Shown here: in pieces, positions 1 to 54,475 of the stretch
Position numbering within the stretch: the first letter of the stretch is position 1
Layout: the number at the start of each line of letters is the position of its first letter
Origin: Cytophagales bacterium
GTDB lineage: Bacteria > Bacteroidota > Bacteroidia > Cytophagales > Microscillaceae
Assembly (NCBI GenBank): GCA_013298075.1
Contig: JAAFJG010000029.1
Coordinates: 1 to 54,475, forward strand
Length of the DNA: 54,475 nucleotides
Direction of reading: 5' to 3'
Position numbers and translations under genes: made by a program
Notes under the pieces: generated by a model
Database searches by the model: none
What the model was told of the DNA's origin: nothing
Seen by the model: the letters and a program-made list of their open reading frames with translations, nothing else

Positions 1-186
1 TTAAAGCCTAAAATTATGTGTTTGTTTTTAGTGGAAGATCCTAAAAAAATTATAGAGGAACTTATACTTTATTTTGCCAGAAATACAACTAATAAATCTA
101 CTGATAAAAAAGAAAGAAAACGAGAAGAATCTTTAGCAAAAAATAGGCACTTGAAAACTCAATGTAATTTTAGGAGGGCAGTCTAA
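1..186 (+). pseudogene. C-terminal end of a gene cut by the window edge, possibly a transposase
   Basis: Frame 1 is open from the first base to a TAA at 184-186 and gives 61 residues, rich in Lys/Arg and ending NFRRAV. The basic tail after an amphipathic stretch (EDPKKIIEELILYF) resembles the C-termini of IS4-type transposases, but the piece is too short to assign. The upstream part lies outside the window, so it may be an intact gene end or a remnant. A REP-like repeat begins just after the stop, which would suit a mobile-element border. Confidence that it is coding is moderate; confidence in the transposase idea is low. Confidence 0.35.
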
Positions 187-194
187 AATAGCTT

Positions 195-300
195 AGGTTA
201 ATAGCATTGGGCTAAAGCCAATCATTGAATTAACATTGTCCTCCAGATAAATCTGGAGGCAATTCAAGATAAATCTGGAGGCAATTCAAGATAAATCTGA
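195..300. repeat. REP-like hairpin repeat, copy A, with a 22-bp tandem expansion
   Basis: It contains GGGCTAAAGCC followed by CCTCCAGATAAATCTGGAGG at 240-259, the core of the family also found near 2960, 6144, 46214 and 50528. Here alone the 22-bp unit starting GATAAATCTGGAGG is repeated at 246-267 and 268-289, with a partial third unit at 290-299. It lies between the stop of the gene fragment and the 3' end of the methyltransferase. Confidence 0.8.
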
Positions 301-325
301 AAACATAAAAATCATTTTTTCAATG

Positions 326-1105
326 CTAAAAACGTAAAATAAAATCTTCTTTTTCTTGATTTTGATGAAAAAATAAAATACCAAGTCCAAATAAATCAAT
401 GCTAATCGTTATTTCTTTTCTTTGAATAATTTCATTCCACGCTTTTTCCATATCCGCAGACCAATGAATATCGTCCAAAATCACAATACTTTGAGCGTTT
501 AATTTAGGTAAACACCATTCAAAATAACGCAAAGTGGCTTCGTATCGATGATTGGCATCTAAAAATAAAAAATCAATATTTTTGATTTCTTTCAATTTTT
601 TTGGCAAAGTTTCATCAATATTTCCAATCGTTAAGTCGATATTTTTTGCGTCAAATGTATCAAAATTTTGTTGGGCAATTTGGGCAATATTGGGGCAGCC
701 TTCAAAAGTAAAAACCTTATTTTTTGTGTTTGCTTGTTGTAAATATAAAGTTGTTAATCCTATACAAGTTCCTAACTCGACAATAGTTTTCGTATCAAAA
801 TGATTGATTAATTTGAATAATAATTGTGCTTCTTTTCGAGGAGCAGAAGCAATTTTAGCCAAAGAGGAAATGGTTTTTTGGGGCGATGAATTGACGTGTG
901 AACCCGCTCCAAAGTCTTTTATTTCTATTTTTGTATGATTGCTTATCATATTAACCCTTAACTTTTCAATCGCATTAAACGCATAATATTTTTTGTAATT
1001 AGCAATAATTTCAGTATATAAATGAAATACAAAAGGCGAATGTAAATGATGTTCATTTTTTGCCTTCCATAAATAACGAAAATAAGATTGAATAAGATGT
1101 AACAT
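326..1105 (-). CDS. Class I SAM-dependent methyltransferase (O-methyltransferase-like)
   Basis: The 259-residue protein has the SAM-binding motif I as VELGTCIGLTTLYL near residues 109-122. The acidic strand-2 end that holds the ribose follows (FTFEGCP), then DFLFLDANHRYEATLRYFEW, a pattern typical of catechol-O-methyltransferase-like and polysaccharide-associated methyltransferases in Bacteroidota. The N-terminal 60 residues are a lineage-specific helical extension. The substrate cannot be told from sequence. It is divergent from ftsL, with a promoter-like TACATTTG (minus strand, 1134-1141) just upstream of the ATG. It is cytoplasmic, with no signal peptide or membrane segment. The methyltransferase fold call is firm; any finer name would be a guess. 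Confidence 0.85.
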   Translation of the reverse strand: MLHLIQSYFRYLWKAKNEHHLHSPFVFHLYTEIIANYKKYYAFNAIEKLRVNMISNHTKIEIKDFGAGSHVNSSPQKTISSLAKIASAPRKEAQLLFKLINHFDTKTIVELGTCIGLTTLYLQQANTKNKVFTFEGCPNIAQIAQQNFDTFDAKNIDLTIGNIDETLPKKLKEIKNIDFLFLDANHRYEATLRYFEWCLPKLNAQSIVILDDIHWSADMEKAWNEIIQRKEITISIDLFGLGILFFHQNQEKEDFILRF

Positions 1106-1133
1106 TTTTTTGGTGATGAATAAAAAATAGTTG

Positions 1134-1141
1134 CAAATGTA
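1134..1141 (-). promoter_or_regulatory. -7 box of the methyltransferase gene
   Basis: Read on the minus strand this is TACATTTG, a match to the Bacteroidota TAnnTTTG element, about 30 bp before the start codon. No well-spaced -33 TTTG was found. Confidence 0.4.
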
Positions 1142-1190
1142 AGCAAAAAAATAATTAAAATCGTATTCAAAAAAAATAGTCTGCTAATTT

Positions 1191-1221
1191 TTTGTTTTTT
1201 TTGATAAAAATACTACCTTTG
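1191..1221 (+). promoter_or_regulatory. Bacteroidota-type promoter for ftsL
   Basis: TTTG at 1191-1194, a 19-bp spacer and TACCTTTG at 1214-1221. Both boxes and the spacing fit the Bacteroidota housekeeping sigma factor consensus. The start codon lies about 70 bp downstream. Confidence 0.7.
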
Positions 1222-1292
1222 TATTATTAAAATACAAAACCAAATATTTTTTATCAATATATTTCAATAATAAAAATTAAATTTAGTTGATT

Positions 1293-1703
1293 ATGGCTGA
1301 AAATACATATCGAAAAACAAATAACGAAACAAAAAATAGTGGCGAAAAAAAGGAAAAAATTAGTATTTTTGAGTTACTTAAAAAAATATCTTTTTTTCCA
1401 AAAAACAACACTTCTATCAACGAAAAGGGTATTTCTCCTAAATATATTCCTTATATTTTATTTTGGGCTGCGTTGGCTTTGATTTATATTAGCAACGCAC
1501 ACCAAGGCGAAAAAGCAGTCAGACAAACCACAAAATTAGAAGCAGAAGTCGAGAATTTGAGAGCCGATTATATCACTTTAAAAGCCGCTTATGATGCTTT
1601 TGCAGGCAAACAATCTGAAATCGTAAAAAGTGCTGATACGTTGGGTTTGGTGAATGATAAAGAAAAAGTAAAAAGAATTTTAATAAGTAATGAAAAGAAA
1701 TAA
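1293..1703 (+). CDS. ftsL: FtsL-like cell division protein
   Basis: The 136-residue protein has a charged cytoplasmic N-terminus of about 55 residues, one membrane helix (YIPYILFWAALALIYISNA, about residues 50-69), then a periplasmic coiled coil (TTKLEAEVENLRADYITLKAAY). This is the topology of FtsL in the divisome, where it bridges FtsB/FtsQ and the FtsW-FtsI synthase. The RILI-type ending is common in Bacteroidota homologues. I chose the ATG at 1293 over an in-frame TTG at 1287 because MAEN is the usual start. Normally ftsL sits between rsmH and ftsI in the dcw cluster; here it stands alone, so the cluster has been broken up. Confidence 0.8.
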   Translation: MAENTYRKTNNETKNSGEKKEKISIFELLKKISFFPKNNTSINEKGISPKYIPYILFWAALALIYISNAHQGEKAVRQTTKLEAEVENLRADYITLKAAYDAFAGKQSEIVKSADTLGLVNDKEKVKRILISNEKK

Positions 1704-2111
1704 CAGAAGAACACAAAAAATCTATTCCATAAAAAAATAATAAGAACAAAAAAATTAACAGAAATCAACTAAAATCAATCAAAAATAAATAAAATTATGA
1801 TTTGCAAACGATTACACAAAAAATAATTTTCAATTTATGCCATTCATAAAATTTCAATACAATTTTACATTTTTTTATCATCAAAAAAACAAATTTTTAT
1901 TTTGTTTTTAAAATTGATGTTGCAAAAGTACAAAATTAGATTAAAACTAAAAATTAAAACCTATAATTTTATCGTTTTTTAAGGTTTTTTATGATTATGA
2001 GTGATAAAAAATGATTGTTTTTTAGTTTTTTTGTGTGTAAGTATCAAAAAACTAATATCGAAAAAGGAATAAGGTACACTTTTTATTTATGAAAATTAAA
2101 ATGTGTTACCA
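1704..2111. other. Gene-free spacer with a duplicated segment
   Basis: This 408-bp gap between ftsL and the Fic gene holds copy 1 of a 125-bp repeat (1721-1845) and otherwise very AT-rich sequence with T runs. No reading frame with coding character was seen on either strand. Confidence 0.6.
1721..1845 (+). repeat. 125-bp duplicated intergenic segment, copy 1
   Basis: Nearly identical to 6250-6375: both run from TCTATTCCATAAAAAAA through GATTTGCAAACGATTACAC to TTTATGCCATTC, with only two or three differences. It has no coding content and no clear terminal inverted repeats. The second copy abuts the enolase promoter region. Confidence 0.85.
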
Positions 2112-2669
2112 TTATATTTCATCATTTTCTTTTTCGTATCCTTCGTAATAATAAGATTGTTCTATGCCTTTAAAAATAATTTCTCGATTATTTACGTCAT
2201 CTGTCAAGTGAGCAGCAAGCAATGTTCTTAATTCTAAATCATTAATTGGGCTTCGTTCCATTGCCTGTAAATAAAGTGTTTTGTCCACAAACTGCCAATT
2301 TACTACTTTTTGTAGTTTCTTTTTTAAAATCATATCCAACCAAATACGCATCGTTCTGCCGTTTCCTTCCATAAAAGGGTGAGCAATATTCATTTCTACG
2401 TATTTAACAATAATTTCTTCAAAAGTATTTTCTGGCATTTGCTCTAATTTCCCCAAAATTTCAGGCAAATATAAGACTGATACAAATCTAAAATCGCCTT
2501 TTGAGATATTTTGAGTACGTATTTTTCCTGCAAAATCATAAAGTTCATCAAAAATGTACTTGTGTATGGCTTGCAATCCTTTGCTTGTACCAACTTCTAT
2601 ACTTTCTATATGGTTAGTTTCAAACAAAAGATAAGCATTTGCCAAACTTTTTTTGTCTATATTTTTCAT
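2112..2669 (-). CDS. Fic family protein AMP-transferase, class III (autoinhibited)
   Basis: At 185 residues this is a compact single-domain Fic protein. The catalytic motif [12 protein letters not shown] lies at residues 97-108, with the catalytic His97 and the phosphate-binding loop intact. Fic enzymes transfer AMP from ATP to Ser, Thr or Tyr of a target protein. The C-terminal helix carries SYYYEG (172-177), which fits the [S/T]xxxE[G/N] inhibitory motif; its position after the core puts it in class III, as in the Neisseria meningitidis enzyme, where activity is set by oligomer state. This agrees with the absence of a separate antitoxin gene next to it. It stands alone between repeat-rich spacers, and its target is unknown. 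Confidence 0.88.
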
Positions 2670-2870
2670 TGATTACCTAAAAAAATTAAATTATTTTGAC
2701 AAATTAAAATAATAATTCCCCAACTTTCACGACTTAATAACGTTGTTTATCTGAAAAAGTTTGTTTATTTTTTGTTTTTTTGAGAGAATTTATTTTTAGA
2801 ATACAAAATGAGTGTATAAATAGATGGTTTGATTTATGGGAAATTATTGCGGATATAATTTTGTTCTAAT

Positions 2871-3037
2871 ATGAATAATTTATTTTGAAAATACAGAAAA
2901 ATATCAATTTGAAAAACATAGAGATTTCGGCTAAAGCCAAAAATTGAATTTTATATTATCCTCCAGATAAATCTGGAGGCAATTCAAAAAATACATTTCA
3001 AAAAAAATCTTGATTTTCCGCACAAATTTCCTAAGAA
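2871..3037 (+). repeat. REP-like hairpin repeat, copy B
   Basis: A full-length member: ATGAATAATTTATTTTGAAA start, GGCTAAAGCC mini-hairpin, core CCTCCAGATAAATCTGGAGG at 2960-2979 flanked by GAATT and AATTC, and an end in CCGCACAAATTTCCTAAGAA. It aligns over its whole length with copies C and D, and with E in reverse. Confidence 0.85.
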
Positions 3038-3146
3038 CCAAAATAAACAAACTAATTCGTTTTTTGTCATTTTCTCATTTACATAGAAAAAATAAAAATA
3101 AATAGTATATTTTTTTGTTTTATTTTTTTAATCTAAAAAAAATATC

Positions 3147-3154
3147 TACCTTTG
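3147..3154 (+). promoter_or_regulatory. -7 box of the SUMF1-domain gene
   Basis: TACCTTTG lies 39 bp before the ATG and matches TAnnTTTG. The nearest TTTG upstream (3114-3117) is too far away at 29 bp, so the -33 box is weak or absent. Confidence 0.45.
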
Positions 3155-3193
3155 TGAAGGTAAAAGTATTCACTTTTAAAAAAATCTAATGAT

Positions 3194-3931
3194 ATGAAAA
3201 AAACAATTCTTTTTTTATGTTTATTTTGTGTGTCTGTATATGTGGTTGCACAAAAAAATAATACTTCTCTTGTTATACAACGTTTAGAATCAAATATGGT
3301 ATCTATCCAAGGTGGAACTTTTATGATGGGAAGTCCTGAGAGTGAGTCAGACAGACAAAGTGATGAAACTAAAAAAGAAGTTTCTGTAAGTGCTTTTAAA
3401 ATAGGTAAATATGAAGTGACACAAGTAGAATGGGAGGCGATAATGGGTAGTAATCCGAGTAGTTTTGAAAATTGCCCACAATGTCCTGTGGAAAGTGTAA
3501 GTTATGAGGATATAGTGAGTGATTTTTTACCTAAATTAAAACAAATCACAGGTAAAAATTACCGATTATGCACAGAAGAAGAATGGGAATATGCTTGTAG
3601 GGCAGGTACTAATACACCTTTTTCCACAGGCTTTAAGCTCAGTACAGCCCAAGCTAACCATTGTGGAAGTGGTCCTATCCGTCGACGACCAGAAGAGATA
3701 CATAGAGAAAAAACTATCAAAGTAGGTAGTTTTTCTGCGAATGCTTTTGGTTTATATGACATGCATGGGAATGTAGATGAATGGACATCATCTTTAACTA
3801 AAAATGGAAATAGTCAGGTTGTGCGTGGTGGTTCTTTTTTTGCTCTTGCAGTGCACTGTCGTTCTGCTTATCGCTCAGGTATGACATCCACGGTTCGTAG
3901 TTTCATGCGGGGTTTTCGTTTATGCTTATAA
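3194..3931 (+). CDS. Exported SUMF1 / FGE-sulfatase-fold protein
   Basis: The 245-residue protein starts with a signal peptide (MKKTILFLCLFCVSVYVVAQ), so it acts in the periplasm or outside. The rest is one formylglycine-generating-enzyme-like domain: GGTFMMGSPE, KYEVTQVEWEAIMG, YRLCTEEEWEYACRAG, FGLYDMHGNVDEWT and RGGSF..HCRSAYRSG are the family landmarks in order. True FGE has two redox cysteines near the C-terminus. Here the second is present (HCRSAYR) but the first is replaced within GGSFFALAV, so sulfatase activation is unlikely; a structural or ligand-binding role, as in many Bacteroidota SUMF1 proteins, is more probable. It converges on the OLD gene, sharing a strong terminator. No sulfatase gene is in the window. 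Confidence 0.85.
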   Translation: MKKTILFLCLFCVSVYVVAQKNNTSLVIQRLESNMVSIQGGTFMMGSPESESDRQSDETKKEVSVSAFKIGKYEVTQVEWEAIMGSNPSSFENCPQCPVESVSYEDIVSDFLPKLKQITGKNYRLCTEEEWEYACRAGTNTPFSTGFKLSTAQANHCGSGPIRRRPEEIHREKTIKVGSFSANAFGLYDMHGNVDEWTSSLTKNGNSQVVRGGSFFALAVHCRSAYRSGMTSTVRSFMRGFRLCL

Positions 3932-3961
3932 TTTATAATTCTCTCAACTGGTTTGATTATA

Positions 3962-4013
3962 AAAAGAAATTGGTTTAAGTAAAGTTTGACGTATACTTAA
4001 ACCAATTTCTTTT
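3962..4013. terminator. Bidirectional terminator between SUMF1 and OLD genes
   Basis: Perfect 20-bp inverted repeat, AAAAGAAATTGGTTTAAGTA (3962-3981) against its complement (3994-4013), with a 12-nt loop. A-rich and T-rich arms give a U-tract in both directions, between convergent genes. Confidence 0.85.
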
Positions 4014-4081
4014 GAAGGATTCTAACTTTGGGGTTAATACTTGCTTTTTAGATATTATTTGCAAAACAAAGAAACGAATTT

Positions 4082-5851
4082 TTACTCTGAATGAACAGTA
4101 GTTACCTCTTCTAATTTAGAAAATTCTAAAAAGTCTTTCAAATTTTGTGGAAAAAATTCTTCTTGGAAAGGCAATGAAATAGTTTTTATCTTTTCCCAAA
4201 TTTTACGACTACTTTTGTCATTTGAAGTATATCCTAAAACTGCTTCTAATTTTGGAATATTAAAATGAATTTTATCAATTCCAGCAATATTTATCAATTT
4301 CCAATTAACTGTCATTTTTTGCTTTTTGGTTTTTGCTTTTTCGCCGTCATTAGGATCATCTTGCAAAGAATTATAAAGTGAGCCTGCCTTTAATGTGTCC
4401 TCTGTTTGCAATAATGATAATTCGGATACAAGAGAATTATCTGTAAAATCTAAATCATTGATTGCAAAATAATCTAATTTAAAATGCTTACATAAATCTA
4501 TTAAAAGCCAAGCTGTGGACTTTCCCTGATGAACTATGATTGCGATATTTAGAAAATTCAAATATGTTTCTGCATATTTTTTGCCTTTTATACTTTCCAC
4601 GTATTTTTCAGTGAGGTACTTATAGACTAAAATATCATTTGCTCCTTCCACTAAAATAACTTTACGACTAAAAAGTATTTTATTCAAATTAGGCTCAATA
4701 AATTTTATGAAATTATTGTAGTCACTAACTGTAATTAACTCATCACTTTCAACGGATCTAGTTGTGGTATCAAAATTATTGATATTGTTATATTGTTTTA
4801 CTGTTTGCTTTTTTACTTCATCAAACTCCAATCTAATAATTCCTTTTGTATCAAAAATATCAACCATTTTATCTGAATGAGTTGTATAAATTACTTGATG
4901 TCCACGTTCAGATAAATTACATAAAACTGTCTTATAAAAATATTCTTGGTGGTTTTCATGCAAAAAACTTTCTGGTTCTTCAAATAGAAATAAGCACTTA
5001 TCTAATGTATTACTTTCTGCGATAGCCTGAATGACTGCCATAACAAACATAGAAATATAACCATCTCCAAAATGGTCAATAGGAATTAAGGTTGCATTAT
5101 CTCCATTTAAACCAATTTTAAATATCATTTGTAGAAAAATATCTTCATAATCAGGTAAGCCAAAAGATATTTCACAATTATTATCTCTTAGGTTAGTAGA
5201 ATAATTGTTTTTGATTGCAGAAATAAAATCACTCAATTTTGAGTTTTCTCTAACTTCTTCTGTAGCTTTATTAATTGCATTTTTAAATACAGATTTTTTT
5301 GATTGCATTAGTGCATCTAATTCCACAATTTTCTTTATATGCTTTGCCAGAAAAGAATTTAAGTTACCCCAACTTGTTTTTTTTGTACTAATTTGTTCTT
5401 TTACTGTATGAAAGTTAATATAAAATATTGGTGCATTTTGCTTAATAACCCATTTTTTACTGAATTCTTTACCATTAAATGATTGTGTATTACAAACATC
5501 TGTTACAGATTGAATACCTTGATCATTTTTAGTAATACTAACTGTGTTTGTATACACTTGATTATCTTTGATTTTATCGTCACGCAATCCAACAGATAAA
5601 AAATCTAACTGAATATGGGGTAAATTATTCCAACTACAATTATGAAAATCTTTTAATTCAAATGTTTCTTCACGCACTCCTTCATATAAACCATATTTTA
5701 TTGCGTTTATCAAGTTTGTCTTACCTGAATTATTGTATCCTACAATAGCCACAGGCTTTTTATAGTCTTTATCTGGGAAAACAAAATTCTGTTCTTCTCC
5801 AAAAGAACGGTAGTTTTTAATTTTAATGGAGTTTATTCTAATTTCTGACAT
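4082..5851 (-). CDS. OLD family ATP-dependent nuclease (AAA ATPase-TOPRIM)
   Basis: The 589-residue protein has the two-part architecture of OLD nucleases, close to the length of phage P2 Old. The N-terminal ABC-type ATPase shows IKIKNYRSF, Walker A GYNNSGKT (38-45) and, near residue 290, Walker B CLFLFEEPESFLH followed by the switch motif IYTTHSD. The C-terminal TOPRIM nuclease shows ILVEGANDILVYKYL (Glu near 400) and AINDLDFTD (DxD near 465), the metal ligands for DNA cleavage. OLD proteins of class 1 stand alone; class 2 (GajA of Gabija) comes with a UvrD-like helicase. No helicase is adjacent, so class 1 fits. A phage-defence or DNA-repair role is inferred from the family. Confidence 0.85.
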   Translation of the reverse strand: MSEIRINSIKIKNYRSFGEEQNFVFPDKDYKKPVAIVGYNNSGKTNLINAIKYGLYEGVREETFELKDFHNCSWNNLPHIQLDFLSVGLRDDKIKDNQVYTNTVSITKNDQGIQSVTDVCNTQSFNGKEFSKKWVIKQNAPIFYINFHTVKEQISTKKTSWGNLNSFLAKHIKKIVELDALMQSKKSVFKNAINKATEEVRENSKLSDFISAIKNNYSTNLRDNNCEISFGLPDYEDIFLQMIFKIGLNGDNATLIPIDHFGDGYISMFVMAVIQAIAESNTLDKCLFLFEEPESFLHENHQEYFYKTVLCNLSERGHQVIYTTHSDKMVDIFDTKGIIRLEFDEVKKQTVKQYNNINNFDTTTRSVESDELITVSDYNNFIKFIEPNLNKILFSRKVILVEGANDILVYKYLTEKYVESIKGKKYAETYLNFLNIAIIVHQGKSTAWLLIDLCKHFKLDYFAINDLDFTDNSLVSELSLLQTEDTLKAGSLYNSLQDDPNDGEKAKTKKQKMTVNWKLINIAGIDKIHFNIPKLEAVLGYTSNDKSSRKIWEKIKTISLPFQEEFFPQNLKDFLEFSKLEEVTTVHSE

Positions 5852-6051
5852 TTTTTTATTCTTTTAAGTAAATTTATAATAATCTATTATTACCCCAACT
5901 GATGTAAGTATTAAGCAAAGCGTTACTTAAATTTATAAATCGAAGAATAACAATGCTTCACGACATTCTAACATTTTTTATCTAAAAAAAGTTTGTTTAT
6001 TTTTTATTTTTTTTGAAAAATATTTAATATTTAAAATACAAACTGAACAAT

Positions 6052-6208
6052 ATGAATAGTAATTTATTTTGAAAATATAGAAAAATATCAATTTGAAAAA
6101 CATAGAAATTTCAGCTAAAACCAATGATTGAATTTTTTATTATCCTCCAGATAAATCTGGAGGCAATTCAAAAAACATATTTTCATTGTCCGCACAAATT
6201 TTCCAAAA
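6052..6208 (+). repeat. REP-like hairpin repeat, copy C
   Basis: Core CCTCCAGATAAATCTGGAGG at 6144-6163. The first mini-hairpin has decayed here (AGCTAAAACC instead of GGCTAAAGCC). Otherwise it is collinear with copy B from its start to the CCGCACAAATTTTCC end. Confidence 0.85.
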
Positions 6209-6249
6209 ACCTGTAAGCTTGTATATCAACATAAAAAACTAATAATTTT

Positions 6250-6375
6250 TCTATTCCATAAAAAAAACAATAAGAACAAAAAAATTAAGAGAAATCAACT
6301 AAAATCAATCAAAAATAAATAAAATTATGATTTGCAAACGATTACACAAAAAATAATTTTCAATTTATGCCATTC
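6250..6375 (+). repeat. 125-bp duplicated intergenic segment, copy 2
   Basis: Near-identical partner of 1721-1845. It ends 17 bp before the putative -7 box of eno, so one copy may influence transcription of eno. Confidence 0.85.
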
Positions 6376-6391
6376 GTTCAGAAAACTTTTA

Positions 6392-6399
6392 TAATTTTG
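6392..6399 (+). promoter_or_regulatory. Candidate -7 box of eno
   Basis: TAATTTTG matches TAnnTTTG and lies 39 bp before the ATG. A -33 TTTG at proper spacing is not evident; TTCG at 6373-6376 leaves only 15 bp. Confidence 0.4.
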
Positions 6400-6426
6400 C
6401 CTTTATTTTATAAACATTACATTTAA

Positions 6427-7716
<1,290 letters not shown>

Positions 7717-7734
7717 TTTTGTTTGTATTTTTTT

Positions 7735-7774
7735 ATTACCTTTGTGTTATTTTTATAGATTACACAAAGGTAAT
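7735..7774. terminator. Bidirectional terminator between eno and the LolD-like gene
   Basis: A 13-bp perfect stem, ATTACCTTTGTGT (7735-7747) with ACACAAAGGTAAT (7762-7774), T-rich on both sides, located between converging genes. The left arm also contains TACCTTTG by chance and should not be read as a promoter. Confidence 0.88.
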
Positions 7775-7777
7775 TTT

Positions 7778-8431
7778 TTATGATATTCTTAAACCATCTT
7801 TCATTTCGATTTTTCTATCAGACATATCAGCCAAATTTTGATTATGCGTTACAATCACAAAAGTTTGTTTAAATTCTTCTCTTAATTGAAAAAAAAGTTT
7901 GTGCAATTCGTGGGCATTATTCGAGTCCAAATTTCCGCTTGGTTCGTCTGCCAATACAATTTTTGGGCGATTGATTAAGGCTCTTGCGATAGCGGTTCTT
8001 TGTTGTTCTCCGCCTGACATTTCTGCGGGCAAATGATTGATTCTATCTTTTAAACCTAAAAATTCGAGTAATTCAGTTGCTCTTTTTTGTGTTTCTTTTT
8101 GATTTTTTTTGGCAATAAAAGCAGGCAAACAAACATTTTCTAAAGCAGTAAATTCGGGTAATAAATGATGAAATTGAAATACAAATCCAATTTTTTCGCT
8201 TCTAAATTTGGCTAATTCTTTACTTTTTAAGTTGATTAAATTGATATTATCCAAAAAAATACTACCACTATCGGGCAAATCTAATGTGCCTAAAATATGT
8301 AAAAATGTACTTTTTCCTGCTCCTGATGCGCCCACGATAGATACAATTTCGCCTTCATTGATGTCAATATCGATACCTTTGAGTACTTGTAATTCGCCGT
8401 ATTTTTTTGTAATATTTTTTGCTGAGACCAT
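7778..8431 (-). CDS. lolD: ABC transporter ATP-binding protein, LolD/MacB type
   Basis: The 217-residue ATPase contains Walker [10 protein letters not shown] (34-42), the Q-loop in [18 protein letters not shown], the signature [15 protein letters not shown], Walker [13 protein letters not shown] and the H-loop VTHN. The PEFTALENV and GEQQR patterns are those of the LolD/FtsE/MacB subfamily, whose members power lipoprotein release from the inner membrane or mechanotransmission in other exporters. The permease partner (LolCE-like) is not adjacent; in many Bacteroidota it lies elsewhere. It is probably co-transcribed with the small membrane protein upstream (33-bp gap). Confidence 0.85.
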
Positions 8432-8464
8432 TTTTTTGTATTTTATTATTGTTTTATTTATTTT

Positions 8465-8866
8465 TTATGGTTTTACTTTTACATCTTTTTGCATAAAAAA
8501 ATAAAAAATAGATTTATTTTCTCCTTTGGCGGTCGGAACTTCCATCGTACTATTGATAGTTTTCCAATTATTTGATTCGTAATTTTTAATAAGTGCTATT
8601 ATGCTTGATAAATCATACGTATTTTTAGGATTAAATTGTATTTCTTTTTTGATATGATTTTTACCTTCTTCGCTAATATATGCGATAATTTTTTGACTAT
8701 TTTCATCAATAGAAACGATAATTGTCATCAATTTTTTATCAATTTTAACTTCATTTGGAAAATAAATTATCAAAAATATACAAAAACTAAACAAACTAAC
8801 ACTCAATAAAACATACCAACGTTTTTTTTCGCGCATCTCAAACTTTGCGTCTTTATTTTTACCCAT
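8465..8866 (-). CDS. Small single-pass membrane protein of unknown function
   Basis: The 133-residue protein is not recognised. A basic N-terminus of about 17 residues precedes one strong hydrophobic helix (VLLSVSLFSFCIFLIIYF, about 19-36); about 95 mostly hydrophilic residues follow and would lie in the periplasm, with a mixed alpha/beta look. The gene is immediately upstream of the LolD-like ATPase on the same strand, which suggests a shared transcript and perhaps a shared envelope role, but nothing in the sequence proves it. Confidence 0.65.
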   Translation of the reverse strand: MGKNKDAKFEMREKKRWYVLLSVSLFSFCIFLIIYFPNEVKIDKKLMTIIVSIDENSQKIIAYISEEGKNHIKKEIQFNPKNTYDLSSIIALIKNYESNNWKTINSTMEVPTAKGENKSIFYFFMQKDVKVKP

Positions 8867-8884
8867 TTTTATTTTATTTTAAGG

Positions 8885-8915
8885 TTGCAAAATTGATAAA
8901 TATTTCATACTTTTG
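8885..8915 (+). promoter_or_regulatory. Promoter of the GT2 gene
   Basis: TTG at 8885-8887, 20 bp, then TACTTTTG at 8908-8915. It fits the Bacteroidota consensus and lies about 75 bp before the ATG. Confidence 0.5.
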
Positions 8916-8990
8916 CAAATAAATGTTTATATTTTTTATAGATTTTTATAAATAAAATATCAAAATCATTCAAATACTTTCAATTTTTTT

Positions 8991-9743
8991 ATGTCTATTT
9001 CTATTATTACGATTACTTATAATGCTGAAAAATACATTGAACGCACTATTCAAAGTGTAATTTCACAAACTTATCTTGATATTGAATATTTGATTATTGA
9101 TGGAAATTCTAAAGATAATACATTGGCGATTGTCGAAAAATACAAAGATAAAATCTCCAAAATTGTATCCGAAAAAGACAAAGGAATTTATGATGCAATG
9201 AATAAAGGATTGAGATTAGCCAAAAATGAGTATCTACTTTTTATGAATGCAGGCGATGAAATTTATGCGAAAGATACTTTAGAAAAATTATTTGAAAAAC
9301 AAAAAAATGCGGATATTTATTATGGAGAAGCACTTTTTTTAGATTTAGAACGCAATTCATTGGGCAATAGGAGCGAGGCAACTCCGTTAAAATTACCTCA
9401 AAAATTGACTTGGAAATCGTTACAAATGGGTTTAATGGTTTGTCATCAGGCTATCATTGTCAAAAAAGAAATTACAGAAGAATACGATTTATCACACCCT
9501 TTTAGTGCCGATATTGATTGGATAATTAAGGCACTCAAAAAAGCAAAAACGATAGTTAATGCTGAAAATATTGTTGCTATTTATTTACAAGGTGGATTTT
9601 CTCGCAAACATTTATGGCGTTCTTTGAAAGATAGATTTTTGATTTTGAGCAAACATTATGGTTTTTTTACAACTTGTTTCAATCATTGTAGAATTATTAT
9701 CAGGGCTAGTTTCTTTATTTTTAAGAGAAAGAAATTGTATTAG
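8991..9743 (+). CDS. Glycosyltransferase family 2
   Basis: The 250-residue GT-A fold enzyme opens with SIITITYNAEKYIERTIQSVISQTY and YLIIDGNSKDNT, the nucleotide-sugar binding start of GT2. EKDKGIYDAMNKGL and LLFMNAGDEIY (DxD-equivalent) follow; the latter pair is typical of the WcaA-like enzymes used in exopolysaccharide or O-antigen assembly. The C-terminus is basic and amphipathic (RIIIRASFFIFKRKK) and may bind the membrane surface. It is a lone gene, not inside a polysaccharide cluster, so donor and acceptor cannot be named. Confidence 0.85.
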   Translation: MSISIITITYNAEKYIERTIQSVISQTYLDIEYLIIDGNSKDNTLAIVEKYKDKISKIVSEKDKGIYDAMNKGLRLAKNEYLLFMNAGDEIYAKDTLEKLFEKQKNADIYYGEALFLDLERNSLGNRSEATPLKLPQKLTWKSLQMGLMVCHQAIIVKKEITEEYDLSHPFSADIDWIIKALKKAKTIVNAENIVAIYLQGGFSRKHLWRSLKDRFLILSKHYGFFTTCFNHCRIIIRASFFIFKRKKLY

Positions 9744-9822
9744 AGTTTTGTTTTTTTTAATTTTTGTGGTTGTATAAAAAAATAAAAAATCTATCTATTT
9801 CGGATATTTCGTTCAAAAATAT

Positions 9823-9830
9823 TACCTTTG
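9823..9830 (+). promoter_or_regulatory. -7 box of the P5C dehydrogenase gene
   Basis: TACCTTTG, 34 bp before the ATG. TTTC at 9798-9801 is a poor -33 candidate with a 21-bp spacer. Confidence 0.5.
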
Positions 9831-9864
9831 CAAAATAAATACAAACTTTGTAATTTTTTAGTAT

Positions 9865-11490
9865 ATGAACGGAAATTTTAAAATTCCTGTGGCAAAAAAC
9901 GAAACTGTTTTGAACTATGCCCCTAACAGCCCCGAAAGAATTGCTTTACAAAAAGCAGTCAAAGAAATGAAATCGCAAACGATTGAAATTCCTATGTATA
10001 TTGGCGGAGAAAAAATATTTACAGATAAAAAAATAAGAATTTCGCCACCTTACGAGCATGCACATACGTTAGGAAATTTTTCAGAAGGCGACCACACACA
10101 CGTCAATCAAGCCATTCAAGCCGCTTTGAACGCCAAACCGCAGTGGGAAAATTTATCTTTTGAAAGTCGTGCTTCTATTTTTTTGAAAGCAGCCGATTTA
10201 GTAGCAGGAAAATATCGACCGATTATCAACGGAGCAACTATGTTGGCTCAATCTAAAAATGCGTATCAAGCTGAAATTGATGCAGCATGTGAATTTGCTG
10301 ATTTTTTACGTTTCAATGTGCAGTTTGCCAACGATATTTATTCTCAACAACCAGAATCTTCGCCAACTATTTGGAATCGATTAGAATATAGAGCCTTAGA
10401 AGGTTTTGTGTTTGCGATTACGCCTTTTAATTTTACAGCGATTGCGGGCAATTTACCTGCAGCACCTGCTTTGATGGGCAATACAGTTATTTGGAAACCT
10501 GCCTATCCACAAATTTATTCGGCAAAAGTAATTATGGATATTTTTGAGGAAGCGGGTTTGCCTGCGGGAGTTATCAATTTAATTTTTGTTGATGGAGCAG
10601 AAGCAGGGGATATTATTTTCAAACATAAAGATTTTGCAGGCTTGCATTTTACAGGAAGTACAGCGGTTTTTAAACATTTATGGAAAGAAATTGCCTTAAA
10701 TTTGGATACTTATAAAACCTATCCAAGAATTGTGGGCGAAACAGGTGGAAAAGATTTTGTATTGGTACATAAATCGGCAAACGTTGATGAAGTAGTTACA
10801 GGTTTAATTCGTGGTGCTTTTGAGTTTCAAGGACAAAAATGTTCGGCTGCCTCACGTGCCTATATACCTGCGGAATTGTGGGAGAGCGTAAAAGAAGGTT
10901 TGCAAAAATATTTAGGAGAAATAAAAGTAGGAACTCCAGAAGATTTTTCTAATTTTGTGAATGCGGTGATTGATGAAAAAGCCTTTGATAAAATTGCAAA
11001 ATATATCGATGAAGCCAAAGAAACTATCGGAAATACATTGATTGCAGGCGGAAAACACGATAAATCAAAAGGTTATTTTATTCACCCAACTGTTTTTGAA
11101 GTGAAAGACCCATTGACAAAAATTATGGTGGAGGAGATTTTCGGACCTGTGTTGGCTATTTATATTTATCAATCTGAAAATTTTGATGATGTATTAAATT
11201 TAGTGGATAATAGTTCTGCGTATGCTTTGACAGGGGCTATTTTTGCACAAGATAGATATGCTTTGGAATATGCAAGCAAAAAATTGGTGAATGCGGCAGG
11301 AAATATATATTATAATGATAAGCCAACAGGTGCGGTGGTTGGTCAGCAGCCTTTTGGAGGAGCGAGAGCATCAGGCACAAACGATAAAGCAGGTTCTTAT
11401 TTGAATTTATTGCGTTGGGTTTCGCCTCGAAATATTAAAGATACACAAATCACTCCAAGGAATTATAAATATCCTTTTTTGGAGGTTTAG
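9865..11490 (+). CDS. pruA: L-glutamate gamma-semialdehyde (1-pyrroline-5-carboxylate) dehydrogenase
   Basis: At 541 residues it has the length of the stand-alone P5C dehydrogenases, which oxidise glutamate semialdehyde to glutamate with NAD+ in proline breakdown. The aldehyde dehydrogenase landmarks are in order: ITPFNFTAIAGNLPAAPALMGNTVIWKPA (NAD binding), HFTGSTAVFKHLW, the catalytic Glu region GETGGKDFVLVHKSA, the catalytic Cys326 in QGQKCSAASRAYIP, and EEIFGPVLAIYIY. The start MNGNFKIPVAKNETVLNYAPNS-type sequence is the usual one for this subfamily. Proline dehydrogenase is not in the window. Its own promoter-like box and terminator suggest a monocistronic gene. Confidence 0.95.
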   Translation: MNGNFKIPVAKNETVLNYAPNSPERIALQKAVKEMKSQTIEIPMYIGGEKIFTDKKIRISPPYEHAHTLGNFSEGDHTHVNQAIQAALNAKPQWENLSFESRASIFLKAADLVAGKYRPIINGATMLAQSKNAYQAEIDAACEFADFLRFNVQFANDIYSQQPESSPTIWNRLEYRALEGFVFAITPFNFTAIAGNLPAAPALMGNTVIWKPAYPQIYSAKVIMDIFEEAGLPAGVINLIFVDGAEAGDIIFKHKDFAGLHFTGSTAVFKHLWKEIALNLDTYKTYPRIVGETGGKDFVLVHKSANVDEVVTGLIRGAFEFQGQKCSAASRAYIPAELWESVKEGLQKYLGEIKVGTPEDFSNFVNAVIDEKAFDKIAKYIDEAKETIGNTLIAGGKHDKSKGYFIHPTVFEVKDPLTKIMVEEIFGPVLAIYIYQSENFDDVLNLVDNSSAYALTGAIFAQDRYALEYASKKLVNAAGNIYYNDKPTGAVVGQQPFGGARASGTNDKAGSYLNLLRWVSPRNIKDTQITPRNYKYPFLEV

Positions 11491-11498
11491 TTGGAGGT

Positions 11499-11532
11499 AA
11501 AATGCGGTTTGGCTGAGGTTAGACCGCATTTT
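11499..11532 (+). terminator. Terminator of pruA
   Basis: A 10-bp stem, AAAATGCGGT (11499-11508) with ACCGCATTTT (11523-11532), then TATTTTTAAA. It begins 8 bp after the pruA stop. Confidence 0.75.
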
Positions 11533-11580
11533 ATTTTTAAATCATTGATTATCAATATTTTACAAAAAAAAAATTTTATA

Positions 11581-11612
11581 TTTGGAAAATTGCAAATTAA
11601 TACTTATATTTG
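11581..11612 (+). promoter_or_regulatory. Promoter of the AAA ATPase / DUF4276 module
   Basis: TTTG at 11581-11584, 20 bp, TATATTTG at 11605-11612: both consensus boxes. The start codon is 39 bp further. Together with the pruA terminator this makes the two-gene module an independent transcription unit. Confidence 0.65.
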
Positions 11613-11650
11613 CAATTAATAAATAAGCAAAAAATATAAATAAATAATAT

Positions 11651-12820
11651 ATGTTTCTCAAAAATATAAAATTTTGTCGTTTTAAGGGGCAAAAATACGA
11701 GTGGTCAATGGAAGGAAAGCCTATGAATGAGATTGACGGGCAACCTGTTTCTCTCCAAAAAATCAACCTTATTGTTGGAAAAAACGCAACAGGTAAAAGT
11801 AAAACCATCAATACTGTCCGACAATTATCCGACTTGTTGTCAGGGAAAGATAAGTTATCTCAATTATTATATGATACCTCAATTTATAATTTATTGTTTG
11901 ATGATAATGGCAATGAAATTGCCTACTACTTAGAATTCGAGCAGGGTAAAGTGAAACAAGAGATTCTAAAAATAAATGGAGTAGAAAAACTCAAAAGAGA
12001 TAGTAAAGAAGGTAAAATGTTTTATGAAAAAGCTGATAAAGACTTAGAGTTTCAAATGGAAGACGATAAATTGGCTGTTTCACGTGTGGATAAAATACAA
12101 CAACCTTTTCTTGAATCCTTACAAAATTGGGGAAAAACACTTAGCCACTATCGTTTCGGTGGACAACTTGGTAAAAATGCTTTACTTCGTGATATAAATG
12201 CTATTAAAGAAGATAAAGAAATTGAACTAAAAGATAGTGATAGTGTAGCAGAAATTTTTTTTAGTGGAAAAAAAGAATTTGGAGAGCATTTTACTAATAT
12301 TATTATTGATGATATGAAAAAAATATCCTATCATATTAGCGAAATAAATGTAGATACATTAAAATTTTTTCCTATTCCCGTATTTGGTTTAGGCGTTCAG
12401 GAAGCTGATATTGAAAGTGTAACAGACCAAAAAGAAATGTCGCAAGGTATGTTTAGGGCTTTGTCACTTCTTGTTCAGTTAAATTTTTCTTTACTAAGCA
12501 AAATCCCAAGTTGTATTTTAATTGATGATATTGGTGAAGGTTTAGACTATGAAAGGTCAAAAAGTCTGATTGACTTAATTATTGAAAAAGTCAAAGGCTC
12601 GTCTGTTCAGGTCATTATGACTACTAATGATAGATTTGTGATGAACAAAGTACCTTTGGAATATTGGTCAATTATCCATCGTGCGCCAAGAAAATCTTTG
12701 TTTTATAATTATCAAAATTCAAAAGAAACTTTTGATGAGTTTAAATATACCGGGTTAAGCAACTTTGACTTCTTATCAACAGAGTTCTATTTTGAAGAAT
12801 TTGAACAAACAGGAGAGTAA
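11651..12820 (+). CDS. AAA (ABC/SMC-like) ATPase, first gene of a two-gene module
   Basis: The 389-residue protein belongs to the AAA15/AAA21 group of ABC-type ATPases. Walker A is GKNATGKS (43-50), the ABC signature-like element is EMSQGMFRALSLL near 263, Walker B is SCILIDDIGEGLD near 288, and the switch is VIMTTNDRF near 320. The middle part (about 60-250) is a variable insert where SMC-like proteins carry their lid or coiled coil. Its stop is separated by 2 bp from the next ATG, so translation is likely coupled. ATPases of this group paired with a TOPRIM or nuclease effector occur in several anti-phage systems (PARIS, Septu and AbiL-like ones); a defence role is inferred. It has no signal peptide. 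Confidence 0.8.
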   Translation: MFLKNIKFCRFKGQKYEWSMEGKPMNEIDGQPVSLQKINLIVGKNATGKSKTINTVRQLSDLLSGKDKLSQLLYDTSIYNLLFDDNGNEIAYYLEFEQGKVKQEILKINGVEKLKRDSKEGKMFYEKADKDLEFQMEDDKLAVSRVDKIQQPFLESLQNWGKTLSHYRFGGQLGKNALLRDINAIKEDKEIELKDSDSVAEIFFSGKKEFGEHFTNIIIDDMKKISYHISEINVDTLKFFPIPVFGLGVQEADIESVTDQKEMSQGMFRALSLLVQLNFSLLSKIPSCILIDDIGEGLDYERSKSLIDLIIEKVKGSSVQVIMTTNDRFVMNKVPLEYWSIIHRAPRKSLFYNYQNSKETFDEFKYTGLSNFDFLSTEFYFEEFEQTGE

Positions 12821-12822
12821 TT

Positions 12823-13530
12823 ATGAAAAAAATCGCATTTTATGTTGAAGGGCAAACAGAGTTGGTATTTATCAATAAGTTATTGGTAACAATTGCAGGT
12901 AGTAAAAATATTGAGATTGAAACTCGAAATGTTCACAACAACGCCATCATACTAAAAACTGTTTCACAACCTAATAATCCACAATATCATGCTTTGATAT
13001 TTAATTGTTCAAGCGATGGCTATGTTAAGACAAGAATATTACAAGATGCTGTTTCTTTATTTGATCAGGGTTATAGCGAAATTATTGGACTTATTGATTT
13101 ATATCCACGTACCGATTTAGTTAAGTTTGAAAATGAACTTAACAATGGTACTTTAAAAAATGGGCGTAGGATTACACAACCTTTACCAAAAGATATAAGT
13201 ATTATTATTGCTGTTCGTGAAATAGAAGATTGGTTTCTAGCTGAATGTAATCATTACACTTGTATTGATACTCTTCTTACTCTTGATACTGCACACATAG
13301 CAAGTTTAGGTTTCAATCCTTATACTGATGACCTAACAATTCGGAACACAACCGCTGCAAATGATTTGAGAAGTGTCTATCGATTAGTTGGCAAAACCTA
13401 TAACAAAACCTTAGATAAGGTACAAAGAACAGTTGAATGTTTAGATTATGCTAATTTGTATATCGAAATTAGTGGTAGAATACCTAAACTCAATGAATTA
13501 ATCGGTAAGATAAATAACTTCTTAACATAA
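12823..13530 (+). CDS. DUF4276/TOPRIM-like protein, putative effector of the ATPase module
   Basis: The 235-residue protein opens with KKIAFYVEGQTELVFINKLL; the VEGxTE start with its acidic residue is the hallmark of DUF4276 and of TOPRIM-like folds. IIGLIDLYP (near 88-95) supplies the second acidic strand end, and AVREIEDWFLAE (near 130) matches the conserved E-x-W-F-L-A-D/E of DUF4276. The C-terminal 90 residues are helical. TOPRIM-like members in such pairs act as nucleases or bind the ATPase. It is co-transcribed with the ATPase (2-bp gap) and followed by a terminator. The family assignment comes from motif memory and has not been checked by a profile search. Confidence 0.7.
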   Translation: MKKIAFYVEGQTELVFINKLLVTIAGSKNIEIETRNVHNNAIILKTVSQPNNPQYHALIFNCSSDGYVKTRILQDAVSLFDQGYSEIIGLIDLYPRTDLVKFENELNNGTLKNGRRITQPLPKDISIIIAVREIEDWFLAECNHYTCIDTLLTLDTAHIASLGFNPYTDDLTIRNTTAANDLRSVYRLVGKTYNKTLDKVQRTVECLDYANLYIEISGRIPKLNELIGKINNFLT

Positions 13531-13584
13531 TAAAATTGATAGTAAATATACTTTTTTAAGTGTTTTTTGATTGCTAATAAATAC

Positions 13585-13667
13585 TAAGGAATATTTATGT
13601 AGGGCTACTTTATTATTTTAAGCCATCTTTTTAGAAATAATAAAATTAGCTCCGCATAAATTCCTTA
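13585..13667. terminator. Long imperfect hairpin between convergent genes
   Basis: TAAGGAATATTTATG at 13585 pairs with CATAAATTCCTTA ending at 13667, and an inner TTTATTATTTT pairs with AAATAATAAAA. The right arm overlaps the stop codon of the TPR gene. It probably terminates both converging units. Confidence 0.6.
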
Positions 13668-14987
13668 CCTATAAGATCTTTTATACAAATCCTTATATTC
13701 TTTCATCAATGCTTTAAAATCTTCATCTTTATAAAAGCCATCAAAATCTTTGTCTTCATCTTTTGAAGCCAAACTATAATAGTCATCATAATCTAAATCA
13801 AAAGATTTTCGAAGATGAATTAACATTTCTTTTTTTAGATTCATTTTTGAATACGCACACGCCTTATTATACCAAGCACCCGCATAATTAGTAAGACGAA
13901 TGGCTTTATCATTACAAACCAACGATTCTTCATATCTTTTGAGATAAAAAAGACCTAATCCTTTTGAAAACCAAGCATCAGATTCTAAATCATTACTTTG
14001 GTTGATTTGATTTTTTTTAAGAAAAATATCGCAACTATCAACTGTTTCTTCATAACGTCCCAAATTACAAATAACTTCTGCTAATTTCACATAAGCAAAA
14101 CTATTATTTGGGTCTATTTCTAAACTTTTTTTAAATCCATTTTCTGCTTCTTTGAATAAATCAGCGGTTCGGTGTATTTCACCATACCAACTCCAAAATT
14201 CACCAGACTCAGGATCAGTTTTGACACATTTAGCTATATTTTTAGCGGCTTTTTTATATCTTCCTCCAAAATAATCGTATTTTGCTAAGTTATATAAACT
14301 TTCAGCCACTAATTTTGGTTTTTTTTCTTTGAGTGATTTATTAAATTTTCTATTTTTTTTCAAAGGAGTTTTATCATAAATAAACTTTTCTAAATTAACC
14401 AAATCAAAGAATAAATCGGACATTTGACTAATTTTTGAATATTCGAGATTGATAGTTTTTAAAGAATGAAACGAAAATAACTCGACAGGTAAAACTTCTA
14501 AATTAGAATAAGCAAAAGAAATATAACCATCACTAATCATTTTTTCAATCGTTTTTGTTGTATTGATATTTTCTTTTGTAATAAAATATTCATAAATATC
14601 CATTCTATCTATTAGTTTTGGAAAAATCCATTCAATTACATCGTCCCAAACACATAAAGGAGTATCACCACCACATAAATTTTCAAAAATTTGGATTGCT
14701 TTTTCGTTTTTTATATCATAAAAACCTCTTAAACTACCCTCAAATATTATTTTTGAAATATTTGCAGGCAAAATTTTGTTTATATTTTTTCTGATTTTGA
14801 GTTGAGTTTCAACCGAAACCATATAATAATTTGACCACAAAGGTAACACAAAAATAGGTAACATTCCACCGCTTTCTATCAGTTGCAAACCTAATTCTAC
14901 GTTGGCAGATTCGTGAGTTGCTAATAAATCCAATAGATTTTTTTGCATTTCTAATGCTTCTGTAGTATTTTCTTGTAAATAGCCCAT
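13665..14987 (-). CDS. Tetratricopeptide repeat protein with an LRR-like insert
   Basis: The 440-residue cytoplasmic protein has no signal peptide. Residues 1-170 are helical and unassigned. About 175-225 reads like two or three leucine-rich repeats (NLEVLPVELFSFHSLKTINL, VNLEKF). From about 240 to 400 there are TPR units: SLYNLAKYDYFGGRYKKAAKNI, FWSWYGEIHRTADLFKEAENGF, SFAYVKLAEVICNLGRYEETVD and AWFSKGLGLFYLKRYEESLVC. The C-terminus after AWYNKACAYSKM resembles the TPR end-of-group motif with an acidic tail. This is a protein-protein interaction scaffold with no catalytic motif. It converges on the ATPase module, so it is not part of that operon. No function can be named. Confidence 0.75.
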   Translation of the reverse strand: MGYLQENTTEALEMQKNLLDLLATHESANVELGLQLIESGGMLPIFVLPLWSNYYMVSVETQLKIRKNINKILPANISKIIFEGSLRGFYDIKNEKAIQIFENLCGGDTPLCVWDDVIEWIFPKLIDRMDIYEYFITKENINTTKTIEKMISDGYISFAYSNLEVLPVELFSFHSLKTINLEYSKISQMSDLFFDLVNLEKFIYDKTPLKKNRKFNKSLKEKKPKLVAESLYNLAKYDYFGGRYKKAAKNIAKCVKTDPESGEFWSWYGEIHRTADLFKEAENGFKKSLEIDPNNSFAYVKLAEVICNLGRYEETVDSCDIFLKKNQINQSNDLESDAWFSKGLGLFYLKRYEESLVCNDKAIRLTNYAGAWYNKACAYSKMNLKKEMLIHLRKSFDLDYDDYYSLASKDEDKDFDGFYKDEDFKALMKEYKDLYKRSYR

Positions 14988-15068
14988 AGTGTAAAAAAAT
15001 TATAAAAAAATAAGTAGATAAAATTATCCACAATGATAACTATTTTAAATGAATTTTGTTTATAAAAT

Positions 15069-15782
15069 ATGGAAATAGATAAATATTTAGATTTACAACA
15101 AACTTGGGCAAATGAAATTATCATTTTTCCGAAAAATAAAGGCTTTCAATTTCAGCCTACTATGAATATTTTGAGTTTAGATGTGCAGTATTCAGACGAA
15201 ATGGCTTATGTTGCGGCTGATATTCAAAGTTTTGATGGGCAATTTATACAAACTTTTGGAATGATTACGCACACTAATTTTGAGTATATTCCGAGTTTAT
15301 TTTGTTTTAGAGAAGCACCACCTTTGCTTACTTTTATTCAATATTTGCAAAAAAACAAAGATTTTCCGCCTTTTGATGTGATTTTAGTTGATGGTCACGG
15401 CATAGCACATCATCGAAAATTTGGTGTGGCTTCTTGTGTGGGTTTATTGGCAAATATGCCTACTTTGGGTTGTGCCAAAGATACTTTGGTTAAATATAAT
15501 ACGACTTTGAATATTGCTAAAAATAGTACTGCTGATATTTTTTTGGGCGATGAAATGGTCGGTTATGCGTTCAGAAGTCAAGAAAATATTAAGCCTTTAT
15601 ATGTGAGTGCGGGGCATTTGATTAGTCAAGAAGAAAGTTTAGAAATCGTCAAAAATCTATGTAAAATGTATAGAAATCCCGAACCTTTGCGAAGAGCAGA
15701 CGCAGTAGCCAGATTATTACAAAAAGGAGAAAGAACGAAAGAATATATTTTTTTGGGTGAAATGGAATGTGTGAAAATTTAG
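15069..15782 (+). CDS. nfi: Endonuclease V (deoxyinosine 3' endonuclease)
   Basis: The 237-residue protein matches Nfi in length and motifs. LSLDVQYSD carries the first catalytic Asp, YIPSLFCFREAPPLL is the strand-separating wedge region, DVILVDGHGIAHHRKFGVASCVGLL holds the second Asp and the inosine pocket, and LGCAKDTLV gives the conserved Lys. The enzyme nicks DNA one phosphate 3' to deoxyinosine, starting repair of deaminated adenine. The gene has its own terminator and is divergent from the TPR gene. No part is missing; the C-terminus (TKEYIFLGEMECVKI) is somewhat longer than in E. coli. Confidence 0.92.
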   Translation: MEIDKYLDLQQTWANEIIIFPKNKGFQFQPTMNILSLDVQYSDEMAYVAADIQSFDGQFIQTFGMITHTNFEYIPSLFCFREAPPLLTFIQYLQKNKDFPPFDVILVDGHGIAHHRKFGVASCVGLLANMPTLGCAKDTLVKYNTTLNIAKNSTADIFLGDEMVGYAFRSQENIKPLYVSAGHLISQEESLEIVKNLCKMYRNPEPLRRADAVARLLQKGERTKEYIFLGEMECVKI

Positions 15783-15857
15783 ATATTGTTTTGAATTTGA
15801 CTTTGTTATTCAGATTTTGTATAAAAAAAGTAAAAATATTTTTTTATTTTGGTAGTA

Positions 15858-15902
15858 GTTTTTTCAGTTGTCAATGTCGAAGACTTGACAATCTGAAAAA
15901 AC
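15858..15902 (+). terminator. Terminator of nfi
   Basis: GTTTTTTCAGTTGTCAA (15858-15874) pairs with TTGACAATCTGAAAAAAC (15885-15902) with a one-base bulge, followed by GGCGTTTTTTT. Confidence 0.8.
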
Positions 15903-16032
15903 GGCGTTTTTTTATAAAATACGGCTTAATATCAAAATATTATCATTTGAAAATACCAATAACAAACTGATAAATTTTAGTTAAAAATATCAAAATAATC
16001 ATCAAAATAAAATAAATATTTACTTTTTTGTG

Positions 16033-16040
16033 TATTTTTG
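16033..16040 (+). promoter_or_regulatory. Candidate -7 box of porU
   Basis: TATTTTTG, 36 bp before the ATG, fits TAnnTTTG. No clear -33 box. Confidence 0.35.
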
Positions 16041-16076
16041 CATTAAATAGAAAAAACGCTTTATCAAAAAAATTAT

Positions 16077-19000
16077 ATGAAAAATATTGCTAAAAACTTC
16101 CTTTTTTTATTCTTTTTATTGCTATGTATTTCGAAATTATATTCGCAATCCGTATTGAGAGAAGGAACTTGGCTCAAAATTCCTATCAATAGCAAAGGAA
16201 TATACAAAATTACGCCTGCTTTTTTGAGAAGTTTTGGTATCAATACAAATTCTTTCAATCCAAAAAATCTACATATTTATGGCAATGGTGGCGGAATGTT
16301 ACCACAAAACAATAGCACTGCAAGAGCCGTAGATTTGGTAGAAAATGCTATTTTTGTGCAAGGAGAAAATGATAATTCTTTTGATGAAAATGATTTTATT
16401 TTGTTTTATGCACAAGACGCAAACGCTTGGAATTATCAAGATGTTTCGCAAACTTTTGTCCATCAAAAAAATTTATATGACGATACAAATTATTATTTTT
16501 TGACTTTTAATACCACACAAGGCTTACGAATTGCCCCACAAAATAATATTGGAATAGGTACAAGTGTTACTTTTTTTGATGATTATTTTTTCTATGAAAA
16601 TGACCTTGAAAATACATTACGTTCAGGAAGAGAATGGTATGGCGAAGGTTTTGGCGGGAATTATAATCGAAGTGAAATGGATTTTAATTTTAATTTAGCA
16701 GGCTTAATTCCAAACTCAAATTTTAAATTTACGGGCGCAGGTATGGGAAAAGACGTAAACACTACAAGTTATCAATGGTTTATCAATAATCAACTTATTG
16801 GCACACAATCTGTGCCTGCACAGCCGTTGGGTGCTTGGGCGTTGCGAGGAATAGAAGTAAATAATACATTTTTACAAAATACAAACCTTTTTGGAAATGC
16901 TGAAAATATCACCGTAAAATTTAGATTTCTGCAAAATGCCGTAACAGGTTTGGCAAATTTGAATTATTTTAGAATGCAATACCAAAGAAAATTACAATTA
17001 TATGGCTCGCAAACGAACTTTAGAAGTATGGCATCTTGGAATAATTTAAACTCTAATTTTATTGTAGAAAATATAAATAGTGAAACTTTAATTTGGGATA
17101 TTAGCAATGTATTACAACCTAAAAATCAAACTTTTGTTACCAATACAAATATTGCCAATTTTAGCGTTAATACGTTCAATCAATTAAAAGAATTTATTGC
17201 GTTTAATCCTTCTCAAATTAGCACTCCAACGACTGCTTTTTCTGTTACCAATCAAAATTTAAGCGGACAAAATGTACCTAATTTATTGATTATTACTCAC
17301 GAAAGTTTGTTGGGCGAGGCGAATAGATTGGCTGATTTTAGACGTACAAACGATAATTTAAGCGTGTTGATTGTAACTCCTTCTCAAATTTTTAATGAAT
17401 TTTCATCGGGCAGACAAGATGTTTCGGCTATGCGAGATTTTTGTAGACAATTATATCAAAAAAATCCACTTACTTTTAAATATTTATTGTTATTTGGGGC
17501 TGCCTCTTATGATTATAAAGGACGTTTGCCAGACATTGGCAATATGAATTTAGTGCCTATTTATGAAGCGTATGAAAGTTTAAATCCGATTTTTAGTTTT
17601 TCTTCTGATGATTATTTTGGTATTTTGGGCGATAATACAGGGGCTTGGGAAGAAACGCCTGCGGGTGATGCCAATATGAATATAGGCGTGGGGCGTATTC
17701 CTGCACGCACTCCCAAAGAAGCTAAAATTGTGGTAGATAAACTCATAAAATATGTTAATAATACACAAAATTTAGGAAATTGGCGACAACAAATTACTTT
17801 TTTGGCTGATGATGGTGATGCCAATACACACCAAAATGATGCAGAACAATTAACGCAAATTATCGAACTCAATTATCCGCAATACAAAGCAAATAAATTA
17901 TATTTAGATAGTTTTGACCAAATTTCTTCGCCCAATGGAGAAACTTGTCCACAAATTGTAACAGCTTTGCAAAATGCGCTAGAAGATGGAAGTTTGATTG
18001 TCAATTATTCGGGTCATGGCGGAGCAGTTGGCTGGGCAGAAGAATCAGTTTTGAGGACAGAACAAATGGACGATTTTAGAAATCGCAATAATTTACCTTT
18101 GTTTTTAACGGCAACTTGTGAGTTTGGACGATACGATAATCCTTATACTTTTTCGGGGGCAGAGCATTTATTATTTAATGAAGTAGGTGGTGGAATAGGT
18201 CTTTTGACAACTACCAGACCTGTTTTTTCGAGTACAAATTTTATTCTCAATCGTGCTTTTTATAACTCGGTTTTTGAACCTATCAACAATGAAATGCCTC
18301 GTTTGGGTGATGTGATGCGTAAGACAAAAAATGGAAGTTTAGTAGGAGCAATCAATCGTAATTTTTCTTTATTGGGCGATCCTTCTATGCGTTTGGCGTA
18401 TCCAAATCGTAATATTACTATCACAAAAGTAAACGATAAAATGACTTTGCCTTTTGATACAATGCGAGCAGTTCGAAAAATGAAATTAGAAGGAAATATT
18501 GTGTTAGCCAATGGCAATACAGACAATAGTTTTAATGGAGTTTTAGAAATAGAAGTATTTGATAAACCTAATTTTAAGCAAACCAAAGGCACTGCAGGCA
18601 CAAGTCCAATGAATTATCAAGTGAGAAATAGCGTACTTTTTAGAGGAACTTCGCAAGTGGTTAATGGCAATTTTATCGTTGAATTTATCGTACCAAAAGA
18701 CATTAATTATGCTTTTGATAAAGGTAGAATTGTGATGTATGCCAAAGATATTACTCAAATGACAGATGCTGGAAATGGCGAAACTCGATTGTTAGTGGGT
18801 GGAAGTATGCCCAATGCCAATGCCGATATTACTCCGCCCAATGTAAGTTTATTTTTAAATAATGAAGGTTTTAAAAATGGGCAAGAAGTCAATCCTGATG
18901 CTTTATTATTAGCGAATATATTTGATGAAAATGGAATTAATATTGCTATCAATGGCGTAGGTCATCAATTAAAAGCCGTTTTAGATAATTCAATTTCCTT

Positions 19001-19484
19001 TTCTTTGAATGATTATTACAAAGCAAATCAAGGCGATTATAAAAACGGAAAAATACAATATCCACTTAAAAATATGCCTTCAGGTCGCCATAACCTTGTT
19101 TTGCAAGTTTGGGATACGTATAATAATCCAAGTGCTGCGTCCATAGATTTTGTGGTGGCACCAAGTCCAGCAGTAGCCATTCAAGAATTATTTAATTATC
19201 CTAATCCTGTTTTTGATTATACAAAATTTTCGTTTTCGCACAATAAAATCGGCAAAGATTTACAATATGAAATTACTATTTTTGATATAAAAGGAAGTCT
19301 TTTGAAAACTTTGACAGGACAAACATTGGGAACTGAAAAAAATAATGTGGTGTTAGAATGGGATGGAATGGATAAAAATGGACAACGTTTGGGCAATGGA
19401 ACTTATATTTATCAACTACAAATTACCTCTCCACAAGACAAAACGAGCGGAAAAGCAAGTCGTAAATTGGTGATTATCAATTAA
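16077..19484 (+). CDS. porU: Type IX secretion system sortase PorU (C25 peptidase)
   Basis: The 1135-residue protein starts with a signal peptide ending about SKLYSQ. A gingipain-type C25 peptidase domain occupies the middle: LLLFGAASYDYKGR, ADDGDANTHQNDAEQL, and the catalytic pair His647 in VNYSGHGGAVGWAEE and Cys681 in FLTATCEFGRYDNPY. The C-terminus (from about 1045) is a beta domain with FNYPNPVFDYTKFSF and YIYQLQI, like T9SS sorting domains. PorU works on the outer surface in the attachment complex, cutting cargo CTDs and joining the new end to lipopolysaccharide. The length and the full catalytic pair favour PorU over a cargo protease. The usual partner porV is not adjacent. Confidence 0.9.
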   Translation: MKNIAKNFLFLFFLLLCISKLYSQSVLREGTWLKIPINSKGIYKITPAFLRSFGINTNSFNPKNLHIYGNGGGMLPQNNSTARAVDLVENAIFVQGENDNSFDENDFILFYAQDANAWNYQDVSQTFVHQKNLYDDTNYYFLTFNTTQGLRIAPQNNIGIGTSVTFFDDYFFYENDLENTLRSGREWYGEGFGGNYNRSEMDFNFNLAGLIPNSNFKFTGAGMGKDVNTTSYQWFINNQLIGTQSVPAQPLGAWALRGIEVNNTFLQNTNLFGNAENITVKFRFLQNAVTGLANLNYFRMQYQRKLQLYGSQTNFRSMASWNNLNSNFIVENINSETLIWDISNVLQPKNQTFVTNTNIANFSVNTFNQLKEFIAFNPSQISTPTTAFSVTNQNLSGQNVPNLLIITHESLLGEANRLADFRRTNDNLSVLIVTPSQIFNEFSSGRQDVSAMRDFCRQLYQKNPLTFKYLLLFGAASYDYKGRLPDIGNMNLVPIYEAYESLNPIFSFSSDDYFGILGDNTGAWEETPAGDANMNIGVGRIPARTPKEAKIVVDKLIKYVNNTQNLGNWRQQITFLADDGDANTHQNDAEQLTQIIELNYPQYKANKLYLDSFDQISSPNGETCPQIVTALQNALEDGSLIVNYSGHGGAVGWAEESVLRTEQMDDFRNRNNLPLFLTATCEFGRYDNPYTFSGAEHLLFNEVGGGIGLLTTTRPVFSSTNFILNRAFYNSVFEPINNEMPRLGDVMRKTKNGSLVGAINRNFSLLGDPSMRLAYPNRNITITKVNDKMTLPFDTMRAVRKMKLEGNIVLANGNTDNSFNGVLEIEVFDKPNFKQTKGTAGTSPMNYQVRNSVLFRGTSQVVNGNFIVEFIVPKDINYAFDKGRIVMYAKDITQMTDAGNGETRLLVGGSMPNANADITPPNVSLFLNNEGFKNGQEVNPDALLLANIFDENGINIAINGVGHQLKAVLDNSISFSLNDYYKANQGDYKNGKIQYPLKNMPSGRHNLVLQVWDTYNNPSAASIDFVVAPSPAVAIQELFNYPNPVFDYTKFSFSHNKIGKDLQYEITIFDIKGSLLKTLTGQTLGTEKNNVVLEWDGMDKNGQRLGNGTYIYQLQITSPQDKTSGKASRKLVIIN

Positions 19485-19512
19485 ATAAAAAACAAAAATT
19501 ATTTCTAAAAAT

Positions 19513-20820
19513 ATGAAAATATGTATTATTGGGGCAGGCTCATCAGGAATTGTGGCTGCAAAAACATTGAAACAACATCAAATTGATTTTGATTGTTATG
19601 AAGCGGGTTCAAAAATTGGTGGAAATTGGCGTTATCAAAATGACAACAAAATGTCGTCTGCTTATCGTTCTTTGCATATCAATACGTCACGAAAAATGAT
19701 GGAATATTCGGATTTTCCTATGCCCGCACATTACCCACATTTTCCGCATCATTCTCAAATTATTGATTATTTTGATGATTATGTAGCCCATTTTGATATT
19801 GTTAAAAATATCATTTTCAATACTAAAATTATTGATGTAAGTTTTACAAAAAATCGTAAAAAATACCTCGTTAAAACCGATAAAAATGAAACCAAAGAAT
19901 ATGATGGAGTAATTGTTGCCAATGGTCATCATTGGAATCCGAGATTGCCCGAACCTATGTTTGAAGGTGAATTTGAGGGAGAAACGTTACATTCTCATTA
20001 TTATCGCACTCCCGAAATATTCGAAAATAAGAATGTTTTAGTGGTTGGAATTGGTAATTCTGCGGTGGATATTGCTTGCGAAGCTGCTCGCTTACATACA
20101 GGAAAAGTATTTATTTCGACTCGAAGTGGTGCGTATATTTTGCCTAATTATATTTTAGGAAAACCTTTTGATGAATTATCAAAAAGTATTCCTCATACCT
20201 TACCTTTGTGGACAAAACGATTTTTGTTAAATACTTCGCTTTGGTTGGCAAGAGGAAAACAGGCTGATTATGGCGTGCCAAAACCAAAAAGACCAATTTT
20301 ATCTGAACATCCAACTAATTCGCAAGATTTGTTAAATTTGACAGGCAGGGGAAAAGTAACTATCAAACCAAATATTCAAAAATTAGCAGGAAAAGAAGTG
20401 ATTTTTGAGGATAATACAAAGGAAAAAATTGATATAATTATTTGGAGTACAGGCTATAAAATGACTTTTCCATTTTTTCAAAACGATTTTTTTCCTGCTC
20501 AAGAAGTTGAAAATTCGAATGATTTACAATTATATAAACGCGTGATTCACCCTGATTATAAAAATTTATTTTTTTTAGGATTGATACAACCTTTGGGCGC
20601 AATTATGCCATTGGCAGAAATTCAATCTAAATGGATTGCCCAATTATTGACCCAAAAAACTGCGTTGCCAAGCGATGAATTTATGTGGTTGGATATTGAA
20701 AAAACTGAAAATTCACTCAAAAAAAGATACAAAGAATCAAAAAGGCACACCATTCAAGTCGATTTTTATGATTATAAAGCGGTATTGGAAAAGGAAATGA
20801 AACAAATGAGAGCAGAATAA
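19513..20820 (+). CDS. Flavin-containing monooxygenase
   Basis: The 435-residue flavoprotein has FAD-binding GAGSSG at the N-terminus (ICIIGAGSSGIVAAKTL), then GGNWRY, the FMO signature FEGETLHSHYYRTPE (FxGxxxHxxxY), the NADPH-binding motif VLVVGIGNSAVDIACEAA and the downstream IIWSTGYK box. Such enzymes insert one oxygen into nucleophilic N or S atoms, or act as Baeyer-Villiger oxygenases; the substrate is unknown. The 28-bp gap after porU on the same strand suggests read-through, though a functional link is not evident. No signal peptide. Confidence 0.88.
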   Translation: MKICIIGAGSSGIVAAKTLKQHQIDFDCYEAGSKIGGNWRYQNDNKMSSAYRSLHINTSRKMMEYSDFPMPAHYPHFPHHSQIIDYFDDYVAHFDIVKNIIFNTKIIDVSFTKNRKKYLVKTDKNETKEYDGVIVANGHHWNPRLPEPMFEGEFEGETLHSHYYRTPEIFENKNVLVVGIGNSAVDIACEAARLHTGKVFISTRSGAYILPNYILGKPFDELSKSIPHTLPLWTKRFLLNTSLWLARGKQADYGVPKPKRPILSEHPTNSQDLLNLTGRGKVTIKPNIQKLAGKEVIFEDNTKEKIDIIIWSTGYKMTFPFFQNDFFPAQEVENSNDLQLYKRVIHPDYKNLFFLGLIQPLGAIMPLAEIQSKWIAQLLTQKTALPSDEFMWLDIEKTENSLKKRYKESKRHTIQVDFYDYKAVLEKEMKQMRAE

Positions 20821-20957
20821 TTTTTTTGTTTTTGTTTTATTATTTTAAATTTTCTGGATTAATAGTATTTATTTTGTCTAACTTTGGACTGACAAAGAAA
20901 AGACGTTTGATTAGGAATTCATTTTTGTTTATCATATCATACAAAAAAATAAAAAAC

Positions 20958-21551
20958 ATGGGATATAGTAATTATAAAAAACTAAAACAAGTTACAAAAA
21001 AATTTGGACTTGATGCAGAAAAAATAGATTTATTTAAGGAAATAAGCCTTATTGAGCCAAGCAGTTGGTTAAAAGAAACACTCCAAAAATCTAAAATGTT
21101 TCCAATGAATAATGAAAAGGTAAAATCAGAAAGGATTGTTTCACCTATTTTAGGGGAAGTAGCAGAAGCATTTTTTGATAAAGTAACTTTGTTTTCAGGC
21201 GAAGATTTACCTGTAGATTCTAACCAAGATTTATCAGGAGAATGTGATTTTTTGTTTGTGTTTGTTCCAAGAAAACCTTATTTAGAAAGTCCAATTATTT
21301 CATTGGTGGAGGCAAAAGATGAAGATATGGATTATGGCATTGCTCAATGTGCGGCTCAATTATATGGTGCAAAACTTTATAATGAAATGGAAGGTAAAAT
21401 ATTTCCTGTTTTGTATGGTTGTGCTACTGATGGCGTAGAGTGGAAGTTTATGCGTTTTGAAAATAATATTTTTTATATTGATAATCGAGTTTATACTGAT
21501 TTAAAAGAGATTTTGGGGGTTTGGCATTTTATTATTCAGTCTTATATTTAA
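20958..21551 (+). CDS. Predicted PD-(D/E)XK nuclease-fold protein, tandem copy 1
   Basis: The 197-residue protein starts at MGYSNYKK; I chose this ATG, not the one 132 bp upstream, because all three tandem copies share it. A nuclease-like core is visible: Glu in KSERIVSPILGEV (helix 1), Asp97 in SGECDF, Glu118 and Lys120 in SLVEAKDED, and Gln in YGIAQCAAQLYG, which together fit the PD-(D/E)XK arrangement. The name of the family is unknown to me. Homologues of this kind are usually hypothetical proteins that occur in clusters. It forms a tandem array with the next two genes. The nuclease-fold call is an inference; activity on DNA is not shown. Confidence 0.7.
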   Translation: MGYSNYKKLKQVTKKFGLDAEKIDLFKEISLIEPSSWLKETLQKSKMFPMNNEKVKSERIVSPILGEVAEAFFDKVTLFSGEDLPVDSNQDLSGECDFLFVFVPRKPYLESPIISLVEAKDEDMDYGIAQCAAQLYGAKLYNEMEGKIFPVLYGCATDGVEWKFMRFENNIFYIDNRVYTDLKEILGVWHFIIQSYI

Positions 21552-21612
21552 ACTAAAAAATATCAAAACCGAATCGGTATATATTTATAAACATACAAAA
21601 AACAAAGAAAAC

Positions 21613-22206
21613 ATGGGATATAGTAATTATAAAAAAATAGAACAAGTTACAAAAAAATTTGGGCTATCTGCCAAAAGACAAAGCCTTTTTTCTACCATTA
21701 CACCAAAACAAGCAAGCGTTTGGCTTTTGGAAACATTAGAATTGGCTAAATTAGTACCTCTTCGGAATGAAAAAGTAAAATCAGAGCGAATAGTTTCGCC
21801 TATATTACTTGAGATAGCAAAATATTTTCAAAGTAATGTTACTTTGTTTTCAGGCGAAGAATTAGAAATGAATCCGCAAGATGATTTATCAGGTGCTTGC
21901 GATTTTTTCTTTACTTTTGTGCCGCAAGGTGCATATTTAGAAAGTCCAATTATTTCATTAGTGGAGGCAAAAGATGAAGATATGGATTATGGCATTGCTC
22001 AATGTGCGGCTCAATTATATGGTGCAAAACTTTATAATGAAATGGAAGGTAAAAATTTTCCTGTTTTGTATGGTTGTGCCACTGATGGCGTAGAATGGAA
22101 GTTTATGCGCTTCGAAAATAATATTTTTTATATTGATAATCAAATTTATACTGATTTGAAAGAAATTTTAGGGGTTTGGCATTTTATTATTCAGTCTTAT
22201 ATTTAA
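21613..22206 (+). CDS. Predicted PD-(D/E)XK nuclease-fold protein, tandem copy 2
   Basis: 197 residues, the same length as copy 1. The N-terminal 110 residues are clearly related but diverged (for example TPKQASVWLLETLELAK against IEPSSWLKETLQKSK). From LESPIISLVEAKDEDM to the stop the protein and the DNA are almost identical to copy 1, including the putative catalytic Asp/Glu/Lys set. The spacer before it repeats the spacer before copy 3 (AACTAAAAAATATCAAAA), so the duplicated unit was gene plus spacer. The sharp border between diverged and identical halves points to gene conversion. Confidence 0.7.
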   Translation: MGYSNYKKIEQVTKKFGLSAKRQSLFSTITPKQASVWLLETLELAKLVPLRNEKVKSERIVSPILLEIAKYFQSNVTLFSGEELEMNPQDDLSGACDFFFTFVPQGAYLESPIISLVEAKDEDMDYGIAQCAAQLYGAKLYNEMEGKNFPVLYGCATDGVEWKFMRFENNIFYIDNQIYTDLKEILGVWHFIIQSYI

Positions 22207-22259
22207 ACTAAAAAATATCAAAAACGAATCGTTACAACATTTATCAAATATAAAAAAAT

Positions 22260-22880
22260 ATGGGATATAGTAATTATAAAAAACTAAAACAAGTTACAAA
22301 AACTTTTGGACTTGATGCAAGAAAAAAAGTATTATTTCCAGAAATTGACCTTGTTATGCCAAGCAAATGGTTAGAAGAAACGCTTCAAAAAGCCCAATTA
22401 TTTCCATTAACAAACGAAAAATCAAAATCAGAAAAAATAGTTTCGCCTATTTTGAGTGAAGTAGCAGAATTTTATTTAGATAGTGTTACTTTATTTTCAG
22501 GAGAAGACTTATCAGTAGATAGTACTAAAGATTTGTCAGGCGAATGTGATTTTTTTTTCATTTTAGAAGCCTATAAACCGTATGTAGAAAGCCCAATTAT
22601 TTCATTGGTGGAGGCAAAAGATGAAGATATGGATTATGGCATTGCTCAATGTTCGGCTCAATTATATGGTGCAAAACTTTATAATGAAATGGAAGGCAAA
22701 AATATTCCTGTTTTGTATGGTTGTGCTACCAATAGCCATGATTGGCAATTTATTCGTTTTGAAAATGATGTTTTTTATATTGATAATCGAGTTTATACCG
22801 ATTTAAAAGAGATTTTAGGGGTTTGGCATTTTATTATTCAGTCTTATATCAATATGGGTGACATTTTGAATTTAACATAA
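22260..22880 (+). CDS. Predicted PD-(D/E)XK nuclease-fold protein, tandem copy 3, with a MITE-derived tail
   Basis: 206 residues. It follows the same plan as copies 1 and 2 with the putative catalytic set kept (SGECDF, SLVEAKDED). A short diverged patch, NSHDWQFIRFENDV, replaces DGVEWKFMRFENNI. Copies 1 and 2 end FIIQSYI; this one reads on for nine more residues (NMGDILNLT) because a MITE-like element is inserted at the old stop position and supplies a new TAA at 22878-22880. The core is untouched, so the protein may still work. The element could also act as, or remove, a transcript end for the array. Confidence 0.7.
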   Translation: MGYSNYKKLKQVTKTFGLDARKKVLFPEIDLVMPSKWLEETLQKAQLFPLTNEKSKSEKIVSPILSEVAEFYLDSVTLFSGEDLSVDSTKDLSGECDFFFILEAYKPYVESPIISLVEAKDEDMDYGIAQCSAQLYGAKLYNEMEGKNIPVLYGCATNSHDWQFIRFENDVFYIDNRVYTDLKEILGVWHFIIQSYINMGDILNLT

Positions 22881-23065
22881 AAAGGCTATTTAAAGATGAT
22901 TAAGGTATTTTCAATATTTTTAGATGTTTAGTATTTTGGTTAAATTAATAAAAAATACTTACAGGAATTTGTCGTATCTATTTTTAATTAATGTTCTAAA
23001 TACAAAAAATTCTTTTATACTAAATTTAAGCCTTTATAGCCTTTACAACTATGTCCCCCATATTG
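22850..23065 (+). mobile_element. MITE-like element, copy 1 (216 bp)
   Basis: Bounded by CAATATGGGTGACAT (22850-22864) and its near-perfect inverse ATGTCCCCCATATTG (23051-23065). No transposase gene inside. An inverted-orientation copy lies at 54106-54320 and matches over the whole length. The first 31 bp form the 3' end of the third tandem nuclease gene. Flanks show only a 2-bp AT/AT match (or TA/TA outside one further paired base), so the target duplication here is unclear. Confidence 0.8.
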
Positions 23066-23106
23066 ATAAAAAGTTTACATTAGAGTTTTTTTATAAATTC
23101 TTATTT

Positions 23107-23355
23107 TCAAGTTTAATCCGACCTTCCGCACCCTATTTTTAAAAATGAGTATTATCGTTAAAATTCGAGAATTTATTGGCAAAATCATCTAATAATTTTT
23201 ATTTTAACAATAAACTGAATAAAAATTAATAAATCGGGTAAATTTTCAGATAAATTAAATATATTTTATGTGTAAATTTTTAAATATTTATATTTTTTTT
23301 GAGTAAATACTCTAAACTAAAACAGGGGTGCGGAAAGTCGGTTAATATAACTTGA
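23107..23355. mobile_element. Second inverted-repeat element, possible MITE or IS remnant (about 249 bp)
   Basis: The left arm at 23107-23134 contains TCAAGTTTAATCCGACC then TTCCGCACCC; the right arm at 23323-23355 is its inverse with a few indels (GGGGTGCGGAAAGTCGG then TTAATATAACTTGA). The interior is AT-rich without a plausible gene. No second copy is seen in the window, so its mobility is only inferred from structure. Confidence 0.5.
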
Positions 23356-23468
23356 GATGACATTTATGTTGGTTCTTTTTTTGAGAAGAATAGCAAAATA
23401 TCTCAAATCTTGGACAAAGAAAATCCGCTTTTTAAGCCATTAAAAAGTATTATTAACGTACCAAATAA

Positions 23469-23514
23469 AAAAATTAGTAAACTATATTTATCTCAAAATA
23501 GTTTACTAATTTTT
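23469..23514. repeat. Perfect 17-bp hairpin
   Basis: AAAAATTAGTAAACTAT (23469-23485) and its exact complement (23498-23514) around a 12-nt loop. It is nested inside a weaker outer inverted repeat (AACGTACCAAAT at about 23454 with ATTTGTACGT at about 23532). There is no gene close enough for a simple terminator role, unless it ends the nuclease array transcript. Confidence 0.7.
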
Positions 23515-23622
23515 AAGCCGTAACTTCCCTAATTTGTACGTAATAGTTTTGAATTATTGAAAAAAAGTATTAAAACTCGTAAAATAAAGCACATTTTATT
23601 TTTTTTCTCAAAAAAAAGGTTA

Positions 23623-23648
23623 ATTTTACTATTACGTAATAGTAAAAT
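23623..23648. promoter_or_regulatory. 26-bp perfect palindrome centred on ACGT
   Basis: Fully self-complementary with no loop; the centre is TATTACGTAATA with arms ATTTTAC and GTAAAAT. A half-site, TACGTAATAGT, recurs at 23537-23547. Loop-free palindromes of this length usually mark binding sites of a dimeric protein, but no regulator gene adjoins. Confidence 0.5.
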
Positions 23649-23882
23649 ATTGTACTTTTTAAAGATAAAACATTCAATTTTATAACTATATTTTTCAAAT
23701 CTATTTCTATGTTTATTGTGAAAAATTATATAAAAAAGTGGATAATAACATAAAAAAACATAATTTTAAATATTATTTTTTTCAAAAATTAATTTTAATT
23801 TATAAAAATATAATAATATTTTATTGTACTTTTTCAATTCCTATGTCCTATAAAATGGGACGTTACGGTTTAAGTTTCATTA

Positions 23883-24653
23883 TTAAAATTCTACCTCAAT
23901 CAAAACAGGACAATGGTCAGAAAATTTTGCTTCTGTTAAAATCACTGAACGCTTTACTTTGTCTATCAAATGACTGCTAATGGCTTGATAATCAATACGC
24001 CAACCTAAATTTTTCTCGCGTGCAGTTCCCCACGCACTCCACCAAGTATAATGATGAGGTTCTTTATTAAGATGTCTAAAAGTATCCGAAAAACCATTAT
24101 CAAAAAAATCAGAAAGCCACAACCTTTCTTCAGGCAAAAAACCCGAAGTTTTTGTATTTGCTTTTGGATTATGAATATCAATATCCTGATGACAAATATT
24201 ATAATCACCCACAATCAATAAATTTGGAATCTCTGTTTTTAAGGCTTGAATATACTGCAAAAAATTTCTATTCCAATCCATTTTATAAGTTCTCCTATCT
24301 TCTCCACTCGAACCCGAAGGCATATACACACTCAAAATAGATAAATTTTCAAAATCGGCTCTGATAACACGCCCTTCTGTATCATCAATCGAAGAAAATA
24401 AATCATATCCTTTGATTATTTTTGTAGGAATATTTTTTGTAAAAATTGCTACTCCTGAATAGCCTTTTTTTTCTGCGGATTGAAAATAAGTAGTATAACC
24501 CAAATCTTCAAATAAAACCACAGGAATTTGAGACGAATGGGCTTTTGTTTCTTGCAAACAAATTACGTCTGCATTGGTGGCTTTCAACCATTCTACAAAT
24601 CCTTTTTTGATGACTGCCCTCAAACCATTGACGTTATAAGTAATAATTTTCAT
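23883..24653 (-). CDS. xthA: Exodeoxyribonuclease III
   Basis: 256 residues from the ATG at 24653; the longer frame to 24719 adds an unlikely hydrophobic leader, and MKIITYNVNGLRA is the conserved start. Motifs of the AP endonuclease/ExoIII family are complete: NVNGLRA, ICLQETKAHSSQIP (metal-binding Glu), SVYMPSGSSGEDRRTYKMDW, LIVGDYNICHQDIDI (Asp/Asn pair), and the closing SDHCPVLIEVEF (catalytic Asp-His). The enzyme cuts DNA at abasic sites and trims 3' blocks in base excision repair. It is a single gene converging with the gene-free region; pafA is divergent from it. Confidence 0.95.
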   Translation of the reverse strand: MKIITYNVNGLRAVIKKGFVEWLKATNADVICLQETKAHSSQIPVVLFEDLGYTTYFQSAEKKGYSGVAIFTKNIPTKIIKGYDLFSSIDDTEGRVIRADFENLSILSVYMPSGSSGEDRRTYKMDWNRNFLQYIQALKTEIPNLLIVGDYNICHQDIDIHNPKANTKTSGFLPEERLWLSDFFDNGFSDTFRHLNKEPHHYTWWSAWGTAREKNLGWRIDYQAISSHLIDKVKRSVILTEAKFSDHCPVLIEVEF

Positions 24654-24757
24654 AAAAAATAAATAAGTAAAAGTGTTTAATTTTTGTATAAAGTTAGGTA
24701 AAAAAAACGAAAAAAACAAGGTTTTTGTTTATTTTTTTTGATTTATTTTTCATTTAT

Positions 24758-24788
24758 TTTGAGATTTCAATTCTTTTCTCTACCTTTG
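24758..24788 (+). promoter_or_regulatory. Promoter of the PafA-like phosphatase gene
   Basis: TTTG at 24758-24761, exactly 19 bp, then TACCTTTG at 24781-24788, with the ATG 49 bp downstream of the -7 box. One of the clearest Bacteroidota promoters in the window, and it shows that the ATG at 24738 cannot be the start. Confidence 0.75.
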
Positions 24789-24836
24789 TTTTTTATCTTA
24801 TTTCAATATTTATCTAAAACTATTATTTCTAAAAAA

Positions 24837-26513
24837 ATGAAAAAAAGTTATTCTATTTTTGCGTTTTGCATTGTATATTATTCTCTTTTATTTTGCTCAC
24901 AAATATTTGCTCAAAATAATGAAAAACCTAAATTAATTGTGGGTATTGTAGTCGACCAGATGCGTTATGATTATTTAACTAAATACAATGAAAAATTTGG
25001 AGATGGTGGATTTAGAAGATTGATAAAACAAGGTTTTAATTGTAAAAATGCCCATTATAACTATGCTCCCACCGAAACTGCCCCCGGACATGCGTCTATA
25101 TATACAGGCACAACGCCCGCTACGCACGGAATTGTAGGCAATTTTTGGTTCGAAAATGGAAAAAATGTCTATTGCGTTACCGATACAACGGTACAATTAT
25201 TGGGGGCTTTGGCGGGAGAAGGTGCAGCCTCTCCGCGCAATTTATTTATGAATACTTTTGGCGATGAATTGAAGATTTCGAACATAGGAAAAAGCAAAGT
25301 TTTTGGCGTTTCGCTCAAAGATAGAGGAGCAGTTTTGCCTGCGGGACACACAGGTGATGCGGCGTATTGGTTTGATGCAGTGTCAGGAAATTTTGTTACA
25401 AGTACTTATTATATGTCAAAAATTCCTACATATTTAGAGAAATTTAACCAAAGAAAATTATCAGATAAATTTCTAAAAGATACTTGGAAAACGCTTTATC
25501 CGATTGAAAAATATACAGAAAGTACGGCTGATAATACTAATTTTGAACAATCATTGGGTAATGGGAAAGATACGCCAACTTTTCCATACGTAATGGCTGA
25601 TATTGTTGAAAAAGCCAAAAAAAATCAATTCAAAAAACCTGTTTATGAATTATTGCGTGCTACTCCTTTTGGCAATACTTTGGTGAAAGAAATGGCTTTG
25701 ACTATATTAACAGAAGAAAAATTAGGAAAAAATAATCAAACTGATGTGTTAGCAATTAGTTTTTCTTCGACTGATTTGGCAGGGCATATTTATGGACCGC
25801 AATCTATCGAGGTACAAGATATTTATTTGCGTTTGGATAGAGATATTGAAGAAATTTTAGAAAATTTGGATAAAGAAGTAGGCGAAGATAGTTATGTAGT
25901 TTTTTTGACTGCTGACCATGCGGCTGCTTATACGCCTAATTTTTTGAAATCAATGAAAGTTCCCGCGGGACTTTTTGATTATAAAGCACAAAAGGAAAAC
26001 TTTAAAAATCATTTGAATACAAAGTTTGGCGCAAAAGATTGGGTTCAAAAATTTGATGACCAAAATATTTATTTTGATAAAAAACTCATTGCCGAAAATA
26101 AATTAGAGTTAGAAACGTTTGAAGAAGAAGCGATTAAATTTTATCGAAAAATTGATGGCGTTTTTGATGTTTTTTCGATGAATGAATTGGTAGAGGAAGG
26201 TGGAAAAAATCACGCACAACAAATGTGGCTCAACGGATATTATCACAAAAGAAGTGGCGATATTTTGATTTCTTTAAAACCTAATTGGATTGATAAAGGT
26301 TGGTATGAAAAAGGTGGAAGTAGTCATGGCTCTGTTTATAATCACGATACACACGTGCCTGTTTTATTTTATGGGGCAAAAATTCCGAGAGGAAAATATA
26401 CCTCAAGACGAATAAATATTACAGATATTGCTCCGACAATTACTAACATTTTGGGGATTCAAAAACCAAATGGTTCAACAGGAGAGCCAATTTTAGAAGT
26501 TTTAGGGGAATAA
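24837..26513 (+). CDS. pafA: PafA-like alkaline phosphatase / phosphodiesterase superfamily protein
   Basis: 558 residues from the ATG at 24837, which gives a normal signal peptide ending CSQIFAQ; an earlier in-frame ATG lies upstream of the promoter. Metal and active-site residues of the alkaline phosphatase superfamily are clear: LIVGIVVDQMRYDYL (first metal Asp), nucleophile Thr81 in PTETAPGHASIYTG, Asn102, Lys161 and Arg163 in SLKDRGAV, SSTDLAGHIYGP, LTADHAA and GGSSHGSVYNHDTHVPV. The Thr/Asn/Lys-x-Arg set is that of PafA, the phosphate-irrepressible monoesterase of Bacteroidota, and distinguishes it from E. coli PhoA. It is periplasmic and scavenges phosphate from organic monoesters. Confidence 0.85.
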   Translation: MKKSYSIFAFCIVYYSLLFCSQIFAQNNEKPKLIVGIVVDQMRYDYLTKYNEKFGDGGFRRLIKQGFNCKNAHYNYAPTETAPGHASIYTGTTPATHGIVGNFWFENGKNVYCVTDTTVQLLGALAGEGAASPRNLFMNTFGDELKISNIGKSKVFGVSLKDRGAVLPAGHTGDAAYWFDAVSGNFVTSTYYMSKIPTYLEKFNQRKLSDKFLKDTWKTLYPIEKYTESTADNTNFEQSLGNGKDTPTFPYVMADIVEKAKKNQFKKPVYELLRATPFGNTLVKEMALTILTEEKLGKNNQTDVLAISFSSTDLAGHIYGPQSIEVQDIYLRLDRDIEEILENLDKEVGEDSYVVFLTADHAAAYTPNFLKSMKVPAGLFDYKAQKENFKNHLNTKFGAKDWVQKFDDQNIYFDKKLIAENKLELETFEEEAIKFYRKIDGVFDVFSMNELVEEGGKNHAQQMWLNGYYHKRSGDILISLKPNWIDKGWYEKGGSSHGSVYNHDTHVPVLFYGAKIPRGKYTSRRINITDIAPTITNILGIQKPNGSTGEPILEVLGE

Positions 26514-26620
26514 TTTACCAAGATTTATAGAATTGATTTGCTTGATTTTCAAGATTTATATCTAAAAAAATACAAAACTAATTCTTTGGAATATATTCTA
26601 AATTGTTTATTAAAAAAAAT

Positions 26621-28159
26621 ATGAAATTATTTTGTTTATTTTTGTTGATGTTTTTGTCTTTATCTAATTTATTTTCTCAAGTAGATAAAGACAAAGTTTT
26701 TTTGGAGCAGGCAGAAATTTTGCAAAAAGTTCCTAATCAACCCAATGTTAGAAAACTGATTAGAAATGTAATTGTTACGCACAAAGGCACGCGCATTTAT
26801 TGTGATTCTGCTTATTTGTATGAAGATAAAAATGCAGTGGATACGTTTGGAAAAACAAGAGTCATAGGTGAAAATGGGGCTACATTGACCGCCAAAAATA
26901 CCTATTATGATGGCAATACTCAAACCGCCAAAGCAAGAGGTGAGGTGGTTTTGATAGATGAAAAAATGCGTTTAGAAACTGAAAGTTTGGATTATCAAAT
27001 TCAAACAGGTATTGCTTATTATACCAATGGTGGAAAATTAGCGGATAATGAAAAAACTTTGACCAGCAAAGAAGGCACTTATGATACCAATAGTAAAATA
27101 TTTTATTTTGTCAAAGATGTAGTTTTGATTGCCAAACAAGACAAACAACAAATCGAAACCGAAAATTTGACTTATCACACCATCACAAAAATGACTTACT
27201 TCAAAGGTGATACAAAAATCACTTCGAAAGATGGCGTAGTCAAAACAAAATTGGGGAATTATAACACAGAAACACAAGTATCGGAATTACAAGGCAGGTC
27301 AAGAATTGACAATCAAGAATATACTTTGGAGGCTGATTCTTTATATTCTGATAACAAATTAGGGTTGGGTTATGGGTATGGAAATGTGGAAGTTTTATCA
27401 AAAAAAGATAGTATGTTTGCCGAAGGAGATTTTGCTTGGGTGCGTAGAAACGACAATGAAAGTAAAATTTATGGTGATGTGATTGCTTATCAAATCAACC
27501 TAAAAGATACACTTTGGATAAAAGCCGACACATTATATATCATCAATCAAAAAGGAAATAACGCCAAAAAAATGATGTTAGCTTATCAAAATACACGTAT
27601 TTTTAGAAAAGATTTTCAAGCAAAATGTGATTCTTTGGCTTATAATCGAGGTGATTCTGTGATGAGAATGTTTCGAGACCCTGTACTTTGGGGCAAAAAA
27701 AATCAAATTACTTCGGATTCTATTGAAATATTTTTGGATAAAAACGAACCTGCGAAAGCTTGTTTTAATCACGAAGCTTTTATGTTGTCAGAAGATACGC
27801 TCAAAAATTATAATCAATTAAAAGGAAAAAGAATGACTGCTTTTTTTCGAAAACGTGAAATTAGAACAGTAGAAGTAAGAGGAAATTCACAAAATATTTT
27901 CTTCCTTTTAAAAGACAAAGAAAATAAACTAATCGCAATGAATCGAGTCGATTGTAGTGATATGAATGTTTATTTTAATGCAGAAAATCGAATCCAAAAA
28001 GTGGCGTATATCAACAAACCTGAAGGCTCTCTCACGCCCAAACACGAACTAAAAGAACCACAAAAAAAGATTAAAAATTTTAAATGGCGTACCGATGAAA
28101 TTCCAAAAAGAGAGGAATTTATAAGGCGATATAAAATGACTGCTCCAAAAGAAAAATAG
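26621..28159 (+). CDS. OstA/LptA-like periplasmic protein
   Basis: 512 residues from ATG 26621 (a TTG 18 bp upstream is less likely), with signal peptide MKLFCLFLLMFLSLSNLFSQ. The body repeats short beta units of the OstA/LptA type: NVIVTHKGTRIYCDSAYLYED, ARGEVVLIDEKMRLETESLDYQ, FYFVKDVVLIAKQDKQQIETENLTY and GDTKITSKDG. This makes a beta-jellyroll trough that carries lipopolysaccharide across the periplasm in the Lpt system. It is longer than E. coli LptA (185 residues), as is usual for the OstA-like proteins of Bacteroidota. It sits between pafA and an LD-carboxypeptidase, an envelope setting. The LPS transport role is inferred from the fold. Confidence 0.75.
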   Translation: MKLFCLFLLMFLSLSNLFSQVDKDKVFLEQAEILQKVPNQPNVRKLIRNVIVTHKGTRIYCDSAYLYEDKNAVDTFGKTRVIGENGATLTAKNTYYDGNTQTAKARGEVVLIDEKMRLETESLDYQIQTGIAYYTNGGKLADNEKTLTSKEGTYDTNSKIFYFVKDVVLIAKQDKQQIETENLTYHTITKMTYFKGDTKITSKDGVVKTKLGNYNTETQVSELQGRSRIDNQEYTLEADSLYSDNKLGLGYGYGNVEVLSKKDSMFAEGDFAWVRRNDNESKIYGDVIAYQINLKDTLWIKADTLYIINQKGNNAKKMMLAYQNTRIFRKDFQAKCDSLAYNRGDSVMRMFRDPVLWGKKNQITSDSIEIFLDKNEPAKACFNHEAFMLSEDTLKNYNQLKGKRMTAFFRKREIRTVEVRGNSQNIFFLLKDKENKLIAMNRVDCSDMNVYFNAENRIQKVAYINKPEGSLTPKHELKEPQKKIKNFKWRTDEIPKREEFIRRYKMTAPKEK

Positions 28160-28180
28160 ATTTTCCAAAAAAATAAAAAA

Positions 28181-29071
28181 ATGATATTTCCTGATTTTCT
28201 ACAAAAAAAAGATACTATCATCATTATTGCACCTGCGAACGCTGTCAATCGTGAAGAAATAAATCCTGCTATCGAAATTTTTAAAAGTTGGGAACTTGAT
28301 GTAATTTTAGGAAAACAGTTATTCAATACGCATCACACATTCGCAGGCACAGACGAAGAAAGATTGGAAGATTTACAAAATGCGATGGATAATCCAACGA
28401 TAAAAGCCATTGTTTGTGCGCGTGGCGGGTATGGAACTGCTCGAATTATTGATAAATTAGACTTCACAAAATTTTTAAAAAATCCAAAATGGCTGGTTGG
28501 TTTTAGTGATATTACGATTTTACACACGCATTTACATCGATTATCTATCGCAAGTATTCACGGAAGTATGCCGCTTTTATTTCCTAAACAAACCAAAGAA
28601 GCAATTCAAAGTTTAAAAAATACTTTATTTGGAAACCATATCGAAATCAAAACAAAACCTCATCTATTAAACCAAAAAGGAAAAGCAAAAGGAATTTTGA
28701 TTGGTGGAAATTTATCTTTGTTAGTCAATAGTTTGGGAACTTCTTCTGAAATTGATACAGAAAATAAAATTTTATTTCTCGAAGATGTGAACGAATATGT
28801 GTATCATTTAGATAGAATGATAGTACAACTATATCGTGCCAATAAACTTAAAAACTTAGCAGGTTTGATTGTAGGGCAATTTTCGGAGATAAAAGATAAC
28901 CTCAAAGGCTTTGGTGCGTCAATAGAACAAACAATTATCGAATGGACAAAAACATATTCTTATCCTATTGCTTTCAATTTTCCCATTGGACACGAAGAAC
29001 ATAATATTGGCGTGATTTGTGGCAAAGAAATGAATTTAATAGTTGAGGACAATGAAAGTATTTTGTTTTGA
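28181..29071 (+). CDS. ldcA: LD-carboxypeptidase, S66 family (muramoyltetrapeptide carboxypeptidase)
   Basis: The 296-residue cytoplasmic serine peptidase removes the terminal D-Ala from tetrapeptides during murein recycling. Family marks: IIAPANAVN at the start, VCARGGYGTARIIDKLDF, the nucleophile elbow WLVGFSDITILH with the catalytic Ser, ILIGGNLSLLVNSLGT, LFLEDVNEYVYHLDRM with the catalytic Glu, and FPIGHEEHNIGV with the catalytic His. It follows the OstA-like gene by 21 bp, so the two are probably co-transcribed. Microcin-immunity MccF is a relative with the same triad, but lack of a microcin cluster favours the recycling role. It ends 36 bp before the converging restriction-modification array. 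Confidence 0.9.
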   Translation: MIFPDFLQKKDTIIIIAPANAVNREEINPAIEIFKSWELDVILGKQLFNTHHTFAGTDEERLEDLQNAMDNPTIKAIVCARGGYGTARIIDKLDFTKFLKNPKWLVGFSDITILHTHLHRLSIASIHGSMPLLFPKQTKEAIQSLKNTLFGNHIEIKTKPHLLNQKGKAKGILIGGNLSLLVNSLGTSSEIDTENKILFLEDVNEYVYHLDRMIVQLYRANKLKNLAGLIVGQFSEIKDNLKGFGASIEQTIIEWTKTYSYPIAFNFPIGHEEHNIGVICGKEMNLIVEDNESILF

Positions 29072-29107
29072 TTCATGAAAAATAATTTGAAACTATATAA
29101 AATATTC

Positions 29108-32100
29108 TTATTCAATCTCTATTTTATCAATTTCGTTCATCAACCTGTCCGTTTCACTAAGAGCTACAATTATTTTCTGATAATGTAAAATTTCCTCAAA
29201 TTCGAGATTTCTATTTTTTCGGTCTTTCAGCCATTTTTGAGCAGGTTGATAACCACCAATATAAAATTCCCAAGCGTTTTGTGGTATATTTTCAAAATAT
29301 TGTGTGTCATTGATATATACCCTGCCTTGAAAGGCGGGGCTATTCATGTTTTCGTAGCGTATTTTATTGACTATATTATTGCCATTGATTGGATATTGTG
29401 TCATAAAATGTGCTAATTTTGGGCTTTCCAATACATGTATTTCCCTAATTTCTCTCCCCAATTTTACCAACTGCCAAAATATATTTTTGTCTTTCGGATA
29501 AGGCACTCTTGGAAAATCTATTTTTAAAAATTCATTGTATTTCTCTCGATATGTGGGAGAATGTAAAACTGCATAAATATAATCTAAAATATCAATCGGG
29601 GCAAAAGTATTTTCGGTTGTTTCCTTTTCATTGGTAAAAATTAAACCTACATTCTCCTCTATTTGCTTTACAAATTGCTTATTCAAATTTGGCGTTCTTG
29701 TATTTTTTTGTTCAAATAATTGATTTACAAATAAATTCGTGGGTTGTTTTCCTTGTAATTTACTTTGTAAAACTGCTAATTCTTGTTTGAGATTTTGGAG
29801 GTTTTTTGCTTGACTTTTAAAAAGTTTTTGCATTTCTTTATCAGGATTCAAAACGCTCTCGAAGATATTTTTAATCTTTTGAAAAGATTTTTCAGCACTA
29901 TCAATCAAAGTTTGTAATTCCTCTTTTCTTAATTCTAATAATCCAATTTCATCTAAGTTTTGTTTGAGGTTGATTCGCTCTGGTTTATTTGTTTCAGGAT
30001 AAATATAGAGTGGAAAAATATTTGTTCCAGCTCCAGAAAAAGCATCACCAAAAGCCCTATCTACAATATATTTCGAAACCATTCCATGCTGAAAACCTCC
30101 CAATCCTTTGCATAAACGAGGTAAAATAATAGCAATATTTTCGTTTAATAAATTACCCATAATTTCCATTCTACTTCTTGATAAAAAATCATTATCATAA
30201 TAAATAAATCTATAATCAAATGGACGATAATTATAATTTACTATTTTATCCTCTTCAAAAAATAGATTTTTTTCTACCTTATATTCCCAAGTGGTTGTTT
30301 CGCTCAAACCATATTTTTGTCTTATCGATTTAAGGTCTAATTTATTATCTAAAATATTATAAATTCTATTTTTTAAATTTATTTTATCAAAATCAATCGA
30401 GATATTATCGACTTTTGTTTCAACACCAGAAATATATTTGGTAAATAATTCATTTATTTTAAATCCTTTTTCATATTCTTTTATTTCATCAAAATTTTTC
30501 GGTACAAAAAATAAATTAGGTTGTGTATATTTTAATTGATTCCAATGCAATGATTTGATAGAATTTTTATTTAAAAAACTGTATTTAAAATCTCTTTTCC
30601 CTTGTAAATCAAAATGAAATAATTGCCCTAATTCATTGTCTTTTTTCTTTCCTGTTTTGATAAAAATATTGATACTTACGCCTTGCATAATATCAAAAAC
30701 GTTTTGGTCAGGACTTCCATCAGCACAAACTTCTTTTTTCTTTGCGTTTCCATGTAAATCTAAAATATAAATTTTATCAAAACTTTGTAATAAACTTTTT
30801 CGCATTTGGCGATGCGTAATGCCATCAATAAAACTATTATTTGAAATATAAGCCAAAATTCCACTCCCATTTTTATCAATAAAATGCTGTCCATAACGAA
30901 TAAATTTGATATAATCATCATCTAAATTTATTTTTCGTTCATTCAAATCTTTCTTATAATCTGCCACCAAATTTTGAATCCATTTCCCTTTATTTGTACT
31001 ACTGACCGCATACGGCGGATTGCCAATCACACACATCACAGGCGTATCTCTTTTGGTATAATTGGCTTCATTCGCCTCCATACTCAACCAATTGGCAAAT
31101 AAAGAACCAACATCAGGATGGTCTTCTTCGAGACTATTAGTCAAATAAACCCTAAATCTTTGGTTGCTTGTTGGTTTGTAACCTGTTTGAGTCAATAATA
31201 AATCTAATTGCAAATGTGCCATCGCATAACTGGCCATCAACAATTCAAAACCATTCAAACGAGGCAATAAATGTGTTTCTACATAATCACTCCAAATGCC
31301 TTGTTGTCCTATAAAATTTTTGTAAATATGTTTTACAACTTCTGCCAAAAAAGTTCCTGTGCCTGTCGCAGGGTCAAGAATTTGTACTTTATGAACTTCT
31401 TGTTCTGTTTTTTTACCTTTTATATCAACTTTTATTTTTGTTTTACTTGTATCAGACAAACCTTGTGATAAATCAAATTCATCTTTCAAAATATCATCAA
31501 CGGCACGGACAATAAAATCAACCACAGGTGCAGGCGTGTACCAAACGCCACGAGATTTTCGTAATTTTGGGTCATATTCACTCAAAAAAGTTTCATAAAA
31601 ATGGATAATGGGGTCTTCCATTTTAGTTGATTTGCCATAATTTTTTAAAATCTCTGCTACATTACACGCCAAAAATACGTCTACCAAACTATCTACTATC
31701 CATTTGATGCGGTCATCTAAATCCAAACCTGCAATATAACCAAATAATTTTTTCAAAAATGGATTCGATTTTGGGATCAATTCATAGGCTTTTTGTCGAG
31801 TAAAAGTGGGTAAAGTTGGGTCGTGCAAACGAGCTGCAAACATTCCATAAGCAATCGTTTGAGCATACACATCTGCAAAACCTTTAGGCGTAATATCGTG
31901 AATTAGAATTTGCCTAAAAGCGTTCATCTGGTCTTTGAGCGTACTATCTTCTTGTTTGTCTTCATCATTTGTGAGTGCTTTTTCAATGACATCAGAAAGT
32001 AAACGCGCTTTTCCCGCCATCATTTCCGCTAATTTTTTTGAACTTTTGATGGTTTCTCCAATATAAGCACAAAAATCTTTTATTAAATTAATAAACGCAC

Positions 32101-32509
32101 CAAAATTATGAGGTAATGGAATAATGCTTCCTTTCTGAACTTCTGCAATGGCAATTTTTGTAATAAAAATACCATCAATATATAAATAAAAAACTAAATA
32201 ATCTGTAAAAATTATATTATTTAAAGACGCTTTATAACGCTCAAATTGTTCTTTATTGCCCGTTTTTTTTGCTCCTTCTAAGTCTTTATCACCAATATCT
32301 TTTGCTTCGATAAAACCGACAGGAATATCTTTTTTAGTCAAAATATAGTCGGGCGCACCGCAGGCTTGTCTTTTAGGTTCATTCGTAGCACTGATTTCAG
32401 GCACTAAACTTTCTAAAAGTTGTTGCAAATCACCCCGAAAAGTATGCTCTGTTGAGTTTCCAAGCGTATATCTTTTATTGATATTATCGATATATTCTGT
32501 TATATTCAT
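29108..32509 (-). CDS. Type ISP-like restriction-modification fusion protein, array copy C (3'-most)
   Basis: 1133 residues with domains in order. An N-terminal nuclease has Asp54 in GAPDY and Glu68/Lys70 in VGFIEAKD (PD-(D/E)XK). A helical linker follows, then an N6-adenine methyltransferase with GVWYTPAPVVDF, motif I DPATGTGTF (379-387) and motif IV NPPY (497-500). The presumed target recognition part spans about 500-870, and a conserved C-terminus follows (FAPIDILDYIYAVLHSPTYREKY). Known type ISP enzymes (LlaGI, LlaBIII) are about 1570 residues with a helicase between nuclease and methyltransferase; none is present here, so it resembles a type IIG layout. The N- and C-termini match the other two copies closely; from NPPYAVSS onward the middle is much diverged. 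Confidence 0.85.
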   Translation of the reverse strand: MNITEYIDNINKRYTLGNSTEHTFRGDLQQLLESLVPEISATNEPKRQACGAPDYILTKKDIPVGFIEAKDIGDKDLEGAKKTGNKEQFERYKASLNNIIFTDYLVFYLYIDGIFITKIAIAEVQKGSIIPLPHNFGAFINLIKDFCAYIGETIKSSKKLAEMMAGKARLLSDVIEKALTNDEDKQEDSTLKDQMNAFRQILIHDITPKGFADVYAQTIAYGMFAARLHDPTLPTFTRQKAYELIPKSNPFLKKLFGYIAGLDLDDRIKWIVDSLVDVFLACNVAEILKNYGKSTKMEDPIIHFYETFLSEYDPKLRKSRGVWYTPAPVVDFIVRAVDDILKDEFDLSQGLSDTSKTKIKVDIKGKKTEQEVHKVQILDPATGTGTFLAEVVKHIYKNFIGQQGIWSDYVETHLLPRLNGFELLMASYAMAHLQLDLLLTQTGYKPTSNQRFRVYLTNSLEEDHPDVGSLFANWLSMEANEANYTKRDTPVMCVIGNPPYAVSSTNKGKWIQNLVADYKKDLNERKINLDDDYIKFIRYGQHFIDKNGSGILAYISNNSFIDGITHRQMRKSLLQSFDKIYILDLHGNAKKKEVCADGSPDQNVFDIMQGVSINIFIKTGKKKDNELGQLFHFDLQGKRDFKYSFLNKNSIKSLHWNQLKYTQPNLFFVPKNFDEIKEYEKGFKINELFTKYISGVETKVDNISIDFDKINLKNRIYNILDNKLDLKSIRQKYGLSETTTWEYKVEKNLFFEEDKIVNYNYRPFDYRFIYYDNDFLSRSRMEIMGNLLNENIAIILPRLCKGLGGFQHGMVSKYIVDRAFGDAFSGAGTNIFPLYIYPETNKPERINLKQNLDEIGLLELRKEELQTLIDSAEKSFQKIKNIFESVLNPDKEMQKLFKSQAKNLQNLKQELAVLQSKLQGKQPTNLFVNQLFEQKNTRTPNLNKQFVKQIEENVGLIFTNEKETTENTFAPIDILDYIYAVLHSPTYREKYNEFLKIDFPRVPYPKDKNIFWQLVKLGREIREIHVLESPKLAHFMTQYPINGNNIVNKIRYENMNSPAFQGRVYINDTQYFENIPQNAWEFYIGGYQPAQKWLKDRKNRNLEFEEILHYQKIIVALSETDRLMNEIDKIEIE

Positions 32510-32536
32510 TGGTTTTATAGTTTAAATTTTAGACTG

Positions 32537-32544
32537 CAAAGTTA
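32537..32544 (-). promoter_or_regulatory. -7 box before array copy C
   Basis: On the minus strand TAACTTTG, 28 bp before the start codon, within a leader repeated in front of all three copies. Each copy can therefore be transcribed separately. Confidence 0.45.
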
Positions 32545-32553
32545 GTTTTTTTC

Positions 32554-35500
32554 TTATTCAATCTCTATTTTATCAATTTCGTTCATCAACCTGTCCGTTT
32601 CACTAAGCGCTACAATTATTTTCTGATAATGTAAAATTTCCTCAAATTCGAGAGTACGTTCTTTTCGGTCTTTCAACCATTTTTGAGCAGGCTGATAACC
32701 TCCAATATAAAATTCCCAAGCATTTTGTGGCACATTTGTAAAATATTGTGTTTCATTGATATATACCCTGCCTTGAAAGGCAGGGCTATTCATGTTTTCA
32801 TAACGTATTTTATTGACTATATTATTGCCATTGATTGGATATTGTGTCATAAAATTTGCTAATTTTGGACTTTCTAATACATGTATTTCCCTAATTTCTC
32901 CCCCCAATTTTACCAACTGCCAAAATATATTTTTGTCCTTTGGATAAGGTATTTTTGGAAAATCTATTTTTAGAAATTCATTGTATTTTTCTCTATACGT
33001 AGGTGAATGTAAAACCGCATAGATATAATCTAAAATATCAATCGGAGCAAAAGTATTTTCTTTTGTTTCCTTTTCAGTGGTAAAAATTAAACCTACATTT
33101 TTTGAAATTTTCTTGACTATTTCTGGATTTAGATTAGGTTTACGATTCTTATCTTTCTGCACAAAAAGATCTTGTTTACTTTGTTGAGGAGTTAGCAAAT
33201 TTTGAATTTTTTCTAACTCCTTTTGTAATTTTAAATATTCTTTTTCCTGTCCTTCATAGATTTTTTGCTGATTTTTATCAGGGTTTTTCACTCCTTTAAA
33301 AAGTTTTTTGAAGGCTGAAAAACCTTTTTCAAACTGCTCGATGATCATTTTTGTTTCTTCTAGTTCTAACTCCAAATCTTTTCTTTTCTCTACAGAAAGT
33401 TCCTTTGTTGGTTTTTCAGTTTCGGGATATAGATAGAGAGGACAAATAAATGGTGAGTTATTCATGGCTGAATAAATACTCTGATCTGTTATATTTTTAG
33501 TTAAAAAAATTTGACTAAATTTATCAGAACCACCTTGGGCAGGTCTGTTTATTAACAAACCTATGTTTTCTCCTTTCAAAAAATGTTGCATGACTTCATT
33601 TCTCGGCATACAATGAAAACCTTTTGATTTTCCTGTATAAAAAGTCCATTTATCATCAAAAGGTCGATAAGATAATTTGATAAAACTTCCTTTATTAGGG
33701 TAATGAAATTCTAAATCTTTTTTTGCTAAACTTATTTTCCAATCACGTGCATCATCACCCAAATTGAATTTATAGCGAGATTTTTCATCCTCCATCTCTA
33801 AAAAAGTTTCTATGGTATCTTGCAATTTTTGTTTACTATCATGAATGGTAAAATTATCTCTCGCTGTAACAATTCCCACAGAATTAACCGTAAATAATTC
33901 ATTGACTGCAAAGCCCAAATCATAATTTTTTTGCTCCTCAAAATTTTTCGGCGTGAAAAAATAATTCGGGGCAATATTCGGAATTTTTTTATATGGGACA
34001 GTTTTGAGACTATTTTCATTCAAAAAATCGTATTTTGTTTGCCTTTTGCCATACAAATCGTGATGAAAAACTTGGGCTAATTCACCTGTTTTTTTCTTTC
34101 CTGTTTTGACAAAAATATTGATACTCACGCCTTGCATAATATCAAAAACATTTTCATCTGCACTTCCATCAAAAGCAGTTTCCTTTTTTTTGCTATTACC
34201 ATGCAAATCAATCGTATAAATTTTATCGTATGTTTTCAATAAATTCCAACGCATTCCCCGAAAAGTTGGATTGTCTAAAAAGCCATGAGGATTGATAAAT
34301 GCTAAAACTCCACTGCCATTTTTTTCGATAAAATATTGTCCAAAACGCAAAAATTTAACATAATCATCATTAATCCATTTCGGATTTCGCTCTTGTAATT
34401 TGATTTTTCCTTCAGGTTCTTTTTTGTAATCTTCCATTAAATTCATAATCCACTGACCTTTATTTTGGCTTTCTCCACTATAAGGCGGATTTCCAATAAT
34501 GCACATCACGGGCGTATCTCTTTTTATTTGATTGGCTTCATTTGCTTCATTACTCAACCAATTGGCAAAAAGTGTGGTCGTATCCGCGTGGCTTTCCTCC
34601 AAACTATTCGTCAAATAAACTCTAAATCGTTGGTTATTTGTTGGTTTATAGCCTGTTTGAGTCAATAATAAATCTAATTGCAAATGAGCCATTGCATAAC
34701 TCGCCATCAACAACTCGAAACCATTCAATCGAGGCAATAAATGCGTTTCTACATAATCACTCCAAATTCCTTTTTGTCCTACAAAATTTTTATGAATATG
34801 TTTTACAACTTCCGCCAAAAAAGTTCCTGTACCTGTGGCAGGGTCAAGAATTTGTACTTTATGAAGTTCTTGTTCTGTCTTTTTACCTTTTACCTCAACT
34901 TTTATTTTAGTTTTACTTGTATCTGCTAATCCTTCTGGCAAATCAAATTCAGTTTTCAAAATACCATCAACGGCACGCACAATAAAATTGACCACAGGCG
35001 CAGGGGTGTACCAAACGCCACGAGACTTGCGTAAATTTGGGTCATATTCACTCAAAAAATTTTCGTAAAAATGGATAATTGGGTCTTCCATTTTGGTCGA
35101 TTTGCCATAATTTTTTAGAATTTCATCTACATTACAAGCCAAAAATACTTCCACCAAACTATCAACTATCCAACGAATACGGTCATCTAAATCCAAACCT
35201 GCAATATAACCAAATAATTTTTTTAAAAATGGATTCGATTTTGGTATCAATTCATAAGCCTTTTGCCGAGTAAAAGTTGGCAAAGTTGGGTCGTGCAAAC
35301 GAGCTGCAAACATTCCATAAGCAATCGTTTGAGCATATACATCAGCAAAACCTTTAGGTGTAATGTCGTGAATAAGAATTTGCCTAAAAGCGTTCATTTG
35401 GTCTTTGAGTGTGCTATTTTCTTGTTTATCTTCATCATTTGTCAATGCTTTTTCAATGACATCAGAAAGCAAACGCGCTTTTCCAGCCATCATTTCTGCT

Positions 35501-35979
35501 AATTTTTTTGAACTTTTGATGGTTTCTCCCACATAAGAACAAAAATCTTTTATCAAATTGATAAACGCACCAAAATTATGAGGTAATGGGATAATAGTTC
35601 CATTTTGTACTTCACCAATGGCAATTTTTGTGATAAAAATCCCATCAATATATAAATAAAAAACTAAATAATCTGTAAAAATTATGTTATTTAAAGAGGC
35701 TTTATAACGGTCAAATTGTTCTTTATTGCCCGTTTTTTTTGCTCCTTCTAAGTCTTTATCACCAATATCTTTTGCCTCAATAAAACCAACAGGAATATCT
35801 TTTTTAGTTAAAATATAGTCGGGCGCACCGCAGGCTTGTCTTTTGGGTTCATTAGTAGCACTGATTTCAGGCATTAAACTTTCTAAAAGTTGTTGCAAAT
35901 CGCCACGAAAAGTATGTTCAGTGGCATTGCCAAGTTTGTATCGTTTATTGATATTGTCGATATATTCTGCTATATTCAT
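32554..35979 (-). CDS. Type ISP-like restriction-modification fusion protein, array copy B (middle)
   Basis: 1141 residues with the same order: nuclease (GAPDY ... GFIEAKD), methyltransferase (DPATGTGTF and NPPYSGESQNKG), specificity part, conserved C-terminus. It is almost identical to copy A up to NELFTVNSVGIVTA (about residue 698). It then differs completely over roughly 700-830 (for example DNFTIHDSKQKLQDTIETF) and rejoins copy A at PLYLYPETEKP (about 840). That exchange covers the segment where the target recognition domain is expected. The 44-bp gap to copy C repeats the leader of the array. Both enzyme activities look intact. Confidence 0.85.
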   Translation of the reverse strand: MNIAEYIDNINKRYKLGNATEHTFRGDLQQLLESLMPEISATNEPKRQACGAPDYILTKKDIPVGFIEAKDIGDKDLEGAKKTGNKEQFDRYKASLNNIIFTDYLVFYLYIDGIFITKIAIGEVQNGTIIPLPHNFGAFINLIKDFCSYVGETIKSSKKLAEMMAGKARLLSDVIEKALTNDEDKQENSTLKDQMNAFRQILIHDITPKGFADVYAQTIAYGMFAARLHDPTLPTFTRQKAYELIPKSNPFLKKLFGYIAGLDLDDRIRWIVDSLVEVFLACNVDEILKNYGKSTKMEDPIIHFYENFLSEYDPNLRKSRGVWYTPAPVVNFIVRAVDGILKTEFDLPEGLADTSKTKIKVEVKGKKTEQELHKVQILDPATGTGTFLAEVVKHIHKNFVGQKGIWSDYVETHLLPRLNGFELLMASYAMAHLQLDLLLTQTGYKPTNNQRFRVYLTNSLEESHADTTTLFANWLSNEANEANQIKRDTPVMCIIGNPPYSGESQNKGQWIMNLMEDYKKEPEGKIKLQERNPKWINDDYVKFLRFGQYFIEKNGSGVLAFINPHGFLDNPTFRGMRWNLLKTYDKIYTIDLHGNSKKKETAFDGSADENVFDIMQGVSINIFVKTGKKKTGELAQVFHHDLYGKRQTKYDFLNENSLKTVPYKKIPNIAPNYFFTPKNFEEQKNYDLGFAVNELFTVNSVGIVTARDNFTIHDSKQKLQDTIETFLEMEDEKSRYKFNLGDDARDWKISLAKKDLEFHYPNKGSFIKLSYRPFDDKWTFYTGKSKGFHCMPRNEVMQHFLKGENIGLLINRPAQGGSDKFSQIFLTKNITDQSIYSAMNNSPFICPLYLYPETEKPTKELSVEKRKDLELELEETKMIIEQFEKGFSAFKKLFKGVKNPDKNQQKIYEGQEKEYLKLQKELEKIQNLLTPQQSKQDLFVQKDKNRKPNLNPEIVKKISKNVGLIFTTEKETKENTFAPIDILDYIYAVLHSPTYREKYNEFLKIDFPKIPYPKDKNIFWQLVKLGGEIREIHVLESPKLANFMTQYPINGNNIVNKIRYENMNSPAFQGRVYINETQYFTNVPQNAWEFYIGGYQPAQKWLKDRKERTLEFEEILHYQKIIVALSETDRLMNEIDKIEIE

Positions 35980-36006
35980 TGGTTTTATGGTTTAAATTTT
36001 AGAGTG

Positions 36007-36014
36007 CAAAGTTA
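36007..36014 (-). promoter_or_regulatory. -7 box before array copy B
   Basis: TAACTTTG on the minus strand in the repeated leader, at the same distance from the start codon as in front of copy C. Confidence 0.45.
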
Positions 36015-36023
36015 GTTTTTTTC

Positions 36024-39000
36024 TTATTCAATATCTACTTTATCGATTTCATTCATCAAATTTTCGGTTTCTATCAAAGCCGTAATTATTTTTTGATAAT
36101 GTAAAATATCATCAAATTCAAGAGTACGTTCTTTTCGGTCTTTCAACCATTTTTGAGCAGGCTGATAACCTCCAATATAAAATTCCCAAGCAATTTGTGG
36201 TACATTTTCAAAATATTGTGTTTCATTGATATAGATTTTTCCATTTTCATAACGTATTTTATTGACTATATTATTGCCATTGATTGGATATTGTGTCATA
36301 AAATTTGCTAATTTTGGGCTTTCCAATACATGTATTTCTCGAATTTCTCCACCCAATTTTACCAACTGCCAAAATATATTTTTATCTTTTGGATAAGGTA
36401 TTTTTGGAAAATCTATTTTTAAAAATTCATTGTATTTCTCGCGATATGTAGGTGAATGTAAAACTGCATAAATATAATCTAAAATATCAATCGGAGCAAA
36501 AGTGTTTTCGGTTGTTTCCTTTTCATTGGTAAAAATTAAAGCTACATTTTGAGAAATTTGCTTGACAATTTCTGGATTTAGATTAGGTTTACGCGTTTGA
36601 TTTTCTTGTATAAAAAGACCTTGATTACTTTGTTGAGGAGTTAGTAAATTTTGAATTTTTTCTAACTCCTTTTGTAATTTTAAATATTCTTTTTCCTGTC
36701 CTTCATAGATTTTTTGCTGATTTTTATCAGGTTTTTTCACTCCTTTAAAAAGTTTTTTGAAGGCTGAAAAACCAACCTCAAAACCTTCCAATTTTGATTT
36801 GGCTTCTTCTAATTTTAACTCTAAATCCTTTCTTTTCTCTACCGAAAGTTCCTTTATAGGTTTTTCAGTTTCGGGATAGAGATAAAGGGGAAAACCATAC
36901 GCACCACTGCCTAAATAGTGCAAATCATAAATATTTTTTGTAATAAACACATCTCTATAAGGCAGATTTTTGTTCATCATAATTTTTTCTAAGCCCAAAC
37001 CTATATTCTCTCCTTTCAAAAAATGTTGCATTACATTTGCTCGACTACGTTCAATCAAATTGATATTATTGTATAAAAAACGTACATCGAAAGGTCTGTA
37101 AGCAAAACGACGAATTACTTTTTTATCAATTTCTTTATACTTTTCTAAAATTTGTTTTTCTAATTCTGTTTCATTAAAGGCTGTATAAAGCGTGTCATTT
37201 GCCGTAACAATTCCCACAGAATTAACCGAAAATAATTCATTGACTGCAAAACCTACATCATAATTTTTTTTCTCCTCAAAATTTTTCGGTGTGAAAAAAT
37301 AATTCGGGGCAATATTCGGAATTTTTTTGTAAGGAACAGTTTTAAGACTATTTTCATTCAAAAAATCATATTTTAATTGCCTTTTGCCATATAAATCGTG
37401 ATGAAAAACTTGGGCTAATTCACCTACTTTTTTCTTTCCTGTTTTTACAAAAATATTGATACTCACGCCTTGCATAATATCAAAAATATTTTCGTCTGCA
37501 CTTCCATCAAAAGCAGTTTCCTTTTTTTTGCTATTGCCATGCAAATCAATCGTATAAATTTTATCGTATGTTTTTAATAAATTCCAGCGCATTCCTCGAA
37601 AAGTTGGATTGTCTAAAAAACCGTGTGGATTGATAAATGCTAAAATTCCACTGCCATTTTTTTCGATAAAATATTGTCCAAAACGCAAGAATTTAACATA
37701 ATCATCATTAATCCATTTTGGATTTCGTTCTTGTAATTTGATTTTTCCTTCAGGTTCTTTTTTATAATCTTCCATCAAATTCATAATCCATATCCCTTTA
37801 TTTTGGCTTTCGCCACTATATGGCGGATTTCCAATAATACACATCACGGGCGTATCTCTTTTTATTTGATTGGCTTCGTTTGCTTCATTGCTCAGCCAAT
37901 TAGCAAAAAGTGTAGTTGTATCAGCATGACTTTCTTCCAAACTATTCGTCAAATAAACTCTAAATCGTTGGTTATTGGTAGGTTTGTAACCTGTTTGAGT
38001 TAAAAGCAAATCTAATTGCAAATGTGCCATCGCATAACTTGCCATCAATAATTCGAAACCATTCAATCGTGGCAATAAATGTGTTTCTACATAATCACTC
38101 CAAATTCCTTGTTGTCTTTCAAAATTTTTATGAATATATTTTACAACTTCTGCCAAAAAAGTTCCTGTGCCTGTCGCAGGGTCAAGAATTTGTACGTTAT
38201 GAACTTCTTGTTCTATTTTTTTACCTTTTACCTCAACTTTTGTTTTTGTTTTACTTGTATCTGCTAATCCTTCTGGCAAATCAAATTCATCTTTCAAAAT
38301 ATCATCAACGGCACGGACAATAAAATTAACCACAGGTGCGGGCGTGTACCAAACGCCTCTCGTTTTTCTTAAATTTGGGTCATATTCACTCAAAAAAGTT
38401 TCGTAAAAATGGATAATGGGGTCTTCTGTTTTGGTTGATTTGCCATAATTTTTTAGAATTTCTTCTACATTACAAGCCAAAAAAACTTCTACCAAACTAT
38501 CTACTATCCAACGAATACGGTCATCGAGGTCAGGTCCCGCAATATAACTAAATAATTTTCGTAAAAATGGATTTGATTTTGGAATAAGTTCTGCAGCCTC
38601 TTGTCTGCTAAATGTTTCTATAGTTGTGTCGTGCAAACGGGCTGCAAACATTCCATAAGCAATCGTTTGTGCATATACATCTGCAAAACTTTTGGGCGTA
38701 ATATCGTGAATCAATACTTGTTTAAAGGCAATTAGTTGGTCTCTGAGCGTGCTATCTTCTTGTTTATCTTCATCATTTACCAAAGATTTTTCAATCACAT
38801 CAGAAAGCAAACGTGCTTTACCCGCCATCATTTCTGCTAATTTTTTTGAACTTTTGATGGTTTCTCCCACATAAGCACAAAAATCTTTTATCAAATTGAT
38901 AAATGCACCAAAATTATGAGGTAGTGGAATAATATTTCCTTTCTGAAGTTCTGCGATAGCAATTTTTGTGATAAAAATTCCATCAATATATAAATAAAAA

Positions 39001-39317
39001 TCTAAATAATCTGTAAAAATTATATTATTTAAAGACGCTTTATAACGGTCAAATTGTTCTTTATTCCCTGTTTTTTTTGCTCCTTCTAAGTCTTTATCGC
39101 CAATATCTTTTGCTTCGATAAAACCAACAGGAATATCTTTTTTAGTTAAAATATAGTCGGGCGCACCGCAGGCTTGTCTTTTAGGTTCATTAGTGGCACT
39201 AATTTCAGGCACTAAACTTTCTATAAGTTGTTGTAAATCTCCCCGAAAAGTATGCTCGGTTGCATTTCCAAGCATATATCTTTTATTGATATTATCGATA
39301 TATTCTGTTATATTCAT
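36024..39317 (-). CDS. Type ISP-like restriction-modification fusion protein, array copy A (promoter-proximal)
   Basis: 1097 residues with the same nuclease-methyltransferase-specificity plan and intact GAPDY/FIEAKD, DPATGTGTF and NPPYSGES motifs. The variable part (about 700-810) is its own, starting TANDTLYTAFNETELEKQ, about 40 residues shorter than that of copy B; it keeps FAYRPFDVRFLYNN, a box also found as YRPFD in both other copies. A further difference is loss of the short MNSPAFQGRVY stretch near the C-terminus (KIRYENGKIYINETQ here). It is the first gene of the array on the minus strand, so it probably carries the strongest promoter. Activity and target cannot be read from sequence. 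Confidence 0.85.
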   Translation of the reverse strand: MNITEYIDNINKRYMLGNATEHTFRGDLQQLIESLVPEISATNEPKRQACGAPDYILTKKDIPVGFIEAKDIGDKDLEGAKKTGNKEQFDRYKASLNNIIFTDYLDFYLYIDGIFITKIAIAELQKGNIIPLPHNFGAFINLIKDFCAYVGETIKSSKKLAEMMAGKARLLSDVIEKSLVNDEDKQEDSTLRDQLIAFKQVLIHDITPKSFADVYAQTIAYGMFAARLHDTTIETFSRQEAAELIPKSNPFLRKLFSYIAGPDLDDRIRWIVDSLVEVFLACNVEEILKNYGKSTKTEDPIIHFYETFLSEYDPNLRKTRGVWYTPAPVVNFIVRAVDDILKDEFDLPEGLADTSKTKTKVEVKGKKIEQEVHNVQILDPATGTGTFLAEVVKYIHKNFERQQGIWSDYVETHLLPRLNGFELLMASYAMAHLQLDLLLTQTGYKPTNNQRFRVYLTNSLEESHADTTTLFANWLSNEANEANQIKRDTPVMCIIGNPPYSGESQNKGIWIMNLMEDYKKEPEGKIKLQERNPKWINDDYVKFLRFGQYFIEKNGSGILAFINPHGFLDNPTFRGMRWNLLKTYDKIYTIDLHGNSKKKETAFDGSADENIFDIMQGVSINIFVKTGKKKVGELAQVFHHDLYGKRQLKYDFLNENSLKTVPYKKIPNIAPNYFFTPKNFEEKKNYDVGFAVNELFSVNSVGIVTANDTLYTAFNETELEKQILEKYKEIDKKVIRRFAYRPFDVRFLYNNINLIERSRANVMQHFLKGENIGLGLEKIMMNKNLPYRDVFITKNIYDLHYLGSGAYGFPLYLYPETEKPIKELSVEKRKDLELKLEEAKSKLEGFEVGFSAFKKLFKGVKKPDKNQQKIYEGQEKEYLKLQKELEKIQNLLTPQQSNQGLFIQENQTRKPNLNPEIVKQISQNVALIFTNEKETTENTFAPIDILDYIYAVLHSPTYREKYNEFLKIDFPKIPYPKDKNIFWQLVKLGGEIREIHVLESPKLANFMTQYPINGNNIVNKIRYENGKIYINETQYFENVPQIAWEFYIGGYQPAQKWLKDRKERTLEFDDILHYQKIITALIETENLMNEIDKVDIE

Positions 39318-39344
39318 TGGTTTTATAGTTTAAATTTTAGAGTG

Positions 39345-39352
39345 CAAAGTTA
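39345..39352 (-). promoter_or_regulatory. -7 box before array copy A
   Basis: TAACTTTG on the minus strand, 28 bp before the first gene of the array. No well-placed -33 TTTG upstream. Confidence 0.45.
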
Positions 39353-39421
39353 GTTTTTCTTTGGGTTATTTATTTGTTTTGCTTTTAAATTATTTTTCTT
39401 TTTTTGATAAAAAAACCATTG

Positions 39422-41239
39422 TTAAAACTTCAAAAAAATATGTCCCTCAATGCCATGACAATGAAATTCATTGGCGGTTTTTTTGACCACATTGATATTT
39501 TCAATTTGTAAAATGGCTTGATAATGATTACTTTTTGCCAAAATTCGCAAAAAAGGAGGGGGTATTTTATGCGGATTTTTGATATGAGATTGAAATAAAT
39601 TTTTAATAATTGGCTCTAATTCAAAGGAAAGAATTGTTTTTTTAGATTCTACGTCACTGAAAATTAATTTATTTTCCCAAAAAATAATATTTAATTCATA
39701 TACTTTTTCATTGATAGTATAACTCATTTTTTTATTTTTTTCGTCATAATATTTAAAACGCAATAAATGGTCATATCCTTGTATTGATTCATAATTTTGC
39801 ATTGCTCCGACAGAAAAATTAATTTCATTTTGATACGCAGGCAAATTGGTGGCTGTGTATAATTGTGGTAATTTTATCAGTTGTAAAATTAATTCTTCTT
39901 GCGAAATAGCATCAGTTTCTTGTCTTAAATATTGCACTAAATTATTTTGAAAATAAGGTTGCAAAGACTGTAATTTATTTCTTTTTCCTAAATATAAAAT
40001 AATAGATGAAAGTTGTTTTAAATCTTTTTGAGCAATTTTTTTACCCGCCAAATGCGTTGAAACTAATTGATTATTTTCATCTAAAGCTTTGTATTTTTTC
40101 CAAATATTGCCCCAATGTCCGCTCAAATTATTCGAAGAAATACTAAAAATATTCAAAAAAGAAGTTGAAAAAATCAATAAAATCACTACCCAACTCAACG
40201 CCCAATAAGATAATTTTACTTTTTCTTTTTGCCAAATATTATACGCAGACCAAACCAATATCCAACCTAAAATAATAAAAACTAACAATCTATTTTCTGT
40301 CCAACCATATAAATTTCCTCTCCAAATTCCACCTATTAACAGAAAAAAAGTAATGGGTAATAAAGAAAAATAAATAATTCGCATTAAAAGTAACCATTTT
40401 TTTTCGTTTAAAATCAAAGGATAAATCACAATATGCGTAACCAAACCCACCAAAGCATAACTCAAACTCACATACAACCACGCTTCCCATTGGCGAGGGG
40501 TATAAAAAATAGAAATCAAAATATATAACAATAACAAACCACCATACAATATCAATAAAGGCAATAAAACGAATTGCGTAAAGGTTTTTAGATAAATAGG
40601 GCAACTAATTTTGTCAGGCGGTGCGTTTGTAATCGCAATCGTAGGCGTGCCTGTGAGCAATAACCAAGTGCCTAAAAATCCGAAAATAAAAATACCCATT
40701 TCTAACATAATTCGTTCCGAAATATGCACTCCCCAAAGCGTTTCACCTGTAAATAATGCCATTAAAACGCCAATATAAAAAATTCCTGCGTATAACATTG
40801 CCAAACTTCCACGCGTCCATAATTGAAAATGAAACTGCCAACTCAAAGCCCATTCTTGATGTTTAGAATGAGGAGCAAGCCAAATCAAAGCAAAGCCTGC
40901 AATGACCCACATAAAAAAATACGTATATTCTGAAACGTCTAAATTTTCGGGTAAATATAAATAAAAAAAACTTAGAATAGATAGCACAAAAATATCTCCA
41001 TAGACCTTTTTTTTGAAATCAAAAACATTCCTTTCTCCGTATAAATTTAAGGCAAAAAACAACAAAAAACCTATCACAAACGTTTGTAATAGTGCTTCGT
41101 GTGCTTGTCCCGCAGGTTGTGCATCTGCAATGTATATGCCTAAACCTACTGCACATAGCATACAAATTAAGGGCAATGGAAAGCGGACAAAAGCACGCAA
41201 AAGTGAGCGTCTTAGTATGAAAAAAGGAGTTAGGTGCAT
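39422..41239 (-). CDS. DUF4153 multi-pass membrane protein
   Basis: 605 residues. The N-terminal two thirds hold about ten hydrophobic helices (for example LPLICMLCAVGLGIYIA, TFVIGFLLFFALNLY, FVLLPLLILYGGLLLLYILI); after about residue 385 a soluble C-terminal part follows, ending with a beta-rich stretch. The layout and the motifs ALFTGETLWGVHISERI and LPLLILYGGLLLLY fit DUF4153, a family without known function. It is 11 bp downstream of the KdsC-like gene on the same strand, so the two form an operon. No catalytic motif seen. Confidence 0.7.
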   Translation of the reverse strand: MHLTPFFILRRSLLRAFVRFPLPLICMLCAVGLGIYIADAQPAGQAHEALLQTFVIGFLLFFALNLYGERNVFDFKKKVYGDIFVLSILSFFYLYLPENLDVSEYTYFFMWVIAGFALIWLAPHSKHQEWALSWQFHFQLWTRGSLAMLYAGIFYIGVLMALFTGETLWGVHISERIMLEMGIFIFGFLGTWLLLTGTPTIAITNAPPDKISCPIYLKTFTQFVLLPLLILYGGLLLLYILISIFYTPRQWEAWLYVSLSYALVGLVTHIVIYPLILNEKKWLLLMRIIYFSLLPITFFLLIGGIWRGNLYGWTENRLLVFIILGWILVWSAYNIWQKEKVKLSYWALSWVVILLIFSTSFLNIFSISSNNLSGHWGNIWKKYKALDENNQLVSTHLAGKKIAQKDLKQLSSIILYLGKRNKLQSLQPYFQNNLVQYLRQETDAISQEELILQLIKLPQLYTATNLPAYQNEINFSVGAMQNYESIQGYDHLLRFKYYDEKNKKMSYTINEKVYELNIIFWENKLIFSDVESKKTILSFELEPIIKNLFQSHIKNPHKIPPPFLRILAKSNHYQAILQIENINVVKKTANEFHCHGIEGHIFLKF

Positions 41240-41250
41240 ATAAAAATTAA

Positions 41251-41910
41251 CTAATTATCTTGAATAATATTGCCATCAATCCACTTAAAAAAAGTAGTCG
41301 TTTGTTTTTGTCGGAGTGAAAAATATTGTTGATAAATAGGTGAAAATTCTGCTCTATCCATCATTATTTTTTCATAATTATTTTCTAATTGCCATAAATT
41401 TTCGCATACTTCTCGTAAGGCGTGTTGTCCACCTTCTTGCGTAGAAATATAATCGCATAAATTATTTTTTTTGACAAATTCAGTAAATAAAGGAGAAGCA
41501 TTTCTTCGAATTAAAAAACGCATACCACATAATTTTGCCACGCCCAAATCATTCACATCATCAAAAAAAAAGGCTACTTCGTTTGGTTTTAAGTTGTTTT
41601 TTTGACAAAAATCTTCAAAAGCAATCCTTTTATCTAATATTTTACTATACACATTTTGTAATTTTTCTCTTTTGGCAAATTCAATCGCAGTCGGATTATC
41701 CGCTCCTGTGATAATGGCAAAAGGTGGAATTTTTTGATGTTGTAAATATTTTGCGTATCGCAATAAATTTAAACCCATCGAATCAGTCTCCGAAAAATGA
41801 CCTGAAAGATGAGGATTTTTTTGCCCATCATTAAAAACTCCGTCCCAATCGCTGATAAACGCTTTAATATTTGCCCATTTTTCTAAGGCATTTGGAATAA
41901 TAAAACTCAT
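41251..41910 (-). CDS. HAD phosphatase, KdsC-like (YrbI subfamily)
   Basis: 219 residues. HAD motif I is ISDWDGVFNDG (nucleophile and acid-base Asp). FSETDSMGLNLLRYAK is the KdsC-type substrate loop, AIITGADNP holds motif II, the Lys is in KILDKRIAFEDF, and motif IV is FFFDDVNDLGVA. The closing GGQHALREVCENL matches the GGxGAVREV tail of KdsC. KdsC removes phosphate from KDO-8-phosphate for lipopolysaccharide; CMP-sialic acid pathways use a related domain. At 219 residues it is longer than KdsC (about 170-190) and has FSETDS where KdsC has FxxRDG, so a different sugar phosphate is possible. Confidence 0.75.
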   Translation of the reverse strand: MSFIIPNALEKWANIKAFISDWDGVFNDGQKNPHLSGHFSETDSMGLNLLRYAKYLQHQKIPPFAIITGADNPTAIEFAKREKLQNVYSKILDKRIAFEDFCQKNNLKPNEVAFFFDDVNDLGVAKLCGMRFLIRRNASPLFTEFVKKNNLCDYISTQEGGQHALREVCENLWQLENNYEKIMMDRAEFSPIYQQYFSLRQKQTTTFFKWIDGNIIQDN

Positions 41911-42338
41911 ATTTATTTTGTGATAATTTTTTTAAACATATATTTAAAACGTCATCTAAAAAATAAATTACAGACCTAGAAAAACTTATTTTCAGTTCCC
42001 TCACCATTGGGGAGGATTAGGGTGGGGCTTTCTTTTTAAGAAAAATTATGCCCCACCTCAACTCTCACCGTTGGGAAGGATTAGAATGGCGCTTTTTAGT
42101 CAAATTATGCCCCACCCCAGCCCTCCCCGAAGGTGAGGGAGTTTTTTAGGTATATGATTTTTTATAGATTTCTTGTTTTGATTTGCAATAATAATCAAAA
42201 TATTTTAATATAAATTCAAAAAAGTCAAAAAAAATCAAAAATAAACAACGATTTCAAATAAAGGTTATATTTTTTTGGAATAAAGACAAAGAAAGGTATA
42301 AAAATTGCTACAAAGATAACATAAATAAAAATAAATTA
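41911..42338. other. Spacer with GC-rich inverted repeat upstream of galE
   Basis: This 428-bp divergent gap holds the unusual GC-rich repeat at 41996-42141. The rest is AT-rich, with no promoter of clear consensus and no coding frame. Confidence 0.6.
41996..42141. repeat. GC-rich imperfect inverted repeat
   Basis: TCCCTCACCATTGGGGAGG then GGGTGGGGC at the left, and GCCCCACCCC then CCTCCCCGAAGGTGAGGGA at the right, are inverse copies; a third diverged unit (CTCACCGTTGGGAAGG, 42063-42078) lies between. The G+C is far above the surroundings, which marks it as an inserted repeat. Similar sequences recur in many Bacteroidota intergenic regions, from memory. Confidence 0.7.
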
Positions 42339-43364
42339 ATGCCCAAAATACTTTTAACAGGCGGATTAGGTTACATCGGTTCGCATATTGCCGTAGAATT
42401 ATTGAATAAAAATTATGAAGTTATTATCATTGATAATTTAAGTAATTCTAAAAAATTTATCTTAGAAAATATCCAAAAAATCACAGGAAAATTACCTAAA
42501 TTTTATGAAATTGATATGTGCGAAAAGGCTCAATTGGCTTATTTTTTTGCACAAAATCAACATATTGATGCGGTTATTCATTTGGCTGCTTTCAAATATG
42601 TAAACGAATCGGTCTTAAAACCGTATCAATATTATGCTAATAATTTGAACGCAATGTTGAATTTATTAGAGATGATGAAAACCTATCAAATTAAAAATTT
42701 AGTTTTTTCGTCCTCTTGTACCGTGTATGGAAGTCCTGAAAAATTACCTGTTACGGAGCAAACTCCTATCCTCGAAACGCCTTCTGTGTATGGAAAAACC
42801 AAACAAATGTGCGAAACTTTTATTCAAGATATTTGTAAAGTAGAAATAGATTTACAAGTCAGTATTTTGCGATATTTTAATCCTATGGGAGCGCATGAAA
42901 GCGGTTTAATAGGCGAATTACCCTTAGGCGAACCACATACCTTGATGCCTTTTATTACGCAAACTGCGATTGGATTGAGGTCAGTTTTAAAGGTTTTTGG
43001 GAATGATTATCATACGCCTGATGGCACTTGTCAGCGTGATTTTTTTCACGTGACGGATTTATCTTTTGCCCATATTTTGATGTTAGAAAGATTATTAAAT
43101 CAAAAAAATGAAACACAAATCGAAATGTTTAATTTTGGAGCAGAAAAACCAACTTCGATATTAGAAGTGATTGATAGTTTTGAAAAAATGTCAAATCAAA
43201 AATTGAATTATGAATTTGCGCCACGTCGTTTGGGAGATGTAGAAAAAGTATATGCGGATTGTTCGAAAGCAAAAAAAATATTGCATTGGAGTTCTCAAAA
43301 AACACTCGATGATTTGACTTTTTCGGCTTGGCAATGGGAACTATATTTGAAAAAATCTCGTTAG
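42339..43364 (+). CDS. galE: UDP-glucose 4-epimerase
   Basis: The 341-residue short-chain dehydrogenase/reductase of the extended type has NAD binding at GGLGYIGSH (8-16), then DNLSNS, HLAAFKYVNESVLKPYQYYANN, the catalytic SSSCTVYG, and Tyr-x-x-x-Lys in SVYGKTKQMCE. MGAHESGLIGELPLGEPHTLMPFI and DGTCQRDFFHVTDLS (substrate loop) are specific to GalE. It interconverts UDP-glucose and UDP-galactose for envelope polysaccharides and galactose use. It is probably co-transcribed with the following gene (36-bp gap). Confidence 0.92.
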   Translation: MPKILLTGGLGYIGSHIAVELLNKNYEVIIIDNLSNSKKFILENIQKITGKLPKFYEIDMCEKAQLAYFFAQNQHIDAVIHLAAFKYVNESVLKPYQYYANNLNAMLNLLEMMKTYQIKNLVFSSSCTVYGSPEKLPVTEQTPILETPSVYGKTKQMCETFIQDICKVEIDLQVSILRYFNPMGAHESGLIGELPLGEPHTLMPFITQTAIGLRSVLKVFGNDYHTPDGTCQRDFFHVTDLSFAHILMLERLLNQKNETQIEMFNFGAEKPTSILEVIDSFEKMSNQKLNYEFAPRRLGDVEKVYADCSKAKKILHWSSQKTLDDLTFSAWQWELYLKKSR

Positions 43365-43400
43365 AAAAATAATTAAAGTTAAAAAAAAAATCTAAATACA

Positions 43401-44348
43401 ATGAAAAAATATATTATCTCTTTTGCCATTTTAACTTTTATTTTGATAGCGATTGTGGTGGTTTATATCATTGATTCTCATCAAAATCCTTTTCCACCGA
43501 TGTTAAATGATGATATTGCTATTCAAGAAAATCTATATAAAAAAGGTGAAAAAATTGCTGCATTTGAAACCAATAATCTCAAAGAGGCATCAGGTTTGGT
43601 GATGTCAAGGGCAAATCATAACTTTTTTTGGACGCATAATGACAGTGGGGGAAAGCCTGAAATTTATTTGTTTGATAAAAATGGTTTGCATTGGGCAACT
43701 TTTAAAGTGCCTGCTTTGGCAAGAGATTGGGAAGAGATAAAAATTGGTGGCGGACCCCAAGCCAATAAAAATTACATATACGTAGCGGATACGGGCGATA
43801 ACGAAGGAAAATATGACGTAAAAACAATATATCGATTTGTGGAGCCAAACTTATTTAATATTTCGAGAGGTTATAGAGGATATATTTCGAAAATAGATAG
43901 TTTGCGTTTTCGTTATCCAAATAATGCTAAAAGAGATTGTGAGGCGTTTATTCCTGACCCAATCACCAAAGATATTTATATCATTACCAAAAGAGAAAAA
44001 CCAAAAGTAATGGTTTTTAAATGGAAATATCCACAATCTACCAAAAATATTGAAGACGTGGAATTAGTGGCAGAATTGCCTTGTTTTAAAATTGTGGGAG
44101 GTGATATTTCAATAGATGGACAAGAAATTATTTTGAAAGATTATGATAATGTCTATCATTGGAAAAGAAATAAAAAGGAAGAATTAGCACAAACTTTTAA
44201 ACGTCTGCCTGTTAGATTGCCTTATATTTCTGAACCACAAGGTGAGGCGTTGGCGTTAAGTACCGAAAAATCAGAAGGATATTTTACTTTGAGTGAAGCC
44301 ACCAAACAAAAACCAGAACAATATTTGTTTTACTATCCTAAAAAATAA
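43401..44348 (+). CDS. Membrane-anchored protein of unknown function, probable beta-propeller
   Basis: 315 residues. An N-terminal hydrophobic helix (ISFAILTFILIAIVVVYII, about 5-23) with no lipobox suggests a signal anchor. The rest is rich in short beta stretches with repeated turns: NFFWTHNDSGGKPEIYLFD, YIYVADTGDNEGKY, DIYIITKREKPKVMVFKW and GGDISIDGQEIILKDYDNVYHW. HNDSGG and ADTGDN recur in a propeller-like protein group of Bacteroidota that I cannot name with certainty. It probably acts on the periplasmic side. Its closeness to galE suggests shared transcription only. Confidence 0.6.
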   Translation: MKKYIISFAILTFILIAIVVVYIIDSHQNPFPPMLNDDIAIQENLYKKGEKIAAFETNNLKEASGLVMSRANHNFFWTHNDSGGKPEIYLFDKNGLHWATFKVPALARDWEEIKIGGGPQANKNYIYVADTGDNEGKYDVKTIYRFVEPNLFNISRGYRGYISKIDSLRFRYPNNAKRDCEAFIPDPITKDIYIITKREKPKVMVFKWKYPQSTKNIEDVELVAELPCFKIVGGDISIDGQEIILKDYDNVYHWKRNKKEELAQTFKRLPVRLPYISEPQGEALALSTEKSEGYFTLSEATKQKPEQYLFYYPKK

Positions 44349-44365
44349 TTACATTTATCTTAAAT

Positions 44366-44399
44366 TTTTATAAACTTTTTATAATTTTATAAACTTTTT
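44366..44399 (+). promoter_or_regulatory. Twin direct repeats before the HTH gene
   Basis: TTTTATAAACTTTTT occurs at 44366-44380 and again at 44385-44399, a 19-bp period, just upstream of a TATATTTG -7 box (44406-44413). It may be an operator for the downstream HTH protein. Confidence 0.4.
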
Positions 44400-44441
44400 T
44401 TTATTTATATTTGTTTATCAATTACAAATCAAAAATTTATT

Positions 44442-44846
44442 ATGTTACAATTAGAAAAAATAAGCAAAGAAGAACAAAAAACAGCTTTTGAGGCATTAAA
44501 GATGCTTGAAAACGTCTTTAAAAAGAATGAAATTGAAAAAGAAGAAGTTATTTTAATTCATGTAAATAATGAAAAATCAATCATTCCGATTCCCAAAAGG
44601 GCTTTTTGCCTGTTCTATTATGTATTAAAAGCAGTATCGGAAAAAAAGAATGTAGTTTTATCTTCGCATAATGAGGAAATGAGTATTCTTGAATTTGCAG
44701 ATATGTTAAATATATCTTATCCTTACGCCATTAGGCTGGTTAAAACTGGTGAAGTTCCTTGTAAAAAAATAGGTAAACATCGTAGAATTACGTACGAAGA
44801 TGCTTTAATATATCAAGAAAAGTATCAAAAAATACTACCAAAATAA
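44442..44846 (+). CDS. Excisionase-type (HTH_17/MerR-like) DNA-binding protein
   Basis: 134 residues. The C-terminal third is a winged-helix HTH of the excisionase family: MSILEFADMLNISYPYAIRLVKTGEVPCKKIGKHRRITYEDAL. The N-terminal 75 residues are helical and may dimerise or bind a partner. Proteins of this shape are often the antitoxin of a PIN-domain toxin encoded directly downstream; no PIN gene follows here, only 116 bp with a terminator, so it is an orphan or has lost its toxin. Direct repeats upstream could be its own operator. Function as a regulator is inferred. Confidence 0.7.
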   Translation: MLQLEKISKEEQKTAFEALKMLENVFKKNEIEKEEVILIHVNNEKSIIPIPKRAFCLFYYVLKAVSEKKNVVLSSHNEEMSILEFADMLNISYPYAIRLVKTGEVPCKKIGKHRRITYEDALIYQEKYQKILPK

Positions 44847-44918
44847 CTAAAAAGATTATCAAAAATACGTCAATTCTAAAAGATATAAAACTAAATATTT
44901 TGAGTATTTACAAAAAAT

Positions 44919-44951
44919 AAAAATGCACAAAAATAAAAAATGTGCATTTTT
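44919..44951. terminator. Bidirectional terminator between the HTH gene and sixA
   Basis: AAAAATGCACA (44919-44929) pairs with TGTGCATTTTT (44941-44951); a classical A/T-flanked stem between convergent genes. Confidence 0.85.
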
Positions 44952-44962
44952 AATTCATAAAT

Positions 44963-45454
44963 TTATAATTCTTTGGGACTTTTTAACCACAATAAAGTGG
45001 CAGTATTATGGCTTACAGCAGCCCAATCGTCTGTTTTGAGTTCCAAACACGCTACCGCACACGTAGGCATAAACGATACATTGGCATCGGTTAAATAATC
45101 GGCAACCATTGTGCAACTCGGATTATGTCCTATCAAAAAAATTACTTCGGCTTGATTATCAAAATGAGTAATCACATTCAAAAAATCAGTATGCGTGGCA
45201 TCATACAAATTTTTTTCATATATAATTGTAGACTTATCAAAACTTAAATTTTCAGCCAAAATTTCGGCTGTTTGTTTGGTTCGATAGGCTGGACTTACGT
45301 ACATTTTTTGGGGAATAATGCCTTGTTTTTGCAAATTAATTCCTATTTTATGGGCATCATTGATGCCTTTTTCTTCCAAACTTCTTTCAAAATCGGCTTG
45401 CATTTCAACTCCTTCTTCGGCTTTTGCGTGTCGAATAATGTATAATTTTTTCAT
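44963..45454 (-). CDS. sixA: Histidine phosphatase family protein, SixA-like
   Basis: The 163-residue single-domain enzyme has the phosphohistidine site at the N-terminus (LYIIRHAKAEE), then DFERSLEEKG, YVSPAYRTKQTAEIL, a catalytic acidic residue in the Y-E-K-N-L-Y-D stretch, and the second His in VIFLIGHNPSCTMVADYL. The length and the RHAKAE start are those of SixA, which removes phosphate from histidine in phosphorelay or PTS proteins. The target here is unknown. It follows miaE by 12 bp on the same strand, forming a two-gene operon. Confidence 0.85.
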   Translation of the reverse strand: MKKLYIIRHAKAEEGVEMQADFERSLEEKGINDAHKIGINLQKQGIIPQKMYVSPAYRTKQTAEILAENLSFDKSTIIYEKNLYDATHTDFLNVITHFDNQAEVIFLIGHNPSCTMVADYLTDANVSFMPTCAVACLELKTDDWAAVSHNTATLLWLKSPKEL

Positions 45455-45466
45455 ATTTTTTGCGGT

Positions 45467-46048
45467 TTAATGAACTCTATCTTTTCGAATATCCAAATTT
45501 TTTAAAATATTTGCTTCTGCTTCGAGCATAATTTCAAATCGTTCATCGACTTCTTTTTCGGGAGAATATTCTTTGGCTAATTTAATAAAATTAACATAAT
45601 GTCCTGCTTCTGAAATCATCAATTCGTGATAAAACTCTTTTAAATTTTCATCAGCAATATGCAAAGATAATAACCGAAATCGCTCACAACTTCTGGCTTC
45701 TATCAAAGCATTTATCAATAATTTATCCATCAATCTTTGATTTGGACTTCCATTTTTTCGGTCTAAAGTCAATAATTGTAACACATATTCATCTTTTCTT
45801 TTTTGAGAAAGTTTGATATTTCTTTTTTTCATTTCCTTTAAAACCATTCTAAAATGCGCCCATTCTTCTGCCACGACAGGCGTAAGAATTTCCACTAATT
45901 TTTCTAATTGTGGATAATGCACAATCAATGAAATACAACTTGAGGCTGCTTTTTGTTCACAAAAAGCGTGGTCAATCAAAATTTCATCTATATTTTTTTC
46001 TGCAATATCTACCCAACGTGGGTCTGTTGCTAATTTTAAATTTAACAT
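45467..46048 (-). CDS. miaE: tRNA-(ms2io6A)-hydroxylase
   Basis: The 193-residue ferritin-like diiron protein has iron ligands in DHAFCEQKAASSCISLI (first Glu), VAEEWAHFRMVL (Glu/His), LIEARSCERFRLL, and HELMISEAGHYVNFI (Glu/His). This spacing is that of MiaE, which hydroxylates the isopentenyl group of 2-methylthio-N6-isopentenyladenosine at position 37 of tRNA, using O2. Bacteroidota homologues are shorter than the Salmonella enzyme. It leads the miaE-sixA unit. A REP-like copy lies just upstream. Confidence 0.85.
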   Translation of the reverse strand: MLNLKLATDPRWVDIAEKNIDEILIDHAFCEQKAASSCISLIVHYPQLEKLVEILTPVVAEEWAHFRMVLKEMKKRNIKLSQKRKDEYVLQLLTLDRKNGSPNQRLMDKLLINALIEARSCERFRLLSLHIADENLKEFYHELMISEAGHYVNFIKLAKEYSPEKEVDERFEIMLEAEANILKNLDIRKDRVH

Positions 46049-46122
46049 TTTTTTGATAAAAAATAAATCATAAAATAAATCAGTTTCTTAGGAACTTATT
46101 GTGGTGTTAATTTTATTTTATT

Positions 46123-46293
46123 ATGAATAACCATTTATTTCAAAATATAGAAAAATATCTATTTGAGCAATATAAAAATTTTGGCTAAAGCCAACGATTA
46201 AATTTTATATTATCCTCCAGATAAATCTGGAGGCAATTCAAAAAACACGTCTCTAAAAAATATTTTTATTTTTTCGCACAAATTTCCTAAGAA
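46123..46293 (+). repeat. REP-like hairpin repeat, copy D
   Basis: Core CCTCCAGATAAATCTGGAGG at 46214-46233, preceded by GGCTAAAGCC and ending CGCACAAATTTCCTAAGAA. It lies between the MBL hydrolase gene and miaE, which are both on the minus strand. Confidence 0.85.
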
Positions 46294-46317
46294 TCATAAA
46301 TCATAAAAAAATAAATA

Positions 46318-47205
46318 TTAACCCATTTTCTTTTTCCAATATCTCACCAAACCTGCCACGCTCATCCACGCAGGATTAGCATATTGATAACGTGTAAGTG
46401 TTTGATTATCAAGGTTTTGTTTTAATAATTCTTGTTTACAATAGTCATCAAAAAGCGGAGTGATTTCCTCAATTGTTTTCCCTTTTTGCCATTCTGTTAA
46501 AATCCATTTTGATAATTGATTCATATTTTGACTTAAATCGTTTAAATGTTTTTCAATATCAGTAACTTCTCCAAAATGCGTTAAATAAAATTTATCAGCC
46601 TTCAAATTTCTTAAAATTTCGATAGATTTTTCCCACGCTTCTATATCAATATCTGGCGGTGGCATTGGAGCAACAGTCGGTCCGTTACCTATTTTCACGC
46701 CTGCCACATCGCCTGTAAAAATATTTTTTTCAAATTGCCACGCAATATGATGGCTCGCATGTCCGGGCGTATGCCACGCTTGTAATTTTACGTCATCAAT
46801 TTCAAAAATTTGTTTATCTTCTACGCCCACCAATTTATTCTCAGGAATAGGATTCATTTGTCCCCATAAATAATCCATTTTATCTTGATAAATTCTTTTG
46901 GCAGATTCCATTAATTTTTCGGGGCGAGCCAAATGTGGTAAGCCTGCTGGGTGAACATAAATATCTGCGCCATTTTCAGCAAACGCCCAAGCCGCACCTG
47001 CGTGGTCTAAATGAATATGCGTTAAAAAAACGTGTTGAATATCTTTCCAATCGACTTCAATTTTTGCTAATTCATTTTGGAGATTTTTGAGAGAAGAATG
47101 AGGACCTGTTTCTATCAAAATAGGCGTATTTTTATTTGTTTTTATCAAATAGCTGGCAATACTTTTAGTTTCACCCAAAAAATGTAAATCAATCGTTTGT
47201 ATCAT
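46318..47205 (-). CDS. MBL-fold metallo-hydrolase
   Basis: The 295-residue metallo-beta-lactamase-fold protein has the binuclear zinc site complete: [16 protein letters not shown] (HxHxDH), [19 protein letters not shown] (bridging Asp) and FYLTHFGE (last His). A C-terminal helical part ([19 protein letters not shown]) resembles the SoxH/YflN-like subgroup. Hydrolysis of a thioester or lactone is possible, but the substrate cannot be read. It is cytoplasmic and divergent from mscL, sharing an intergenic region with twin ATCGAT palindromes. Confidence 0.85.
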
Positions 47206-47224
47206 TTTTATTATATATTTTTTG

Positions 47225-47232
47225 CAAAGTTA
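47225..47232 (-). promoter_or_regulatory. -7 box of the MBL hydrolase gene
   Basis: TAACTTTG on the minus strand, 20 bp before the ATG. The expected -33 zone overlaps the first ATCGAT palindrome (47250-47261), so that site could block or help polymerase. Confidence 0.45.
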
Positions 47233-47249
47233 AATTTATTTTTTTGTTT

Positions 47250-47282
47250 TTTATCGATAAATTTTAATTTTTTATCGATAAA
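47250..47282. promoter_or_regulatory. Twin palindromic operator-like sites
   Basis: TTTATCGATAAA occurs at 47250-47261 and 47271-47282, start-to-start 21 bp (two helical turns), in a direct repeat of TTTTTTATCGATAAATTTT. It sits in the divergent promoter region of the MBL gene and mscL. This arrangement fits two dimers of a regulator on the same DNA face. Confidence 0.55.
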
Positions 47283-47358
47283 TTTTGTTTTTGATACAAA
47301 TATAATTTTTATTTGCATTGTTATTTTAACAATTATTTATTTTATTTTACTAATTATT

Positions 47359-47790
47359 ATGTTTAAAGAATTTAAAACCTTTATTTTAAGAGGAAATGTT
47401 TTTGACCTTGCTGTAGGTGTTATTATTGGTGGTGCTTTTGGTGGTATTACGGCTTCTTTGGTTGCTGATATTATTATGCCGATTGTTGGTATCGTATTTC
47501 AAGCGGATTTTACTAACTTGTATATTCCTCTTTCTGAAAAAGTAAAAGCAGGTTTGTTATTAAATCCGAATTTACCATTAGTAGAAGCAAAAAAATTAGG
47601 TCCAGTGTTGGCTTGGGGTAATTTTGTAACGATTATTATCAATTTTGTTATTTTAGCTTTTGTTATTTTTATAATGATAAAAGCAGTAAATAAATTAATG
47701 AAAAAAGAAGAAGCAGCACCAGCGCCTCCAGCAGCACCGTCTGCTTCAGAAGTGTTATTGTCTGAAATTAGAGATTTATTGAAAAAATAA
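47359..47790 (+). CDS. mscL: Large-conductance mechanosensitive channel MscL
   Basis: 143 residues from the ATG at 47359; the open frame runs 162 bp further upstream, but that part covers the promoter region, and [28 protein letters not shown] is the universal start. TM1 with the pore-lining glycines is [33 protein letters not shown]2 is [24 protein letters not shown]. The cytoplasmic end is [29 protein letters not shown], the usual Pro/Ala linker and helical bundle. The channel opens under membrane tension to release solutes during osmotic downshock. It forms homopentamers in the inner membrane. A terminator follows. Confidence 0.95.
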
Positions 47791-47812
47791 TCATTTTTTA
47801 TCAAATATATGT

Positions 47813-47849
47813 TAGACTTTTTAAGTAATTTATTTGCTTAGAAAGTCTA
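47813..47849 (+). terminator. Terminator of mscL
   Basis: TAGACTTTTTAAG (47813-47825) pairs with CTTAGAAAGTCTA (47837-47849) with one mismatch, then a T run. Confidence 0.75.
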
Positions 47850-48065
47850 TTTTTTGATTTAAAAGTTATCTAAAAAAATACCTTCATTTTTATATTCATA
47901 TTCCAAAATTAGTCTTATTTTTTATCATTTTATCAAAAAAATAAAAAAAAATCAATAATAATTTTTTTATTTTCTTTTTTTGTTGTTATTTTGGGAGTTG
48001 AAAATATTATTTTTCAAAAATAACCAATACAAAAATTAGCACTAACACTTATTTTATTAAAAAAA

Positions 48066-50459
48066 ATGATACGAAAAACAACCAATGACCTACGAAAAAC
48101 AACCAATGACATTATTGATGGATTAAATATTGCCAAAAGTTTATATAGCAACTTTGATAATGAAGCAGAAAATAAGCTATCAAAATTAGTTATTAATCAA
48201 GGTATGAACGAAGTATATACGATTGGTAATAAAGTAATGATGGGCGTTGTAGGCTTACATTTTCTCTTATTATTGACATTTGCAGGCATCAAAAATGAGT
48301 TTTTAGTTCCGATTATTTTAGGTGTAAGTTTATTGGCTATTTTTTATGTGAGTGTTTGGAAAATTCCTCATCATTTATTAACACGCATTTTGGCGGGAGT
48401 TGTTTTGCAAAGTTTTGGTTTGTTATATTTATATCAGTTGGAAGCCATCCCTGAAATTCGTTTTTTATTTTTTGCTTCTTTTACATTTTTGATTGTTTAT
48501 CAAGATATAAAAGTATTGTATCCAGCCGCATTTTTGTTTATTTTACAACTACTTATTTTTATTTTATTTGCCGAACAAATTAATGAGATACTTAATAATT
48601 ATCCTAATTATAAACATATATTAAATTTTATTCCTCGAAAAAATAACGATGAATTAGATATTTTAGCGATGTCTTTGTATATAGGAGCGTCTATTTTGCA
48701 GGCATTGAGCATTGGATTGTGGGCAACTTATTTGCGTAGAAATAGTATTGCAAATATTATTTATAAAATAAAAATTGCTGAAAGTCAAGTTGACTTAGCA
48801 GAAGCAAACAATGATTTAGAAAATAAAATTAACGAAAAAACAAAAGAATTACAAAGATTATTAGAAATCACACAATCAGACGAAGAGGAGTTAAGGCAAA
48901 ATCTCGAAGAAATTCAAGCCACTCAAGACGAGTTAGAATCGCAAAGAAGGAAACTTTTAGAGAATCAAGAAGTGATGTTATCCACTGAAAAAATACTCAA
49001 AGAGCAACAAAAGGAACTTCAAGAACAACAATGGGTTGAGCATAAACTGAACGAAATTGATGAAGTAATGCGACAAAATGATGAAAAAGAAATGAGATTA
49101 TTTGCGGATAATGTGCTTTTAGAAGTCGCAAAAATTGTCAAAGCATCAAGAGCCGCTTTTTATTTATTTGATGATATATCTGAAACGCTTACAATGGTGG
49201 GCGGATATGCGTGTACGCCTGAAACAGTTCAAAAAAATACGTTTAAAATAGGAGAGGGGATTATTGGGCAAGTTATCAAAACTAAAAATACGATGACGAT
49301 TGATAATATTCCTGATGATGGATTGGTGATTGAATCAGCCTTAGCAAAAATAAAAAGTAAAGCTGTTACAATTATTCCTTTGGTCTATAATGGCGAATTG
49401 CAAGGCGTGATGGAGTTGGCGGTTTTGCAAAAATTTGATGAATTACATCTTGTTTTTTTAAGTCAAGTGAACAAAAATATTGCAGGAACATTACAAAATA
49501 TAAGGGCTTTTCAAACTACTCAAAATTTATTAACTCAATCTCAAGAAATTACAAGCCAATTAGAAAATAACGCCAAAGAATTAGAGCAAGCAAGATTCAA
49601 ACTCGAACAAAAAACGGGAGAATATAAAACGCAATTTAATGCCATTAACAAATCTTTAATGGTAATGATTTGTGGTGTGAAAGGTGAAATTTTAAAAGTA
49701 AACGAAAAATTTGCACAATCTACAGAATACACAGAAGAAGAATTAGTCGGAAAACATTTGAGTATTTTGTTTCCTGAACACGTCATTAACTCTAAAAATT
49801 ATAGATTATTGGGCGCAAATACGAAAACGGATTTTTTTGAGGGAGAATATGAATGTATCACCAAAAATAATACGCCTTTTTGGATACGTTTTTATTATTA
49901 TAATTTTAGCGAAAATAATGAAAATCAAATTATGGTGCTTTCTTATAATATCACCAAAGAAAAATTACAAGAAAAAATGATAAAAGAACAACTCGATGCA
50001 ATGGAATATAATCAGCAATTATTATATCAAAATGTCGAATTGATGCAAGATTTACAATATGAAAAAGATGCCAAAACGAGAGAATTAGAGGAACAAATAC
50101 GAGCCATCGATTTTACTTTTGCTACTGCAAATTTTGACACCAAAGGAAATATTAAATCGATAAATGGTAAAATGTGCGAGTTTTTAGGCTATGAACAAAG
50201 TTACTTATCAACCAAAAATATAAAAGATTTAATCGATATAAATACCGATGAAATTGTCGCTTTCCCTGAATGGTGGAGTCAAATACAAGAAAATCAAGTA
50301 TTAGAAGGAAATTATGCTTTTGCAGATAACGAAAAAAATACGGTTTGGTTATATGGTACTTTTTATCCCGTTACTGATGCACAAAATCATCTAAAACAAG
50401 TTATGTTTTTAGGTATTGAAAAAATAAATATGGTGGCTAATGTAAAAAATTCAAAATGA
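48066..50459 (+). CDS. Membrane-bound coiled-coil GAF/PAS/PAS signalling protein without an output domain
   Basis: 797 residues. Six or seven membrane helices lie at about 55-235. A long coiled coil follows (about 235-335, LENKINEKTKELQRLLEI ... EELRQNLEEIQATQDELESQRRKLLENQ). A GAF domain is at about 340-485 (VAKIVKASRAAFYLFDD, KIGEGIIGQVIKTKNT, AVTIIPLVYNGELQGVMELAV). PAS domains lie at about 520-640 (KVNEKFAQSTEYTEEELVGKHLSILFP) and 680-785 (INGKMCEFLGYEQSYLS), with coiled coil between. No histidine kinase, cyclase or GGDEF domain follows, so a partner must carry the signal. The first codons contain a tandem 21-bp duplication that repeats RKTTND. Confidence 0.8.
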   Translation: MIRKTTNDLRKTTNDIIDGLNIAKSLYSNFDNEAENKLSKLVINQGMNEVYTIGNKVMMGVVGLHFLLLLTFAGIKNEFLVPIILGVSLLAIFYVSVWKIPHHLLTRILAGVVLQSFGLLYLYQLEAIPEIRFLFFASFTFLIVYQDIKVLYPAAFLFILQLLIFILFAEQINEILNNYPNYKHILNFIPRKNNDELDILAMSLYIGASILQALSIGLWATYLRRNSIANIIYKIKIAESQVDLAEANNDLENKINEKTKELQRLLEITQSDEEELRQNLEEIQATQDELESQRRKLLENQEVMLSTEKILKEQQKELQEQQWVEHKLNEIDEVMRQNDEKEMRLFADNVLLEVAKIVKASRAAFYLFDDISETLTMVGGYACTPETVQKNTFKIGEGIIGQVIKTKNTMTIDNIPDDGLVIESALAKIKSKAVTIIPLVYNGELQGVMELAVLQKFDELHLVFLSQVNKNIAGTLQNIRAFQTTQNLLTQSQEITSQLENNAKELEQARFKLEQKTGEYKTQFNAINKSLMVMICGVKGEILKVNEKFAQSTEYTEEELVGKHLSILFPEHVINSKNYRLLGANTKTDFFEGEYECITKNNTPFWIRFYYYNFSENNENQIMVLSYNITKEKLQEKMIKEQLDAMEYNQQLLYQNVELMQDLQYEKDAKTRELEEQIRAIDFTFATANFDTKGNIKSINGKMCEFLGYEQSYLSTKNIKDLIDINTDEIVAFPEWWSQIQENQVLEGNYAFADNEKNTVWLYGTFYPVTDAQNHLKQVMFLGIEKINMVANVKNSK

Positions 50460-50470
50460 TTTTTGGGTTA

Positions 50471-50615
50471 TTAGAAAATTTGTGCGGAAAATGAAAATAT
50501 GTTTTTTGAAATGTATTTTTTGAATTGCCTCCAGATTTATCTGGAGGATAATATAAAGTTCAATATGGCTTTAGCCGAAATTTTTATGTTTATTAAATGA
50601 ATATTTTTCTATAGT
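50471..50615 (-). repeat. REP-like hairpin repeat, copy E (reverse orientation)
   Basis: The core reads CCTCCAGATTTATCTGGAGG at 50528-50547, the inverse of the other copies, with CCGCACAAATTTTC at the left and GGCTAAAGCC-type sequence (TGGCTTTAGCC) at the right. It lies between convergent genes, where it might help to end transcription. Confidence 0.85.
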
Positions 50616-50630
50616 TTTTTTGTTTTGATT

Positions 50631-51704
50631 TTATTTTTCAAACAAAGATTCAAAGTTTTTTTGATTTGCTATCACAGAATATTTATCAACAATGGTTTGT
50701 TTAGTTTTTTGAGCAATGGTTTCATAATTATATTTATTTTCTAAAAACATAATTAAAATTTGTTTCCATTCTTCTTTATTTTTACACAAAAAACCATTTT
50801 CATTGTGTTGGATAATGTCCGTATTCACGCCCACAGGCGAGGCAATCGTTGGAATTCCTAACGACATATATTGTAATGCTTTAAATCCACATTTTCCATT
50901 TGCCCATTTATCGTCAGTCAAAGGCATCAAACCAATATCAATTTTTAGTAAATCTTGTATTTCTGTATTTTTATTCCACTCGATAAATTCCAAAGATTGA
51001 AGGGAAATAGTTGGTTTTTGATTCGCAATGACAATCATTTTGAACGTATATTTTTGTTCCAATTCTTGTAATATTTCCCACAAAAAATCTAAATAAAATA
51101 AAGTCGAGTGCGTTCCTGTCCAACCAATCGTAAAAATATTATTTTTTTGAGTAGGATATAAATCTCTATTATGTAAGTTTTGGGTGTCAATCGTAGTCGG
51201 ATTTAACACTACATTTTGATTAAATTGCTTGGCATAATCGACTAAATATTGATTTCCTGCACTGATTTTAGTTGCCCATTTACAAATAAGATTTGTTTTT
51301 TGGTGGAATTTTAATCGAGATACTAATTTATTCTCTTGCGAAGTATTGGGCAACCAAATCGCATCATCAAAATCAAAAATAATTTTCTTTTTTGCAATTT
51401 TTGCTATCCAATATTCGATAAAAGGATAACCCAATGGAGTTGCTTCGCGATGGATAAATACAAAATCATATTTTTTTAGATGAAATAATATTTTTATTCG
51501 CCTCAAAAAACCTTTTAAAATACCAATAATTTTTGCAAATTTATATCCTTGTTTATATAAAATTTTCCAAGTTTTTTCGTCTAAAAAAGATTGTCTATCA
51601 ATTTGATGTCCATTTTCTTTTAAAAAATGAAGATATTGCTCAAACCTAAAACGTTGTGAAGGTGCTTCGCCTGCAGGATATGGGTGTAAAAATAATATTT
51701 TCAC
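50631..51704 (-). CDS. Glycosyltransferase family 4 (GT-B fold)
   Basis: The 357-residue protein starts MKILFLHPYPAGEAPSQRFRFEQY, typical of GT-B enzymes. The N-terminal domain includes FVFIHREATPLGYPFIEYWIAK and IIFDFDDAIW. The C-terminal domain has FTIGWTGTHSTLFYLDFL (nucleotide-sugar site) and IGLMPLTDDKWANGKCGFKALQYMSLGIPTIASPVGVNTDII, the E/K-x7-E-like donor pocket of group 1 transferases. It acts at the inner membrane on lipid-linked sugars for surface polysaccharide. No polysaccharide cluster surrounds it. Donor and acceptor are unknown. Confidence 0.85.
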   Translation of the reverse strand: MKILFLHPYPAGEAPSQRFRFEQYLHFLKENGHQIDRQSFLDEKTWKILYKQGYKFAKIIGILKGFLRRIKILFHLKKYDFVFIHREATPLGYPFIEYWIAKIAKKKIIFDFDDAIWLPNTSQENKLVSRLKFHQKTNLICKWATKISAGNQYLVDYAKQFNQNVVLNPTTIDTQNLHNRDLYPTQKNNIFTIGWTGTHSTLFYLDFLWEILQELEQKYTFKMIVIANQKPTISLQSLEFIEWNKNTEIQDLLKIDIGLMPLTDDKWANGKCGFKALQYMSLGIPTIASPVGVNTDIIQHNENGFLCKNKEEWKQILIMFLENKYNYETIAQKTKQTIVDKYSVIANQKNFESLFEK

Positions 51705-51760
51705 GAGTGTATTAGTGTTAAATCGGATAAAAAATTCCTTTTTTTACTTTGTAAATATTA

Positions 51761-51796
51761 TCTAAAACGTAGGAATTAATGCCTACGTTTTAGATG
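51761..51796. terminator. Hairpin between the symporter and GT4 genes
   Basis: Perfect 14-bp stem ATCTAAAACGTAGG (51761-51774) with CCTACGTTTTAGAT (51783-51796) around an 8-nt loop. It lies downstream of the symporter gene on the minus strand; the following sequence is AT-rich without a clean T run, so it may be a terminator or an RNA-stabilising stem. Confidence 0.5.
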
Positions 51797-51839
51797 TGTA
51801 ATTATTTTTTTAGGTTATATTCCAAAATTTAATCAAGAT

Positions 51840-53216
51840 TTAATGAGTTAAATTATTTCTTTGGAAATATTTTTTTGCCTCTTGCATCACTTTTGGTGAT
51901 AAATAAATAGCTGAAAACATTGTCGGAATTGCCATTAAAGCATACATAATTCCAATCGTACTGACTGCCACATTCACAGATGCAACCGCTCCCAAAATAA
52001 TAGAAACGACATAAAAATAGTTATAATAATGCCCATATTTCGCTCCAAACAGAAAAGAAACGCATTTCATTCCATAATAAGAATAAGAAAATAAAGTTGT
52101 CAAAGCAAAAATCAACACACACATTATCAAAATCGGCAAGCCAATATAAGGCAAACTACTAAACGCTTTGGCAGTGATAATAACACTTTCATTTTTGCCC
52201 GCACCTATCCAAGTATTTGTCATCAAAATTGCCAATGCAGTCATACTACACACCACAATCGTATCGACAAACGGATTCATCATACTCGCAATGCCCTCTC
52301 GAATTGGCTCTTGACTTTTGGTTGCTCCGTACATCATCGGAGTTGTGCCGATGCCCGCCTCATTCGAAAATGCAGCACGCCTAACGCCTATTATCATCAC
52401 AGTTCCGACCGCACCTCCTGCAACTGCTTGCCCTGTAAAAGCATCATGAAAAATCAACATCACACACGCAGGAATTTGTTGAAAATTCATTATAATAATC
52501 AAAATAACACAAAAAACGTACAAAATAACCATCAAAGGAACTAAGGCAGTTGCCATTTTTGCAATGCGTTTGATGCCTCCAAAAATAATAAAAGAAGTCA
52601 TTATCGCCAAAATAATTCCGATAGTTAAATCAGAATAAAAATGATTTTCGGCATCAACCCAACCATTGGGAATTAAAACCATACCACGCAAAACTTCGGT
52701 CAGTTGATTTGCTTGAAACAAAGGCAACGAGCCACCCAAACCAGCCACACAAAAAAATATAGCCAAAAAATACCATTTTTTGCCCATTCCTTCCACAATT
52801 ACATACATCGGACCACCTTGTAATTGTCCCATATTATCTTTTCCACGATACATTACCGCCAAACTACACGTAAAAAATTGTGTTGCCATTCCTACCATCG
52901 CACTTATCCACATCCAAAATAACGCACCAGGGCCGCCAGTCGTAATTGCCAAAGCCACTCCGCTAATATTTCCCATACCTACGGTGGCTGCTAACGAACT
53001 TGCTAAGGCTTCGAAACGACTAATTTCGCCTTGCGTATTTGTATTTTTATCATATTTTCCACTTAAAACTTGTAAAGCGTGTTTGAAATAAAAGATAGGA
53101 ATAAATTTTGAATAAATCATAAAATAAATTCCGCCGCCTACCAATAAAATAAGCAAAGGATAACCTCCAATAAAATCTTCGGCTTTAATGATAAAATTAC
53201 CTAATAATTCGAGCAT
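51840..53216 (-). CDS. Sodium:alanine/glycine symporter, AgcS family
   Basis: The 458-residue inner-membrane carrier has about 11 helices. Signature segments of the AGCS family are present: GEISRFEALASSLAATVGMGNISGVALAITTGGPGALFWMWISAMVGMATQF near residues 60-115, YRGKDNMGQLQGGPMYVIVEGMGKKW, VGTVMIIGVRRAAFSNEAGIGTTPMMYGATKSQEPIREG and FVDTIVVCSMTALAIL. It couples Na+ entry to uptake of alanine, glycine or a similar small amino acid. It is a typical stand-alone gene; MepB lies 66 bp upstream on the same strand. Confidence 0.92.
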   Translation of the reverse strand: MLELLGNFIIKAEDFIGGYPLLILLVGGGIYFMIYSKFIPIFYFKHALQVLSGKYDKNTNTQGEISRFEALASSLAATVGMGNISGVALAITTGGPGALFWMWISAMVGMATQFFTCSLAVMYRGKDNMGQLQGGPMYVIVEGMGKKWYFLAIFFCVAGLGGSLPLFQANQLTEVLRGMVLIPNGWVDAENHFYSDLTIGIILAIMTSFIIFGGIKRIAKMATALVPLMVILYVFCVILIIIMNFQQIPACVMLIFHDAFTGQAVAGGAVGTVMIIGVRRAAFSNEAGIGTTPMMYGATKSQEPIREGIASMMNPFVDTIVVCSMTALAILMTNTWIGAGKNESVIITAKAFSSLPYIGLPILIMCVLIFALTTLFSYSYYGMKCVSFLFGAKYGHYYNYFYVVSIILGAVASVNVAVSTIGIMYALMAIPTMFSAIYLSPKVMQEAKKYFQRNNLTH

Positions 53217-53282
53217 AGTTTTTTTGGTATAAGTATTTAATTAGATGTTTTTTGTTGTTTTTTCTTAGTTAATTTTTTCTAT

Positions 53283-53804
53283 TTATTTCTCCAAATCTAA
53301 TAAAATTTTTATTTTTTTTAAGTCAATTTGTTCATTTTCTGAGATTTCTAAAAAATATTTAGTTTGCCAAAGTTGAGTTTTTTGTGCTTGTTTATTCGTT
53401 ACCAAATCCCAAGTTGGATATACTCTAATTCCACGTTTTCCGTTTCTTGTTTTGTTAGATAAAATTTTGTTTTCATCTAAAATTGCTTTAGAAAAAATAA
53501 AAACTCCAAATTTTGTTTCTTTTTTTGTGGCAATAATATAAAAATCAATCTCATCTAAAATATTAAACGGCTCTGTAATTCCTTTTTCATTACGTTTCCA
53601 AATTGTTACAAATTGTCCTGTTTTTGTGGGTGTAATTTTCGCTGTTCGAAACTTGATATTTTTATGATTAAGTCTAAAAGTATGTGCAAAGTATTCTTGA
53701 CTTTCTAATTCCTTTTCCAAGTTTGTCAATTCAAGTTCACAAGGTTTAAAAATATATTTATCTATAAGTTCAATAGATGAATATGTGGTTTGTAAGTTTG
53801 TCAA
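53283..53804 (-). CDS. mepB: MepB family protein
   Basis: The 173-residue protein matches the MepB family, first named from the Staphylococcus aureus mepRAB locus. Family landmarks are YFAHTFRLNHKNIKFRTAKITPTKTGQFVTIWKRNEKGITEPF, DFYIIATKKETKFGVFIFSKAIL and KRGIRVYPTWDLVTNKQAQKTQLWQTKYFLEI. The biochemical role is unknown. Neither mepR nor mepA is beside it; it precedes the AgcS symporter by 66 bp on the same strand. It is soluble, with no signal peptide. Confidence 0.85.
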   Translation of the reverse strand: MTNLQTTYSSIELIDKYIFKPCELELTNLEKELESQEYFAHTFRLNHKNIKFRTAKITPTKTGQFVTIWKRNEKGITEPFNILDEIDFYIIATKKETKFGVFIFSKAILDENKILSNKTRNGKRGIRVYPTWDLVTNKQAQKTQLWQTKYFLEISENEQIDLKKIKILLDLEK

Positions 53805-53846
53805 ATTGTTGTAAATTAGATTATATTTTTAAATTTTTATAGTTAA

Positions 53847-53919
53847 TCCTTGGTCTGTGGCACACAGACCGAAATAAAAGTTACTAAGCTATTTTGGTCT
53901 GTGTGCCACAGACCAAGGA
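53847..53919. repeat. Long nested hairpin upstream of mepB
   Basis: Perfect 24-bp arms at 53847-53870 and 53896-53919, both containing GGTCTGTG and CACAGACC, so each arm can also fold on itself. The loop is about 25 nt. It is GC-rich compared with the surroundings. Function unknown; it may be a mobile repeat. Confidence 0.75.
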
Positions 53920-53945
53920 GAAAGTTGTGTTTTAATTTTTAATAT

Positions 53946-54104
53946 TTACTCTTTTCGTATTTTGATTAGTTTTTCTTTGTCTTTTAATTCAATATTTTCT
54001 ATCAATTCCACGTTTATTTCGATATATTCTAATTGTCTTTTTAGTTTTTCGTATAGATTGATAGAATTAATGAACTCAAAAAAATTAGATTTATTTTCTT
54101 TATT
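53946..54104 (-). pseudogene. 3' remnant of an ORF interrupted by a MITE-like element
   Basis: Minus-strand frame of 52 residues ending LIKIRKE-stop, rich in Lys/Glu and probably coiled coil (NLYEKLKRQLEYIEINVELI). It is open exactly up to the inverted repeat of the MITE, whose last bases supply an in-frame TGA. Removing the element and one copy of the 6-bp duplication joins it in frame to a further stretch (IEKELKSN) at 54327-54347. No start codon is found before another stop further upstream. The family is unknown. Confidence 0.6.
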
Positions 54105-54105
54105 T

Positions 54106-54320
54106 CAATATGGGTGACATAGTTGTAAAGGCTATAAAGGCTTAAATTTAGTATAAAAGAATTTTTTGTATTTAAAACATTAATTAAAAATAGATACGAC
54201 AAATTCCCGTAAGTATTTTTTATTCATTTAACCAAATACTAAAATTTAAAAGTATTGAAAAATGCCTTAATCATCTTTAAATAGCCTTTTTATGTTAAAT
54301 TCAAAATGTCACTCATATTG
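54106..54320 (-). mobile_element. MITE-like element, copy 2 (215 bp), inverted relative to copy 1
   Basis: Ends CAATATGGGTGACAT (54106-54120) and ATGTCACTCATATTG (54306-54320), flanked by TTATTT on both sides (54100-54105 and 54321-54326), a 6-bp target duplication. It matches copy 1 over its whole length when reversed. No gene inside. Confidence 0.85.
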
Positions 54321-54347
54321 TTATTTGATTTCAATTCTTTTTCTATA

Positions 54348-54363
54348 TCAATATGGGTGACAT
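54348..54363 (+). repeat. Solitary MITE end near the window border
   Basis: TCAATATGGGTGACAT, identical to the MITE end, preceded by TA, but followed by a different AT-rich sequence with repeats of AAAAAGCATAAAA. It may start another element that continues past the window end. Confidence 0.55.
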
Positions 54364-54475
54364 TAATTTAAACTGATGAAAAAAAGCATAAAAAAAGCTA
54401 AAAAAAGCATAAAAATTACTATTTTTGTTTTTTGAATAAAAAATAAAAAATAAAATATGCTTTTAAATACATTAA

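Follow-up and report, generated by a model that had tools for sequence, protein, structure and literature searches.

The window analysed here, a stretch of 54,475 nucleotides from contig JAAFJG010000029.1 of a Cytophagales bacterium assembly, carries a head-to-tail triplet of small genes that probably represents an array of a spreading solo PD-(D/E)XK nuclease unit, in which recombination has homogenised the junctions between copies while the centre of each gene has kept an old type. The triplet is one site of a wider solo-nuclease family, which is undescribed as far as the searched literature goes: our literature searches, which miss most subscription papers, did not turn it up. The three copies, termed c1, c2 and c3, and the features around them are listed below.

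19513..20820, + strand: left flank, flavin monooxygenase-like gene
20958..21551, + strand: c1, predicted solo PD-(D/E)XK gene, 197 aa (open frame, PADLOC match, invariant columns)
21012..21281, + strand: c1 centre, codons 19-108, diverged and probably of old type, holds E53, E58 and D97
21282..21666, + strand: probable homogenised tract, c1 back, spacer and first 18 codons of c2
21613..22206, + strand: c2, predicted solo PD-(D/E)XK gene, 197 aa (sequence used for the structure model)
21667..21936, + strand: c2 centre, codons 19-108, diverged and probably of old type
21937..22313, + strand: probable homogenised tract, c2 back, spacer and first 18 codons of c3
22260..22880, + strand: c3, predicted solo PD-(D/E)XK gene, 206 aa (final 9 residues supplied by an inserted element)
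22314..22583, + strand: c3 centre, codons 19-108, diverged and probably of old type
22584..22846, + strand: probable homogenised c3 back, as far as the inserted element
22847..23068, no strand: dispersed inverted-repeat (MITE-like) element, takes over the c3 end
23118..23341, no strand: second dispersed inverted-repeat (MITE-like) element, terminal repeat CCGACYTTCCGCACCC
23886..24653, - strand: right flank, Exo_endo_phos (exonuclease III-like) gene

Layout and mosaic divergence of the triplet

All three genes are intact and follow one another at spacings of 655 and 647 bp. The stop codon of c3 and the spacer behind it have been replaced by the 222 bp inverted-repeat element at 22847-23068, which gives the protein the nine-residue tail NMGDILNLT. 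The family of this element has 54 end-like matches in the source genome, and that of the element at 23118-23341 has 41 end matches there and none in two congeners. Homology to both congeners stops on the left side at 20809-20827 and resumes on the right side at 23888, and since the left and right flanks lie on separate contigs in both of them, the triplet sits at a rearrangement breakpoint.

Divergence is distributed very unevenly along the genes. Over the back (codons 109-197) nucleotide identity amounts to 95.5% for c1/c2, 91.8% for c1/c3 and 89.9% for c2/c3, with dS values of 0.19, 0.18 and 0.30 respectively, against 1.03, 0.61 and 1.12 over codons 1-108 and, for c1/c2, 1.33 over codons 19-108. 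To count synonymous change, differences at codons encoding the same amino acid were compared between centre (codons 19-108) and back by Fisher's test: c1 and c2 differ at 18 of 48 such codons in the centre versus 8 of 81 in the back (p 2.5e-4), and the other two pairs display the same contrast (c1/c3, 17/59 versus 6/73, p 2.5e-3; c2/c3, 20/45 versus 11/72, p 1e-3). In 24 comparisons with eight foreign relatives the differing fraction was 0.28-0.57 in the centre and 0.20-0.44 in the back, the lowest back values (0.20-0.24) being those against a copy of a congener, L026. The backs of the triplet, at 0.08-0.15, thus lie below every foreign back compared, and its centres are about as diverged as copies from other genomes. 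Because foreign backs are often somewhat closer than foreign centres, the contrast is in part ordinary conservation. By segment, back pS was 0.16-1.01 to foreign copies and 0.06-0.33 inside the triplet, with the single exception of codons 150-170 of c2/c3 (pS 0.47), which indicates that conversion was patchy. The first 18 codons, with a pS of 0.05-0.25 inside the triplet versus 0.32-0.87 to foreign copies, are also nearly identical, so that the diverged part is the middle of the gene and not its entire front. The spacers are duplicated as well, and the tract held in common starts at codon 109 of one copy, crosses the spacer and ends at codon 18 of the next.

The earlier note had described diverged N-terminal parts, near-identical backs in the first two copies and duplicated spacers, a picture that the codon-level alignment reproduces, synonymous divergence being far from uniform along the genes, except that the first 18 codons share in the homogenisation. 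Its suggestion of gene conversion also stands, the synonymous test and the conflicting trees described below pointing to conversion or an equivalent recombination inside the array. Its 'diversifying N-termini', if taken in the sense of positive selection, do not agree with a dN/dS of about 0.3 in the triplet centre. Less conversion across a diverged centre could yield the mosaic without selection. An overlapping reading frame in the back half was considered and rejected: the +1-frame ORF, which opens with ATG within 12 codons in 68 of 98 members, is only 2-68 aa long, and foreign copies vary freely at synonymous sites there.

Trees were built from 35 rows (more than 55% identical to c2, plus two outgroups), 19 of 54 being left out. 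In the centre tree a single clade of c1, c2 and c3 was rejected (p-AU 3.6e-19, 35 sequences): c1 and c3 fall within a seven-row group together with copies from other MAGs (support 99/91) and c2 is placed elsewhere, although c1 and c3 alone may be sisters (p-AU 0.324). In the back tree all three form one clade (100/98), and the backs reject the seven-row centre group (p-AU 2.4e-4). The same conflict was found for L019 and L035 of another MAG, whose backs group together (97/86) and whose centres are rejected as a group at 2.4e-4. These conflicting trees point to old centre types set in backs that were homogenised within a genome. An all-genus back clade and the JANYGM trio are missing from the best tree, but neither grouping is rejected (p-AU 0.089 and 0.365).

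We then surveyed pairs among 99 full-length copies (494 within-genome and 4259 between-genome pairs), copies with short profile matches being left out. The strongest mosaics are the triplet, the L068/L069 pair of genome G002 (pS 0.49 in the centre, 0.20 in the back) and the L025/L031 copies of one MAG. Comparable homogenisation confined to the end occurs in other genomes: over the last 27 codons the L031 pair has a pS of 0.06 and an amino acid identity of 1.00, the latter versus 0.50 in the centre, and the L029 pair a pS of 0.23 and an amino acid identity of 0.85, the latter versus 0.49. Among the 4753 pairs, not one whose back pS exceeds 0.4 has a centre pS below 0.41; in two pairs the centre is slightly closer than the back (L097/L099, 0.19 versus 0.30; L056/L065, 0.17 versus 0.25). 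Below 75% central identity, mean back pS was 0.61-0.68 within genomes and 0.67-0.73 between genomes. This slight difference speaks against any marked genome-wide concerted evolution of the backs, and the claim of homogenisation is limited to the triplet and a few other pairs.

The predicted nuclease and the systems it resembles

The triplet proteins are predicted PD-(D/E)XK nucleases, on the strength of invariant alignment columns and a confident fold model. No Pfam or NCBIfam model was significant for the three window proteins or for 48 family members, the best Pfam hint being PDDEXK_12 (E 0.014, in 2 of the 48), and a PDB sequence search returned no significant match. The PADLOC model PD_DExK, labelled 'CAS associated', matches all three (E 4e-34 to 8e-38). 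In the 48-member alignment, for which 11 of 65 ORFs had been set aside as partial or remote (L034 was also dropped from alignment A1), E58, D97, E118 and K120 are invariant and E53 and Q130 occur in at least 90% of members, which composes a complete PD-(D/E)XK layout, E58/D97/E118-x-K120/Q130. The structure model of c2 (pLDDT 95.4, pTM 0.91) gave a single Foldseek match at E <= 0.001 (TM-score 0.57). Among nuclease domains, VIA-align matched it to BpuSI (Z 12.5 over 136 residues), DrdV (11.7 over 134) and a Type I HsdR fragment (10.4 over 122). Two mitoribosomal chains, 5 and s, which we take to be mL37 and mL65, scored highest (Z 13.8-15.2); these alignments take in 188-194 of 197 residues and extend to the N-terminal part. 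The reading of these genes as PD-(D/E)XK-like, made beforehand from the letters alone, is thus borne out by the columns, the PADLOC match and a predicted fold with a complete nuclease site, and its 'putative catalytic half' holds for the back in part: E118, K120 and Q130 lie there, and E58 and D97 in the diverged centre.

A Type ISP restriction array of three tandem copies with near-identical spacers lies about 6 kb away (29108-39317). Its proteins are 85-97% identical over aa 0-300 (i1/i2, i1/i3) and 29-32% identical over aa 700-900, inside the C-terminal specificity domain, and i1 also departs from i2 and i3 over 500-700 and 900-1000. The claim that the triplet mirrors this array is therefore largely sustained, conserved ends surrounding a diverged interior in both, with the qualification that i1 is diverged in further parts. 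The Type ISP proteins differ in being large restriction-modification enzymes, in which divergence peaks in a known specificity domain (PF18135); by analogy, target choice by the small enzyme may likewise lie in its centre. The triplet itself is flanked by the monooxygenase and exonuclease III-like genes. As to a partner methyltransferase, no gene recurs among the 103 neighbours covered in three genomes, most of them without annotation.

The nearest known kind is Rpn, the recombination-promoting nuclease (COG5464; Pfam PF04754; accessible part of PMC5350276). As described in the accessible part of PMC10327210, Rpn genes are solo PD-(D/E)XK genes with up to 26 copies per genome, single-gene gain and loss and tandem arrays, as in the family studied here, and act in phage defence; their ends vary, and that part of the paper reports no target-site duplications, whereas the copies described here end close to the stop codon on their 3' side and are flanked by duplications in a minority of cases. 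No Rpn-type Pfam or NCBIfam model matched the window proteins or any of the 48 members. The variable domain of Rpn is C-terminal, whereas here the centre varies and the C-terminal half is conserved; Rpn also produces a small antitoxin from an internal start; an internal +1-frame ORF (2-68 aa) is not kept across members of the family described here. As the family fails both the Rpn profile and the variable C-terminus, we have not filed it as Rpn.

Uma2/DUF820 proteins share the solo PD-(D/E)XK fold (3ot2, titled DUF820, Z 7.3; 1wdj, presumably a relative of this family, Z 8.5), and some cyanobacterial homologues overlap or adjoin genes annotated Uma2, but Pfam gave no match here and the fold match is weaker than that to Type IIG nuclease domains. 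Uma2 is multicopy in cyanobacteria. The Type IIG and Type I nuclease domains (BpuSI, DrdV, HsdR) provide the best nuclease fold matches, and the protein described here differs from them in being free-standing, about 197 aa long and devoid of a recurrent partner. The mL37/mL65 pair is matched over nearly the full length of c2, but consists of eukaryotic ribosome parts with 8-13% identity to c2; sequence kinship to it (PDCD9, PF07147) was sought in three family-bearing genomes and the 48 members, with no match. Both proteins are called 'repurposed endonucleases' forming a pseudo-dimer in the accessible part of PMC8998825.

Distribution of the family and edges of its copies

A search of the source genome with c2 found 18 places, and a 48-row profile found 20 matches, spread over 14 contigs; three of the matches are remote (E about 1e-11). 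The same profile gave 31 matches in genome G004, 11 in G006, and 9 and 7 in the congeners, counts that take in fragments and remote kin. Of the 57 genomes searched, 16, the source genome counted, hold at least one copy. The earlier note's view of a region prone to amplification was accordingly set at the wrong scale. Of 37 loci in named MAGs, 31 carry the label Bacteroidota, three Chloroflexi or Pyrinomonadaceae and three just 'bacterium'. Among plasmids 20 records matched, of which 12 span 80% or more of the query; identities are 28-35% for the 15 listed, all of them cyanobacterial. Two candidate sources were rejected: phages, with no match among 50,697 records, and viral contigs, where 39 IMG/VR stretches fitted a pattern and none encoded a relative.

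Judged from the assemblies, the family is multicopy and patchy, and colinear sites differ by the presence or absence of the bare gene. Close copies share sequence solely from 31-77 bp upstream of the start to about the stop codon. L058 of G001 and L069 of G002 are 94.3% identical over 672 bp, a stretch that begins 66 bp ahead of the start and closes 3 bp beyond the stop, within unrelated flanks, two conserved stretches of these genomes being 81.6% and 86.7% identical. Inside the source genome L097/L099 (the L011/L013 genes) are 93.6% identical over 669 bp, and inside G002 L068/L069 are 88.4% identical over 675 bp, again with unrelated flanks; in both pairs the shared sequence opens 66-77 bp ahead of the start codon and breaks off 6-14 bp before the stop codon is complete. 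Among the pairs listed (at least 74% identity, up to 2 kb of flank), and window copies excepted, only L056/L065 extends into a neighbour gene; this pair shares its neighbourhood on the upstream side. L059/L096 have common flanks on both sides, so that some copies were simply inherited. By eye, the leaders carry a TAnnTTTG-type promoter. Both congeners have the two neighbour genes of the C35 copy adjacent with the nuclease absent, and one has the same at the C63 copy; these two gene-free sites are too diverged to reveal a duplication. The C121 copy (L098) has rearranged surroundings, and for the L065 insertion no clear orthologue of the upstream gene was found in G000, G004 or G006 that would mark a gene-free site. 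A dispersed repeat abuts one nuclease copy. There was no recurrent partner gene among 103 neighbours (two genes each side, three genomes; largest group 3), and visual inspection of the flanks of 32 copies from three genomes showed no terminal inverted repeats. Co-orientation with neighbours was found for 46/52 family cases versus 176/238 (p 0.016), a weak signal on which nothing here rests.

Direct duplications were scanned for by comparing 250 bp upstream with 90 bp downstream of each gene at a score threshold of 50; shuffled sequences scored at most 34. Controls were cleaned of the three window copies, the Type ISP array, family genes and repeated loci. Against this set, 11 of 93 family copies versus 3 of 396 control genes carried a duplication (p 1.6e-6), as did 8 of 81 non-array copies (p 5e-5); the other 82 of the 93 have no strong flanking duplication. 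Earlier, impure controls that contained family genes and Type ISP spacers had given 13/96 versus 7/246 and 11/93 versus 9/449 at the same score. Several duplications involve the ends of host genes. At L045 the nuclease unit is bracketed by two copies (95% identical) of a 59 bp stretch that takes in the start and first 17 codons of preA; at L040 the end of sufB is duplicated (50 columns, 80%). The end of a yhcG-type nuclease gene is duplicated at L065, with 39 of 40 bp identical, and over 30 columns at its orthologue L056. In 7 of 9 non-array cases with a score of at least 40 the downstream repeat starts 1-11 bp beyond the stop codon, although L038, which is among these seven, has repeats of just 74% identity; in the same non-array cases the upstream repeat stops 15-95 bp before the nuclease start. 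L056 and L065 are the one clearly inherited insertion, and both repeat copies carry genome-specific variants, so that the repeats either converted each other or arose twice. No near-identical site that lacks the gene and carries the target sequence once was found. As sequence patterns, the flanking repeats look like an insertion with a long target-site duplication.

Competing explanations and implications

Ordinary tandem duplication combined with uneven purifying selection, with no recombination, would draw on a back that is better conserved across the family and on foreign backs that in many pairs have somewhat fewer synonymous differences than foreign centres. We hold it to be highly improbable, given that triplet backs differ at 0.08-0.15 and foreign backs at 0.20-0.44 of same-residue codons, that centre and back contrast at Fisher p 2.5e-4 to 2.5e-3 and that the trees conflict at p-AU 3.6e-19. 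Insertion as a bare gene and a PD-(D/E)XK fold would also suit homing endonuclease genes of the free-standing kind, which cleave at specific sites and enter them through repair of the double-strand break. Homing requires homology on both sides and leaves no duplication. A homing gene inserts at homologous sites, whereas close copies of the family lie at unrelated sites, some of them between duplications, and neither phage records nor IMG/VR yielded a copy; this account appears to us quite unlikely. Rather doubtful, although clearly more credible than homing, is the idea that dispersed repeats present by chance, or remnants of tandem duplication, make up the flanking duplications and that copies moved only through rare illegitimate recombination: the duplications at L132, L134 and L052 resemble terminators or repeat sequence by eye, and a dispersed repeat does abut one copy, but those at L045, L040 and L065/L056 duplicate the ends of coding genes (preA, sufB, yhcG type) around the nuclease unit and the excess over controls is strong (p 1.6e-6).

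A somewhat stronger contender, if still short of even chances, is a solo defence nuclease of the Rpn sort, directed against phages, with a centre varying under phage pressure, arrays kept for their diversity and passive spread by host recombination. Multiple, patchy and mostly open copies, a triplet dN/dS of about 0.3, the presence of the Type ISP array some 6 kb off, the absence from the phages and viral contigs searched, the 'CAS associated' label and the similar behaviour of Rpn genes, which defend against phages according to the accessible part of PMC10327210, all favour it. It is weakened by the lack of a match to Rpn models, by a variable part that is central and not C-terminal, by the absence of a recurrent neighbour (103 neighbours, three genomes) and by flanking duplications, with Rpn being reported free of these in the accessible part of PMC10327210.

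We favour the array of a spreading solo unit with homogenised junctions. The unit would be a bare gene with a short leader, roughly 610-710 bp, and no recurrent partner gene; recombination between array copies has homogenised a tract of about 380 bp spanning each junction, and each centre (codons 19-108) retains an old type whose closest kin are in other genomes. The enzyme presumably cuts DNA, probably as a dimer, its centre may tune what it binds, and copies would come to differ by swapping centres while their ends stay conserved, as the Type ISP array does in its specificity domain. Insertion following a staggered, filled-in break could account for duplications of about 30-60 bp and for a 3' edge 1-11 bp past the stop, and either the enzyme itself may make the break or host repair may move the gene. 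In its boldest form, a one-gene self-spreading element, the nuclease would nick the two strands 30-60 bp apart and the gene would be copied in with its 3' edge just past the stop and a variable 5' edge, fill-in leaving the long duplication; we regard this as unlikely, and the accessible part of PMC10327210 states that no autonomous transposase with a PD-(D/E)XK fold is known. The copies are most likely kept intact either by self-spread or by an Rpn-like role in defence.

Rpn and Uma2 genes are multicopy in many bacteria. The nuclease family offers a handle on how such genes multiply through edges close to the gene ends, colinear gene-free sites, duplications of host-gene ends and arrays that mark an exchangeable centre, and it leads to a testable proposal as to which part of a solo PD-(D/E)XK enzyme sets its target. 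Its fold, moreover, stands very near the mitoribosomal pair mL37/mL65. If true, a self-spreading nuclease gene would be a new kind of mobile element, and exchange of its centre would change its targets.

Type ISP restriction array

Restriction enzymes of Type ISP are encoded in the window by a tandem array:

29108-39317, genes of the three copies (i1, i2 and i3)

The spacers between the copies are near-identical, and the enzymes themselves are conserved at their ends and diverged in the specificity domain; between amino acids 500 and 700, i2 and i3 are also close to each other and i1 is different.

Repeats and MITE-like elements

Two families of MITE-like elements are represented in the window:

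22847-23068 and 54103-54323, first family, end sequence YATCAATATGRGTGACAT
23118-23341, second family, ends CCGACYTTCCGCACCC

A genome search allowing up to 2 mismatches returned 54 end-like matches to YATCAATATGRGTGACAT, and facing ends lie 196-204 bp apart in 12 pairs. The ends of the second family, spaced by 206-208 bp, were matched 41 times in the genome of the window (≤1 mismatch in that search) and 0 times in the two congeneric genomes searched. Two further sites with repeats involve the solo-nuclease family to which the window trio c1-c3 belongs. At locus L095, a short intergenic dispersed repeat (~8759-8828) with many matches in both congeners lies immediately upstream of a family gene, and palindromic repeats in a congener (L110 ~2008-2323, contig C184 of genome G001) occupy the same intergenic spot as a nuclease gene in the genome of the window.

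Family members and relatives at other loci

In several genomes, family members lie beside genes of a second subfamily, nuclease-like but remote (NEDELK ... HEYK ... GQLL and variants), whose genes have the following locus coordinates:

L032 4116-4817
L038 4138-4830
L046 6977-7684
L031 5596-6249
L037 3678-4364
L092 9249-9869

The first gene of a tandem pair at L029 (4878-5603) has lost the ExK motif with its frame still open, and is possibly a dead copy adjoining a live one. On plasmid NC_019740.1 (H12), a hypothetical protein and csx7 are annotated beneath the match to the cyanobacterial homologue; these annotations are a possible reason for the label 'CAS associated' given by PADLOC.

Fold neighbours of c2

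The closest folds to the model of c2 (window 21613-22203) were mitoribosomal chains, which we take to be mL37 and mL65, with Z scores of 13.8-15.2 over 188-194 residues, outranking every nuclease listed in the comparison. The nuclease family of c2, or its kin, may stand near the bacterial source of the mL37/mL65 pair.
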